Below, piece by piece: positions 1 to 45,418 of a stretch of 45,418 nt of DNA. This stretch comes from a bacterium (GTDB taxonomy: Bacteria; Actinomycetota; Thermoleophilia; Solirubrobacterales; Solirubrobacteraceae). The notes beneath the pieces were generated by a model that saw only the letters and a program-made list of their open reading frames with translations, did not search any database and was not told where the DNA came from. Position 1 is the first letter of the stretch, and each line of letters starts with the position of its first letter. The stretch is taken from NCBI GenBank assembly GCA_021323635.1, contig JAJPKQ010000029.1, forward strand, positions 1-45,418, in the 5' to 3' direction. The position numbers and the translations under genes were made by a program.

Positions 1-22
1 CCAGTGCCCAGCGAGATCCCTG

Positions 23-70
23 TCCAGGGTGAGACGCATGTCTCGACTCACCAGAGACCTATCACCTGGG
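23..70. repeat. 48-bp direct repeat, left copy
   Basis: This stretch matches 1058-1105 in the same orientation at 46 of 48 positions; the differences are in the segment after GCATGTC. The two copies enclose the first VapBC pair. Such phrases occur near insertion-sequence ends in actinobacteria, but no transposase is present here, so an IS origin is only inferred. Confidence 0.85.
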
Positions 71-321
71 ACATATGTCTTGAACCCACACACCCTCGCT
101 CACCCCTCAAGAATGCCCTGCTAATGCAGGTTTTTTGAGCGAGGAGGGATGGCGATCGATGCGCCCGGCCACGGCACGGGCGACGTGGCTCGCGTTGCGG
201 CCCAAAAAGGGTCGCCCTGGCATCGCATGAGCTCTCCCGGAGCGGAACAGGGCCTCCAGTCTGCCGGGGCGGTTTGCTCGCTTGCAGCTCTGCGCCGGCA
301 GAACCGAGGCACCCCACCGGC
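71..321. other. Non-coding stretch left of vapC1
   Basis: I see no convincing gene here. The open frames on both strands are arginine/serine-rich shadows. The part just after the repeat (about 70-118) could be further IS-end sequence, but there is no second copy in the window to compare with it. Confidence 0.4.
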
Positions 322-744
322 TCAGCTATCGGCCGGGAGGATCGTGAACGCCTCTCCGTAGAGTGGCGCAACTGCGCGCAAATGCCGCTCGTCGAAGCTG
401 AGGATGCGGGTGGTGCGGTATCGCCCCGCGAGCGCGACAAGCGCACAATCGGCCAGGCCGAGCGCCAGGTCGGCGTAGCGAGCGTCGATGTCGATGATCG
501 TCGCGTAGTCCTCGCGGTCAAGCGCAGCCACGATGAAGCGTCCGGCGGCGAGGTCTCGCAGGAATGCGCGGCGGGCCGATTGGCCCAAGCGCTGCCCGAG
601 CAGGTAGTCGATCTCTGCCGCAGTTGGTGCCGGGATGACCAGCGCTCCCGTCTCGGAGGTGATGAGCTCGAGAATCGCGCTGCGGCGCGGCTCTTCGCGG
701 TCGGCCAGGGCAACGACCGGCGCCGCATCGATCAGCAGCGTCAA
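322..744 (-). CDS. VapC-type PIN-domain toxin (pair 1)
   Basis: A 140-residue PIN-domain protein, the usual size for VapC. The four acidic residues expected for Mg-dependent RNase activity are visible: D6 in LLIDA, E44 in TAAEI, D99 in GLADCALVA and D118 in LSFDERH. VapC toxins cut tRNA or rRNA when free of antitoxin. The start codon overlaps the stop of the upstream ribbon-helix-helix antitoxin by four bases (741-744), the normal coupled arrangement. The RNA target cannot be read from sequence. Confidence 0.85.
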   Translation of the reverse strand: MTLLIDAAPVVALADREEPRRSAILELITSETGALVIPAPTAAEIDYLLGQRLGQSARRAFLRDLAAGRFIVAALDREDYATIIDIDARYADLALGLADCALVALAGRYRTTRILSFDERHLRAVAPLYGEAFTILPADS

Positions 745-977
745 CCTCCGAAGCCTTCCAGCAGCTCCTCCTCGGGGATCTCCGAGATCGGGCGGCAGTC
801 GCGATCGATCCGAGGGAAGCCGGCCGCGAGCGCAAAATCACGATCGCGCAGGGGAGCGGGCTCGTAGGCGTCGATTGCCGCGCGCAGGATCTCCGCCTGC
901 GGACGTCCCGCCTGGCGCGCGAGGCGGGCAAGCCGCTCGGCCTGCTCGTCCTCGAGGTAGACGCTCGTCTTTCGCAT
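741..977 (-). CDS. Ribbon-helix-helix antitoxin (pair 1)
   Basis: A 78-residue protein beginning MRKTSVYLED, a typical RHH/CopG strand followed by two helices (about residues 1-45). The acidic C-terminal tail (ISEIPEEELLEGF) would wrap and neutralise the toxin. A longer frame reaches 1046, but the extra 23 residues do not look like protein, and a -10 box ends six bases before the ATG at 977. I therefore take 977 as the start. It should repress its own promoter together with VapC. Confidence 0.8.
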   Translation of the reverse strand: MRKTSVYLEDEQAERLARLARQAGRPQAEILRAAIDAYEPAPLRDRDFALAAGFPRIDRDCRPISEIPEEELLEGFGG

Positions 978-1013
978 ACCGGCAGTATAGGGCACTATGT
1001 AGGGCAAATATGT
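978..1013 (-). promoter_or_regulatory. Promoter/operator of vapBC pair 1, apparently leaderless
   Basis: On the minus strand TATACT (984-989) is followed by six bases and then the ATG at 977, so transcription should start at or very near the A of the start codon. The 7-base word TAGGGCA occurs twice on the plus strand (988-994 and 1000-1006, period 12) over the -10 box, a plausible RHH operator. No good -35 box is visible. Confidence 0.5.
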
Positions 1014-1057
1014 GCGCTCGTGCTTCGCTTCACTAACAGCGCCCAAGATTATGCCGA

Positions 1058-1105
1058 TCCAGGGTGAGACGCATGTCCCGGCTCACCAGAGACCTATCAC
1101 CTGGG
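1058..1105. repeat. 48-bp direct repeat, right copy
   Basis: Second copy of the 23-70 repeat (46/48 identical), lying just upstream of the vapBC1 promoter and left of the second TA pair. Between 1106 and 1301 no gene is evident. Confidence 0.85.
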
Positions 1106-1301
1106 TCTAGGACCAGTGGTCCGAATCCACACTCAATAGCCCATTCTGAACTGCCTGCAAAGCGATGGCTTTCAGACCGACAGGGGTTGCGGAACGGTGT
1201 CCCGAAGGCCTCCCTCGCTGCGCCCGGCGACATCGAGCGGGGCGGCGAGCTCGGCGACCACTGTGAGCACGCGCCGCAAGTGCCGGCGGGCATCGGTCCA
1301 C

Positions 1302-1333
1302 ATGCGTGTATGCATGATACGATGCGTCTATGC
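1302..1333 (+). promoter_or_regulatory. Tandem operator and leaderless promoter of vapBC pair 2
   Basis: ATGCGTGTATGC (1302-1313) and ATGCGTCTATGC (1322-1333) are direct repeats with one mismatch and a 20-bp period, about two helical turns. A TACGAT -10 box (1318-1323) ends six bases before the ATG at 1330, so the message is probably leaderless. The second repeat overlaps the start codon, so bound antitoxin would block initiation. Confidence 0.55.
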
Positions 1334-1563
1334 CCAAGTCAATTCAGATTCGGGACATCGACGATGAGGTTTACCTCGGCTTGCGGCGCCGGGCCGCAGA
1401 GGCGGGCGTCAGCGTCCCCGAGCTGCTGCGCGCCGAGGCTGCGCGGCTGGCGGCCCGACCGAGCATCGCGACCTGGCTTGCATCAACGCGGAGCCGCTCG
1501 TCGGAGCTCGGCGCTGCGGCGGTCTTGCGGGCGCTTGACGAGCTGCGCGATGCTCGTAGTTGA
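1330..1563 (+). CDS. VapB/FitA-like antitoxin (pair 2)
   Basis: A 77-residue protein with an N-terminal RHH fold (MPKSIQIRDIDDEVYLGLRR) of the FitA/VapB type, then an extended C-terminal part expected to bind the toxin. It overlaps the start of the downstream VapC by 14 bases, giving translational coupling. The sequence differs from the pair 1 antitoxin, so the two systems are not recent duplicates. The tandem repeats before and across the start codon suggest autoregulation. Confidence 0.8.
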   Translation: MPKSIQIRDIDDEVYLGLRRRAAEAGVSVPELLRAEAARLAARPSIATWLASTRSRSSELGAAAVLRALDELRDARS

Positions 1564-2011
1564 CGCATCCTGCTTGGCGGAGGTCGTGCTCGCCGGACCT
1601 GATGCCGAGCCGGTGCGGGAGCGCTTTGCGGACGAGCCGGATCAAGTGGCGCCCCATCTCGTCGACGCCGAGGTGCTCGGGGTGGTGCGGCGCGCGCACC
1701 TGCGTGGAGAGATCGATCGGACTGCAGCCGGCCACGCGATCAGGGATCTCGGGTCTTGGCCGGCTACGCGGGTCGACCATCGGCCGCTGCTGGGGCGCGC
1801 ATGGCAGCTTCGCGACTGCCTCAGCGCGCCGGATGCTCTCTACGTGGCGCTTGCCGAGGCGCTTGGCGCGCCGCTCCTCACGCTCGATCGACGCCTTGCC
1901 CAAGTGAGCGGCCTGCGCTGCCAGATCGAGATTCCGCAGCCGCCGTGCGCAGCGCCCCACCGGACGGCAATGCGCTCGGGCTCGCGTGCAGGCAGCGCTC
2001 CTGATCAGTAG
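1550..2011 (+). CDS. VapC-type PIN-domain toxin (pair 2)
   Basis: A 153-residue PIN protein starting at the ATG inside the end of the antitoxin gene (MLVVDAS). The acidic site residues are D5, E41 (VDAEVLG), D95 (SAPDALYVA) and D113 (LTLDRRLA). The last 20 or so residues after the PIN fold are basic and proline-rich and may be extra. An open frame continues upstream to 1064, but that part runs through the repeat and operator and is not coding. Confidence 0.82.
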   Translation: MLVVDASCLAEVVLAGPDAEPVRERFADEPDQVAPHLVDAEVLGVVRRAHLRGEIDRTAAGHAIRDLGSWPATRVDHRPLLGRAWQLRDCLSAPDALYVALAEALGAPLLTLDRRLAQVSGLRCQIEIPQPPCAAPHRTAMRSGSRAGSAPDQ

Positions 2012-2025
2012 TCCCCCGCTGCGCC

Positions 2026-2041
2026 CCGCGGCGCGCCGCGG
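2026..2041. other. 16-bp perfect palindrome between vapC2 and the SDR gene
   Basis: CCGCGGCGCGCCGCGG is a perfect palindrome without loop, immediately before the first ATG of the SDR frame. It could be an operator, or chance in very GC-rich DNA; nothing else supports a role. Confidence 0.25.
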
Positions 2042-2878
2042 ATGACCGCGGCGTGCGCCCTGCGCAGACTTCACGACATGGCCCGATCGGGAGCCCCATC
2101 ACTGCGCACGCCACTGACCGAGCTGATCGATCTCAGCGGCCGCACCGCGATCGTCACCGGCGGTGCAATGGGGATCGGGCTTGGCATCGTCGGTCGCCTG
2201 CATGAGGCGGGCGCAAGCATCCTGATCGCCGACCTCGACCTGCAAGCTGCCGAAGCCGTCCGCGAGGCGCTGGTGGAGCGGAGGCCCGGCAGCGCCCATG
2301 CGGTCGGTGCTGACGTGAGCGATCCGGAGAGCGTGGAGAGGATGGTGAGCGCCGCGCTGGAGCGCTTCGACAGCCTCGACATACTGGTCAACAACGCCGG
2401 CATCTATCCCATGGCGCCGCTCGAGAAGCTCGACCTCAGCACCTTCAGGCACGTCATCGACGTCAACCTCACCGGTCTCTATCTATGCACCAAAGCGGCC
2501 GCAGAGCGCATGATCGCCCGGGGGCGCGGCGGCCGCATCATCAACGTCACATCGATCGACGCGCTGCATCCCTCGATGGTTGGCCTTGCTCCATACGACG
2601 CCTCCAAGCATGGCGCCTGGGGCTTCACAAAGAGCGTCGCGCTCGAGCTCGCCCCGCACCGCATCTGGGTCAACGCAATCGCCCCCGGCGGGATCGCGAC
2701 GCCAGGCACGGGCGACATGGGCGGCGAGGCGCTCAGGGAGTTCGAGGCTCAGATCCCGATGGGGCACATGGGCGACCCCGACGACATCGGGCGCGCTGCG
2801 CTGTATCTGGCATCCGAGCTCTCCAGCTACATGACCGGCGCCCAGATCGTCGTCGACGGCGGCCGGCTGCTCGCCTGA
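2042..2878 (+). CDS. Short-chain dehydrogenase/reductase (SDR)
   Basis: A classical SDR of 278 residues from the first ATG. The cofactor motif TGGAMGIG is at about 39-46, NNAG at 117-120, and the catalytic S171/Y185/K189 triad is present (YDASK). The C-terminal VDGG typical of the family is also there. The enzyme should oxidise or reduce an alcohol/ketone with NAD(P)H; the substrate is not predictable. The start is uncertain: neither 2042 nor the ATG at 2078 has a clear ribosome site, and the fold needs only residues from about 28 on. It stands alone. Confidence 0.85.
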   Translation: MTAACALRRLHDMARSGAPSLRTPLTELIDLSGRTAIVTGGAMGIGLGIVGRLHEAGASILIADLDLQAAEAVREALVERRPGSAHAVGADVSDPESVERMVSAALERFDSLDILVNNAGIYPMAPLEKLDLSTFRHVIDVNLTGLYLCTKAAAERMIARGRGGRIINVTSIDALHPSMVGLAPYDASKHGAWGFTKSVALELAPHRIWVNAIAPGGIATPGTGDMGGEALREFEAQIPMGHMGDPDDIGRAALYLASELSSYMTGAQIVVDGGRLLA

Positions 2879-2949
2879 GGCCCTCGCCGACGGGCGCCAC
2901 GAAGCGACTCGGTCGCAGCCCGAAAGCGATCGCTTGCGCTCTCCCCCGC

Positions 2950-4092
2950 TCAGCTGCTGGCGACCAGCGAGAAGACTGGCGGCAGCCGCGAGGCGACCGT
3001 GAACCAGCTCTTGCCCCCGTCGCCAGAGCCGAACACCTCGCCCGAGGTGGAGCCGAAATAGAGCTCGAGCGCCGATCCCTCCCCGGTCCAGTCGAGGGCG
3101 TGGCGCAGCACCGTCAGATAGGCACCCTCCTGAGGCAGGCCCTCGCCGCGCGCCATCCAGCTGGCGCCGGCATCGCGCGTCTCAAAGACGCGGACACGAC
3201 CATCAGGCGTGACGCGATCCATGTCGGCGCTGAGCGGAATGACAAAGGCGCTGTCGGGGTCCGCCGGGTCGATCGCCAGCGGAAAGCCGAAGTCCGAGGG
3301 CAGCCCGGCACCGATCTCGCACCAGCTCCTACCGGCATCGTCAGAGCGATAAACGCCGCCGTGGAACTGCATGAACATCCGCTCCGGCGCCAGGGGGGCG
3401 CGGTGAAGGCGATGCACGCACAGCGGCGGCACACCGGCCTGCTCGGCAGCGCGACCGCTCTGCTCCAGGCGCTCGCGGACCTCCTCAGGCACCTCATCCG
3501 GAAGGTAGCGGGCCACCAGACCGCTGTTGCCCTGCTGCCAGGAGGCGCCGCCGTCCTCGCTGAGCCAGACGCCTGAAGCGGAGACAGCCAGCGCAATCCG
3601 CTCCGGGTCACCCGGCCAGGTGGAGATCGAGTGCAGGCAGAGCCCGCCGCCGCCGGCCTGCCAGCAGGAGCGCGTGGGATGCTCCCAGAGCGCACCATTC
3701 AGAGACCAGCTCTCCCCGCCGTCCTCGCTTTCAAAGAGCACGCCCGGGTCGCCACCTGCATAGAGCAGGCCGTCGCGCTGCCCGGCGACGATAACCCAGA
3801 CGCGCTGCAGCGCCTGCTGGCCTCCGGGCGGCAGCGCCACGCCCTGCGCCTGGCGCCAGGCTCCGCCGGGGTGCTCAGCGCTCCACGCGCTCGGCTCCTC
3901 ATCGGTGTACCAGATCTTCGGGCCGTAGAAGGGCGAGGTGCTGGTCGCAAGCACGCGACCGCTGCGAGGATCGCGCATTGCATAGTCGACCGGCTCGCCC
4001 GCAAACGCCCGCGCGCTTGCGCTGAATCCGTCTTCCGGCGCCCCGCTGAGCGCGAACAGGCCCTTCTTGGTTCCGACCAGCAGCTCGGTCAT
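2950..4092 (-). CDS. BNR/sialidase-repeat beta-propeller protein
   Basis: A 380-residue protein with at least five Asp-box (BNR) motifs of the form S-x-D-x-G-x-S/T-W (SEDGGESW, SEDGGASW, SDDAGRSW, TRDAGASW, SGDGGKSW), as in sialidase-like propellers. There is no signal peptide; it begins MTELLVGTKKGLF, so it is probably cytoplasmic. No sialidase catalytic Arg triad is recognisable, so exo-sialidase activity should not be assumed. The start overlaps the stop of the MoaD-like gene by four bases (ATGA), so the two are translationally coupled. GGAGCGAG is a fair ribosome site. Confidence 0.75.
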   Translation of the reverse strand: MTELLVGTKKGLFALSGAPEDGFSASARAFAGEPVDYAMRDPRSGRVLATSTSPFYGPKIWYTDEEPSAWSAEHPGGAWRQAQGVALPPGGQQALQRVWVIVAGQRDGLLYAGGDPGVLFESEDGGESWSLNGALWEHPTRSCWQAGGGGLCLHSISTWPGDPERIALAVSASGVWLSEDGGASWQQGNSGLVARYLPDEVPEEVRERLEQSGRAAEQAGVPPLCVHRLHRAPLAPERMFMQFHGGVYRSDDAGRSWCEIGAGLPSDFGFPLAIDPADPDSAFVIPLSADMDRVTPDGRVRVFETRDAGASWMARGEGLPQEGAYLTVLRHALDWTGEGSALELYFGSTSGEVFGSGDGGKSWFTVASRLPPVFSLVASS

Positions 4093-4388
4093 CTCGCTCC
4101 TTGCCTTTCACGTCGATCTGGTTGCGGACATCCGCCGGATATCGCCGGCAGCACCTCGACGCGGTCCTCGCTGCGGAGCGCTGTCGCCTTGCCGCTGCGC
4201 TCGCCGTTCACAAAGACGTTTATGTGCGGACGAATGAGACCGCGCTCGTCAAGTATCCAGCCTGCCACCGCCGGGTGCTCCACCTCCAGCGCACGCAGCA
4301 CCTCGCCGACGCTGCGACCATCCAGCCGGTGCTCTGAGCGATCGCCGGCAAGGCGCTTGAGAGGCCCGTGCACGCGGACTTGCGGCAT
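4089..4388 (-). CDS. MoaD/ThiS-like ubiquitin-fold protein with C-terminal tail
   Basis: A 99-residue beta-grasp protein starting MPQVRVHGPL, with MoaD-family segments VGEVLRALE and INVFVNGE. MoaD and ThiS work as sulfur carriers through a C-terminal Gly-Gly. Here the diglycine (LPAISGG) is followed by 13 more residues (CPQPDRRERQGAR), so activation would need proteolysis or the protein has another role. The longer frame to 4592 is rejected because the fold starts at 4388, preceded by GGAAGA. Its direct partner is the BNR-repeat gene, which overlaps it. Confidence 0.7.
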   Translation of the reverse strand: MPQVRVHGPLKRLAGDRSEHRLDGRSVGEVLRALEVEHPAVAGWILDERGLIRPHINVFVNGERSGKATALRSEDRVEVLPAISGGCPQPDRRERQGAR

Positions 4389-4510
4389 CGCACGATTCTT
4401 CCACGCGGGCGTTGCACACGCTGAGCGGCTGGGCGGCGAGCTGTAGACTCCCACGCCCTCGGCCTGATCATGCTCTGCATCAGAACACCTCACCAGCGGC
4501 GGCGAGTAGC

Positions 4511-5233
4511 GTGCGGCTGAAGCTCTACGTCGTCCACGGCTCGCACCCCTGCGCCGCCGTCGAACGGGCACTGGCGATGAAGGGTCTTTCATACGACGTG
4601 GTCGAGTGGCTGCCGCCGCTGCACGCGCCGCTGCAGCGGGTGATCTTCGGCGTCCGCACGGTGCCGGGGCTGAAGTTCGAGGGCGAGAGGCTCACCGGCT
4701 CAAGGACGATCATGCGCCGGCTGGATGAGCTTGTCCCCGACCCGCCTCTCTTCCCGCGCGATGCAGAGCGACGTCGGCTGGTCGAGGAGGCGGAGGCGTG
4801 GGGAGAGGAGGTTCTTCAGCCTGTCGCCCGGGAGCTGCTTTGGACAGGCCTGCGTCGCAGCCCGCAGGCGCTGGTCAGCTATGCCGAGCACGCCAAGATC
4901 CGGCTGCCGGCAGCAGCCATCCGCCTGAGCGCCCCGCTGATCGCGCGACTGGAGGGCCTGCTCAATCGAACCGGAGACGCCGTGGCGCGGGCCGACCTCC
5001 AGGCGCTGCCCGGTCAGCTTGACCGCGTCGATCGTTGGATCGCCGATGCAACGATCGGCGATCTCGAGCACCCGAACGCAGCCGACCTGCAGATCGCATC
5101 GACGATCCGCCTGCTGATGACCGCCGCCGACGTGCTTCCGCTGATCGAGGGCAGGCCGTGCGCGCAGCTTGCGCTTGCGCTGTTCCCGAACGTCGATGGC
5201 ACGCTTCCTGTCGGGTCGCTTCCGCGCGCCTGA
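4511..5233 (+). CDS. Glutathione S-transferase-like protein
   Basis: A 240-residue protein. The N-terminus (RLKLYVVHGSHPC...ALAMKGLSYDVVEW) is a thioredoxin-fold GST N-domain with Cys in the SHPC turn, and VPGLKF plus GSRTIMRRLDEL match the glutathione-binding region. A helical C-domain follows. I start at the GTG at 4511 with GGCGAG upstream; the frame extends further but codes nothing GST-like. Actinobacteria usually lack glutathione, so a mycothiol-linked or different role is possible. Confidence 0.7.
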   Translation: MRLKLYVVHGSHPCAAVERALAMKGLSYDVVEWLPPLHAPLQRVIFGVRTVPGLKFEGERLTGSRTIMRRLDELVPDPPLFPRDAERRRLVEEAEAWGEEVLQPVARELLWTGLRRSPQALVSYAEHAKIRLPAAAIRLSAPLIARLEGLLNRTGDAVARADLQALPGQLDRVDRWIADATIGDLEHPNAADLQIASTIRLLMTAADVLPLIEGRPCAQLALALFPNVDGTLPVGSLPRA

Positions 5234-5294
5234 TCGCTTGCATCCCGCTCGCGCTCCACGGATGCAGCCGGGCTGCGAGCGGCCGCGCGCACCC

Positions 5295-5318
5295 GCTGGC
5301 CGGCGCCTGTCGGCCAGC
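5295..5318. terminator. Hairpin between convergent GST and EAL genes
   Basis: GCTGGCCG - 8-base loop - CGGCCAGC gives a perfect 8-bp stem between two convergent genes. There is no T-tract, as is common for actinobacterial terminators, so this is a position-based call. Confidence 0.4.
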
Positions 5319-5341
5319 AGCGGCAGCCGTGCCCGGGCGGC

Positions 5342-7273
5342 TCAGGCGGCCTTCTTGGGCGTCGCCTGCATCTCGCCAAGGCCACTTGCGTCGAGAGCCG
5401 GCGCGCGGGGCGCCCCAAGCAACATCGCCTCGGCATCAGCCAGCTCGAGCGGACGGGCAAATAGGAAGCCCTGACCGAGGTCGCAGCCCTCGGACCGCAG
5501 CGTGAAGAGCTCCTCCTTGTGCTCGATGCCCTCGGCGACGGTCTCGATCGAGAGCGACTTGCCCAGTCCGATCAGGGTGCGCATGAAGGTGAGAGCCTCA
5601 CGCCCCGCCCCCAGTCTCGAGACGAACGCGCGGTCGATCTTGAGCGCGTCGACCGGGAAGCGCTGCAGGTGCGCAAGCGAGGAGTAGCCGGTGCCGAAGT
5701 CGTCGATTGCTATCCGCGCTCCAAGCCCCTTGATCCGGCGCAAGAGCTCGACGGTGTCATCGACATTGCGCATCAACGCGGTCTCAGTCACCTCCAGCAC
5801 GAGTCGCTGCGCATCCAGCCCGCTCTCGGCGAGGGCTGCCTCCACGTCACCCAGCAGTCGGTCGCTGTCCAGCTGGCGCGCGGAGACGTTGACCGCGATC
5901 CGGCCCGCATAGCCCGCACGCGCCCAGGCGGCGCCCTGCGCGCAGGCCTCCCGCAGCACCCACGCACCGATCTCGACGATCAGACCCGACTCCTCGGCCA
6001 GCGGGATGAAGTCGTTGGGCGGGACCACCCCGCGCTCGCTGTGCCTCCAGCGAATCAGCGCCTCCACGGCGGTGACGTGTGAGCGCGTGAGGTCGAAGAT
6101 CGGCTGGTAGACGAGAAACAGCTCATCGCGCTTTTGAGCATCGCGCAGTGCAAGCTCAAGCGCCGCGCGGCTCTGAATGGCGTCCTGAAGCTTGCGCTCA
6201 TAGAGCACGAAGCGGTTGCGTCCGTTGCGCTTGGCCGCGTAGAGCGCGGCGTTGGCGTCGCGCAGGAGCTCCTCGGCCGAGGGCCGCACCCCGGCGGCTA
6301 TGCCGATGCTCACGCTCACGCTGACCGACTTCTGGCCGTCCGCGTCAAGCGCGAAGGGAGGACGGAGGGATTCGAGCAGTCGCTCCGCGATCAGCTCCGG
6401 CCCGGCCTCGAGCAGGGCGCCCTCACAGACCGCGACAAACTCGTTGCCGCCGAGGCGCCCGAGCGTGTCGCTGCCGCGCAGGGTGTCATCGAGCCTGGCT
6501 GCAAGCGCCCGCAGCAGCTGGTCGCCGGCCGCGCGACCGAGCGATTCGTTGACCGCGCGGAAGTTGTCGATGTCGATCGAGAGCGCCGCGACCGGCGTGC
6601 CGTTGCGCCCGGCCCGGGCCAGCATCTGCTCGGTGCGGTCGAGGATCAGCGCGCGATTGGGCAGGCCGGTCAGCGCATCGTGCGTGGCGACGTACGCCAG
6701 CTCATCCTTGCTCTGCGCCAGCTGCGCGTCCGCGTCCTGTCGTTCGTGGTCGACCGCCCGGCACAGTCGCACAAAGCTCACCTCCAGCGCGCCCTGCAGC
6801 ACGCTCAGCGCTTCCGCCAGCGCCCGATCGGGAACGCAAAGCTCAGCTGCGCTCGCACGCAGGACTGCTGCAGTCGCGTCGCGCCAGGCAAGCCAGCGCT
6901 CGCCGATCTCCTGAAGCGTCGCGCTGCGATGCGCAAAGAGCTCTGAGTAGAGCTGCGAGGACTGCCGGCCTGCCTCGCGGGCAGCCTCCGACCCCTCCCC
7001 CGAGAGCCAGCGCGCGATCCCGGTCGTCGAGATCCGGTTTATGCGCTCGAAGGCGCTCTGCGTGTCCGGATCGCCGCCATAGCCCAGCTCGCGGATGCGC
7101 GCGCCCGTGCGCGCAACCACCTCCGCGACCCGCTCGAGGAGCGCGGCGCCCAGCAGATGGGCCTCCTCGCTCAGCGCTGTCACTGCGACCGGAGGCAGCG
7201 CGGCGCGCGGGGTCGAACCCTCGAATGCGTCCTGACCAGGCATCACAGCCATGATCGGCGACTGTGGCGCCAA
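5342..7273 (-). CDS. Cyclic-di-GMP protein with degenerate GGDEF and intact EAL domain
   Basis: A 643-residue cytosolic protein with no membrane helix. Residues about 30-190 are an alpha-helical sensor-like region. About 195-360 is a GGDEF domain whose signature reads GGNEF (275-279). About 375-625 is an EAL domain with EAL at 404-406 and the metal and catalytic motifs NVSARQL, EVTETAL, DDFGTGYSSL, KIDRAF and ETVAEGIE. The likely net activity is c-di-GMP hydrolysis, with the GGDEF half regulatory (inference; GGNEF may retain some activity). Starts at M8 or M11 are alternatives. Confidence 0.88.
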   Translation of the reverse strand: MAPQSPIMAVMPGQDAFEGSTPRAALPPVAVTALSEEAHLLGAALLERVAEVVARTGARIRELGYGGDPDTQSAFERINRISTTGIARWLSGEGSEAAREAGRQSSQLYSELFAHRSATLQEIGERWLAWRDATAAVLRASAAELCVPDRALAEALSVLQGALEVSFVRLCRAVDHERQDADAQLAQSKDELAYVATHDALTGLPNRALILDRTEQMLARAGRNGTPVAALSIDIDNFRAVNESLGRAAGDQLLRALAARLDDTLRGSDTLGRLGGNEFVAVCEGALLEAGPELIAERLLESLRPPFALDADGQKSVSVSVSIGIAAGVRPSAEELLRDANAALYAAKRNGRNRFVLYERKLQDAIQSRAALELALRDAQKRDELFLVYQPIFDLTRSHVTAVEALIRWRHSERGVVPPNDFIPLAEESGLIVEIGAWVLREACAQGAAWARAGYAGRIAVNVSARQLDSDRLLGDVEAALAESGLDAQRLVLEVTETALMRNVDDTVELLRRIKGLGARIAIDDFGTGYSSLAHLQRFPVDALKIDRAFVSRLGAGREALTFMRTLIGLGKSLSIETVAEGIEHKEELFTLRSEGCDLGQGFLFARPLELADAEAMLLGAPRAPALDASGLGEMQATPKKAA

Positions 7274-7405
7274 TCGTTACGCAAACACGGGAATCGCTGG
7301 ACGCAACGGCGCAAGCCGCGCTCAGCGCGGTGCCTTGGCTCGAACACCCGTCCAGCCGCGCGGCCGCCGAACAGCGCTACGCAGCGCTCCTCTCGACCCG
7401 CCCGC

Positions 7406-8218
7406 TCAGTCGGCGAACTCTGCGGGGCGCTTTTGCAGGAACGCGTCGATCGCCTCGGGAACGGCGCGACCGAAGGTCGCCATGATCTGCTGGCGATCCT
7501 CGTACTCCACCGCTGCCTGCTCGGATCCGATCTCAAGCGCGCTCCACATGCCCTGCTTGGTCAATCGCACGCCCCAGGGCGCAAGCGATGCGATCTGGAC
7601 CGCCGCCGCCAGGGAGCGCTCCAGCAGCGCATCGGCCGCGACAACGTCCGCGACCAGGCCGATTCGCAATGCCTCCTGCGCATCGAGGCGCCGACCGGTG
7701 AGCATCAGCTCGTGCGAGCGCGAAGCGCCGATCAGACGCGGAAGCAGCCAGCTTGTGCCCATGTCGCAGTTGGAGAGGCCGATGTTGATGAAGGCGGCGC
7801 GAAAGACCGCCTCTGCTGCCGCATAGCGGATGTCGCAGCCGAGCGCGAGCGCAAGCCCAAGCCCGGCGGCAGGGCCGTTCACCGCCGCGATCACCGGCTG
7901 GGGCAAGGAGCGCAGCGCGAGCACCAACCGCGACATGTGCTCCTGGTTGGCCAGGCGGTCGCGCGGCAGGTCGCTGCCATCGTTGCCCGGCGCCGTGCCG
8001 TAGCCGCGCAGATCGACTCCCGCACAGAAGCCGCGTCCGGCGCCCGTCAGGATCACCGCACGGATCTCTCGCTCCGCTGCAGTGCGCGCAAGCTCCTGAT
8101 GCAATGCCTCGCATAGCTCCGCCGTCATCGCATTGAGCTGGTCCGGCCTGTTCATCGCAAGTCGACGAACGTGCGGAGCGGGGTCATCCACCAGCAGCAC
8201 CGGCATCACCGCCGTCAT
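7406..8218 (-). CDS. Enoyl-CoA hydratase/isomerase family protein
   Basis: A 270-residue crotonase-fold protein. The oxyanion-hole segments GRGFCAGVDL and NGPAAGLGLALALGCDIR are present. The two glutamates that define true enoyl-CoA hydratases are absent: one falls in AGLGLALALG, the other aligns near AAFINIG. The loop NCDMGTS has an aspartate. It should bind an acyl-CoA, but hydratase, isomerase or another reaction cannot be told apart. I choose the second Met (8218) because the frame's first nine residues are basic and unlike the family. No related beta-oxidation genes are adjacent. Confidence 0.8.
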   Translation of the reverse strand: MTAVMPVLLVDDPAPHVRRLAMNRPDQLNAMTAELCEALHQELARTAAEREIRAVILTGAGRGFCAGVDLRGYGTAPGNDGSDLPRDRLANQEHMSRLVLALRSLPQPVIAAVNGPAAGLGLALALGCDIRYAAAEAVFRAAFINIGLSNCDMGTSWLLPRLIGASRSHELMLTGRRLDAQEALRIGLVADVVAADALLERSLAAAVQIASLAPWGVRLTKQGMWSALEIGSEQAAVEYEDRQQIMATFGRAVPEAIDAFLQKRPAEFAD

Positions 8219-8511
8219 GCTAGCCAGCCGGCGCGAGCGCCGCACGCTCGCTCGCGGCTCCGTAGTTTGCGCGCTCGCCTGCTGCGTCGATCAGCGGATG
8301 CATGCCGGAGCGGCGATGCTCACCATCATCGGTGAGGCCCGCGCGTCGGCCCTGGCAAGCGCAGCGAGCCCACGACCAGAGGACAACCTTGACCAGCACG
8401 ACCAACCAGACCGCCGCACACATGAGCATGCGGCATGTCCGTGCGCTCCGCCGCGACGTCGACGCCTGCCACGCCTGCCGCGATGCGGCGCACGAGGGAG
8501 GTTGAGGGTCA

Positions 8512-9111
8512 ATGGTTGCAAGCAGCGATCGCAGCCCTCATCCTCGAGAGCGCGGGCAGACCGTGACCGTCGACCAGCCCGATGGAGAGCCGCACAACGC
8601 GCCACACAGGCGCGCCCGGGCAAGCAGCGAGGGGCTGTCGCCCGACGATTATCTGGAGGCCGCCCAGACGCGGGCGGAGCTGCGCGAGCTCCTGAAGTGG
8701 GGCGAGCGCATCCTACGCGCGCACAAGCTGACGCCCGAGCGCTATGAGCTGCTGCTTGCTATCAAGACCGCGCCAGATCGCCGGCAGCTTGCGACCGTCG
8801 GCTGGCTCGCCCAGGTGCTCAACGTTGCCCAGAGCAGCGTCACGCAGCTGGTCCGCCGCGCTGAAGATGCGCACCTGCTCCGCCGCCAGGTCTCAAGCGG
8901 TGACGCCCGCGTGAGGTATCTGAGCCTGACCAGGACGGGCGAGCGGCGGCTGGCCGCCGCACTGCTCGCCCTCTCGCCCCAGCGAGCCAGGATGGCTGCG
9001 CTCTGCGCCGAGCGCGCCATCAGGCCACATCTGCAGCGCCCCGATGATCCGCTCGCGCGCGAAGAGCGCGCGGATCGCCCCGCGGTTGAGCACCCACTGC
9101 CAGTTCGGTAG
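8512..9111 (+). CDS. MarR-family transcriptional regulator
   Basis: A 199-residue protein whose central part (about 65-150) is a winged helix: LTPERYELLLAI, LAQVLNVAQSSVTQLVRRAE as the recognition helix, then the wing SSGDARVRYLSLTRTGERRL. A GGGAGG ribosome site precedes the ATG. The N-terminal 40 residues are low-complexity and a GTG at 8563 is an alternative start. The adjacent same-strand gene at 9271 is a possible target. The 290 bases to its left hold no gene I can support. Confidence 0.75.
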   Translation: MVASSDRSPHPRERGQTVTVDQPDGEPHNAPHRRARASSEGLSPDDYLEAAQTRAELRELLKWGERILRAHKLTPERYELLLAIKTAPDRRQLATVGWLAQVLNVAQSSVTQLVRRAEDAHLLRRQVSSGDARVRYLSLTRTGERRLAAALLALSPQRARMAALCAERAIRPHLQRPDDPLAREERADRPAVEHPLPVR

Positions 9112-9209
9112 TTCTCCGTACCTTCAAGAGGGTCTCCCCACGATGGGACCGCACAGTCGGTGCGTGAACCTCGAATCAGAGCGCGGCAGAAACATAGGGA
9201 TCCGCTCTG

Positions 9210-9244
9210 AACACATGACCCATCAATTAACACATGACCCATCA
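9210..9244. promoter_or_regulatory. Tandem 16-bp repeat upstream of the membrane protein gene
   Basis: AACACATGACCCATCA occurs twice exactly (9210-9225 and 9229-9244), with a 19-bp period, 27 bases before the next ATG. This looks like a two-site operator for a regulator bound on one face of the helix. The repeat was not seen elsewhere in the window. Confidence 0.5.
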
Positions 9245-9270
9245 GGTTTCCGATCGAAAGGAAGGCGGAG

Positions 9271-9900
9271 ATGAAACGCAAGGTCTTTGACATTATCGTC
9301 AGCGCAGGTGGTGCGATGGTGGTCGTCGCGCTGCTGGCTGCTGGCTCGCTGTTGATGTGGGGCTATACCTTTGCCAACGAAAACGTGCACAACGAACTTG
9401 CGGCGCAGCAGATCTACTTCCCGCCCAAGTCTGCGTTCGAACACCCCAAGCCCGGCACCGAGATCACTCCATCGATGATCCCGTCCGTCTCGCGCTTTGC
9501 CGGGCAGCAGCTGTTGACCGGCGAACAGGCACGAGTCTGGGCGAACGACTTCATGGCGGTGCACCTGCGTGAGATGCCATACCACGGCATCTACTCAAAG
9601 GTCAGCGCGGCTGCACGCAAGGAACCCGGTAACAAGCAGCTTGCGGCGCTTGAGTCGACCGTGTTCCAGGGCACCACGCTGAGAAGCCTGCTGCTCGACG
9701 CCTACGCCTTCTCGACGATCGCCGAAGTGATGCTCGTCAGCTCGATCATCGCCTACATCCTGGCAGTCCTGATGGCGATCCTTGTCGGCCTGGGCTTCTG
9801 GCACGCCCGGCGCACCTCCCCTGAAGAGGAGCTGCTGCCGGCCAGAACCCGTCCGGCAAGCGGCGGCGCCGGCTCCGCTCCCCACCCGGCCGGAGCATAG
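9271..9900 (+). CDS. Two-helix membrane protein of unknown function
   Basis: A 209-residue protein with a strong ribosome site (AAAGGAAGGCGGAG). One hydrophobic helix lies at about 10-32 and another at about 145-175. Between them is a loop of about 110 residues rich in polar and aromatic residues (QQIYFPPKS, MPYHGIYSKV), probably extracytoplasmic. The C-terminal tail is basic, then Ala/Pro/Gly-rich. I do not recognise a named family, although the pattern recalls conserved actinobacterial hypotheticals. It sits behind a MarR gene and a tandem repeat that may control it. Confidence 0.7.
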   Translation: MKRKVFDIIVSAGGAMVVVALLAAGSLLMWGYTFANENVHNELAAQQIYFPPKSAFEHPKPGTEITPSMIPSVSRFAGQQLLTGEQARVWANDFMAVHLREMPYHGIYSKVSAAARKEPGNKQLAALESTVFQGTTLRSLLLDAYAFSTIAEVMLVSSIIAYILAVLMAILVGLGFWHARRTSPEEELLPARTRPASGGAGSAPHPAGA

Positions 9901-9925
9901 GCCAGGCCACCGCTCCCGCCTTACC

Positions 9926-9962
9926 CCGACCGGCTGCGCTACGAGAGGGCGCAGCCGGTCGG
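9926..9962 (+). terminator. Strong hairpin terminator after the membrane protein gene
   Basis: A perfect 14-bp stem (CCGACCGGCTGCGC / GCGCAGCCGGTCGG) with a 9-base loop begins 26 bases after the stop codon. It is followed by a short mixed tract containing TTT rather than a classical T-run. Confidence 0.7.
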
Positions 9963-10057
9963 ACCGCTTTGGGCGCCCTCTCGTCGGCCCTCCGGACCAG
10001 GCCCGCCGAGATGCGGATGAAAAACATGGAAAGATCCTCCGTGTGGGCCGAGCACAG

Positions 10058-10420
10058 ATGCTGCACACGCTCTGGGAAGCCGTCAGCCGCGGCGAGCTCG
10101 ATGCGCTCGCCTCGGCGCTGGCGCCGGATGCGTGCTGGCGCGCTGTCGAGGATGGCCCCTGGAACTGCTCGGGCCGCCCGAGGATCATTGAGGTCTTGAG
10201 CGCCAACATCGAGCGCATCCGCTCAGGGGCGCTCGAGGAGGCGCTTGAGGTCGGCGATCGCGTCGTCGTGGCCTTCCGGCCCGGCGGGGGCCATGAGCCG
10301 ACATGGCCGCTTGACCACGGCAGGCGCTATGTGGTGGTGAGCTTCCGCAGCGCGCTGATCAGCGAGCTGAAGGGCTGCGTGGACCGCGAGGCTGCGCTTT
10401 CCTACGCGGCCGCAGGGTGA
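10058..10420 (+). CDS. SnoaL/NTF2-like protein
   Basis: A 120-residue protein starting [25 protein letters not shown], the typical helix-turn opening of SnoaL-like NTF2 folds. Then come [11 protein letters not shown] and an alternating beta pattern ([17 protein letters not shown]). Such proteins bind or convert small hydrophobic molecules; this one cannot be assigned a substrate. GTG at 10043 is an alternative start. Its 3' end overlaps the convergent M23 gene by about 60 bases. Confidence 0.65.
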
Positions 10421-11117
10421 GGCGCAAGCGCGCGCTGCGGGCGATCTGCAGCGCCGCGCGCAGGTCGGCAAGCGTTTCGTGGGCCGTTTCGCCGAGCGCG
10501 GGAAGGTCGTAGGGGCTGCTTGCGCCCTTCGGCAGCAAACCGATCTCAAGGTGCGGCGCTGACGAGATGCCGACATCGCCGCAGCCCACGTCGGCGATCG
10601 GCTGACCTGCTGTTACGTGTGCCCCCACCGGCACCAGATCGGGTCGAGCGTGCCCGTAGTAGACGTAGCGTCCGCGGTCGCTTCCGCTTTCGATGCGCAG
10701 CACCGGCGCCCAGCGACCGAATCCTTCAAGGCCCTCGGCGACGATCGTTCCACTCGCGACCGCGACCTCAACCATGCGGGCACCGCACTGATTGGCGCTG
10801 CCGCCCAGATCGACGCCCTGGTCGAGGCTCCACGTGCTGACTCCGGCCACCCGCGAGAGCGGCGAGAGCGGGAACACCCAGCCGCCGGTGGCCACCGACT
10901 CGCCGCCGGTGCGCTGCACCGCAGCCGATTCCGGAGCAGTGCCGCCGGATGCGCTCGCGCTGGGTGTTGCTCCCGGCGATGACGCCCGCTCCGAAGGGGC
11001 CGCGCTGGCAGCCGTGCCGCCGTAGGATGAGCTGACCGCGCTGCTGACCGCGGCGCCGAGCCCGGCTTGGGCGCCGAACAGCAGCACCACCACGCACGCT
11101 GTGCGAAATTGCCGCAT
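10359..11117 (-). CDS. Exported M23/LytM-like protein with altered metal site
   Basis: A 252-residue protein with an N-terminal signal sequence ([19 protein letters not shown]), a Ser/Ala/Gly-rich linker to about residue 75, then a LytM fold. M23 peptidases use H-x(n)-D and H-x-H to hold zinc. Here the first motif reads DQGVDLGG (His replaced), YGHA keeps its His, and the last motif reads PHLEIG (second His replaced by Glu). It may therefore be non-catalytic or use a changed site. The c-di-AMP riboswitch upstream fits a cell-wall role. Ribosome site GAAAGG. Confidence 0.75.
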
Positions 11118-11129
11118 CTGCTTGCCTTT

Positions 11130-11245
11130 CTCGCTCGGCCGACGGGGTTAGCTGACGGGCTGGCGCTGTGCGCCTCCCGCGGATCACCGCGGGACTCGCC
11201 CCAACCATGTGGGTCCCCCGCTCCGCAGCACGTGCTGCGAATTAG
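11130..11245 (-). ncRNA. ydaO/yuaA-type c-di-AMP riboswitch
   Basis: On the minus strand, directly upstream of the M23-like gene, the conserved ydaO-family segments appear in order: CTGCGGAGCGGGGGACCC, then GGGGCGAGTC, then CCCGTCAGCTAACCCCGTCG near 11138-11159. These are the hallmark sequences of c-di-AMP riboswitches, which in actinobacteria commonly control cell-wall hydrolases and turn genes off when c-di-AMP is high. The boundaries are estimated. A covariance-model search would confirm it. Confidence 0.9.
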
Positions 11246-11362
11246 GCGCGCGAGAGGATACCGGATCGCGCCGACGGCAGGCGGTCGCATCGCTGCACGC
11301 CAGCGGCGCACGACACGCATCGGTGCAAGCTGCGGCGCCTGGCGCCGATGCCAGGCCGGCAG

Positions 11363-12085
11363 CTAGCGCGGGCTGCACGCTTCCGCAAGCGCCAGCCAGC
11401 GCGCAAACGCAGCACGGCCGTGGGCCAGAATCGAAGCCGCGGCGCGAGTGAGCTCATCGGCGAGCACAAGCGCTCCCTCGGGCCCACGCGCGCGCTCGAG
11501 CGCCTCGCTGTAGGCGGGCAGCGCAAGCCACCTGCTTGCCATCTCGGCGGAGGCCTCGAGGTGGAACTGGAGCCCGTATGCCACCTTCCCCACGCGGAAT
11601 GCCTGGTTCGGATAGCGCGTCGAGCGCGCGAGCAACACCGCATCTGCAGGGAGCTCGAAGCCTTCCGAGTGCCACTGCAGCGTCGGCAGCGTCGGCGGCA
11701 GACCGGCGAAGACGGGGTCCGCTGCCGCCGCGGGCGTGAGCGTCACCGGACAGACGCCGACCTCTGGCACCACACCGGTGAAGATGCGCGCGCCGAGGCT
11801 TGCCGCAAGCAGCTGCGCCCCCAGGCAGACCCCCCATACCGGTACCCCGGAGATGGCAGCCTCGGCGATCAGGGCCTTCTCCTCTCTGAGCCAGCGGTGC
11901 GCCGCCTCCTCGTGTGCGCCCATCGGGCCACCCATGACGATCAGCGCGTCGAAGCCGCAGCGACCGGGCAGGGCCTCGCCCTCGTCCACCTGCACTCGCG
12001 CGCACGACCAGCCCTGCTCCTCAAGCACGCGCTCGTAGACGCCCGGAGTCTCGCATGAGGCGTGCTGGATGACGAGAGCGCGCAC
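11363..12085 (-). CDS. Class I glutamine amidotransferase (GMP synthase-like)
   Basis: A 240-residue stand-alone class I GATase domain. The nucleophile is C87 (GVCLGAQ) and the His-Glu pair is H175/E177 (GLQFHLEAS); MGGPMGAHEE forms the oxyanion region. It should release ammonia from glutamine or hydrolyse a gamma-glutamyl bond. Without a synthase partner next to it, the physiological substrate is unknown. Start is GTG at 12085. Confidence 0.85.
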   Translation of the reverse strand: MRALVIQHASCETPGVYERVLEEQGWSCARVQVDEGEALPGRCGFDALIVMGGPMGAHEEAAHRWLREEKALIAEAAISGVPVWGVCLGAQLLAASLGARIFTGVVPEVGVCPVTLTPAAAADPVFAGLPPTLPTLQWHSEGFELPADAVLLARSTRYPNQAFRVGKVAYGLQFHLEASAEMASRWLALPAYSEALERARGPEGALVLADELTRAAASILAHGRAAFARWLALAEACSPR

Positions 12086-12226
12086 AGTCGGACCCTACCC
12101 GCAGCGCTGGACAACAGGCGCCTCTAGCTGGGCAGCGGCAGTCACCAATCAGCGCAGCTCAAGCGATCTGCGCCACTCACCGCAGGGCTTTGCTGCAGCG
12201 CCCCGCAGCACCGCGGCCGTGGATTG

Positions 12227-12499
12227 TCAGGCCGGTCGTGCCTGCCGATAGTAGGCTGCGTTCTTTTCGATGTAGTGCTGCCACTCTGGCGGAACAGCGT
12301 CCTCGGCGGTGATCGCATCGACTGGGCAGGCCTCGACGCAGGCGTCGCAGTCGATGCACTCCTCGGGGTCGATGTAGAGCTGCTCGGCCGAGTCAAAGTC
12401 CGCCTCATCGGGCGTCGGGTGAATGCAGTCGACGGGGCACACCTCGGTGCAGCTTGCATCCTTGACCCCGATGCAGGGCTCGTTGATCACATAGGCCAT
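12227..12499 (-). CDS. fdxA: 7Fe ferredoxin (FdxA-like)
   Basis: A 90-residue ferredoxin. Cys 9, 17, 21 and 25 form the first cluster segment and Cys 48, 51, 54 and 58 (CIDCDACVEACP) the second, matching the [3Fe-4S]/[4Fe-4S] mycobacterial FdxA pattern. The conserved start MAYVINEPCIGVKDASC and the C-terminal EWQHYIEKN also fit. It is a soluble electron carrier. No oxidoreductase partner is directly adjacent, although a ferredoxin reductase lies at 20.7 kb. Confidence 0.9.
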   Translation of the reverse strand: MAYVINEPCIGVKDASCTEVCPVDCIHPTPDEADFDSAEQLYIDPEECIDCDACVEACPVDAITAEDAVPPEWQHYIEKNAAYYRQARPA

Positions 12500-12611
12500 C
12501 AGAGACTGGCCTCACGCCAATCCGGTTGCACAGGTCTCTTTGCAGAAATCGCCCAAGCCCGGCTGCCTCTGCAGCTCCTAGCACGCAAGCGGCGCCAGCG
12601 CGCGTGCGGAC

Positions 12612-12980
12612 TCACGATTGCTCCAGAGCGTCGAGCGCGACCACCGCGTGCGCGTATGCTCCGCCGGCACGCATCTCGGCGGCTACCCAGATCGCCTCCA
12701 TGATCTCCGCCTCGCTTGCGCCATGGCGCTGCGCGAGGCGCGCATGGCCGGCGATGCAGTACGGGCACTGGGTGACGTGTGCCACTGCCACCGCGATCAA
12801 CTGCTTGGTCTTCACCGGCAGCTCCCCATCGGCGAAGACCTGCCTGCTGAATGCGTGGAAGGCATCGTGAGCGGCGGGCGCTGCCTGCTTGCGCCGCTCC
12901 GCGAGCTCTCTGGTGCTCTCGGGGTAGACGCCGTGAAGCGCACCGCTCCGATTGTTGTTTGTCTCTATTGTCCCTGACAT
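12612..12980 (-). CDS. Carboxymuconolactone decarboxylase/AhpD-family protein
   Basis: A 122-residue helical protein with the AhpD signature CPYCIAGH (C72, C75, H79), after the core KTKQLIAVAVAHVTQ. AhpD-type members use the cysteine pair for peroxide or alkyl-hydroperoxide reduction. The start at 12980 has a GGAGAG ribosome site; the longer frame upstream is not coding. It follows a cupin gene on the same strand by 62 bases, which suggests a shared transcript. Confidence 0.85.
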   Translation of the reverse strand: MSGTIETNNNRSGALHGVYPESTRELAERRKQAAPAAHDAFHAFSRQVFADGELPVKTKQLIAVAVAHVTQCPYCIAGHARLAQRHGASEAEIMEAIWVAAEMRAGGAYAHAVVALDALEQS

Positions 12981-13042
12981 CGGCTCTCCAGTCGTTTGGA
13001 TTCCTGTCTGCTGGCGCTGTGTGCGCCTGCGGCGGCTTGACC

Positions 13043-13453
13043 TCAGTGACCCACCGCCCGCCCGGCGGCCTTCACGCCCCACGCGCGCTTGGCCGAGTGC
13101 CGGCGCGCGTAGAGCTTCTCGCGGATCGTCATTGCGCCCGGATGCCCGTTCCCGGGCCACGGCGTCAGCAGCATCAGCAAGCGCGACTTGGTCGAGGCGA
13201 CCACCTCGCGGCGCTCGGCGGGCGCAAGCTCGACGAGCAGCCCGGCGCCACCGCTTGCCCGCGCTCCGGCCGCGGTGCCGATCTCGACGTGCCCATCGAG
13301 CACAGCCAGCCAAGCGTGCTCGTGGACTTCGTGCTCGGCGAGGCTCTCGCCGGCCGCCAGGTCGAGGACGATGGCGCGTCCGGCCGCGCAGGATGAGAGG
13401 ATCTCGGGTAAGCGGGGCTTGAGCGCCAGAGCCTGCAGATCCCAGCTGTTCAT
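13043..13453 (-). CDS. Small cupin-domain protein
   Basis: A 136-residue protein with a single cupin barrel: AGESLAEHEVHEHAWLAVLDGHVEIG carries the histidine/glutamate metal motif and the LLVELAPAERREVVAS stretch is the second strand set. The C-terminus (TIREKLYARRHSAKRAWG) is basic. GGAGG precedes the ATG. The function is open; small cupins of this kind are often sensors or isomerases. It probably belongs to the run led by the PrpD-like gene. Confidence 0.7.
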   Translation of the reverse strand: MNSWDLQALALKPRLPEILSSCAAGRAIVLDLAAGESLAEHEVHEHAWLAVLDGHVEIGTAAGARASGGAGLLVELAPAERREVVASTKSRLLMLLTPWPGNGHPGAMTIREKLYARRHSAKRAWGVKAAGRAVGH

Positions 13454-13517
13454 CGCATTCCTCCTTCGCGTGCTTGCTTGTCATTGTCTGCGCTTCGGTC
13501 CTTGGCCATAGCGACGG

Positions 13518-13895
13518 TCACGCTGATCCCTCCCGCAAAAGCTCGGCCAGCACCACGGCGTTGTTGTGCTCGCGGTCGCGGGCCCCGTAGAGAATCGTCA
13601 GCGGTCCCGCCTCTGCACGCCGGCGCAGCTCCTGCACGCGCCCGCGCTGGCGGTCAAGCTCCGCGCGGTAGCGAGCACGAAACTCCTGAAAGCGGGAGGG
13701 CTCGTGAGCAAACCATCGCCGAAGCTCCGTGCTTGGGGCAAGCTCGCGCGCCCACTCGTCGACATTCGCGCGCTCCTTCGAGAGACCACGCGGCCATACG
13801 CGGTCGATCAGAACTCGGTATCCGTCGCTCTGCTGTGCGGCGTCGTAGACCCGCTTGATCTTGACTCCTGCAGCTGTGGTGGCAGGCGCGGACAC
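13518..13895 (-). CDS. DUF488-family protein (short type)
   Basis: A 125-residue protein with DUF488 landmarks: IKRVYD, RVLIDRVWPRGLSKE, LRRWFAHEP and LTILYGARDREHNNA. This is the YeaO-like branch, usually about 115-120 residues. I place the start at GTG 13895, since the frame upstream overlaps the ComA-like gene, whose stop is five bases away. Its biochemical role is not known. A second, different DUF488 protein lies at 18949. Confidence 0.8.
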   Translation of the reverse strand: MSAPATTAAGVKIKRVYDAAQQSDGYRVLIDRVWPRGLSKERANVDEWARELAPSTELRRWFAHEPSRFQEFRARYRAELDRQRGRVQELRRRAEAGPLTILYGARDREHNNAVVLAELLREGSA

Positions 13896-13900
13896 GGTGC

Positions 13901-14770
13901 TTACTCGGTCCTCGAGTAGGTGACCACCCGCCCCCAGAGGCTCTTCGTGCCCCAGATGCCACGCCTCAGGCACTCGAGCTGGACGATCTGCGAGTGATCC
14001 ACGAAGAGATTGACCTCGGGTCCGTAATTCTTGATGTACCAGCCGAACACCTCGGGATCGGCAGCCTCGAACATCACATGCTCAAGCCCCAGCTCGCGAG
14101 CGATGCGCGCCACCACGTCCGTCCGCCAGGTCGTGACCTCCTCAGTTATTCCCTCGGACTCGATCATGATCAGGTAGGCGCCCGCTTCCAAACAGCGGCG
14201 CGCAAGGTCAATCGCGTAGCCCACATCCCGCGTGCCCTCCTGCTCCAGCTCCTGTGGCGTGCTTGCGCCGCCCGCGCCAAACTGGATGCCGACCTCGGGC
14301 TTCGCCTTCAGGCCGGCGCGCTGGACGCGTTCGACCAATCGCAGCATGTCGTCGCTCGGAATGCTGATGAAGCCGGCGGAGACCTCGAGGATGTCAAAAC
14401 CCAGGCGCGCAACCTCATCGATGTAGCTCTCGACCGCCTCGGGCCCCAGCGTCAGCACATGCTCGATGAAGCCTCCCGTCGAGACCAGCACGTCATTTGC
14501 ATGGGCAATCTCGATGATCTCGCAGAGCGCGCGCTCCGGCATGAGCGAGAAGGAGCCGCCCGCGAACTTCAGCGCGTCGACGTGCGGGCCCATCGTCTCA
14601 AGCACATCGCGCAGGTAGCGCGGTCCCAGCGGCGAGTAGTAGGGCCCGCGAATCTCGGTGAGGCCGGTCCGGCGCGGCTTTTGGGGCCGTCGGTTGGAGC
14701 GCAGGAACGCGAACGCGAGCTCGTCGGTCTGCCGGTTTTCATCCGTCCTCGTGATCGTCTGAGCGTTCAT
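13901..14770 (-). CDS. ComA-like phosphosulfolactate synthase
   Basis: A 289-residue TIM-barrel protein of the ComA family, which joins phosphoenolpyruvate and sulfite to give 2-phospho-3-sulfolactate, the first step of coenzyme M synthesis. Visible family segments are KPRRTGLTEIRGP, VDALKFAGGSFSLMP (K68), FDILEVSAGFISIP, AKPEVGIQFGAGG and LIMIESEGI. AAGGAGG precedes the ATG, which overlaps the PrpD-like stop by four bases. Bacterial homologues occur outside CoM pathways, so the product's fate here is unknown. No ComB, ComC or sulfopyruvate decarboxylase gene is in the window. Confidence 0.8.
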   Translation of the reverse strand: MNAQTITRTDENRQTDELAFAFLRSNRRPQKPRRTGLTEIRGPYYSPLGPRYLRDVLETMGPHVDALKFAGGSFSLMPERALCEIIEIAHANDVLVSTGGFIEHVLTLGPEAVESYIDEVARLGFDILEVSAGFISIPSDDMLRLVERVQRAGLKAKPEVGIQFGAGGASTPQELEQEGTRDVGYAIDLARRCLEAGAYLIMIESEGITEEVTTWRTDVVARIARELGLEHVMFEAADPEVFGWYIKNYGPEVNLFVDHSQIVQLECLRRGIWGTKSLWGRVVTYSRTE

Positions 14771-16380
14771 CTGGAACCTCCTTGCTCGGGTCGGCGCGTA
14801 GCCGACATGTTGTCCGCCCCTGCCGGCGCGCCCTCGAGCGCCAGCAGCGAGGCGAGCTTGCGGGCTTCGATCTCCTCAAGCATGCCAACGGCCTCGCGGA
14901 TCTGCCCGCGCGCCTCCTGCGGCACATGCGGAGCGGAAAGCCGGTCGAACTTCGCGGCGACCGCGTCACTGCTCATCGGCCGCGTCAGGAAGCCTTCATA
15001 GTCACGGCGCTCGCGCTCGAGCACCCGCCCATTGCGCAAGTACAGGCGCACGCGCGCACTGTGGTGCGCGGGAAAGCGACTCGAGAGCGCGGTGTCGGGA
15101 TGCACGTGCACCCGGCGCATCAGCCGCTGGACGTCCTCCGCGGCGATCCGCTCGGCACGGTACTGCTCGGGCATGACCTGGCCGTCCAAAAGCGCAACCG
15201 CAAGCAGGTAGGGCAGCGAGTGGTCAGCCTCCTCCTTCGTGCGCACCAGGTGCTTGTCACCCTCCTCGCCACCGCCGATGATGTCGAAGGCAACCTGGAA
15301 GGTGTCGAGCTCGATGCGTCCGACCTCCGCAGCGCTCAGCCCGTGCTCCGCGCGCAGCTCGAGCAGCGCCTCAATCGCCGACTGAGAGTGGATCTCGGCA
15401 TTGTGCTTCTTTAGGATCGTGCGCGTCACCGCCTCGAGGTCCTCGCGCTGCCAATCGATCTCAAACGTGCCCGCGATCGACTCCATGAAGCCCTTGCTCC
15501 CCTCGAAGACCTCGCTCGGAGCGCTCACGCCGCGCATCGCAAGCAGCGTCGCCTGCGTCGCAGCTGCTGCCATGAACGGATAGGCGAGCCCCTTCCAGTT
15601 GGATAGCTCGCCGGTACGTGTGACACGGAGCGCGTTGAGTGCGGTGCCAGCGATCGCAAGCGCGTTGGCCGTGCGGTGCTCATCCAGGCCGAGCGCATTG
15701 GCGACGCCCGCTGCCACCGCGTAGGCGCCCTGCGTTGTGTGGTCGAAGCCCCGCGCGCGGACGGGCGCGACCTCGGAGAGTCGGCATTGCACCTGGTAGG
15801 CGACCGCAAGAGCGGTGATGAGCTCGGTGCCACTGGCGTGCGCGTACTCGCACGCCGCCAGCACCGGCGCGAAGTTGTCGCTGGGGTGGCAGGTCTCCCC
15901 CGGCGCCATGTAGGAGTCGTTGAAGTCGAGGTAGCGCACGAGCGCGCCGTTGTGGAGCGCGGCGCGATCGGGGGCCGAGCGACCGCCGCCGATCAGCGTG
16001 CAGAGCCGGGCTCCGCCAAGCTCCTTCACGTGCTCGTGGACCATCTGCGCAGGCTCCGCGCCGAGCGCACCCAGCGCGCAGCCCAGCGAGTCCAGCACTC
16101 GCAGCTTGAGCTGCTCGACCGCCTGCGCCGAAAGCTGACCGTAGCGCGCGCGCACGACGAAGCGCGCTAGACGCTGGACGTCGGTTGCGCGCCCGGGCCA
16201 GCCGCGCCGACGCGCACTGCGGCGGGCCGGGGGCGCAATTGGGTCCTGCGCGCACTCCGCTCGGCCGCGACCGGGCACAAGCCGTCGGAAGGCCGTGCGC
16301 GCGCGGCCGGCGCGAGCGGAAACGGATGCCGCGAGGCCCGTCGCGGTGGGAGCGGTGACTGCGGTCCAAGTGAGGCTCAT
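14767..16380 (-). CDS. MmgE/PrpD-family dehydratase/lyase-like protein
   Basis: A frame of 537 residues. From about residue 66 it matches MmgE/PrpD, the family of 2-methylcitrate dehydratase and cis-aconitate decarboxylase: LKLRVLDSLGCALGAL, HNGALVRYLDFNDSYM, ETCHPSDNFAPVLAA, TEL...AYQVQ, KKHNAEIHSQSAIEA, and DTALSSRFPAHHSARV. The first 65 residues are Arg/Ala-rich and unlike the family, so the real start may be downstream (a GTG lies near 16278). It is coupled to the ComA-like gene by an ATGA overlap. The substrate may be a sulfonated or phosphorylated hydroxyacid (inference). Confidence 0.82.
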   Translation of the reverse strand: MSLTWTAVTAPTATGLAASVSARAGRARTAFRRLVPGRGRAECAQDPIAPPARRSARRRGWPGRATDVQRLARFVVRARYGQLSAQAVEQLKLRVLDSLGCALGALGAEPAQMVHEHVKELGGARLCTLIGGGRSAPDRAALHNGALVRYLDFNDSYMAPGETCHPSDNFAPVLAACEYAHASGTELITALAVAYQVQCRLSEVAPVRARGFDHTTQGAYAVAAGVANALGLDEHRTANALAIAGTALNALRVTRTGELSNWKGLAYPFMAAAATQATLLAMRGVSAPSEVFEGSKGFMESIAGTFEIDWQREDLEAVTRTILKKHNAEIHSQSAIEALLELRAEHGLSAAEVGRIELDTFQVAFDIIGGGEEGDKHLVRTKEEADHSLPYLLAVALLDGQVMPEQYRAERIAAEDVQRLMRRVHVHPDTALSSRFPAHHSARVRLYLRNGRVLERERRDYEGFLTRPMSSDAVAAKFDRLSAPHVPQEARGQIREAVGMLEEIEARKLASLLALEGAPAGADNMSATRRPEQGGSR

Positions 16381-16490
16381 ACATCCCTAGCGCAGGAGGA
16401 CGGCGCCGTTATTACCTCTCGGCGAAGCAGCGATCGAGGTTGGTGCGACGGCGCGGACCGACCAGGCTCAGCAGGACGCTCCGCAGGCGG

Positions 16491-17083
16491 CTAGCGATCC
16501 GCATCGCGATGCGATGTGGTGCGGGCGAGGCGTGGCCGCAACCGGGCCCTCAGACGTCCGAACACGCCCTTCCGCGCCTCGCGCACGCGGCGGGGGCCAA
16601 GCAGCGCCTGGCAGCGCGGGACCATGCGCTTCCGCCGGCTTGCGACCTCGCGGCGCGCCCACACGAAGCCGTCGGGCTCCAGCTCCGCGATCACCTCCGA
16701 GCAGAGGCCCTTGCAGAGCCCCTCTGACGGGCTATGGGATGCGCAGTCGGCAAGTATCGCGTGGGCAAGCTTTCAGCGCACCGGCGCTCGCACGGCCCCA
16801 GCCGAAGGTCTCCTCGCTGCTGTGCGCGCGCAGCGCGAGGGGGCGGACGTCGGCGCCATCGAGGAGATACGCCTTCTACGCTGACACGCGGCTCGCGCCA
16901 GTGCCACCCGACGTAGTAGAGCTCCCGATCGCCTCCACTCCAGCGGCGTCCGCCCGCTGCCGCCTGCAGCGTGCCGCGCACAGCACTTGCCGAGGCGACC
17001 TCCGGCAGGCCCGGATCGACAGCGCCTGACGAGTCCCAATCTGTCTTTGCCGGATGTTCGGGCGTGTCATCTGTGAAGCGCAT
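16491..17083 (-). pseudogene. DUF6166-like gene broken by two frameshifts
   Basis: Read from an ATG at 17083 (MRFTDDTPEHP), the protein passes through ELYYVGWHWREPRVSVEGV, then needs a shift near 16865 to continue YLLDGADVRPLALRAHSSEETFGWG. A second shift near 16770 gives LAHAILADCASHSPSEG and VIAELEPDGFVWARREV. Joined, this resembles the DUF6166 pattern (FGWGYGG-like turn, LALAILAD, VIAELPPDGW). Either a decayed gene or two sequencing indels. The family name comes from pattern memory and is not certain. Confidence 0.5.
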
Positions 17084-17465
17084 ATGAACCTTGCGTCGGC
17101 GTCGCGCGGACGCTTGCGAATACCTCAGATGTGCAACTATTGCCGGTTGTGAGGGGCATGGTCGAGCACTCGCAGCAAGAAATCGTCAGGTCGAAGCGAG
17201 ATGACGCCTCAGCTCGCGGCGGTGCCTGCCGGCAGCGCGAGCCAGCGGGCGCACGTCACCGCGAGCTATCGCGGGGCACGGAGACACGGAAGATCGATTG
17301 AGAGAGTCTTGAGTCATGGCCTTGGGCGCGTCCCTGCGAGCACGGCTGCTGCGACGCGCGGTCTGGTAGCCGCTACCGCAGGCAACTGCGATAGCGAAGC
17401 GGCCGGGTGCTATCTGCGGCTGGCCGTAGAATTCTAGAGTCCGGCCCCACGCTGAAATGAGAGCC
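17084..17465. other. Non-coding region, 382 bases
   Basis: No gene or RNA is convincing here; the frames on both strands are low-complexity. It contains a 10-bp palindrome TAGAATTCTA (17427-17436) whose TAGAAT could be a -10 box for the small ORF at 17466, but no -35 is visible. Confidence 0.35.
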
Positions 17466-17567
17466 ATGGAGATCACGACCAACCATCTTCAGCAGGCCAT
17501 CGGCAAGCTGGCCGAGAGCACCGCTGTCTACCGTGCGTTTGGAGCCGGTGCGAGCGTGTGCAGATGA
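17466..17567 (+). CDS. Possible 33-residue upstream ORF
   Basis: An ATG with GAGAG upstream opens a 33-residue frame (MEITTNHLQQAIGKLAES...) whose stop overlaps the ATG of the nitronate monooxygenase gene by four bases, the arrangement used for translational coupling in this genome. It could be a real small protein, a leader that feeds ribosomes into the next gene (which lacks its own clear ribosome site), or a gene fragment. No homology is recognised. Confidence 0.35.
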   Translation: MEITTNHLQQAIGKLAESTAVYRAFGAGASVCR

Positions 17568-18553
17568 GCCTGCTCGAGCGCCTCGGCCTGGAGCTGCCGA
17601 TCGTTCAGGCCGGCCTCGGCGGCGGACTGTCGGGCGCTGAGCTGGCGGCGGCCGTCTCGCGAGCTGGCGGACTCGGCACCGTGGGGATCTTCAGCCCGGT
17701 GCGCTTTGTCGCCGAGTTGCGCCGTGCTCGCGCGCTTTCGCCAGGACGCCCGCTCGCCGCAAACCTCCTGATGCCTTTCGTGCGCCCTGCTCACGTCGCG
17801 GCGCTGATCTCCGCCGAAGTCGACGTTGCGATCTTCTTCTACGGCTTTAACCGAGCCGCCGTCGAGCGCCTGCACGCGGCCGGTGTGCTCGTGCTCCACC
17901 AGGTCGGCAACGAGGCTCAGGCGCGCCGTGCTCTCGCCGACGGTGCCGACGGCTTGATCGCCCAGGGCCTACAGGCCGGCGGGCACCTGCTGGCCGAGCT
18001 GGACACCTTTGCCTTCCTGCCACGGGCATGCGCGCTTGCCGAGGGCAAACCGGTGCTCGCTGCTGGCGGCATTCATGACGCGCAGGGCGTGCGTCGCGCG
18101 CTTGCGGCAGGCGCAGCAGGCGTCCTCTGCGGCACGCGCTTCCTGCTGACCGAGGAGTGCGCCGCGCATCCGCTCTACAAGCAGCGAGTGCTGGGCGCCG
18201 AGCGGACCATCGAGACGCTGCTGTTCAGCTTCGGCTGGTACGCGCGCCATCGCGTGGCGCCCAATGCAAGCACCGATCGCTGGTGCGCCGCCAGGGCCGC
18301 CGGGCCGCGCGCGGTGGCGTTGATGAACCGTCTGAGCGGGCCGCTGGGGCGCCGGATGCCGCTCTCGCTGCCTGCAGCGCGACTTCAGCTTCGATCGCTG
18401 CCGCTGTACTCGCCGGCACCCGCGCTTGCAGGTATGCCGGATCGCGTCGTCGACGTGACACCCCTCTACGCAGGCGAGAGCGCGCGTGCGATCCACGAGA
18501 TCCTCCCCGCCGCGGAGGCCGTTGCCGAGCTATCGCGTGGCGTGGGCTCCTGA
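17564..18553 (+). CDS. Nitronate monooxygenase/2-nitropropane dioxygenase-like protein
   Basis: A 329-residue FMN TIM-barrel protein from the ATG (MSLLERLG); GTG 17558 is two codons earlier. Family marks are LPIVQAGLGG, AAAVSRAGGLGTVG, ADGLIAQGLQAGGH, PVLAAGGIHD and GAAGVLCGTRFLLTEE. Nitronate monooxygenases oxidise alkyl nitronates; many relatives are enoyl-ACP reductase-like or uncharacterised. Residues after about 235 diverge. It is preceded by a coupled small ORF. Confidence 0.8.
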   Translation: MSLLERLGLELPIVQAGLGGGLSGAELAAAVSRAGGLGTVGIFSPVRFVAELRRARALSPGRPLAANLLMPFVRPAHVAALISAEVDVAIFFYGFNRAAVERLHAAGVLVLHQVGNEAQARRALADGADGLIAQGLQAGGHLLAELDTFAFLPRACALAEGKPVLAAGGIHDAQGVRRALAAGAAGVLCGTRFLLTEECAAHPLYKQRVLGAERTIETLLFSFGWYARHRVAPNASTDRWCAARAAGPRAVALMNRLSGPLGRRMPLSLPAARLQLRSLPLYSPAPALAGMPDRVVDVTPLYAGESARAIHEILPAAEAVAELSRGVGS

Positions 18554-18566
18554 GTCCGGGCCAGCG

Positions 18567-18941
18567 TCAGGCTGAGAGCGCGGCGTCGACCACCGCCTGG
18601 GCGCGCATCGGGATATCCGCCGGGATTCGAAAGCGTCTGGCCACGAAAGCCGGGTCCTGGAAGCTCACCCGGGTGCGTCCATCCGCCTCCCAGACGAGCA
18701 CGCGCAACGGCAAGTCGAGCGCCGCAAGCGGCTCTTGCAGCATCGCGGCAGTCCCGCCGCAGGGGTTCCCAAAGGTGAGCACGGTCGCCTCATGCATATC
18801 GAGGCCGGCACGCCTGGCGCCGTCGCGGTGGTCGATGCTTGCGAAGATGATCAGGTCGAGGTCGCTGATCGCGCGCTTCAGACGAGCAAGCGTCTCACCG
18901 AAGCTGTGCGGGCTCTCCCTGGTCAGGATGCCGTCGGCCAT
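18567..18941 (-). CDS. DUF302-domain protein
   Basis: A 124-residue protein covering one DUF302 domain: SFGETLARLKRAISDLDLIIFASIDH, TVLTFGNPCGGTAAMLQ, LDLPLRVLVWEADGRTRVSFQDP. I start at the inner Met (18941, MADGILTRESP); the upstream part of the frame runs into the neighbouring gene. DUF302 proteins have no settled function. It ends 13 bases from the convergent nitronate monooxygenase stop. Confidence 0.8.
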   Translation of the reverse strand: MADGILTRESPHSFGETLARLKRAISDLDLIIFASIDHRDGARRAGLDMHEATVLTFGNPCGGTAAMLQEPLAALDLPLRVLVWEADGRTRVSFQDPAFVARRFRIPADIPMRAQAVVDAALSA

Positions 18942-18948
18942 CGCTCGA

Positions 18949-19503
18949 TTATGCGGGAGCCGCGGAGCCGGCGTCGGTCGCAGCCTCCGGATAGACCACG
19001 GAGCCGTCACATTGGACCACGGCGAACGGCGTCAGCCGATGCGGAGTCGAATGCCCGTTGGAGGCGATATGGCACACCTCCCAGCCAAGAGCGAGCAAGC
19101 GATCGGCGATCAGGCGGCGGTGGCAGCGCCACCACAGCGCCTCTGCGCACATGATCGCGGTGCGCTGGCGGGTGGCGAGGTCGCACAGCTCGGCCAGCGC
19201 AGCTGAAAACTCCTCGCCGAGCGCATAGTCGGCGTAACCGCGAAAGGCGGCATTGCGCCAGGCTGAGTTCGGGGAATCTGGGCGCGCGTGGCGCCAGCCG
19301 CCCAACCCGGGAAGATGACGATATTCGATGCTCTCGGCAGGCAGCGACCGTGCCAGGGCATCCGCGGAGAAGTGTGGGTGGCGTGCCGACCGCGGCACCG
19401 TGCGCACGTCGCAGAGCAGCCCGATCTGATGCAGGTGGAGCAGGCCCACGAGCTTCTCCAGCGCGAGGGTGGAGTGTCCAATGCTCCAGAGGCGCTGTGA
19501 CAT
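18949..19503 (-). CDS. DUF488-family protein (long type)
   Basis: A 184-residue DUF488 protein of the larger branch: WSIGHSTLALEKLVGLL at the N-terminus, DVRTVPRSARHPHF, YRHLPGLGG, and the CAEALWWRCHRRLIAD motif with two cysteines. The start at 19503 puts IGHST at the usual place. It lies seven bases before the DUF302 gene, so the two are likely one transcript. Its activity is unknown. Confidence 0.82.
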   Translation of the reverse strand: MSQRLWSIGHSTLALEKLVGLLHLHQIGLLCDVRTVPRSARHPHFSADALARSLPAESIEYRHLPGLGGWRHARPDSPNSAWRNAAFRGYADYALGEEFSAALAELCDLATRQRTAIMCAEALWWRCHRRLIADRLLALGWEVCHIASNGHSTPHRLTPFAVVQCDGSVVYPEAATDAGSAAPA

Positions 19504-19611
19504 GCCCTCCATCCTTCCTGACGGGCGCACGCGGAGGCGAGCTGCGGGCGGGCGTGGTCATGAGCGCCCGAGGTAAGAGCGCCCGCTGCCAGGACGCTGA
19601 GGCCGTTAGCG

Positions 19612-20520
19612 ATGCCCGAGCTTCCAGAGGTCGAGGCAGCCAGGCGCGGTCTGGCCGCCACGGTGATCGGCCAGCGGATCGAGGCGGTCGAGATCACCTC
19701 CCCACGCTCGTTCGCCGTGCCCTCCCGTGCGGTTGGGGGCCTGCTCGTCGGGCACAGGATCGATCGCGTGCGACGGCGCGGTAAGCTGCTGATCGTCGAC
19801 CTCGACAGCCGTGCGCACCTGCTGATCCACCTGATGATGACCGGGCAGCTCGTGGTGGTCGAAGGCGGGCGGACGCTGTTTGCGGGTGGGCACCCCTCGC
19901 GCAGCCTGCTTGAGCCGATGCCCAACCAGACCACCCGCGCGCTCCTTCGGCTGGACGGCGACCTGCTCCTGTACTTCAACGACCCGCGCAAGCTCGGCCG
20001 CATCAGGCTGGTGGGCTCCAGCGCGCTTGCGACCGATCCGTTCCTGTGCACGCTCGGGCCCGAGCCGCTCGAGGACGCCTTCACGCTTGCCGGCTATCGG
20101 GCACAGCTGCTCCGCCACGCACGCGCCCCGGTCAAGGCGGTGATCCTCAACCAATCGGTCGTGGCGGGGATCGGCAACATCTACGCCGACGAGTCGCTGC
20201 ACCTTGCGCGGCTCCATCCCGCATGTCGGGCGGGCAGCCTCACGGCCGCGCAGTCGCGCCGCCTGCACGCCGCGATCCGCAGCGTGCTAAGGCACGGCAT
20301 CGAGTGCGGCGGGACGACCGTCGCCGCCAGCCGGAGCCGGCCCCGACGCGCAACCGGCTACCTGGAGCATGCCCGCGTGTTCGCGCGCGAAGGCCAGCCC
20401 TGTCCGCTCTGCGGCGCTCCGATCGAGCGCTTGCACGTCGCGGGGCGCACCTCGCGCATCTGTCCGCACTGCCAGCCTGCCTGCAGCCCAGCCGGCGCGG
20501 AGCTCCCCCGAGGCAGCTGA
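19612..20520 (+). CDS. mutM: Formamidopyrimidine-DNA glycosylase (Fpg/MutM)
   Basis: A 302-residue base-excision repair glycosylase/AP lyase. The mature Pro2 nucleophile and Glu3 are in MPELPEVE, the conserved lysine in RRRGKLL is K58, the helix-two-turn-helix includes GIGNIYADE, and the C-terminal zinc finger is CPLCG...ICPHCQ. It removes oxidised purines such as 8-oxoguanine. All key residues are intact. A weak ribosome site precedes the ATG. The last 20 residues are an extra tail. Confidence 0.93.
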   Translation: MPELPEVEAARRGLAATVIGQRIEAVEITSPRSFAVPSRAVGGLLVGHRIDRVRRRGKLLIVDLDSRAHLLIHLMMTGQLVVVEGGRTLFAGGHPSRSLLEPMPNQTTRALLRLDGDLLLYFNDPRKLGRIRLVGSSALATDPFLCTLGPEPLEDAFTLAGYRAQLLRHARAPVKAVILNQSVVAGIGNIYADESLHLARLHPACRAGSLTAAQSRRLHAAIRSVLRHGIECGGTTVAASRSRPRRATGYLEHARVFAREGQPCPLCGAPIERLHVAGRTSRICPHCQPACSPAGAELPRGS

Positions 20521-20750
20521 TGCGCCGGCAGGTAAGAGATCGCGCCAGCGCAGCACTGGAGCAATCATGAGCATCAGAGGGCCGCGTCCCGAGCGCGGCG
20601 GCCGGCTGCACCGCTCCCGTGAGAGCGCCAGAGGCTGGCCCCGGTGAGAGGTCGGCAAAGCACAGGCCGCGAGCACGGCTCGATCGCCTCGACCGTGACC
20701 AGCAGCGTTCCGGGAGCGAAGCTGGTGAGCCTGACAACAAGGAGGATGTA

Positions 20751-21989
20751 ATGAGCAAGCAGGCATTTGTGATCGTGGGCGCGAGCCTCGCCGGCGCAAA
20801 AGCCGCCGAGGAGCTGCGAGCGCAGGGCTTCGACGGGCGCGTCGTCCTGATCGGCGACGAGCCCGAGCGCCCTTACGAACGGCCGCCCCTGACCAAGGAC
20901 TACCTGCGCGGTGAGTCCCCGCGCGAGAAGGCCTACGTGCACGAGCAGGGCTTCTACACTGAGCAAGAGATCGAGCTGCAGACCGGCGTGAAGGTCACCG
21001 CAATCGACCCCGGCAGCACACGGATCTCGCTTGCCGACGGGCGCGAGCTTGCATATGACAGGCTCCTGTTGGCGACCGGCGCCGAGCCGCGGCGGATCTC
21101 GATTCCGGGCGCCGAGCTCGACAGCGTGTACTACCTGCGCACGCTCGAGGACTGCGACGTGCTTCGCGCTCGTATGGCGACCAGCGGCCGGGTGGCGGTT
21201 GTGGGTGCCGGCTGGATCGGCTCAGAGTTTGCCGCCTCTGCGCAAATGCGCGGTCTGGAGGTTACAGTCATCGACCCGCTGGCGCTGCCCCTCGAGCGGG
21301 TCTTCGGTGCCGAGATCGGCGCCTTCTACCGTGACGTCCACCGCGCGCACAACGTTGAGCTGCTCCTGGGCGAAGCGGTCGAGTCCTTCGAAGGCGCGGG
21401 TGCGGTCGAGCGCGTGCGCACCGCCACAGGCCGGACGGTCGAGTGCGACTTCGCGGTAGTCGCGGTTGGCGTCACGCCGCGCAGCGAGCTTGCATCCGCC
21501 GCCGGCCTCGCGGTCGAGAACGGGATCCTCGTCACCGATGGGCTCGAAACGACGGCACCGGGCGTGTTTGCCGCAGGCGATGTCGCAAATGCCTGGCACC
21601 CCTTCCTCTCGCAGCGCATCCGTGTCGAGCACTGGGCAAACGCCGCAGAGCAGGGAGCGGCCGCAGCACGGGCGATGCTCGGCCAGCCGACAAGCTACGA
21701 GCAGATCCCTTATTTCTTCTCGGATCAGTATGACGTCAGCATGGAGTACACCGGCTACGCGGCGAACTGGGAGAGGGTCGTGTTTCGTGGCAGGCCCGAA
21801 TCGGGCGAGTTCATCGCCTTCTGGCTGGCCGATGACCGCGTGCTTGCCGGCATGAACGTCAACGTCTGGGACGTCAACGAGCACATCCAGGCGCTGATCC
21901 GCTCGCGTGAGCAGGTCGACCGCGCAGCGCTCCTTGACACCGGGACACCACTCGAGGCGCTGCTCGGCGCACGATCCCCGAGAGGCTGA
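20751..21989 (+). CDS. FAD-dependent ferredoxin reductase (rhodocoxin reductase-like)
   Basis: A 412-residue pyridine nucleotide-disulphide oxidoreductase: the FAD Rossmann motif is VGASLAGAKAAEELR, the NAD one is VVGAGWIGSEFAA, and GVFAAGDVA binds the FAD pyrophosphate. The C-terminal reductase domain includes YFFSDQYD. An excellent AAGGAGG site sets the start at 20751. Such proteins pass electrons from NADH to ferredoxins serving P450s or dioxygenases. The transaldolase frame begins 11 bases later. Confidence 0.92.
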   Translation: MSKQAFVIVGASLAGAKAAEELRAQGFDGRVVLIGDEPERPYERPPLTKDYLRGESPREKAYVHEQGFYTEQEIELQTGVKVTAIDPGSTRISLADGRELAYDRLLLATGAEPRRISIPGAELDSVYYLRTLEDCDVLRARMATSGRVAVVGAGWIGSEFAASAQMRGLEVTVIDPLALPLERVFGAEIGAFYRDVHRAHNVELLLGEAVESFEGAGAVERVRTATGRTVECDFAVVAVGVTPRSELASAAGLAVENGILVTDGLETTAPGVFAAGDVANAWHPFLSQRIRVEHWANAAEQGAAAARAMLGQPTSYEQIPYFFSDQYDVSMEYTGYAANWERVVFRGRPESGEFIAFWLADDRVLAGMNVNVWDVNEHIQALIRSREQVDRAALLDTGTPLEALLGARSPRG

Positions 21990-22000
21990 GGGGCTGCCCG

Positions 22001-23116
22001 GTGGCCGCAAACCAGAGGCTCCGCGAGCTTCATGAGAGCGGCGTGTCGATCTGGCTTGACACGCTTTCGCGCGAGCTGCTGCAGGGCGGCAGATTCGCGG
22101 AGCTGATCGCCGACTACGCCGTGACCGGCGCCACCTCCAACCCTACGATCTTCGCGCGCGCGATCACACAGTCCGCCCACTACGACGATCAGCTGGCGTG
22201 CTTGCTTGCCGCTGGCCGCGAGGACCCCCGCGAGCTCTTCCTGGAGCTCGCGCTCGACGACGTGCGCGCTGCCGCCGATGAGCTCGCCGACGTCTAAGAT
22301 TGGAGCTCAGGACGTGACGGCTTCGTGTCGTTCGAGTGCACTCCCGACTTCGCGTATGACACCGACGCCACGATTACTCAGGCGAACGAGCTCTGGCGGC
22401 GCCTCGATCGCCCGAACGTGATGATCAAGGTGCCGGGGACCATTCCCGGCATTCGCGCGATCGAGGAGCTGACGCGCAGCGGAGTGAACGTGAACGTCAC
22501 GTTGCTCTTTGCGCTGGAGCGCCACGAGGCGGTCGCTGAGGCCTATCTGCGCGGACTCACCAGGCGTGCGGAGGAGGGCGGTCCGCTGGAGCACATCTGC
22601 TCGGTCGCCTCCTTCTTTCTCTCGCGCATCGACACCGAGGCTGACGCATTGCTGGACAGAAGCTCCCCACTGCGAGGACGCGCTGCAGTCGCGAGCGCCC
22701 GGGTCGCCTACCAGCACTACCTGCGGGACTTCTCTGGTGCACGCTGGGAGCGTCTTCGATCCCTGGGTGCGAGGCCACAGCGGCTGTTGTGGGCAAGCAC
22801 CGGCACGAAGGACCCCGCCTACTCGGACGTGCGCTATGTCGAGCAGCTGGTCGGCCCCGATGTCATCAGCACTATGCCCGAGCAGACGCTTGAAGCGTTT
22901 GCGGCCCACGGCGAGATCGCTCCCACCCTCGAGGCCGATCCCGCGCAGGCTGCGGCCGATCTCGCCGCGCTGCAGGCAGAGGGCATCGACCTGGCCAGCC
23001 TGACCGCGACGCTTGAGCACCGCGGAGTTGAGCTCTTCTGCGCCTCCTACCGCGATCTGCTCACCTGCCTCAATCGCAGGATCGAGGCGCTTGGCGGTGC
23101 GAGAAGAGAGGGCTGA
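22001..23116 (+). pseudogene. tal: Transaldolase interrupted by an in-frame TAA
   Basis: GTG 22001 opens a transaldolase (SIWLDTLSRELLQGG, VTGATSNPTIF). The frame stops at TAA 22295-22297 and the same frame resumes without a shift: DWSSGRDGFVSFECTPD, then the Schiff-base lysine in VMIKVPGT, NVNVTLLF, LLWASTGTK and the end at 23116. The stop replaces what is usually a Tyr codon (ADV-Y-D), so one base change (TAC or TAT to TAA) explains it. A lone sequencing error, a real nonsense mutation or readthrough are all possible. Apart from the stop, the full length of about 371 codons is intact. Confidence 0.85.
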
Positions 23117-23584
23117 GCGCTACCCGTGCACCGCTCGATCCAACCGACGCTGCGCCGCGCCAGAGGCGCTCCTTGTACTGCGTGACCTTGCCGAAGGCCA
23201 GGTCGAGCTGACGCTGCCGTCGATCGCGCCCGAGCCCGTCGCGGCCGGCGACGGTGGCCGCGCCGTTCGGCCGCGCTCGCATGAGTCGCCAGCGGCTCGC
23301 AGACATACATCGCTTCGGACCTCTGCGCGCAGCTGATCGACGCCTCGCTTCCTGACGTCGACGCGGTCGACCACAGCGCGATCTGCGATGCGGGTATGCG
23401 GTCTCCCACGAGACGTTGCTGTGCGCAGCCCGCGCGGCCGATGAGCCAGCGTGCCGACAGATCGAGAGCGCGCCAACGAGCGTATAAGCGCAGGGGTAAG
23501 AGATTGCGCGAGCGCGGCGCTAAAAGCTTTCGTGAGCCGGCCAACTCTTGTCCTTCCCGATTTGGATCGGCAGGCGCAGTGGCG
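23117..23584. other. Region before narG, with possible decayed coding sequence
   Basis: There is no intact gene. Joining two plus-strand frames across about 23393 gives SDLCAQLIDASLPDVDAVD, then HSAICDAG and AVSHETLLCAARAADEPACRQIE, ending in a stop near 23485. That looks protein-like (helical, regularly spaced Cys) but I cannot name a family. The stretch must also contain the narG promoter; no FNR-type site is obvious. Confidence 0.3.
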
Positions 23585-26500
23585 ATGAGTGCCGGGGCAC
23601 GCACCCGCTCGTCATATCCAAACCCGCTGCTTGGCGCGCACCGCTACCTGCGTCGTGGCCCGGTCAACGCTGAGGGCTGGAGCCAGCTTGTAGCCAAGGA
23701 CCGCGACTGGGAGCGCTCCTACCGCGGGCGGTGGGCTCACGACAGGGTCGTGCGCTCCACGCACGGCGTCAACTGCACCGGCTCGTGCTCCTGGAACGTC
23801 TATGTCAAAGAAGGGCTGGTGACCTGGGAGTCGCAAGCGGTCGACTACCCCTCTACCGGGCCCGACATGCCCGACTACGAGCCGCGGGGATGCCCGCGCG
23901 GGGCGTCCTTCTCCTGGTACCAGTACTCGCCGCTGCGGATCAAGTACCCCTACGTGCGCGGCAGCCTGCTGGAGATGTTCCGCGAGGCGCGCGCGCGACT
24001 GGGCGACCCGGTGCAGGCATGGGCGGAGATCGTCTCCGACCCTGAGCGATCACGTCGCTACCGCAGCGAGCGCGGTCGCGGCGGCTTCGTCCGGGCATCG
24101 TGGGAGGACGCCGTGGAGATGATCGCCGCAGCGCACGTGCACACGATTGCGACCTGGGGCCCAGACCGCTGCGTGGGCTTCACGCCGATACCAGCCATGT
24201 CGATGGCCTCCTACGCCTCGGGCACGCGATTCCTGTCGCTGATCGGCGGTGTCGTGCTGTCCTTCTACGACTGGTACTGCGACCTGCCTCCCTCATCGCC
24301 CCAGACGTTCGGCGATCAGACGGATGTTCCGGAGTCCGGCGACTGGTGGAACGCGGGCTACCTGATCATATGGGGAACAAACCTGCCGACCACGCGCACG
24401 CCCGACGCGCATTTCATGGTCGAGGCGCGCTACCGAGGCCAGAAGGTCGTGGTCGTCTCGCCGGACTATGCCGAGCACGTCAAGTTCGCCGACCACTGGC
24501 TAGCCGCCCAGCCGGGAACGGATGGGGCGCTGGCGATGGCGATGGGCCACGTGATTCTCAAGGAGCACTATGTCGAGCGGCAGACCCCCTATTTCCAGGA
24601 CTACGCGCGACGCTTCACCGATCTGCCGCTGCTGGTGACGCTGCGCGACTCGCCGCTGGGCCCCGACGGCGCCGAGGACGGCGCAGGCGTCTTCGTCCCG
24701 GACCGCCTGCTGCGCGCCTGCGACCTCGGCGGCGAGGCCGCTGCACAGGAGAACGCAGAGTGGAAGCCGGTTATGCTCGACGCGCGCGAGGGCCGTCCGT
24801 TTGTGCCGAGCGGCTCGGTGGGGCACCGCTACGGGGCGGGCGACGAGGGTCGCTGGAATCTGCGCCTGGAAGGCGCAGAGCCGGCGCTCACGCTCTACGG
24901 CGATGAAGAGCGCGCCGAGAGCGAAGTCCGGTACGTCGCAGTGGACCTGCCGCGCTTTGACCTCGGCGGCGCAGGCGGCGCGACGATGCGCCGCGGCGTG
25001 CCCGCGATGCGGGTCGGCGGGCATCTGGTCACGACGGTGCTCGACCTGGCGCTCGCGCAGTACGGCGTCGCGCGACCGGGCCTGCCTGGCCAGTGGCCGG
25101 CCGGCTACGACGACCCGCTTCCCCACACGCCGGCCTGGCAGGAACAGATAACCTCGGTGAAACGCGGCCTCGTGGTGCGCGTGGCACGCGAGTTTGCGCG
25201 CAACGCGGAGCTGACCGAAGGGCGCTCGATGATCGCGATGGGCTCGGGCACCAACCACTGGTTTCACGCCGACCAGACCTATCGGACGTTCCTCGCCCTC
25301 GTCATCCTCTGCGGATGCGAGGGCAAGAATGGCGGCGGCTGGGCGCACTACACCGGCCAGGAGAAGGTCCGCCCGCTGGCCGGATGGCAGACGGTCGCAT
25401 TCGCGGCGGACTGGCTGCGCCCGCCCCGCCAGCAGTCGGGCACCCCCTGGTTCTACCTTGCGACCGGGCAGTGGCGCTACGAGCGATATCGCCCCGCCGA
25501 CCTTGCCACGCCGCTGGCGCGCGGGCTCCTAGATGACCTCCACATTGCCGACGTCAATGCGCTCGGGGCCCGCCTGGGCTGGCTGCCCTCGTTCCCAAGC
25601 TTCGACCGCTCGCCGCTGGAGCTGGTCGACGAGGCTGAGCGCGCCGGCCGCGATCCCGCGGCGCACGTCGTCGAGGAGCTGCGCTCTGGCCGCCTGCGCT
25701 TTGCGTGCGAGGATCCCGAAGCGCCGCAGAACCTCCCGCGCGTGATGACCGTTTGGCGCGCCAACGTGCTCGGCTCCTCTGGCAAAGGCCACGAGTACTT
25801 CCTCAAGCACCTGCTCGGCGCCCCCGAGACCGCGGTGCGCGCCGAGGAGACGCCCACCGAGCTGCGCCCGCGGGACGTCGTCTGGCGCGATGACCCGCCA
25901 CCGGGCAAGCTCGACCTGCTGACCACGATCGACTTCCGCATCACCTCGAACGTGCTCTTCTCCGACATCGTGCTGCCCGCGGCCACTTGGTATGAGAAGG
26001 TGGATCTCTCTTCGACAGATCTGCACCCGTTCGTGCACACGTTCAACGAGGCGGTTCCGCCGCCCTGGGAGGCGCGCACCGACTGGGACGCCTTCGCCGC
26101 GATCGCAAGGCGCTTCTCGGAGCTGGCCGAGCGCCACCTGGGAAGGCGCCGGGACATCGTCGCCGCACCGCTGCAGCACGACTTCGACGACGAGCTGGCC
26201 CAGCCGATGGGCGAGGTCCGCGACTGGCGAGCGGGAGATTGCGAGCCGCTCCCGGGGAAGACCATGCCCAAGCTGATCGTGCTCGAGCGCGACTACCCGC
26301 GCACCTTCGAGCGCTGGCGCGCGCTCGGCCCGCTCGTCGAGCAGGCCGGCACGCAGGTCAAGGGTGCGCGGTGGATTGCAGAGCAGGAGGTCGCGGAGCT
26401 TGGCGCGCGCTGCGGGCGGATCCGCGGCGGCGTCGCCGACGGGCGACCGTCACTCGAGCGCGTCGAGCACGCCTGCGAGGCGATACTGGCGCTCTCTGGA

Positions 26501-27328
26501 ACCACCAACGGACGGCTCGCGCACGCCGGGTTCCGCTCGTTGGAAGCAACGACGGGACTGCCGCTGGGTGACCTTGCTGGCCCGCGCGCAGATGACCGAG
26601 TCGACCTGGCCGACGCGCAGGTCCAGCCGCGGACGGTCATCACCTCGCCGGAATGGTCGGGAACCGAGGCACATGGTCGCCGCTACGCGCCATTCACAAT
26701 CAACGTCGAGCACGACAAGCCCTGGCACACGCTCTCCGGCCGCATGCAGCTCTACGTCGACCACCAGTGGTTCCTCGAGCTCGGCGAGGCCCTGCCCGCG
26801 TTCCGGCCGCCGCTTGACCACCGCGCGACCTTCGGCGACCAGCGCGCCGGCGATGGCGCACCGGGGCACGAGCTCACCCTTCGCTACGTCACACCTCACT
26901 CGAAATGGTCGATCCATTCCGAGTATCAAGACAACCTGCACATGCTCACGCTGTTCCGCGGCGGGGGCATGCTGTGGGTCAGCCGGGAGGATGCAGAGGC
27001 GCTCGGGATCAGCGACAACGACTGGGTCGAGGCCTACAACCGCAACGGGGTGATCGCCTGCCGCGCAGCTGTCACGCACCGCCTCCCGCAGGGGACCTGC
27101 ATGATGTACCACACCAAGGACCGCCACCTGAACGTGCCCCTGACCGAGCTTGAAGGCAAGCGCGGTGGCACCGACAACTCGACTACGCGAATCGTGATGA
27201 AGCCCACGCACTTCGTCGGCGGCTACGCACAGCTCTCGTGGGCGTTCAACTACTACGGGCCGACCGGCTCGCAGCGCGACGAGGTCGTGGTCCTGCGCAA
27301 GCGCTCTGCGCCCCTGAGGTTCGAGTGA
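23585..27328 (+). CDS. narG: Respiratory nitrate reductase alpha subunit NarG
   Basis: A 1247-residue molybdopterin oxidoreductase that reduces nitrate to nitrite. The FS0 [4Fe-4S] ligands H60, C64, C68 and C103 are seen in STHGVNCTGSCSW and RGCPRGASFSWYQYSP. The Mo-ligand region YDWYCDLPPSSPQTFGDQTDVPES contains the expected Asp. The C-terminal molybdopterin-dinucleotide part (WSIHSEYQDN, GTCMMYHTKDRH) is complete. I start at 23585 (MSAGARTRS), where NarG homology begins; upstream codons are not NarG-like. No Tat signal, so it is the cytoplasm-facing type. First gene of narGHJI. Confidence 0.97.
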   Translation: MSAGARTRSSYPNPLLGAHRYLRRGPVNAEGWSQLVAKDRDWERSYRGRWAHDRVVRSTHGVNCTGSCSWNVYVKEGLVTWESQAVDYPSTGPDMPDYEPRGCPRGASFSWYQYSPLRIKYPYVRGSLLEMFREARARLGDPVQAWAEIVSDPERSRRYRSERGRGGFVRASWEDAVEMIAAAHVHTIATWGPDRCVGFTPIPAMSMASYASGTRFLSLIGGVVLSFYDWYCDLPPSSPQTFGDQTDVPESGDWWNAGYLIIWGTNLPTTRTPDAHFMVEARYRGQKVVVVSPDYAEHVKFADHWLAAQPGTDGALAMAMGHVILKEHYVERQTPYFQDYARRFTDLPLLVTLRDSPLGPDGAEDGAGVFVPDRLLRACDLGGEAAAQENAEWKPVMLDAREGRPFVPSGSVGHRYGAGDEGRWNLRLEGAEPALTLYGDEERAESEVRYVAVDLPRFDLGGAGGATMRRGVPAMRVGGHLVTTVLDLALAQYGVARPGLPGQWPAGYDDPLPHTPAWQEQITSVKRGLVVRVAREFARNAELTEGRSMIAMGSGTNHWFHADQTYRTFLALVILCGCEGKNGGGWAHYTGQEKVRPLAGWQTVAFAADWLRPPRQQSGTPWFYLATGQWRYERYRPADLATPLARGLLDDLHIADVNALGARLGWLPSFPSFDRSPLELVDEAERAGRDPAAHVVEELRSGRLRFACEDPEAPQNLPRVMTVWRANVLGSSGKGHEYFLKHLLGAPETAVRAEETPTELRPRDVVWRDDPPPGKLDLLTTIDFRITSNVLFSDIVLPAATWYEKVDLSSTDLHPFVHTFNEAVPPPWEARTDWDAFAAIARRFSELAERHLGRRRDIVAAPLQHDFDDELAQPMGEVRDWRAGDCEPLPGKTMPKLIVLERDYPRTFERWRALGPLVEQAGTQVKGARWIAEQEVAELGARCGRIRGGVADGRPSLERVEHACEAILALSGTTNGRLAHAGFRSLEATTGLPLGDLAGPRADDRVDLADAQVQPRTVITSPEWSGTEAHGRRYAPFTINVEHDKPWHTLSGRMQLYVDHQWFLELGEALPAFRPPLDHRATFGDQRAGDGAPGHELTLRYVTPHSKWSIHSEYQDNLHMLTLFRGGGMLWVSREDAEALGISDNDWVEAYNRNGVIACRAAVTHRLPQGTCMMYHTKDRHLNVPLTELEGKRGGTDNSTTRIVMKPTHFVGGYAQLSWAFNYYGPTGSQRDEVVVLRKRSAPLRFE

Positions 27329-27341
27329 TCGGAGGAGCCCG

Positions 27342-28985
27342 GTGAGAGTGCGCGCGCAGATGGCGATGGTGATGGCCCTCGACAAGTGCATCGGCTGCCA
27401 CACCTGCTCGGTGACTTGCAAGCAGGTCTGGACCGACCGCCCCGGCAGCGAGTACATGTGGTTCAACGACGTCGAGACCAAGCCGGGCGTCGGCTATCCC
27501 AAGCGCTGGGAGGACAACGAGCACTGGCGCGGCGGCTGGGCACTCGACCGCAATGGGAAGCTGCGGCTGAAGGCGGGCGGGCGGCTGTGGAAGCTGCTCA
27601 ACATCTTCTACAACCCCAACCTCCCCTCGATCGACGACTACTACGAGCCCTGGACCTACGACTATCACAAGCTCATCAGCGCCCCGCTCTCCGAGCACGA
27701 TCCGGTTGCGCGCGCACGCTCGCAGCTGTCGGGCGCCAGGATGGACCAGATCCGCTGGGGGCCCAACTGGGATGACAATCTCGCGGGGACCTATGAGCGC
27801 ATAGCGGAGGACCCGCTCGTGCGCGGCATCCAGGAGCAGGTAAAGGCCCACTACGAACAGGCGTTCATGTTCTATCTGCCGCGCATCTGCGAGCATTGCC
27901 TGAACCCCTCCTGCGTCGCCTCCTGCCCCTCCGGGGCGATGTACAAGCGCGAGGAGGACGGGATCGTGCTGGTCGATCAGGCCAAGTGCCGGGGCTGGCG
28001 CTTCTGCGTCTCGGGCTGCCCTTACAAGAAGGTCTACTTCAACCACCGCACGGGCAAGGCCGAGAAGTGCACGCTCTGCTATCCGCGCATCGAGGCCGGC
28101 CTACCGACGATCTGCTCGGAGACCTGCGTCGGACGCATCCGCTACCTGGGCCTCGTGCTCTACGACGCCGACCGTGTCTGGACCGCAGCGTCGGTCCCCA
28201 ACGAGCGCGACCTGCTGGCAGCGCAGCATGAGGTGTTTCTTGACCCGGAGGACCCAGCGGTGCGCGAGCAGGCTGCGCGTGACGGCATTCCCCATGACTG
28301 GATCGAGAGCGCCCGACGCTCGCCGGTCTGGGCGCTCGCGCACCGCTACCGCGTTGCGCTGCCGCTGCACCCCGAGTACCGCACGCTGCCGATGGTGTGG
28401 TACGTGCCGCCGCTATCGCCGATCGTAAGCGCGCTTGAGACCGACGGCTACGAGGCCGACCCCGACGACATCTTCCCCGCGATCGAGACGATGCGCATCC
28501 CGGTGGACTATCTGGCCAACCTGCTCGCCGCGGGCGACTCCGAGGTCATCCGCGACGTCCTGCGGCGACTCGCTGCGATGCGCTCGCACATGCGCAAGCG
28601 CGAGGTTCTGGGCTCAGGCGACGAGGCAAGCGCCCGCGCCGTTGGAATGAGCACCGAGGACCTGGAGGATATGTACCGGCTGCTTGCGATCGGCAAGTAC
28701 GGCGAGCGCTACGTGATCCCCAAGGCGCATGCCGAGATTGGCGACGCGCTGATGACCCAGCAGGGGGCCGGTGGGCTCGACTTCGCGGCGGACAGCTGCG
28801 CGGTGGCGGGCTACGACTCCTACGCCCACCAGGAGGGGCCGGCTGACACCACGGGCTTCATGCTCGAGGCCGACCATGCCGCGCCGGGCGAGCCCTCGAG
28901 CATCGGCGATGCCAGCGGGCCGACCGGGATCGACATCATCCAGATGCTCGGAGAGCGCCGGCGGACGGAGGGGCTCAAGCCATGA
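27342..28985 (+). CDS. narH: Nitrate reductase beta subunit NarH
   Basis: A 547-residue Fe-S protein that carries electrons from NarI to NarG. Four cysteine groups are visible: CIGCHTCSVTC (C16-C26), CEHCLNPSCVASCP, CRGWRFCVSGCP and CTLCYPRIEAG...CSETC. Trp in CRGW replaces a cysteine, the NarH feature that gives one [3Fe-4S] and three [4Fe-4S] clusters. GTG start with GGAGGAG, 13 bases after narG. The stop overlaps narJ by ATGA. The C-terminus (TGIDIIQMLGERRRTEGL) is a bit longer than in E. coli. Confidence 0.97.
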   Translation: MRVRAQMAMVMALDKCIGCHTCSVTCKQVWTDRPGSEYMWFNDVETKPGVGYPKRWEDNEHWRGGWALDRNGKLRLKAGGRLWKLLNIFYNPNLPSIDDYYEPWTYDYHKLISAPLSEHDPVARARSQLSGARMDQIRWGPNWDDNLAGTYERIAEDPLVRGIQEQVKAHYEQAFMFYLPRICEHCLNPSCVASCPSGAMYKREEDGIVLVDQAKCRGWRFCVSGCPYKKVYFNHRTGKAEKCTLCYPRIEAGLPTICSETCVGRIRYLGLVLYDADRVWTAASVPNERDLLAAQHEVFLDPEDPAVREQAARDGIPHDWIESARRSPVWALAHRYRVALPLHPEYRTLPMVWYVPPLSPIVSALETDGYEADPDDIFPAIETMRIPVDYLANLLAAGDSEVIRDVLRRLAAMRSHMRKREVLGSGDEASARAVGMSTEDLEDMYRLLAIGKYGERYVIPKAHAEIGDALMTQQGAGGLDFAADSCAVAGYDSYAHQEGPADTTGFMLEADHAAPGEPSSIGDASGPTGIDIIQMLGERRRTEGLKP

Positions 28986-29737
28986 GGGGCGCGCTTGATC
29001 GCCGACGCCCGCGCGCAGGGGCCGGTCGTGCCCGCCACAGCGACCGGGCGAGCGAGACGCAGCGGCGCATGGCCTACAAGCTCTCCTCGCTGGCGCTCCA
29101 GTACCCCGACGACGAGCTGCTTGCACTGCGCCAGGAGCTGCTTGACAGCGCCGCCGCGCTGGGGCGCTCGCCGGCTGCGCTCAGGCTCGGGAGCTTCACG
29201 GGCTGGTGGAGTCAGGAGCCGCGGCTCGCGCTGCGCCAGCACTACGTCGAAACCTTCGACATGAGCAAGCGCTGCAGCCTGTACCTCACCTACTACACCG
29301 CTGGCGAGCGTCGCGACCGCGGCCTGGCGCTGGTGCGGCTGCGCAAGCTCTACCGGGCTGCCGGCCTGCCGATGGCAAGCGGCGAGCTGCCGGACTATCT
29401 GCCGGTGATGCTCGAGTTCGCGGCCGCTGCGCCCGCGCATTATGGGGAGGTGCCGCTGCGCGAGCACCGGGCCGCGCTGGAGCTGCTGCGCGCGGCACTC
29501 GGGGAGCGCTCGACGCCCTATGCGCACGTGCTCGATGCGCTGTGCGCCACGCTCGGCGAGCCCTCCGCTCTGCAGCGCGCAAAGGCCGCGCTGCTGGCCG
29601 AGCAGGGGCCGCCACTCGAGCTGGTCGGCTTGGAGCCCGGCGGGATGCCACCGACGGCGATGCCTCGTGCGATGATGCCTGCGACGGGGATGCCCGCGCC
29701 GGTGATGTCTCCGAAGGCGGGAGCTGCGCGCGCATGA
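28982..29737 (+). CDS. narJ: Nitrate reductase assembly chaperone NarJ
   Basis: A 251-residue TorD/NarJ-family chaperone that inserts the Mo cofactor into NarG. It is all helical, with YKLSSLALQYPDDELL, the signature HYVETFDMSKRCSLYLTYY, and ELPDYLPVMLEF. The N-terminal 29 residues are basic; the family core starts near M30 (MAYKLSS). The last 28 residues are an odd Met/Pro/Ala tail (MPPTAMPRAMMPATGMPAP). Start and stop overlap narH and narI by four bases each, so translation is coupled through the operon. Confidence 0.93.
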   Translation: MRGALDRRRPRAGAGRARHSDRASETQRRMAYKLSSLALQYPDDELLALRQELLDSAAALGRSPAALRLGSFTGWWSQEPRLALRQHYVETFDMSKRCSLYLTYYTAGERRDRGLALVRLRKLYRAAGLPMASGELPDYLPVMLEFAAAAPAHYGEVPLREHRAALELLRAALGERSTPYAHVLDALCATLGEPSALQRAKAALLAEQGPPLELVGLEPGGMPPTAMPRAMMPATGMPAPVMSPKAGAARA

Positions 29738-30492
29738 GCTCGATCGCCGTGACGATGACCAACGCGCAGGTCTTCCTCTGGATAGCGCTGCCCTACCTTT
29801 CGATTGCGATCTTCGTGGTTGGGCATATCTGGCGCTACCGTCGCGATCAGTTCGGCTGGACGTCGCGCTCGACCCAGCTCTTGGAGCGCCGCCTACTGGC
29901 ATGGGGAAGCCCGATGTTCCACTATGGTGCGCTCGCGGTCATCGGCGGCCACATCCTCGGCATCCTGATACCTGCGAGCGTGACCGGTGCGATCGGCATC
30001 GACGAGCACGCCTACCACCTGATCGCGATGTATGCGGGCAATGTGAGCGGCTGGATCTGTGCGATCGGCCTCATCATCCTGATCTACCGGCGAGTGAAGG
30101 TCGACCGGATCACGCACGCCACCTCGCGCGTCGATCTGCTCGTGTACTTCATGCTGCTGGTGATGATCGGGCTGGGAATGGCGGATACGGTGGGCGCCAA
30201 CACGATCGGCAGCAGCTACAACTACCGTGAGTCGGTCGCTGTCTGGTTCCGCGGCATCTTCTCCTTCGAACCGCACGTCGCGCTGATGGTGCACGCGCCA
30301 TTTGAATACAAGGCACACGCGGTCGCCGCATGGGTCTTCTTCGCGCTCTTCCCCTTCAGCCGTCTGGTGCACGTGTGGAGCTTCCCGCTGCAGTACCTCG
30401 GGCGCCCGTACATCCTCTACCGGCGGCGCTTCCCAACGCACCGCCGCGGCCGCTTGGTGGCGCTCTACCGCAGGCGCTACGCTGCCGATTGA
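29734..30492 (+). CDS. narI: Nitrate reductase gamma subunit NarI (cytochrome b)
   Basis: A 252-residue membrane protein with about five helices that takes electrons from quinol and anchors NarGH to the inner face of the membrane. The four heme ligands of E. coli NarI have counterparts at H63 (MFHYGA), H73 (GGHILG), H195 (YKAHAV) and H213 (SRLVHVWS), with the same 18-residue spacing between the last two. Start ATG 29734 overlaps the narJ stop. The C-terminal tail is basic. It is the last intact gene of the operon. Confidence 0.95.
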   Translation: MSSIAVTMTNAQVFLWIALPYLSIAIFVVGHIWRYRRDQFGWTSRSTQLLERRLLAWGSPMFHYGALAVIGGHILGILIPASVTGAIGIDEHAYHLIAMYAGNVSGWICAIGLIILIYRRVKVDRITHATSRVDLLVYFMLLVMIGLGMADTVGANTIGSSYNYRESVAVWFRGIFSFEPHVALMVHAPFEYKAHAVAAWVFFALFPFSRLVHVWSFPLQYLGRPYILYRRRFPTHRRGRLVALYRRRYAAD

Positions 30493-30514
30493 TGCGGCTC
30501 CGCGCGCCGCCGAT

Positions 30515-30850
30515 GCCGGGCTCGCGCTGCTCCTGGATGCCGCCTTGCCGACCTCCGGCGCGGTCGTCATGGGGACGGGAATCGTCTCGATCGCGCTCTC
30601 GCTCGACCGCTACAAAACCTCCTCGCGCCTGCTGCTGGCGGTAATGGCCGTAGTGTGGGTCATGCTCGGCTTTCTGCTGCCGGCGCGTGCCCTGCGGGAC
30701 CCGGCTCGCTTGCGCGTCGACCGTCGCATGTCGGCGGCATTCACCGCTGTAGCCGGCACAGCCGTGCTCGGCGCGCGGCATACGATGCTGGGATGGACCT
30801 GCACGGGCGAGGCGCTGATCGTGGTCGCGCTCGGCCTCTATCTTGCCTGA
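30515..30850 (+). pseudogene. N-terminal fragment of a TDT/TehA-type transporter
   Basis: About 110 residues remain: TSGAVVMGTGIVSIALSLD opens like TDT (tellurite resistance/dicarboxylate) transporters. Three hydrophobic helices follow, with the family turn AAFTAVAGTAVLGARHTMLGW. The frame then stops at TGA 30848-30850, about a third of the usual length of 300 or more residues. No proper start is seen; the frame runs back into narI. Reading continues in another frame as ClC-like sequence. It might once have supplied anion transport for the nar operon (inference). Confidence 0.55.
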
Positions 30851-31500
30851 TCGGGCCGGTGCTTGCATGGGTGCTGGCCGGCGCCGCCTACGGCGCCGAG
30901 GACGCCTTCAAGAAGCTGCCGATCCCTGGAGCTGCTGGCCGGCCATCGGCGGCTTCGAGGTCGGTCCGGGTGAACTGATCGACCCGCGCGCTGGGCGTCG
31001 GCTACGCGAGCATCGGCGATGAGCCCTTGGGCCGGCTTGCGCTCGAGGCGCTTGTTGCACCGCTGCTTGTCAAGCCAGTCTTCTGGTCGATTTCGCTGGG
31101 CTCGGGCACGAGCGGCGCATCCTGGCACAACTGCTGATCATGGGCGCAGCGCTCGGTGGCATCACGTCGCCGACCCTGCCCGGCGGCAGCGCGAGCATAA
31201 ACGCAGCGGCAGCTGGCTCGTGCGCTGCGCGACGAGACCCGGCGCACTGCCGCCGACCGTGCGGCGGCGTATGGCGTCGACGTAATCGCGGTGGGCGATC
31301 GCGAGTGTCTCGCGGCGCATTCGCGGAATCCCTGCCCGGATCCCCTCCTGAGCGCCCGACGCCGGCAGTCGGCCGAGGAGCGTTCCGTGCGCTGACTCTG
31401 AGCGTGCGCATCTGGATCGCGCGGGGCCCAGGCGCCTCGTCGGCATCCTCCTCTCAGCCAATGCCAACCGCAAATGTGCCGTGGGTCACGATGAGCGGCA
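30851..31500 (+). pseudogene. Decayed ClC chloride-channel remnant with CBS-like end
   Basis: Fragments in shifting frames read as a ClC-family protein: IGPVLAWVLAGAAYGAEDAFKKLP, then WPAIGGFEVGPGELIDPR, then LGVGYASIGDEPLGRLALEAL followed by LVKPVFWSISLGSGTSG, then LLIMGAALGGI. At least three to four indels are needed. Farther on, DETRRTAADRAAAYGVDVIAVGDRE and RRLVGILLSANA look like parts of a CBS domain, as found behind some bacterial ClC channels. The N-terminal third of a ClC is missing; TDT sequence sits there instead. Confidence 0.55.
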
Positions 31501-31546
31501 CTGCGGCCGCAGCCCGTTCTGAAGCTAGCGATTCCGCTGGTGCCGG

Positions 31547-31589
31547 GGCGCCCCGACCGGTCTCGAGGCTATGTCGTGGTCGGGGCGCC
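31547..31589. terminator. 12-bp perfect inverted repeat before the sigma factor gene
   Basis: GGCGCCCCGACC (31547-31558) and GGTCGGGGCGCC (31578-31589) form a perfect stem around a 19-base loop, followed by TTCTCTATGTTTTC. It may terminate transcripts from the nar side. The promoter of the sigma gene lies to its right in an unusually AT-rich stretch (31590-31625). Confidence 0.5.
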
Positions 31590-31760
31590 TTCTCTATGTT
31601 TTCTACAGTATACTTGTAAAAATGAGCCGGCGTGGACACGACCGCTGCGTTCGGCTTCAGTGGCGCGCCATCGAGGCGCGAAAGCCTACCGCTGACAGAG
31701 TTGTTTGGTGGCCGAATATGTATCGTATTGCGATGTACGTCCGAGCGCAGGAGGTTTCAG

Positions 31761-32405
31761 ATGCACCATGAAGCAGGGACATCCATCGGCGCCGCACAGC
31801 AACACCTGGACTGTGCATCACGCGCGTGGCTTGATGCGCTTAGATCGGCCGGCCCGAGGCGCGAAGCGGCGATCAGACGCTTGCATGCGCTGCTGCTAGG
31901 CGAGGCGCGCCACGAGGTGCGCCGCCGGACCGCTGGGCTGCAGCACCCGTCCGGCGGCGATCTCGATGACCTGGCCGTGATGGCGGCCGACGATGCGCTG
32001 GTCGCGATCCTCGCAAAGCTCGAGCAGTTTCGCGGCGACGCGCTGTTCACGACCTGGGCGCGGCGCTTCGTCGTGCTCGAGGTCCCCGGCAAGATCCGCC
32101 GGCGTCTCGGGCACTCACGGGAGACGCCCACCGAGGATGAGGTGCTGCAGGAGCTTGCCGGCGGTGAGGACCCGCTGGCAAGCTGTGAGGCGCGCGAGCT
32201 TGCGCGCGGCATCGGCAGCGTCATCGCCAGTCAGCTGACCCCGCGCCAGCGCATTGTGCTGGTTGCGCTTGCGATCGACGGAACCCCGGCCCGCGAGCTG
32301 GCGCAAAAGATGCACTCCAGCCCGGGGGCACTTTACAAAACCCTTCACGACGCCCGGCGCAAGCTGCAAGCGGCATCGCCGGCAGCCGAACTGGCCGAGT
32401 GCTAG
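31761..32405 (+). CDS. ECF-type RNA polymerase sigma factor
   Basis: A 214-residue sigma-70 family protein of ECF size. Region 2 is around DLDDLAVMAADDALVAILAKLEQFRGDALFTTWARRFV, region 4 is LTPRQRIVLVALAIDGTPARELA with the HTH continuing SSPGALYKTLHDARRKLQ. AGGAGG seven to eight bases before ATG 31761 sets the start; upstream codons in the frame are not sigma-like. No anti-sigma gene is next to it. Regulon unknown; neighbours suggest redox stress (inference). Confidence 0.88.
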   Translation: MHHEAGTSIGAAQQHLDCASRAWLDALRSAGPRREAAIRRLHALLLGEARHEVRRRTAGLQHPSGGDLDDLAVMAADDALVAILAKLEQFRGDALFTTWARRFVVLEVPGKIRRRLGHSRETPTEDEVLQELAGGEDPLASCEARELARGIGSVIASQLTPRQRIVLVALAIDGTPARELAQKMHSSPGALYKTLHDARRKLQAASPAAELAEC

Positions 32406-32724
32406 TTTACGCCATTCTATCTTTGCAGATGCGCCTGACCTGAGACAAACCGTCGGACGAGATCGCGCACAGCAACACGCCCATGAGGCCGGGCGCGCAA
32501 AGAGCAAAGGCATTGACGCTCCATTCTGACCGCATCGATGGCGGGGCCAGGCGTGAGAGGTTGCCGCGCCGCTGCCAAGAGTGGGTAGCGGAACAGGCCA
32601 GTGCCCGGCGCCATCGCCCTGTCACCGGCGCGCGACCTGCCGGGTTGCGGCCACGAGCGTGAGGTCGGCTTTGGCGAGTCGGCACCCTGGCCCGGCGTGC
32701 GGTCGTGGCCGGGTCGGAGCTTGG
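32406..32724. other. Region between sigma factor and SufR-like gene
   Basis: No supported gene. On the minus strand a 42-codon frame (32407-32535, MRSEWSVNAFALCAPGLM...) has a hydrophobic middle and could encode a small membrane peptide, but it lacks a clear ribosome site and may be chance. Confidence 0.3.
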
Positions 32725-32747
32725 TTTGCATATGACGACTATGCAAA
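32725..32747 (+). promoter_or_regulatory. 8-bp inverted repeat, likely operator of the SufR-like gene
   Basis: TTTGCATA - 7 bases - TATGCAAA is a perfect inverted repeat of 23 bp just before the gene, in an AT-rich pocket. TATTAT at 32753-32758 is a good -10 box but overlaps the first ATG (32757), so either the real start is downstream (GTG 32793) or a different promoter is used. Autoregulation is likely. Confidence 0.55.
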
Positions 32748-32756
32748 ACTCGTATT

Positions 32757-33458
32757 ATGCTCGATTCGCCCACTGCGCTGGATCCCCATGATGTGCTCGC
32801 CCAGCCCACCAGGGCGCAGCTGTTCGAGCTGCTCGGCGAGCTGAGGCGTCCCGCCGGCACCGTTGAGCTTGCCAGGCTGCTGCGCCTACATCCAAATGGA
32901 GTGCGCATGCACCTGGGACGACTGCAGCAGGCGGGCCTCATCGCCCGCTCGCGAGCGCGCGCCGCACGCGGGCGACCGCGTGACCTCTGGACAGTCGCTC
33001 CGGGCGCCCGCCCAGCCGGCGAGGCTCCGCACGCATACCATGATCTCGGCCGTTGGCTGGCACGCGCGATCGGCTCCGGCCGCAGCGGGCAACGCGGTGT
33101 CGAGGCCGCCGGGCGTCAGATCGGCCGGGAGCTGGCACCCGGCCGGGCAGTCGGCGAAGCCGAGGCGCTTCAGGCCGCGTTTGCCGCACTCGGCTACCAG
33201 CCCACGGTGACGAGGGGCAGAGACGGCCGGCTGACCTACCACCTTGGCAACTGCCCCTACCGCGATGTGGCACGTGAGTGCCAGCCTGTCATCTGTGCGC
33301 TTCACCGGGGCATCACGCGCGGCCTGCTCGACGTGCTGACAACCCGCGCTCGACTTGCTGCATTCGTGCCCCACGACCCCGACATTGCCGGCTGCGTAAT
33401 TGAGCTCCGCAACGTCGCCGTCGCGGACGCTGCGCCACGTCGGACAGCAGATGCTTGA
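32757..33458 (+). CDS. SufR-like HTH regulator with C-terminal cysteine cluster
   Basis: A 233-residue protein. Residues about 12-75 form a winged HTH (TRAQLFELLGE, TVELARLLRLHPNGVRMHLGRLQQAGLI). The C-terminal half has the pattern NCPYRDVARECQPVICALHRG, with C166, C175 and C180 and a further C213, as in SufR-type regulators that hold an Fe-S cluster and sense iron or oxidative state. Family assignment is by this pattern. The start could be GTG 32793. Neighbours OsmC and AhpD-like fit a redox regulon. Confidence 0.78.
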   Translation: MLDSPTALDPHDVLAQPTRAQLFELLGELRRPAGTVELARLLRLHPNGVRMHLGRLQQAGLIARSRARAARGRPRDLWTVAPGARPAGEAPHAYHDLGRWLARAIGSGRSGQRGVEAAGRQIGRELAPGRAVGEAEALQAAFAALGYQPTVTRGRDGRLTYHLGNCPYRDVARECQPVICALHRGITRGLLDVLTTRARLAAFVPHDPDIAGCVIELRNVAVADAAPRRTADA

Positions 33459-33626
33459 TGCAGCGGTAGCCATCTTGCTCTACCGGGGCGCCCCGAGTAC
33501 CGGCCGGTCGGAGCCGCGAGCGTCAGCGTGCGGGCCGCCGACGCCTGCGCAGGCCGACTGCGGTTGGTGGCAGATTGCGCATCCGCAACGCGCCGACGAT
33601 CGGGCGTCTACCTCTTGATCGATACG

Positions 33627-34085
33627 TCAATGGGCAGCCGCCAGCGGCTCCAGCTCGCCGCTCACATTGATCTGCACCGCGCCGCGCAGCGCATTCGAGA
33701 CCGGGCACAGCTGCGCGGCTTCGCTCAGGCAGCGCTCGAACTGCTCCTTCCCGATGCCCCCGAGCCGAGCGCCAACGGCAAGATCGATCGCCGTGATGCG
33801 CGGAGCGCCGTCGATCTCATCGAGCGTGCAGCGTGCGCTCACCGCAAGCTGGCCAGGTGGAGCGTCGGATCGGCCCAGCACCAATGCCAACGCCATCGCG
33901 AAGCAGCTTGCATGGGCCGCGGCGATCAGCTCCTCCGGGCTAGTCCGCCCTTCGGGCTGCTGCGTGCGAGAGGCCCAGGTGACGGGCAGCCTATCGAATG
34001 CGCCACTGGCGCTCGAGATTGCGCCCTCCCCTGCTGCAAGCGATCCCTCCCAGCTGACGTCCGCTTGCCTTGTTGCTATCGCCAT
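33627..34085 (-). CDS. OsmC/Ohr-family peroxiredoxin
   Basis: A 152-residue OsmC-family protein. The two reactive cysteines are at C61 (AAAHASCFAMALAL) and C127 (AAQLCPVSNAL), and the N-terminal strand pattern ADVSWEGSLAAGEGAI fits. These enzymes reduce organic hydroperoxides through the cysteine pair. AAGGAGC precedes ATG 34085. It is the third redox-defence gene in this block. Confidence 0.88.
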   Translation of the reverse strand: MAIATRQADVSWEGSLAAGEGAISSASGAFDRLPVTWASRTQQPEGRTSPEELIAAAHASCFAMALALVLGRSDAPPGQLAVSARCTLDEIDGAPRITAIDLAVGARLGGIGKEQFERCLSEAAQLCPVSNALRGAVQINVSGELEPLAAAH

Positions 34086-34278
34086 TGCTTGCTCCTTTGC
34101 GCTTGAAGGGTTACATGCACAGCTGCACTTACCTCCTTAGAGGCTCCACTGCGAGGCGCGCCAAGATCATTCCGAACAGGCGCCGCCGCACCACGCACCT
34201 CGCGGCTGACGCGGTCCTCACAACCTCTGCGTCGGAGAGGCCAACGCTCTTACCACACTGGCGCTCTGAGGCCGACGA

Positions 34279-34746
34279 TCAGGATCTCAACTCCCCAGAG
34301 GCAACCCGCGCCGCCTCCTTCGCGGGCGTGCGAAAGCCGACGTTCAGGCGATTCCATCCGTTGATCGCGACGACTGCGAGCGTGAGCGCTACGATCTCGC
34401 GCTCAGAGAAGTGGCGCGCAAGCTCCGCGTAAAGCTCATCGGAGACCTCGCGCTCGGTCAACAGCGTCAGCGCCTCACACCAGGCCAGCGCCGCGCGCTC
34501 GGCGGCGGTGAAGCATTCGGCCTCGCGCCAAACTGCGACCATCTGCAGCCGCTCCTCGCTCTCCCCCGCCCCACGCGCCTCGGCCGCGTGAAGTCGCACG
34601 CAGAATGCGCAATGGTTGATCTGGGAGGCGCGGAGCCTGATCAGATGGGCCAGACGCTCGTCCTCGATGTTGCTGCCCGCCACGCGCTCCAGTCCCAGCA
34701 TCGCCTCGACCACCTCCGGGAGCACACTTCTGTAGTCGGCTCTCAT
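34279..34746 (-). CDS. AhpD-like/carboxymuconolactone decarboxylase-family protein
   Basis: A 155-residue helical protein with the AhpD-type motif C46-A-F-C49-V-R-L-H53 (INHCAFCVRLH), followed by the core WREAECFTAAERAALAWCEALTLL and INGWNRLNVGF. It probably acts in peroxide or alkyl-hydroperoxide defence. CGGAGG before ATG 34746 fixes the start; the longer frame to 35031 is not coding. It is divergent from the MarR remnant, the usual layout for a regulator and its target. Confidence 0.85.
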   Translation of the reverse strand: MRADYRSVLPEVVEAMLGLERVAGSNIEDERLAHLIRLRASQINHCAFCVRLHAAEARGAGESEERLQMVAVWREAECFTAAERAALAWCEALTLLTEREVSDELYAELARHFSEREIVALTLAVVAINGWNRLNVGFRTPAKEAARVASGELRS

Positions 34747-34958
34747 GACAACCTCCGATTCTGTGGTAGATGGATCGCCATACGATCTATATAGCGTCGA
34801 CTGACAGGAGCGATCATTCGCGAGGATCGACGCTCCGGCGAGAGTAGGCTGTTCGTGGCCCTCATGAGCTTTGAGCCTGCAAAGTCCATACGCGCGCGAC
34901 CCTCCGCCCACTGGAGGCGAGCACAGCACGCAATGTCCGCTCCAAGCACATAGGCTTT

Positions 34959-35342
34959 GCGAGCAGCAGCGGCGCTGCGCACGGCGCTGCGCACGTTCGA
35001 GCACGCAAGTGAGCAGATGGCGCGCGAACACAGCCTCACGCCGCAGCGCTACTGCTGCTGATGATCAAAGGTGCACCTGACCGCAGTGAGCGATCCACCG
35101 TCGGTGAGCTTGCGGAGCGACTCAAGCCGGCACAGCATTCGGTAAGCGAGCTCGTCGAACGGGCGGAGCGCGCCGGGTTGATCCGCCGGCAGCGCTCTGC
35201 CGAAGACGCGCGCGTGATCCTGCTCGAGCTGACACCCGCGGGGCACGAGCTTTTTGCGGCGATCTTCCGGGAGCGCGAGCACGAGCGCCGGGCACCGCTG
35301 CTGGCGCTGCGAAGCCAGACCGCGCCGATGCCGGCCGGTTGA
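34959..35342 (+). pseudogene. MarR-family regulator with a one-base deletion
   Basis: A first frame (TTG at 34959) reads LRAAAALRTALRTFEHASEQMAREHSLTPQRY and then hits TGA at 35059. The next frame continues exactly where a MarR protein should: LLMIKGAPDRSERSTVGELAERL, then HSVSELVERAERAGLIRRQRS and a complete wing and C-terminus to 35342. The joint at 35050-35054 reads TACTG; one extra C (TACCTG) would restore RYLLLLMIKG. So one base is missing, either a real mutation or a sequencing error. Confidence 0.75.
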
Positions 35343-35364
35343 GTGGCGCCTCCTCCAGCGGGAG

Positions 35365-36309
35365 CTACCCTTCAACCAATCCAGCCTGCGACAGCGAGTC
35401 GAGCAACAGGTGAAAATATGCGATGCCAGCGTATGGCCGCCATCGCGCCACTATGCTCGCGGTCGAAGCAGCATCAAGGCGATGCTCGACGCGCAGCACG
35501 CGGGCCAGCTTGTTGCGTGCGCCGGCATCGTCTACCGGGAAGGTATCGATCCTGCCCAGACCTCGCAAAAGGACATACTCGGCCGTCCAGCGTCCCACGC
35601 CCTCCAAGTCGGTCAGGCGCTCCATCGCGATCTCCCGCCGCTCGCTTGCGAGCCCCTCGAGATCAAGTGCGCCGGCGGCGACAGCGCCGGCGGCACCGAC
35701 GAGCGCGCGCGCCTTGGCGGCGCTGAAGCCCAGCCGGCGCAGAGAGGCTGACTTTGCCTCCGCCAGCTCGACGGGGCCGGGGAACGCGTGCAGCTCCGCC
35801 GCAGCACCGGCAGGCGCCGGTCCGAATGACGATGCAAGGCGATTGAGCAAGTGGATGCCAACATCCAGCGACAGCTGTTGGCAAGCAATGCCGTTCGCGA
35901 GCGCCTCGAATACGGTCGGGAAGCGCGGCGGCTTGAGACCCCTCATAGCGATCGCAAGCGGGCTTAGCACAGGGTCTTTCCGCGTTGCGTGCATAAAGCC
36001 GCCAAGGTCGATGTGCGGGCCGAGCATGCGCTCGAGGGCCTCTCGCGCGAAGCGCGCGATGCACTGCTCGCTGGCTCGATCGCAACAGAGGTGCGCCGGC
36101 CGCTGAGCGGCAACCTCGAGCAGCGGCGTCCGCGGCGGGCCGGTCTGGCGCACCGAGACCGCAAGCGCCTCTCCATCAAAGATCAGCGCCCGCCGGTAGA
36201 CGCCTCCCGAGTAGCGGTCAATCGCATTGTGCGCGCGTCGGCGCAGCGCCCATACAGTCAGGTCGAGGCGAAACGGCGCTCGCGGCCTGATCGTGAAGCG
36301 AGTCGTCAT
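35365..36309 (-). CDS. AlkA-like 3-methyladenine DNA glycosylase
   Basis: A 314-residue HhH-GPD superfamily DNA glycosylase. The hairpin and GPD region is LTDLEGVGRWTAEYVLLRGLG, then DTFPVDDAGA with the catalytic Asp corresponding to AlkA D238. Upstream, FEALANGIACQQLS is the typical AlkA helix. It removes alkylated bases such as 3-methyladenine. GGAGGCGCA before ATG 36309 supports the start. No AdaA or Ogt gene is adjacent. Confidence 0.88.
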   Translation of the reverse strand: MTTRFTIRPRAPFRLDLTVWALRRRAHNAIDRYSGGVYRRALIFDGEALAVSVRQTGPPRTPLLEVAAQRPAHLCCDRASEQCIARFAREALERMLGPHIDLGGFMHATRKDPVLSPLAIAMRGLKPPRFPTVFEALANGIACQQLSLDVGIHLLNRLASSFGPAPAGAAAELHAFPGPVELAEAKSASLRRLGFSAAKARALVGAAGAVAAGALDLEGLASERREIAMERLTDLEGVGRWTAEYVLLRGLGRIDTFPVDDAGARNKLARVLRVEHRLDAASTASIVARWRPYAGIAYFHLLLDSLSQAGLVEG

Positions 36310-36471
36310 TGCGCCTCCGCCGCAAGCCTCGCCGCAATCCTCCTATGTGTTCGGCGCGCCAGCACATCTCCTCCGGCGTCGACGCCGACGAGCCTCTTAC
36401 CGGGGCATGCCCGGCGCTGCGAACTGCGCTCGCACCTCCGCACCCTATCTTCCGATGGCGCCATCAAGCGA

Positions 36472-36494
36472 TTTTCACAGCTGCACTGTAAAAA
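36472..36494. promoter_or_regulatory. Inverted repeat upstream of the USP-like gene
   Basis: TTTTCACAG - CTGCA - CTGTAAAAA is a 9-bp inverted repeat with one mismatch, in a clearly AT-richer pocket between divergent genes (alkA-like, start 36309, and the USP-like gene, start 36581). A regulator dimer site is likely; which gene it serves is unclear. Confidence 0.45.
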
Positions 36495-36580
36495 TGGCGC
36501 ATCACCTGCTAATGTCAGCCGACGTAAGCAGTGACCGGCCTTCCCGGCAGTATGTGCCAATCAGAACCGAGGTGAGCCTG

Positions 36581-37021
36581 ATGTCCATTCAACATGTGCT
36601 GGTGCTAACCGATGAGAACCTAGAGGAGGGCAACGAAGTCCCGGAGCCCATCCGTGCAGCTATCGACCACGCCGACGATCTCTACGTCATCGCGCCGGCA
36701 GCAGCCGCAGGGTCGCCGACCGATGACCTCAGCCTCGAGTCGGCAGAACGTCGCCTGAATGGCGCGTTCGATCACATCTGCACCTGCGGATACTGCGCCC
36801 ATTGCGAGGCGCGAGACCAAGACCCGATCGCGGCAATCGGTGAGGCGCTCAGTGCCTTCCAGGCCGATCTGGTCGTGATGCGCCTCAGCGCACCCGCAGG
36901 CAACGCCGAGAGCTGGCGCGAGCTGCACCTCGCAGAGCGCGTGCGCGCGCACTTCGGCCTGCCGGCGATTGCGCTCCTGCTCGACGATCGGGGTCGGACC
37001 CTTGCGCGCGATGAAGCGTAG
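36581..37021 (+). CDS. Universal-stress-protein-like protein with a CxCxxCxxC cluster
   Basis: A 146-residue protein. The alternating beta/alpha pattern (QHVLVLTDE, DDLYVIAPAAA, DPIAAIGEALSAFQADLVVMRL, PAIALLL) resembles UspA-type nucleotide-binding folds. The unusual part is ICTCGYCAHCEA, with C67, C69, C72 and C75, a potential metal or redox site that ordinary Usp proteins lack. GAGGTGA precedes the ATG. The last helix ends near the stop. Confidence 0.6.
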   Translation: MSIQHVLVLTDENLEEGNEVPEPIRAAIDHADDLYVIAPAAAAGSPTDDLSLESAERRLNGAFDHICTCGYCAHCEARDQDPIAAIGEALSAFQADLVVMRLSAPAGNAESWRELHLAERVRAHFGLPAIALLLDDRGRTLARDEA

Positions 37022-37329
37022 TCAGAGGCTGCGCGGAGCCTCGAGGGCCCCAGCCGAGCCGGTCGGCGCCACAAGCCGCCAGCAGGTCTGGGACGGGGGC
37101 TGCGAGGAGCGATCGCCGCCCGCCCGGCGCGAATGCAGCCGGATGCGCAGCAACTCTGGCATCCTGCCATTCCGGGCAGCTCACCCGCTGCGCAGGGGCG
37201 TCCTCATCTCTCCCGCGGCAAACACCGAGCCCGTGGCGGCCAGCAACAGCCTGCATTCACACGGAGATGCCCCGGCAGCGGCGCGCGACGATAGCGCGAT
37301 CACCGCGTAGTGCTAGCGCGCGCCCCGGC
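37022..37329. other. Upstream region of metE, 308 bases
   Basis: I looked here for cobalamin, SAM and SAH riboswitches because metE is often controlled by them. AGCAGGTCT and CGAATGCAGCCGGATGCGCAGCAACT are faintly reminiscent of cobalamin elements but out of order and without a proper B12 box. Nothing is supported. Confidence 0.35.
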
Positions 37330-39687
37330 ATGATCAGAGCCAGCGTTCACGGCTATCCGCGAATCGGTCCGCGACGGGAGCTAAAGACCGCACTCGAGGG
37401 CTACTGGGCCGGCAGGATCACAGCAGAAGGCCTGCGAAAGACCGCGCGAGCCTTGCGTAGGCAGAACTGGCTCTTCATGCGCGATGCCGGGATCGATCTC
37501 GTGCCATCCGGGGACTTCTCTCTCTACGACCATGTCCTCGACACCGCAGCGCTGGTCGGGGCCCTGCCGATGCGCTTTCGGGCGGCCATCGTGCGCAGCA
37601 GTCGTGCGCCTCGGGCACGCGTGGCCGCAGACAGCGATGGCTTGGGCGGCGGGCGCGCCCTTGAGCTCTACTTCGAGCTTGCGCGAGGGCAGCACACGCG
37701 CGCAATGGAGATGACCAAGTGGTTTGACACAAACTATCACTACATCGTCCCGGAGCTCTCGCCCCAGACCTGCTTCGCGCTATCCGGAAGCAAGCCACTG
37801 GACCACTTCATCGAGGCGGCGGAGCTGGGCTTGATCACCAAGCCGGTGCTGCTCGGGCCAGTAAGCTTCCTGCTGCTCTCACGGCTGGACGAGGCAGCGC
37901 CAGCGAGCTTCAATCCGCTCGATCTGCTCGATTCATTGCTGGAGGTCTACGTGAAGCTGCTCACGCAGCTGGGCACACATGGAGCCGAATGGGTGCAGCT
38001 CGAGGAGCCCTGCTTCGCGCAGGACCGCTCCACCTCTGAGCTTGAGGCGCTTGCACGCGCGCTGAAACTGCTGGCGACCGCACCAGGCAGGCCACGGCTG
38101 TGCGTGTGCACTTACTTTGCCCGCGCTGCCGAGGCGCTCGACGTTCTGTCCGAGTCGGAGATCGAGGGAGTCGGGCTCGACCTTGTGCGAGGCGTCGCCG
38201 ACGTCGAGCGGCTGCAGGCGCGCGGTCTGCCGGGCAAGGCGCTGTTCGCCGGCGTCGTCGATGGACGAAACGTGTGGGCCAATGATCTGGAGGCATCACT
38301 GCGACTGCTGGATCATCTGCGCCCAGTCTGTGGCGAGCTGGTGATCTCTACCGCATGCTCGCTGATGCACGTCCCGCATGCGCTTGCGCTCGAGACGCGG
38401 CTCGACCCCCAGCTGAGCTCGTGGCTTGCGTTCGCGCGTGAGAAGGTGCTCGAGCTGGCGTTGCTGAAGCGGGCGATGAACGAGGGCACTGGCGCAATCT
38501 GCGAGGAGATTGTGCGCAGGCGCGCTGCGCTGGCCGAACGGCGCAGCTCGAAGCGCATCCTGCGGGACTCCGTCGGCGCGCGCCTGGCAGAGCTGGCCAA
38601 GCCCGACGCGCTTCCGGCGCGCCCTGCGCCATACGAGCAGCGCCGCGCCGCCCAGCAGGAGCGACTCTCGCTGCCGTTGCTGCCTACCACCACGATCGGC
38701 TCCTTTCCGCAGACGACGGAGCTGCGCGCTGTGCGCGCTGCGCTCCGAAGGGGTGAGATCAGCGATCGCGCCTATGAACTGCGCATGCGCAAGGAGATCG
38801 AGCGCACGATACGTCTGCAGGAGCGCCTAGGGCTCGATGTGCTGGTTCACGGCGAGCCTGAGCGGGCCGACATGGTGCAGCACTTTGCCGAACGACTCGA
38901 CGGATTCGCCGTGACCGAGAATGGTTGGGTGCAGTCCTATGGCTTCCGCTGCGTGCGCCCGCCGATCATCTATGGGGACATTGAGCGCCGCGCTGCGATG
39001 ACGATTGGGGAGGTCGCCTTCGCCCAGTCGCTCACGGAGCGACCCGTCAAGGGCATCGTGACCGGACCGGTCACGATGCTGCAGTGGTCATTCCCTCGCG
39101 AAGACCGCCCGCGAGAAGAGACCTGTCTGCAGCTGGCGCTTGCGATTCGCAATGAGCTTGCTGACCTTGCGCAGGCGGGAATCGCGATCGTGCAGGTCGA
39201 TGAGCCGGCCTTCCGCGAGGGCCTGCCGCTACGCTGCGATGAGCAGGCGGAGTATCTGCGCTTTGCGGTGCGCGCGTTTCGCCTTGCGACCGCCGTCGTG
39301 CCAGCCGAGGTGCAGGTGCAGACCCATATGTGCTACTCGGACTTCGGCGCGATGATCGAGCAGATCAAGGCGCTCGATGCTGACGTGATCCTGATCGAGG
39401 CGGCACGCACGAAGATGGAGCGCCTCGATGACTTCGCCCGCGCCGGCTACGCTCGAGAGGTGGGTCCAGGCGTCTTCGATGTGCACGCCCCGCGCGTACC
39501 CTCACCTTTCGAGATGGCGACCTTGCTGCGCAAGGCCATCACAGTGCTCCCGCCCGACCTGCTCTGGGTCTGTCCGGATTGCGGCCTCAAGACGCGCAGT
39601 CCGGCGCAGGTGCGCGGAGCGCTCGCAAACATGGTCAGCGCCGCCCGAAGCGTCCGTGAAGATCTTGCCGCCGAAGCCGGAGGGTGA
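37330..39687 (+). CDS. metE: Cobalamin-independent methionine synthase MetE
   Basis: A 785-residue two-barrel enzyme that transfers a methyl group from methyltetrahydrofolate-triglutamate to homocysteine. The N-half begins SVHGYPRIGPRRELK and includes the substrate lysine region MTKWFDTNYHYIVPE. The C-half holds the zinc ligands: His and Cys in QTHMCYSDF, Glu in LIEAARTKME, and Cys in VCPDCGLKTR. Length and order match the family; the ATG at 37330 gives the normal N-terminus. Upstream codons in the frame are not MetE. Single-gene unit. Confidence 0.95.
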   Translation: MIRASVHGYPRIGPRRELKTALEGYWAGRITAEGLRKTARALRRQNWLFMRDAGIDLVPSGDFSLYDHVLDTAALVGALPMRFRAAIVRSSRAPRARVAADSDGLGGGRALELYFELARGQHTRAMEMTKWFDTNYHYIVPELSPQTCFALSGSKPLDHFIEAAELGLITKPVLLGPVSFLLLSRLDEAAPASFNPLDLLDSLLEVYVKLLTQLGTHGAEWVQLEEPCFAQDRSTSELEALARALKLLATAPGRPRLCVCTYFARAAEALDVLSESEIEGVGLDLVRGVADVERLQARGLPGKALFAGVVDGRNVWANDLEASLRLLDHLRPVCGELVISTACSLMHVPHALALETRLDPQLSSWLAFAREKVLELALLKRAMNEGTGAICEEIVRRRAALAERRSSKRILRDSVGARLAELAKPDALPARPAPYEQRRAAQQERLSLPLLPTTTIGSFPQTTELRAVRAALRRGEISDRAYELRMRKEIERTIRLQERLGLDVLVHGEPERADMVQHFAERLDGFAVTENGWVQSYGFRCVRPPIIYGDIERRAAMTIGEVAFAQSLTERPVKGIVTGPVTMLQWSFPREDRPREETCLQLALAIRNELADLAQAGIAIVQVDEPAFREGLPLRCDEQAEYLRFAVRAFRLATAVVPAEVQVQTHMCYSDFGAMIEQIKALDADVILIEAARTKMERLDDFARAGYAREVGPGVFDVHAPRVPSPFEMATLLRKAITVLPPDLLWVCPDCGLKTRSPAQVRGALANMVSAARSVREDLAAEAGG

Positions 39688-39736
39688 GGAGCAGGTCAAC
39701 GCATTCGCTGTCTGACGCTGGGCCGCCGGCGCCTCC

Positions 39737-40189
39737 CTATCGCACGCTCAGCGTGCCTTCCATCCCCGCCGCGCGATGGCCGGGCACATCGCAATAGTAG
39801 GCGTAGGAGCCGGAGCCGAGCGTGACCTTGATGGTCGAGGACCCGTCGGTGATCGTCGCTGTCCGCGCTTCGACGCCACGACCGACAATGTGCAGATCGT
39901 GGGGCACGCCCGATCTGTTGCGAAACGTTATCGTGACTGCTCCCGCCGCAGCACGTGCGTGGCTCTGGACGTAGCGCAGCGCGCCACCCGGATCGGCTTC
40001 GATCGTGATCGCGTGCGCGGAGTATGACCCCGCCGTTGCCGACCCGCTCGTGGCCTGATTGGCACAGCCGACGATCGCAATGCCAATCAGCAGAGTGCCC
40101 ACGGCCCTCCGACTGCCGTGCGCGTGAGGGCCGTATTGGCGCCGGCGCAGCGAGCGGCATGAGCGGCGATGCTTCTTTTCCACACCCAT
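39737..40189 (-). CDS. Lipoprotein cupredoxin (plastocyanin-like)
   Basis: A 150-residue exported protein. After a basic start a hydrophobic stretch leads to a lipobox, GTLLIGIAIVGC (C42), so it should be anchored on the outer face of the membrane. The C-terminal 90 residues are a blue-copper fold: His in VPHDLH, Cys and His in YYCDVPGH and Met in RAAGMEG make the type I copper site. It is an electron carrier, possibly for a respiratory enzyme elsewhere. The N-region of about 28 basic residues is long and a later start is possible. Confidence 0.8.
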   Translation of the reverse strand: MGVEKKHRRSCRSLRRRQYGPHAHGSRRAVGTLLIGIAIVGCANQATSGSATAGSYSAHAITIEADPGGALRYVQSHARAAAGAVTITFRNRSGVPHDLHIVGRGVEARTATITDGSSTIKVTLGSGSYAYYCDVPGHRAAGMEGTLSVR

Positions 40190-40373
40190 CCCTGAGAAAT
40201 AATATCAGTCGCGCGGGCACCGAGCAGTGACGTCTAGGAGCGCGGCTCCTGCGGCTCATGCTCGTTGGGGACCGGAGATTCAGCGGATCCGGTGGCGAGG
40301 GTGGATCGCTGAGCGCGTCCAGCCTGACGGCCGCCCGCTTGAGTGCTTGGAGGGACGGACCGATACTGCTCGC

Positions 40374-40805
40374 ATGAGAGCTCCGCTTCGGACCGCGCCA
40401 CCCCTGGCGGCTGCCCTCGCTGTCGCTGCGCTCGGCCTTCCCGGCGACGCGCTTGCCGCCCATTCGGTAGGCACGCCCGAACAGATCTCCTGGGTGCGCA
40501 GCGCCGCGCAGCGCTTCGTCGCTGCTGAGCTCTCGCGCGACAGCGCAGCTGCCTGTGCCATCCTCAACCCGCCCCTGCGCACAACCGTCGATGGCCGCAG
40601 CTGCGCTGAGCGGTGGCAGAAGCGCCTGGCCGCGATGCTGCGCTCCCCTCGCATGCGAGCGGCACTGCAGGCGGACGCGCGCGCGATCGCCCACGCGGTC
40701 GTGATCGTGCACGGCAACCAGGCGCGCATCGAGCTGCCCCACCCGCTGCTCGGTCACTCAGACCGCTTCAACTGGACCGAAAACTGCTGGATGCTCGAGC
40801 GCTAG
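40374..40805 (+). CDS. Secreted hypothetical protein
   Basis: A 143-residue protein with a clear signal peptide (MRAPLRTAPPLAAALAVAALGLPGDALA, cleavage after ALA). The mature part starts AHSVGTPEQISW and contains three cysteines (AAACAIL, GRSCAERW, ENCWMLE). The helical opening followed by alternating strands (HAVVIVHGNQARIELP) hints at an NTF2-like fold, but I cannot assign a family. The frame upstream of 40374 is not coding. Confidence 0.65.
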   Translation: MRAPLRTAPPLAAALAVAALGLPGDALAAHSVGTPEQISWVRSAAQRFVAAELSRDSAAACAILNPPLRTTVDGRSCAERWQKRLAAMLRSPRMRAALQADARAIAHAVVIVHGNQARIELPHPLLGHSDRFNWTENCWMLER

Positions 40806-40999
40806 CCGCGGTCGCGCCCGTCCGCAGCCCTCACGGCTCTCGATCGCGCCCTGCGCGCCGATCGACCGACGCGAGATGCGGATTATCCGCAGCGCTCTCC
40901 CCACCCTGCACGGATCGCGCCGCCGCTGTGCGCGCCTAGCCTCGGCAGCGTCGACGAAAAAGGGTCCAAGCGAGCAGCGCACCGGAGATCGCATGCCAC

Positions 41000-41611
41000 G
41001 TGCGATCCGCGGACGAAGACGCAGTCGAGGTGACGGCCTTGCCAACAACACACATCTCCATCCCGCGCCGGTATCACCGCTCCAAAGTCAGCGAGCAAAA
41101 GCGCGCCGGGGATGCCACCAAGGCGCTCCTGGCCCTGGCGATCGGAGCGCTCCTCGCAACTGGCTGCGGCAGCTCGCCGCGACCGGCTGTCCACGCGCGC
41201 TCCTCGCGATCGGCCATCCACGTCGTAACGACCACTAGCGCCGCAATTACGACCAGAGCGGCAAGGGAAGCAACTGTCTCGGCGGGCCAGCGCAACGAGG
41301 TGAGCGCAGGCGCCGGGGGGGTCCTCGCGACGATGCATGGCGGAACGCACCAGCCCCGAGTCGGTGCGCGCTGGCCTTTCCAGATCATCGTCACGCACCA
41401 CGGCAGGCCGGCAAAGGCCACCGTCACCTATGAGTACGTCTTCGGCGGCCAGGTTGTCGCTCGACGTGCCCAGCACAGCTTCACCGGACGCTTCTCGGAC
41501 GAGATCGAATGGCCCTCCTCGGCGGTCGGCTACCCGCTCGAATTCCGAGCGGCAATAGTCTGTGAAGGGGTGACGATCAATCTCGACTACCCCGTCGTAG
41601 TCGCCCGCTGA
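41000..41611 (+). CDS. Putative lipoprotein of unknown function
   Basis: A 203-residue protein. ALLALAIGALLATGC is a signal with lipobox; the Cys is near residue 56, so the start at GTG 41000 gives a long N-region and GTG 41030 is an alternative. After a Ser/Thr/Ala linker the last 90 residues are beta-rich (WPFQIIVTHHGRPAKATVTYEYVFGG, RFSDEIEWPSSAVGYPLEFRAAIVC), like an extracytoplasmic Ig-type domain. No named family recognised. Confidence 0.6.
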   Translation: MRSADEDAVEVTALPTTHISIPRRYHRSKVSEQKRAGDATKALLALAIGALLATGCGSSPRPAVHARSSRSAIHVVTTTSAAITTRAAREATVSAGQRNEVSAGAGGVLATMHGGTHQPRVGARWPFQIIVTHHGRPAKATVTYEYVFGGQVVARRAQHSFTGRFSDEIEWPSSAVGYPLEFRAAIVCEGVTINLDYPVVVAR

Positions 41612-41628
41612 GACCCGGCAGAGCGCGC

Positions 41629-42423
41629 TCAGACCGCGATGTCGCGCCGGTTGAGCAGCACCACAGCGGCCACTACCATCACCGCAGTGAGAGCGAGCAG
41701 CGCTCCTGCATGTGCGGCGCTCAACCCGTGGCGCAGCGGTTCGTTGCCGGCGTACCAGTAGAAGGGCGAGAGCTTGCGATAGGGCTTGAGGGTCGACGCA
41801 AGCGGCGCCAGGGCATTGAGGAAGTAGGCTGCCACACCCAGGGCAGCGGCGATGCCACGCGTCGAGCGGCGCGCACCGGTCGCGCTGCTCAGCATGAGCG
41901 CAAGCGATCCGAACAAGAGGCCGAGCAGCACGACGCTGACGCCCGCCGCCACGAGCTTCTCCACGCCGATCCTCATCCCCGCCGCCCGCCCGCCTACAAG
42001 CAGCACGACCACCACAATGACTCCGAGCAGAGCGATCCCAAGCCCAGCGGCCGCCGCCTTCTCAAGCACGACGCGGGTGCGCGAGATCGGGTTGGCGAGC
42101 AGCAGGTCGATCGTCCGTCGCTCCTCCTCGCCGGCGATCGCGCGGCTGCCCAGGCCGATGCCGTAGACAAGAAACAGCAGCGGCAGCATGAAGGCAAAGA
42201 GCTCGCCATTGAGGTAGCCGGCCGGCGAGGTGTATTCCACCGTGCCGCCGATCAGCGCCTTGACGCCCTGAGGCAGTTCACGCGCAAACTTGTTCAGCTC
42301 CGGGCTGTTGCGTACGGTCGGGTAATAGGCCAGCATCAGCGCGACCAGCGCGGCAAGGCCGATGCCCCAGCCAATCAGGCCGCGGCGCTGGTCATAGAGC
42401 GTCTTCGAGAGCAGGCTACGCAC
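41629..42423 (-). CDS. ABC-2 type transporter permease
   Basis: A 264-residue membrane protein with six predicted helices. The signature ABC-2 segment RAIAGEEERRTIDLLLANPISRTRVVLEK follows the second helix. It begins MRSLLSKTLYDQRRG, a usual opening for these permeases. GTG start at 42423 overlaps the end of the ATPase gene by eight bases, so the two form one exporter. The substrate is unknown; drugs or lipids are common for this class. Confidence 0.88.
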   Translation of the reverse strand: MRSLLSKTLYDQRRGLIGWGIGLAALVALMLAYYPTVRNSPELNKFARELPQGVKALIGGTVEYTSPAGYLNGELFAFMLPLLFLVYGIGLGSRAIAGEEERRTIDLLLANPISRTRVVLEKAAAAGLGIALLGVIVVVVLLVGGRAAGMRIGVEKLVAAGVSVVLLGLLFGSLALMLSSATGARRSTRGIAAALGVAAYFLNALAPLASTLKPYRKLSPFYWYAGNEPLRHGLSAAHAGALLALTAVMVVAAVVLLNRRDIAV

Positions 42424-43432
42424 GCTGGCCGCTGGCGTAGATGGTCAGGAAGAGCTCCTCAAGGTCAGGCTCACGGCTTGTCATCGTCAACACCTCGAAG
42501 CGCGCCGCCGCCTTGACCAGCGCGTCGATCGGGCCGATCACCACAAAGCGCGCCGCATCGCCCTCAAAGCGGGCTTCGCGGACGCCCGGGAGCCCCTCGA
42601 AGGCCGACGGCGGCACGCGCCCCGAGAAGTGGATTTCCACCTGCCGCGCAGTCCGCGCCTTCAGGGCGCCCATGTCATCGACGACGACCAGCTGCCCGTC
42701 GCGAATGATCCCGATGCGATCGGCAATGCGCTCGATCTCGCTGAGCACATGCGAGGAGATGAGCACGGTCTGCCCGCGCTCGCGTGCTTCGCTCAGCAGA
42801 GCGTGAAGCTCGTGCTGGACCAGCGGGTCGACGCCGCTGGTCGGCTCATCGAGGATCAACAGCTCAGGCTCGTGCATGAGCGCCTGGACCAGGCCGACTT
42901 TCTGCTTGTTGCCCCGCGAGAGCGTTCGAATCGGCCGGTCGAGCTCGAGCGAGAGTCGCTTTGCGAGCGGCTCGATCGATCTCTGCCCGGCGCCCGCGCG
43001 CAGCGCGGAAAGATGTGCAAGCAGGCGCCGCGGCGTCAGCTCCTCGTAGAGAGCAAGCTCCCCCGGCAGATAGCCGATGCGCCGCCGCAGCTCCACGCCG
43101 CCCGCGCGGGGCTCCACTCCCAACACGCGAGCGCAGCCGCTGCTCGGCCGGATCAGGTCCATCAGGATCCGGATCGTCGTGGTCTTGCCAGCGCCGTTGG
43201 GGCCGATGAAGCCGAAGACCTCACCCGACCGCAGAGCCAAATCGAGGTTCAAAAGCGCCTGCTTGTCGCCGTAGCTCTTGCACAGCCCTTCGGTCTCGAT
43301 CGGCGGCGCACCCGGCAGCGGCCTGCGCTCAACCTGGCGATCAGCTCGCGCCCGCCTGCGCAGCCGTGCTACACGCCGGCCAAGCTCACGGCTGCCGCCC
43401 TCCCGGGCGCAGCTGCTGGATGTGATCCTCAT
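42416..43432 (-). CDS. ABC transporter ATP-binding protein
   Basis: A 338-residue ATPase. Walker A is GPNGAGKTT (from about 77), the signature is LSRGNKQKVG, Walker B LLILDEPTSGVD, and the H-loop follows in VLISSHVLSEIE. The C-terminal domain of about 75 residues is typical of DrrA-like exporters. The first 45 residues are basic and probably not all translated, but no better start codon is visible in the frame. Pairs with the permease that follows. Confidence 0.9.
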   Translation of the reverse strand: MRITSSSCAREGGSRELGRRVARLRRRARADRQVERRPLPGAPPIETEGLCKSYGDKQALLNLDLALRSGEVFGFIGPNGAGKTTTIRILMDLIRPSSGCARVLGVEPRAGGVELRRRIGYLPGELALYEELTPRRLLAHLSALRAGAGQRSIEPLAKRLSLELDRPIRTLSRGNKQKVGLVQALMHEPELLILDEPTSGVDPLVQHELHALLSEARERGQTVLISSHVLSEIERIADRIGIIRDGQLVVVDDMGALKARTARQVEIHFSGRVPPSAFEGLPGVREARFEGDAARFVVIGPIDALVKAAARFEVLTMTSREPDLEELFLTIYASGQRA

Positions 43433-43589
43433 GCCTTACGCAGACCCCACGACACTGATGGTAACCGGAAGCGTCGCCCGTCCACAGGCGCGAACGCGGC
43501 GGCCAGCACGATGCGCTCCTACGCGCTCCACGCGCGACCCGCAGGCTGCGGCGAGCAGACCGGAATGCGCACCGGCGGACGCCTCCAAG

Positions 43590-43632
43590 CGCCCCCGGCA
43601 GGACTCGAACCTGCGACCGTCGGATTAGAAGG
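43590..43632 (-). tRNA. 3' half of a tRNA-Arg(TCT) gene, likely attachment site
   Basis: On the minus strand the sequence from CTTCTAATCCG on reads as the anticodon loop (anticodon TCT at 43627-43629) followed by a variable loop and the T arm GCAGGTTCGAGTCCTGC. The 3' acceptor strand CGGGGGC and a discriminator G come next. The 5' half (acceptor, D arm, anticodon stem) is absent to the right. A 3' tRNA fragment of this sort is what an integrated element leaves at its far end. CCA is not encoded. Confidence 0.75.
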
Positions 43633-43788
43633 GACACATGGAGTGCGCCTATCCCATCGCTGCGGGGATCTCAGAGCCCCTGAGCGTGCCTGCATGCGCT
43701 CAGAAATGCTCAGCTCGGGACACGGTTGGGGACACGGTTTGCACGCTGCTTGCAGACCTGTCGATCACTAGCATCTTGACATTCTTGC
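43633..43788. other. Junction region right of the tRNA fragment
   Basis: No gene. GGGACACGGTT occurs twice with 12-bp period (43717-43727, 43729-43739), a possible integrase arm-site or operator pair. If the tRNA fragment is an attachment site, this is the first DNA inside the element. Confidence 0.4.
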
Positions 43789-45027
43789 TCAGGCCCCGTC
43801 GGACCAGAGTCCCGCCAGCGGCACTGCCGCGAGGCGGTCCCCGAAGGGAACTGTGCTTGGTCCGGTGTAGAGAAGGACGCCAGCTTTAAACCGCTCGCCC
43901 AGTCTGTCGCGCAGGTGGCGGAGCCCACGAAAGTCGCGTGGCGAAGCCGAGGCAGTACTTTTGACCTCGACGCCGACGACCGAGCCGTCACGGCGCTCAA
44001 GCACGATGTCCACCTCACGTCCATCGCGGTCGCGGTAGTGGTACTGCTTCGGCGCATTTGATTGCGAGGCGATCTGCCGCGTGAGCTCGGTGGCGACAAA
44101 CGTCTCGAATATCGGTCCCGCAATCGCACCATCCATTGCAATGCGCTGCTCATCGGCGCCGATCAGGTGGCACAACAAGCCGCTGTCCGTGATGTAGGCT
44201 TTGGGCGCTTTTACAACGCGGCTGAGCAAGTTCGAGCTCCACGCAGGCGCGCGTTGGCTCAAAAACAGCGTCTCGAGCAGCGCCAGGTGTGCACGCACGG
44301 TGTTGCTGGCGACCGCAAGGTCGCGCGCCAAGCTCTCGACGTTCAGCAGAGTGGATGACGTGGCAGCCAGCGCGGAGAGCAGGCTCCTGACATTGGCGCT
44401 GTCGTGGACTTGGGCGATCGTGCGAAGGTCGCGACCGGTGATCGTCTCGACGTAGCTCGTGAAGAAGCGCTCGCGCCGGCCAGCGGTGCGTCCGGACACC
44501 GCGGGGTATCCTCCGGTCGCAACACGCTTAGCGAACGCGGCACGCCCGACGTCCTCGCTCGTCAGGTTCGGCCAGCTTCCCTTGAACAACGTGGGCACGA
44601 AGGACTCCCGCACGCCCGCCAGCTCGCCCTGGCTGAATGGCGCAAGCCAGAGATACTCGGCACGGCCGGTCAGCGCATCCGCAATCCGGGGGGCGGTCAG
44701 GATGTTGGCCGAGCCTGTCAGCAGGAACTGACCCGGTGTCTGGTCGCGATCAACGCGCGCCTTGATCGCCAACAGCAGGTCGGGGGCCCGCTGAACCTCG
44801 TCGATGACTACAGGAGCCTTAAGCCCGGCGACGAATCCCGTCGGATCGTCCAGCACAGCATCACGCGTTGCCCGGTCGTCTAGCGTGAGCACGGTCGCAG
44901 GCCAATCTGTCGTGGCGATCTGCTGCACAAGGGTGCTCTTGCCAACCTGCCGAGCACCCAAAACCACAACAACACGAGTGTCGCCCAGCGCCTCGATCAC
45001 CAGCGGCCGCAAGTGGCGCTCAATCAT
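43789..45027 (-). CDS. AAA ATPase with DUF4143 domain
   Basis: A 412-residue protein. Walker A is GARQVGKST (about 24-32), Walker B VVIDEVQRAP, and the sensor LLTGSAN. The middle is a winged-helix-like part with SLARDLAVASNTVRAHL, and the C-terminus (YHYRDRDGREVDIVLERRDGSVVGVEVKST) is a DUF4143 nuclease-like segment with the D-x(n)-E-V-K pattern. Proteins of this type are common on mobile islands and in variable regions; their biochemical role is not settled. ATG 45027 is the natural start. Confidence 0.9.
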   Translation of the reverse strand: MIERHLRPLVIEALGDTRVVVVLGARQVGKSTLVQQIATTDWPATVLTLDDRATRDAVLDDPTGFVAGLKAPVVIDEVQRAPDLLLAIKARVDRDQTPGQFLLTGSANILTAPRIADALTGRAEYLWLAPFSQGELAGVRESFVPTLFKGSWPNLTSEDVGRAAFAKRVATGGYPAVSGRTAGRRERFFTSYVETITGRDLRTIAQVHDSANVRSLLSALAATSSTLLNVESLARDLAVASNTVRAHLALLETLFLSQRAPAWSSNLLSRVVKAPKAYITDSGLLCHLIGADEQRIAMDGAIAGPIFETFVATELTRQIASQSNAPKQYHYRDRDGREVDIVLERRDGSVVGVEVKSTASASPRDFRGLRHLRDRLGERFKAGVLLYTGPSTVPFGDRLAAVPLAGLWSDGA

Positions 45028-45212
45028 CGCGTGGCAGGAGACGTTTGTCGGCAGGTCTGCAATATCAGCATCGGCAGATCTTCAGAATACACCCCGGCTG
45101 ATCAGCAAAGTGAGGATCGCCGCATGCAGTGCGTGCCTTGCTCCCGGAACATCCGCCTCAATCGCCGCAGCGTGCGCGAGGGTCGGGCCTTACACCACGT
45201 GCGCGGACGCTA

Positions 45213-45418
45213 CTAACAGGCCCGCTGGACGTCGAAGCCCTGCCCGGTCAGGGAGGCGATCACCGGGTAGAGGCTTTTGGGGCAAGATTCTGGTCGAGAA
45301 AGACTTCATCTACTTTCCGCGAGAGGGCCAGTTCGGTCTCAAGCTGACGTATGCGCCGCTTGGCGGCAGCGAGCTGCATCTGTCCCTCGGTGTTGAGCCC
45401 CGGCGCCTCGCCGCGGTC
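45213..45418 (-). mobile_element. IS3-family transposase remnant, cut by the window edge
   Basis: The minus strand from the edge to 45260 is one open frame reading LNTEGQMQLAAAKRRIRQLETELAL, the coiled-coil end of an IS3-type orfA (helix-turn-helix transposase subunit). A GTG at 45263 then opens VIASLTGQGFDVQRAC, which matches the start of IS3 orfB, but TAG follows at 45213 and the rest of orfB is missing. So this is a truncated element. 45028-45212 holds no gene. Confidence 0.65.

What the first reader, a model, noticed from the sequence alone, without database searches (positions are those of the whole stretch)
13901..16380. ComA-like synthase translationally coupled to a PrpD-family protein: possible new sulfonate pathway
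ComA homologues make phosphosulfolactate from PEP and sulfite. In known bacterial CoM pathways the next steps are lyase-type eliminations by fumarase-superfamily enzymes. Here the coupled partner is instead an MmgE/PrpD protein, a family of dehydratases, epimerases and decarboxylases acting on related polycarboxylates. It could eliminate phosphate or water from a sulfonated hydroxyacid. DUF488, cupin, AhpD-like and ferredoxin genes follow on the same strand. The pathway is inferred, not shown.
Basis: partly seen in the sequence, partly recalled or inferred. Interest (0 to 1): 0.75.

Follow-up and report, generated by a model that had tools for sequence, protein, structure and literature searches.

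The report
Conserved ComA-like/PrpD enzyme gene pair
Two neighbouring genes that look like a sulfonate-making enzyme and a dehydratase travel together across at least 15 bacterial and archaeal phyla, but the first lacks the key residues of that sulfonate enzyme, so they probably form an undescribed two-step pathway, perhaps related to a heat-memory protein of plants.

Summary
ComA-like ORF 13901-14770(-) and MmgE/PrpD ORF 14767-16380(-) overlap by ATGA, with AAGGAGG ahead of comA; a DUF488 gene starts 5 nt downstream. The pair is not peculiar to this genome. Of the 80 closest homologues of the ComA-like protein in 84,980 species, 67 have the same PrpD directly upstream and one divergent, in 15 named phyla. 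In whole-genome samples 26 of 29 carriers have both genes adjacent; two more hits are cut by contig ends. Plasmids of Salinibacter, methanotrophs and haloarchaea carry it too. The sulfonate reading is weak. This clade is distinct from phosphosulfolactate synthases: invariant Gln, Glu, Phe, Phe (89/89) replace Lys137, Arg170, Gln212 and Asn227 of M. jannaschii ComA, which 25-26 of 26 other homologues keep. It scores 91 bits on the synthase model (cut-off 280; XcbB1 326). The genome holds a separate YitD-type ComA and no ComB. PrpD keeps its catalytic residues. Best reading: a horizontally spread two-enzyme module on an unknown (poly)carboxylate, whose barrel belongs to a ComA clade that probably includes plant HSA32. 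The HSA32 link could not be tested with a database sequence; substrate and reaction are unknown.

The parts
14767..16380 (-). MmgE/PrpD-family ORF (537 aa from the first ATG); conserved region 14770-16185; start codon uncertain
   Evidence: Pfam MmgE_PrpD_N/C; D152, H165, H214, K263, H331 (ORF numbering) invariant in 40 orthologues; AlphaFold model closest to IRG1/CAD, MmgE, PrpD, IDS epimerase
14767..14770 (-). ATGA overlap of prpD stop and comA start; AAGGAGG ribosome-binding site at 14777-14783
   Evidence: sequence read
13901..14770 (-). ComA-superfamily TIM barrel of the PrpD-linked clade, 289 aa
   Evidence: Pfam PF02679; model pLDDT 83, best PDB matches 1qwg and 1u83; clade residues Q163, E206, F242, F256
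13518..13895 (-). DUF488 (inactive N3 subclade), GTG start 5 nt after the comA stop
   Evidence: Pfam 144 bits; also near the pair in about 15 of 80 related loci
12612..12977 (-). AhpD/carboxymuconolactone-decarboxylase-like gene; recurrent but not universal neighbour
   Evidence: Pfam CMD 72 bits; CMD is the commonest family downstream of the pair in other loci

Best explanation
The two genes form a co-inherited, horizontally spread two-enzyme module. The ComA-like protein is a TIM-barrel enzyme of a separate ComA-superfamily clade. It keeps the acidic residues of ComA but not the acid/base lysine or the residues presumed to hold phosphate and sulfite, so it is most likely not a phosphosulfolactate synthase. 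I infer that it uses the same type of chemistry, addition to or elimination from an enol or unsaturated acid, on another substrate, and that the catalytically intact MmgE/PrpD partner dehydrates, epimerises or decarboxylates the preceding or following (poly)carboxylate. Neighbours (DUF488, AhpD, OsmC, Dps, Usp) hint at a stress or metabolite-repair role. Shown: the pairing, its conservation, the clade, the residue replacements, the predicted folds. Inferred: substrate, order of steps, physiological role, kinship with plant HSA32.
For: Pairing in 68 of the 80 nearest homologues, 67 of them same-strand directly upstream, in 15 named phyla. Four of the 12 genomes without adjacency have a strong PrpD orthologue elsewhere. 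Samples: Actinomycetota 9/396 carriers, 8 adjacent, the 9th at a contig start; Chloroflexota 20/301 carriers, 18 adjacent, one at a contig edge; co-occurrence p about 1e-15 and 1e-25. Distances of the two proteins correlate (Mantel r 0.64, 0/2000). Residue replacements 89/89 against 25-26 of 26. Clade support SH-aLRT 99. Within the order, K-type paralogue loci never show this PrpD beside them (1.5-kb flanks). PrpD catalytic residues invariant.
Against: No activity is known for either protein in this clade. The roles given to Lys137 and the other ComA residues rest on my knowledge of the M. jannaschii structure; the paper was not held. Adjacency alone does not prove successive steps. The tree is a quick one with long branches between the clades. 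In some haloarchaea the PrpD is several genes away or not found.
Confidence: 0.6

Rival explanations
1. One reading: the ComA-like protein makes phosphosulfolactate from PEP and sulfite, and PrpD eliminates phosphate or water from it, giving a new sulfonate pathway.
For: Same superfamily and fold as 1qwg and 1u83; conserved acidic residues. An unrelated K-type ComA sits with PrpD and PrpF in Bradyrhizobium, in a region with tricarboxylate and SsuA/NrtA-type transporters. DsrE genes flank the pair in Salinibacter.
Against: Lys137, Arg170, Gln212 and Asn227 replaced in 89/89; 91 bits against a 280-bit cut-off; no ComB in the genome; a YitD-type ComA exists separately.
Confidence: 0.15
2. The ComA-like protein is a stress or chaperone-type protein without catalysis, as plant HSA32 is often described, and PrpD is only co-regulated with it.
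For: HSA32, a phosphosulfolactate-synthase-related protein, stabilises HSP101 and supports heat-stress memory in plants (PMC3774812, PMC11840417). Stress-type neighbours.
Against: Extreme conservation of barrel residues and a strict partnership with an apparently intact enzyme suggest catalysis.
Confidence: 0.15
3. An ordinary methylcitrate-cycle remnant: PrpD is 2-methylcitrate dehydratase and the ComA neighbour is incidental.
For: MmgE/PrpD family membership.
Against: Scores 93-164 bits against cut-offs of 458-950 for the dehydratase models; the partner is ComA-like in 15 phyla. Absence of prpB/prpC was not tested.
Confidence: 0.04

Closest known systems
Phosphosulfolactate synthase (M. jannaschii ComA 1qwg, B. 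subtilis YitD 1u83, Xanthobacter XcbB1)
   Same: TIM-barrel fold (TM 0.86 by target length); conserved acidic residues, K43 and R240 (Mj numbering)
   Different: About 25% identity; Lys137, Arg170, Gln212, Asn227 replaced; extra GAGG insert and WGTKSLWGR tail; different gene partners
Bacterial CoM operon (Xanthobacter xcb, Mycolicibacterium NBB4, Nocardioides JS614)
   Same: A ComA homologue closely linked to an enzyme that could act on its product
   Different: Those partners are fumarate-lyase family proteins and PLP enzymes beside epoxide-metabolism genes, not MmgE/PrpD
[quoted passage not shown]
   Same: Described as phosphosulfolactate-synthase-related. A recalled, unverified Arabidopsis sequence matched this clade at about 43% and ComA/XcbB1 at 20-23%
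   Different: Plant protein of unknown biochemistry; no PrpD partner known to me; kinship not tested with a database sequence
MmgE/PrpD enzymes (2-methylcitrate dehydratase, cis-aconitate decarboxylase, IDS epimerase)
   Same: Fold and catalytic Asp, His, His, Lys, His
   Different: 19-23% identity in the best structural alignments; far below the dehydratase models; its own subfamily linked to the ComA-like clade

Membership tests
ComA superfamily (PF02679) | Pfam model above gathering score and ComA TIM barrel | tested here: met
   267 bits against 25; 1qwg and 1u83 among the top fold hits
Phosphosulfolactate synthase | NCBIfam equivalog TIGR03849 above cut-off 280 | tested here: not met
   90.9 bits; XcbB1 325.7, own paralogue 244 over its core. 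The CoM-linked Nocardioides and NBB4 proteins also fall below it (204-205), so the cut-off alone is not decisive
Phosphosulfolactate synthase | Lys137 and Arg170, Gln212, Asn227 (M. jannaschii numbering) | tested here: not met
   Q163, E206, F242, F256 in 89/89 of the clade
Phosphosulfolactate synthase | PEP plus sulfite to (R)-phosphosulfolactate | not testable with these tools
   needs an assay
Sulfolactate/CoM pathway | ComB phosphatase (PF04029) in the genome, or fumarase-superfamily partner beside comA | tested here: not met
   No PF04029 in a 97.5% complete genome; partner is MmgE/PrpD. Fumarase-superfamily genes elsewhere were not sought
MmgE/PrpD superfamily | Both Pfam domains and the catalytic Asp/His/Lys set | tested here: met
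2-methylcitrate dehydratase PrpD | NCBIfam equivalog cut-offs | tested here: not met
   164 of 950, 123 of 575, 93 of 458 bits
HSA32 | Closest relative among known proteins is plant HSA32 | tested here: inconclusive
   Only a sequence recalled from memory was compared; no plant sequence was available

The most novel reading that the evidence does not exclude
A previously undescribed metabolic pathway, spread horizontally over bacteria and archaea, runs on a ComA-like lyase/synthase plus an MmgE/PrpD enzyme. Plant HSA32, whose biochemical function is open, descends from the first enzyme, so the bacterial operon would reveal what HSA32 does.
Probability: 0.45. Interest if true: 0.82.

Novelty: new variant of a known kind. 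Interest (0 to 1): 0.64.

Why it matters
Members of this clade on public plasmids are annotated 'phosphosulfolactate synthase', which the active-site comparison contradicts; sulfonate metabolism inferred from such names may be wrong. A strict two-gene unit shared by 15 phyla points to a real pathway for which I found no assignment in the held literature. If the clade includes plant HSA32, the operon offers cultivable bacteria and a partner enzyme with which to find the reaction behind a heat-memory protein.

Tried and rejected
Pair unique to this genome: rejected. Canonical CoM pathway: rejected on gene partners and on the missing ComB. Methylcitrate cycle: rejected on model scores. Viral origin: no hit in phage records or viral contigs. 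A third universal partner: DUF488 and AhpD recur but are not universal. Literature on the pair: no held paper mentions both phosphosulfolactate synthase and MmgE. The primary ComA, CoM and HSA32 papers tried by identifier were not held.

Full report
Observation. The ORF at 13901-14770(-) is a ComA-family protein (Pfam PF02679, 267 bits) and the ORF at 14767-16380(-) a full MmgE/PrpD protein. The stop of prpD and the start of comA overlap as ATGA, with AAGGAGG 6 nt upstream of the ATG, and a DUF488 gene starts 5 nt after the comA stop. Conservation of PrpD begins about residue 66 of the ORF, so its true start is uncertain. The window is contig 41 of a 2.6-Mb, 97.5% complete genome; its closest homologues come from Solirubrobacterales and Thermoleophilaceae genomes.

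The pair is conserved. A scan of 84,980 species found 330 related stretches; the best 80 are 62-86% identical. In 68 of 80 the same PrpD lies nearby, 67 times directly upstream on the same strand, often with the same 4-nt overlap. These span 15 named phyla (many are MAGs, so single phyla may be misassigned). Of the 12 without it, several are cut by contig ends, and four genomes carry a strong PrpD orthologue elsewhere. In 396 Actinomycetota genomes nine carry the ComA-like gene, eight with PrpD adjacent and one at a contig start. In 301 Chloroflexota genomes 20 carry it, 18 adjacent, one at a contig edge, one without (that one was the centre of the sample, so not randomly drawn). Co-occurrence is far beyond chance and the two distance matrices correlate (r 0.64, 0/2000); without a species-tree control this also reflects common descent. 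Annotated plasmids of Salinibacter, Methylosinus, Methylocystis and Halomicrobium carry the pair; in Halorussus limi one gene lies between, and in H. halophilus PrpD is 3.5 kb away. Distribution is patchy (4 of 24 genomes of the genus, counting this one), which suggests horizontal transfer and loss.

It is probably not a phosphosulfolactate synthase. On an alignment of 115 proteins the clade is invariant for Gln163, Glu206, Phe242 and Phe256 (89/89), where M. jannaschii ComA, XcbB1, the Legionella ComA beside ComB, the own-genome paralogue and the others have Lys137 (26/26), Arg170 (25/26), Gln212 (25/26) and Asn227 (26/26). The acidic residues (Mj E79, E103, E133, E168, E205) are kept in all 89. 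That Lys137 is the catalytic acid and the others bind anions is my knowledge of the ComA structure paper, not checked here. The NCBIfam synthase model gives 91 bits (cut-off 280), against 326 for XcbB1 and 244 for the own paralogue; CoM-linked actinobacterial proteins score about 204, so the model score alone would not settle it. The clade is separated by a long branch, SH-aLRT 99 (quick method, long-branch warning). The AlphaFold model (pLDDT 83) is a ComA barrel, best matches 1qwg and 1u83. The genome carries a second, YitD-like ComA (E 3e-55 to 1u83) among polysaccharide genes and no ComB.

The partner looks like an intact enzyme. PrpD keeps the residues equivalent to D93, H103, H159, K207 and H277 of cis-aconitate decarboxylase in all 40 orthologues; T97 is mostly Ser and Y318 is not kept (the catalytic roles are from my knowledge). 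It is far below the 2-methylcitrate dehydratase models. Its fold is closest to IRG1/CAD, PrpD, MmgE and IDS epimerase.

Mechanism. I commit to a two-step small-molecule module: the barrel does metal-dependent addition or elimination on an enol or unsaturated acid, and PrpD dehydrates, epimerises or decarboxylates the neighbouring intermediate. The pairing, residues and predicted folds are shown; the chemistry is inferred. A weak independent hint is a K-type ComA that forms an overlapping PrpD-PrpF-ComA unit in Bradyrhizobium, with TcuA and a transporter component nearby, and a related cluster in Paracoccus: the combination has arisen with another ComA clade, in what looks like polycarboxylate catabolism. 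Recurrent neighbours (DUF488, AhpD/CMD, OsmC, Dps, Usp, DUF302, DsrE) suggest stress or redox conditions.

HSA32. Plant HSA32 is called phosphosulfolactate-synthase-related (PMC3774812; PMC3162933) and acts with HSP101 in heat-stress memory (PMC11840417). I could not obtain a plant sequence. One recalled from memory matched this clade at about 43% and true ComA proteins at 20-23%. I recalled it after reading the window protein, so this is a lead, not evidence.

Verdict.

Noticed in passing
L119:7704-8540 (G000 C42:17703-18539): A second, YitD-type ComA (Lys137 kept) lies between polysaccharide genes (sugar epimerase/dehydratase, O-antigen-ligase- and flippase-like) with no ComB in the genome; possibly a sulfolactate-type decoration.
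   Followed up: partly
L128:9367-12795 and L127:8989-18756: Bradyrhizobium and Paracoccus plasmids carry a different, Lys137-type ComA near MmgE/PrpD, PrpF, TcuA, tripartite tricarboxylate transporter and SsuA/NrtA-type transporter genes: a possible sulfonated-polycarboxylate catabolic cluster.
   Followed up: partly
L117:5021-5737: Unannotated partial PrpD match (43% over 241 aa) just upstream of the ComA-like gene in Natrinema halophilum, apparently a degenerating partner.
   Followed up: no
L116:5374-5724: A CGCGG family rSAM-modified RiPP gene sits between PrpD and the ComA-like gene in Halorussus limi.
   Followed up: no
L008:1519-2339: The ComA-like gene of a congener (G003) is split in two overlapping frames: a frameshift or assembly error.
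   Followed up: no
L080:4997-5767 and L093:2680-3783: In Balneolota (L079, L080, L086, L093, L103) the pair lies among DUF2249, FeS-assembly-P, winged-helix and ferredoxin genes plus these two conserved proteins without a Pfam match.
   Followed up: no
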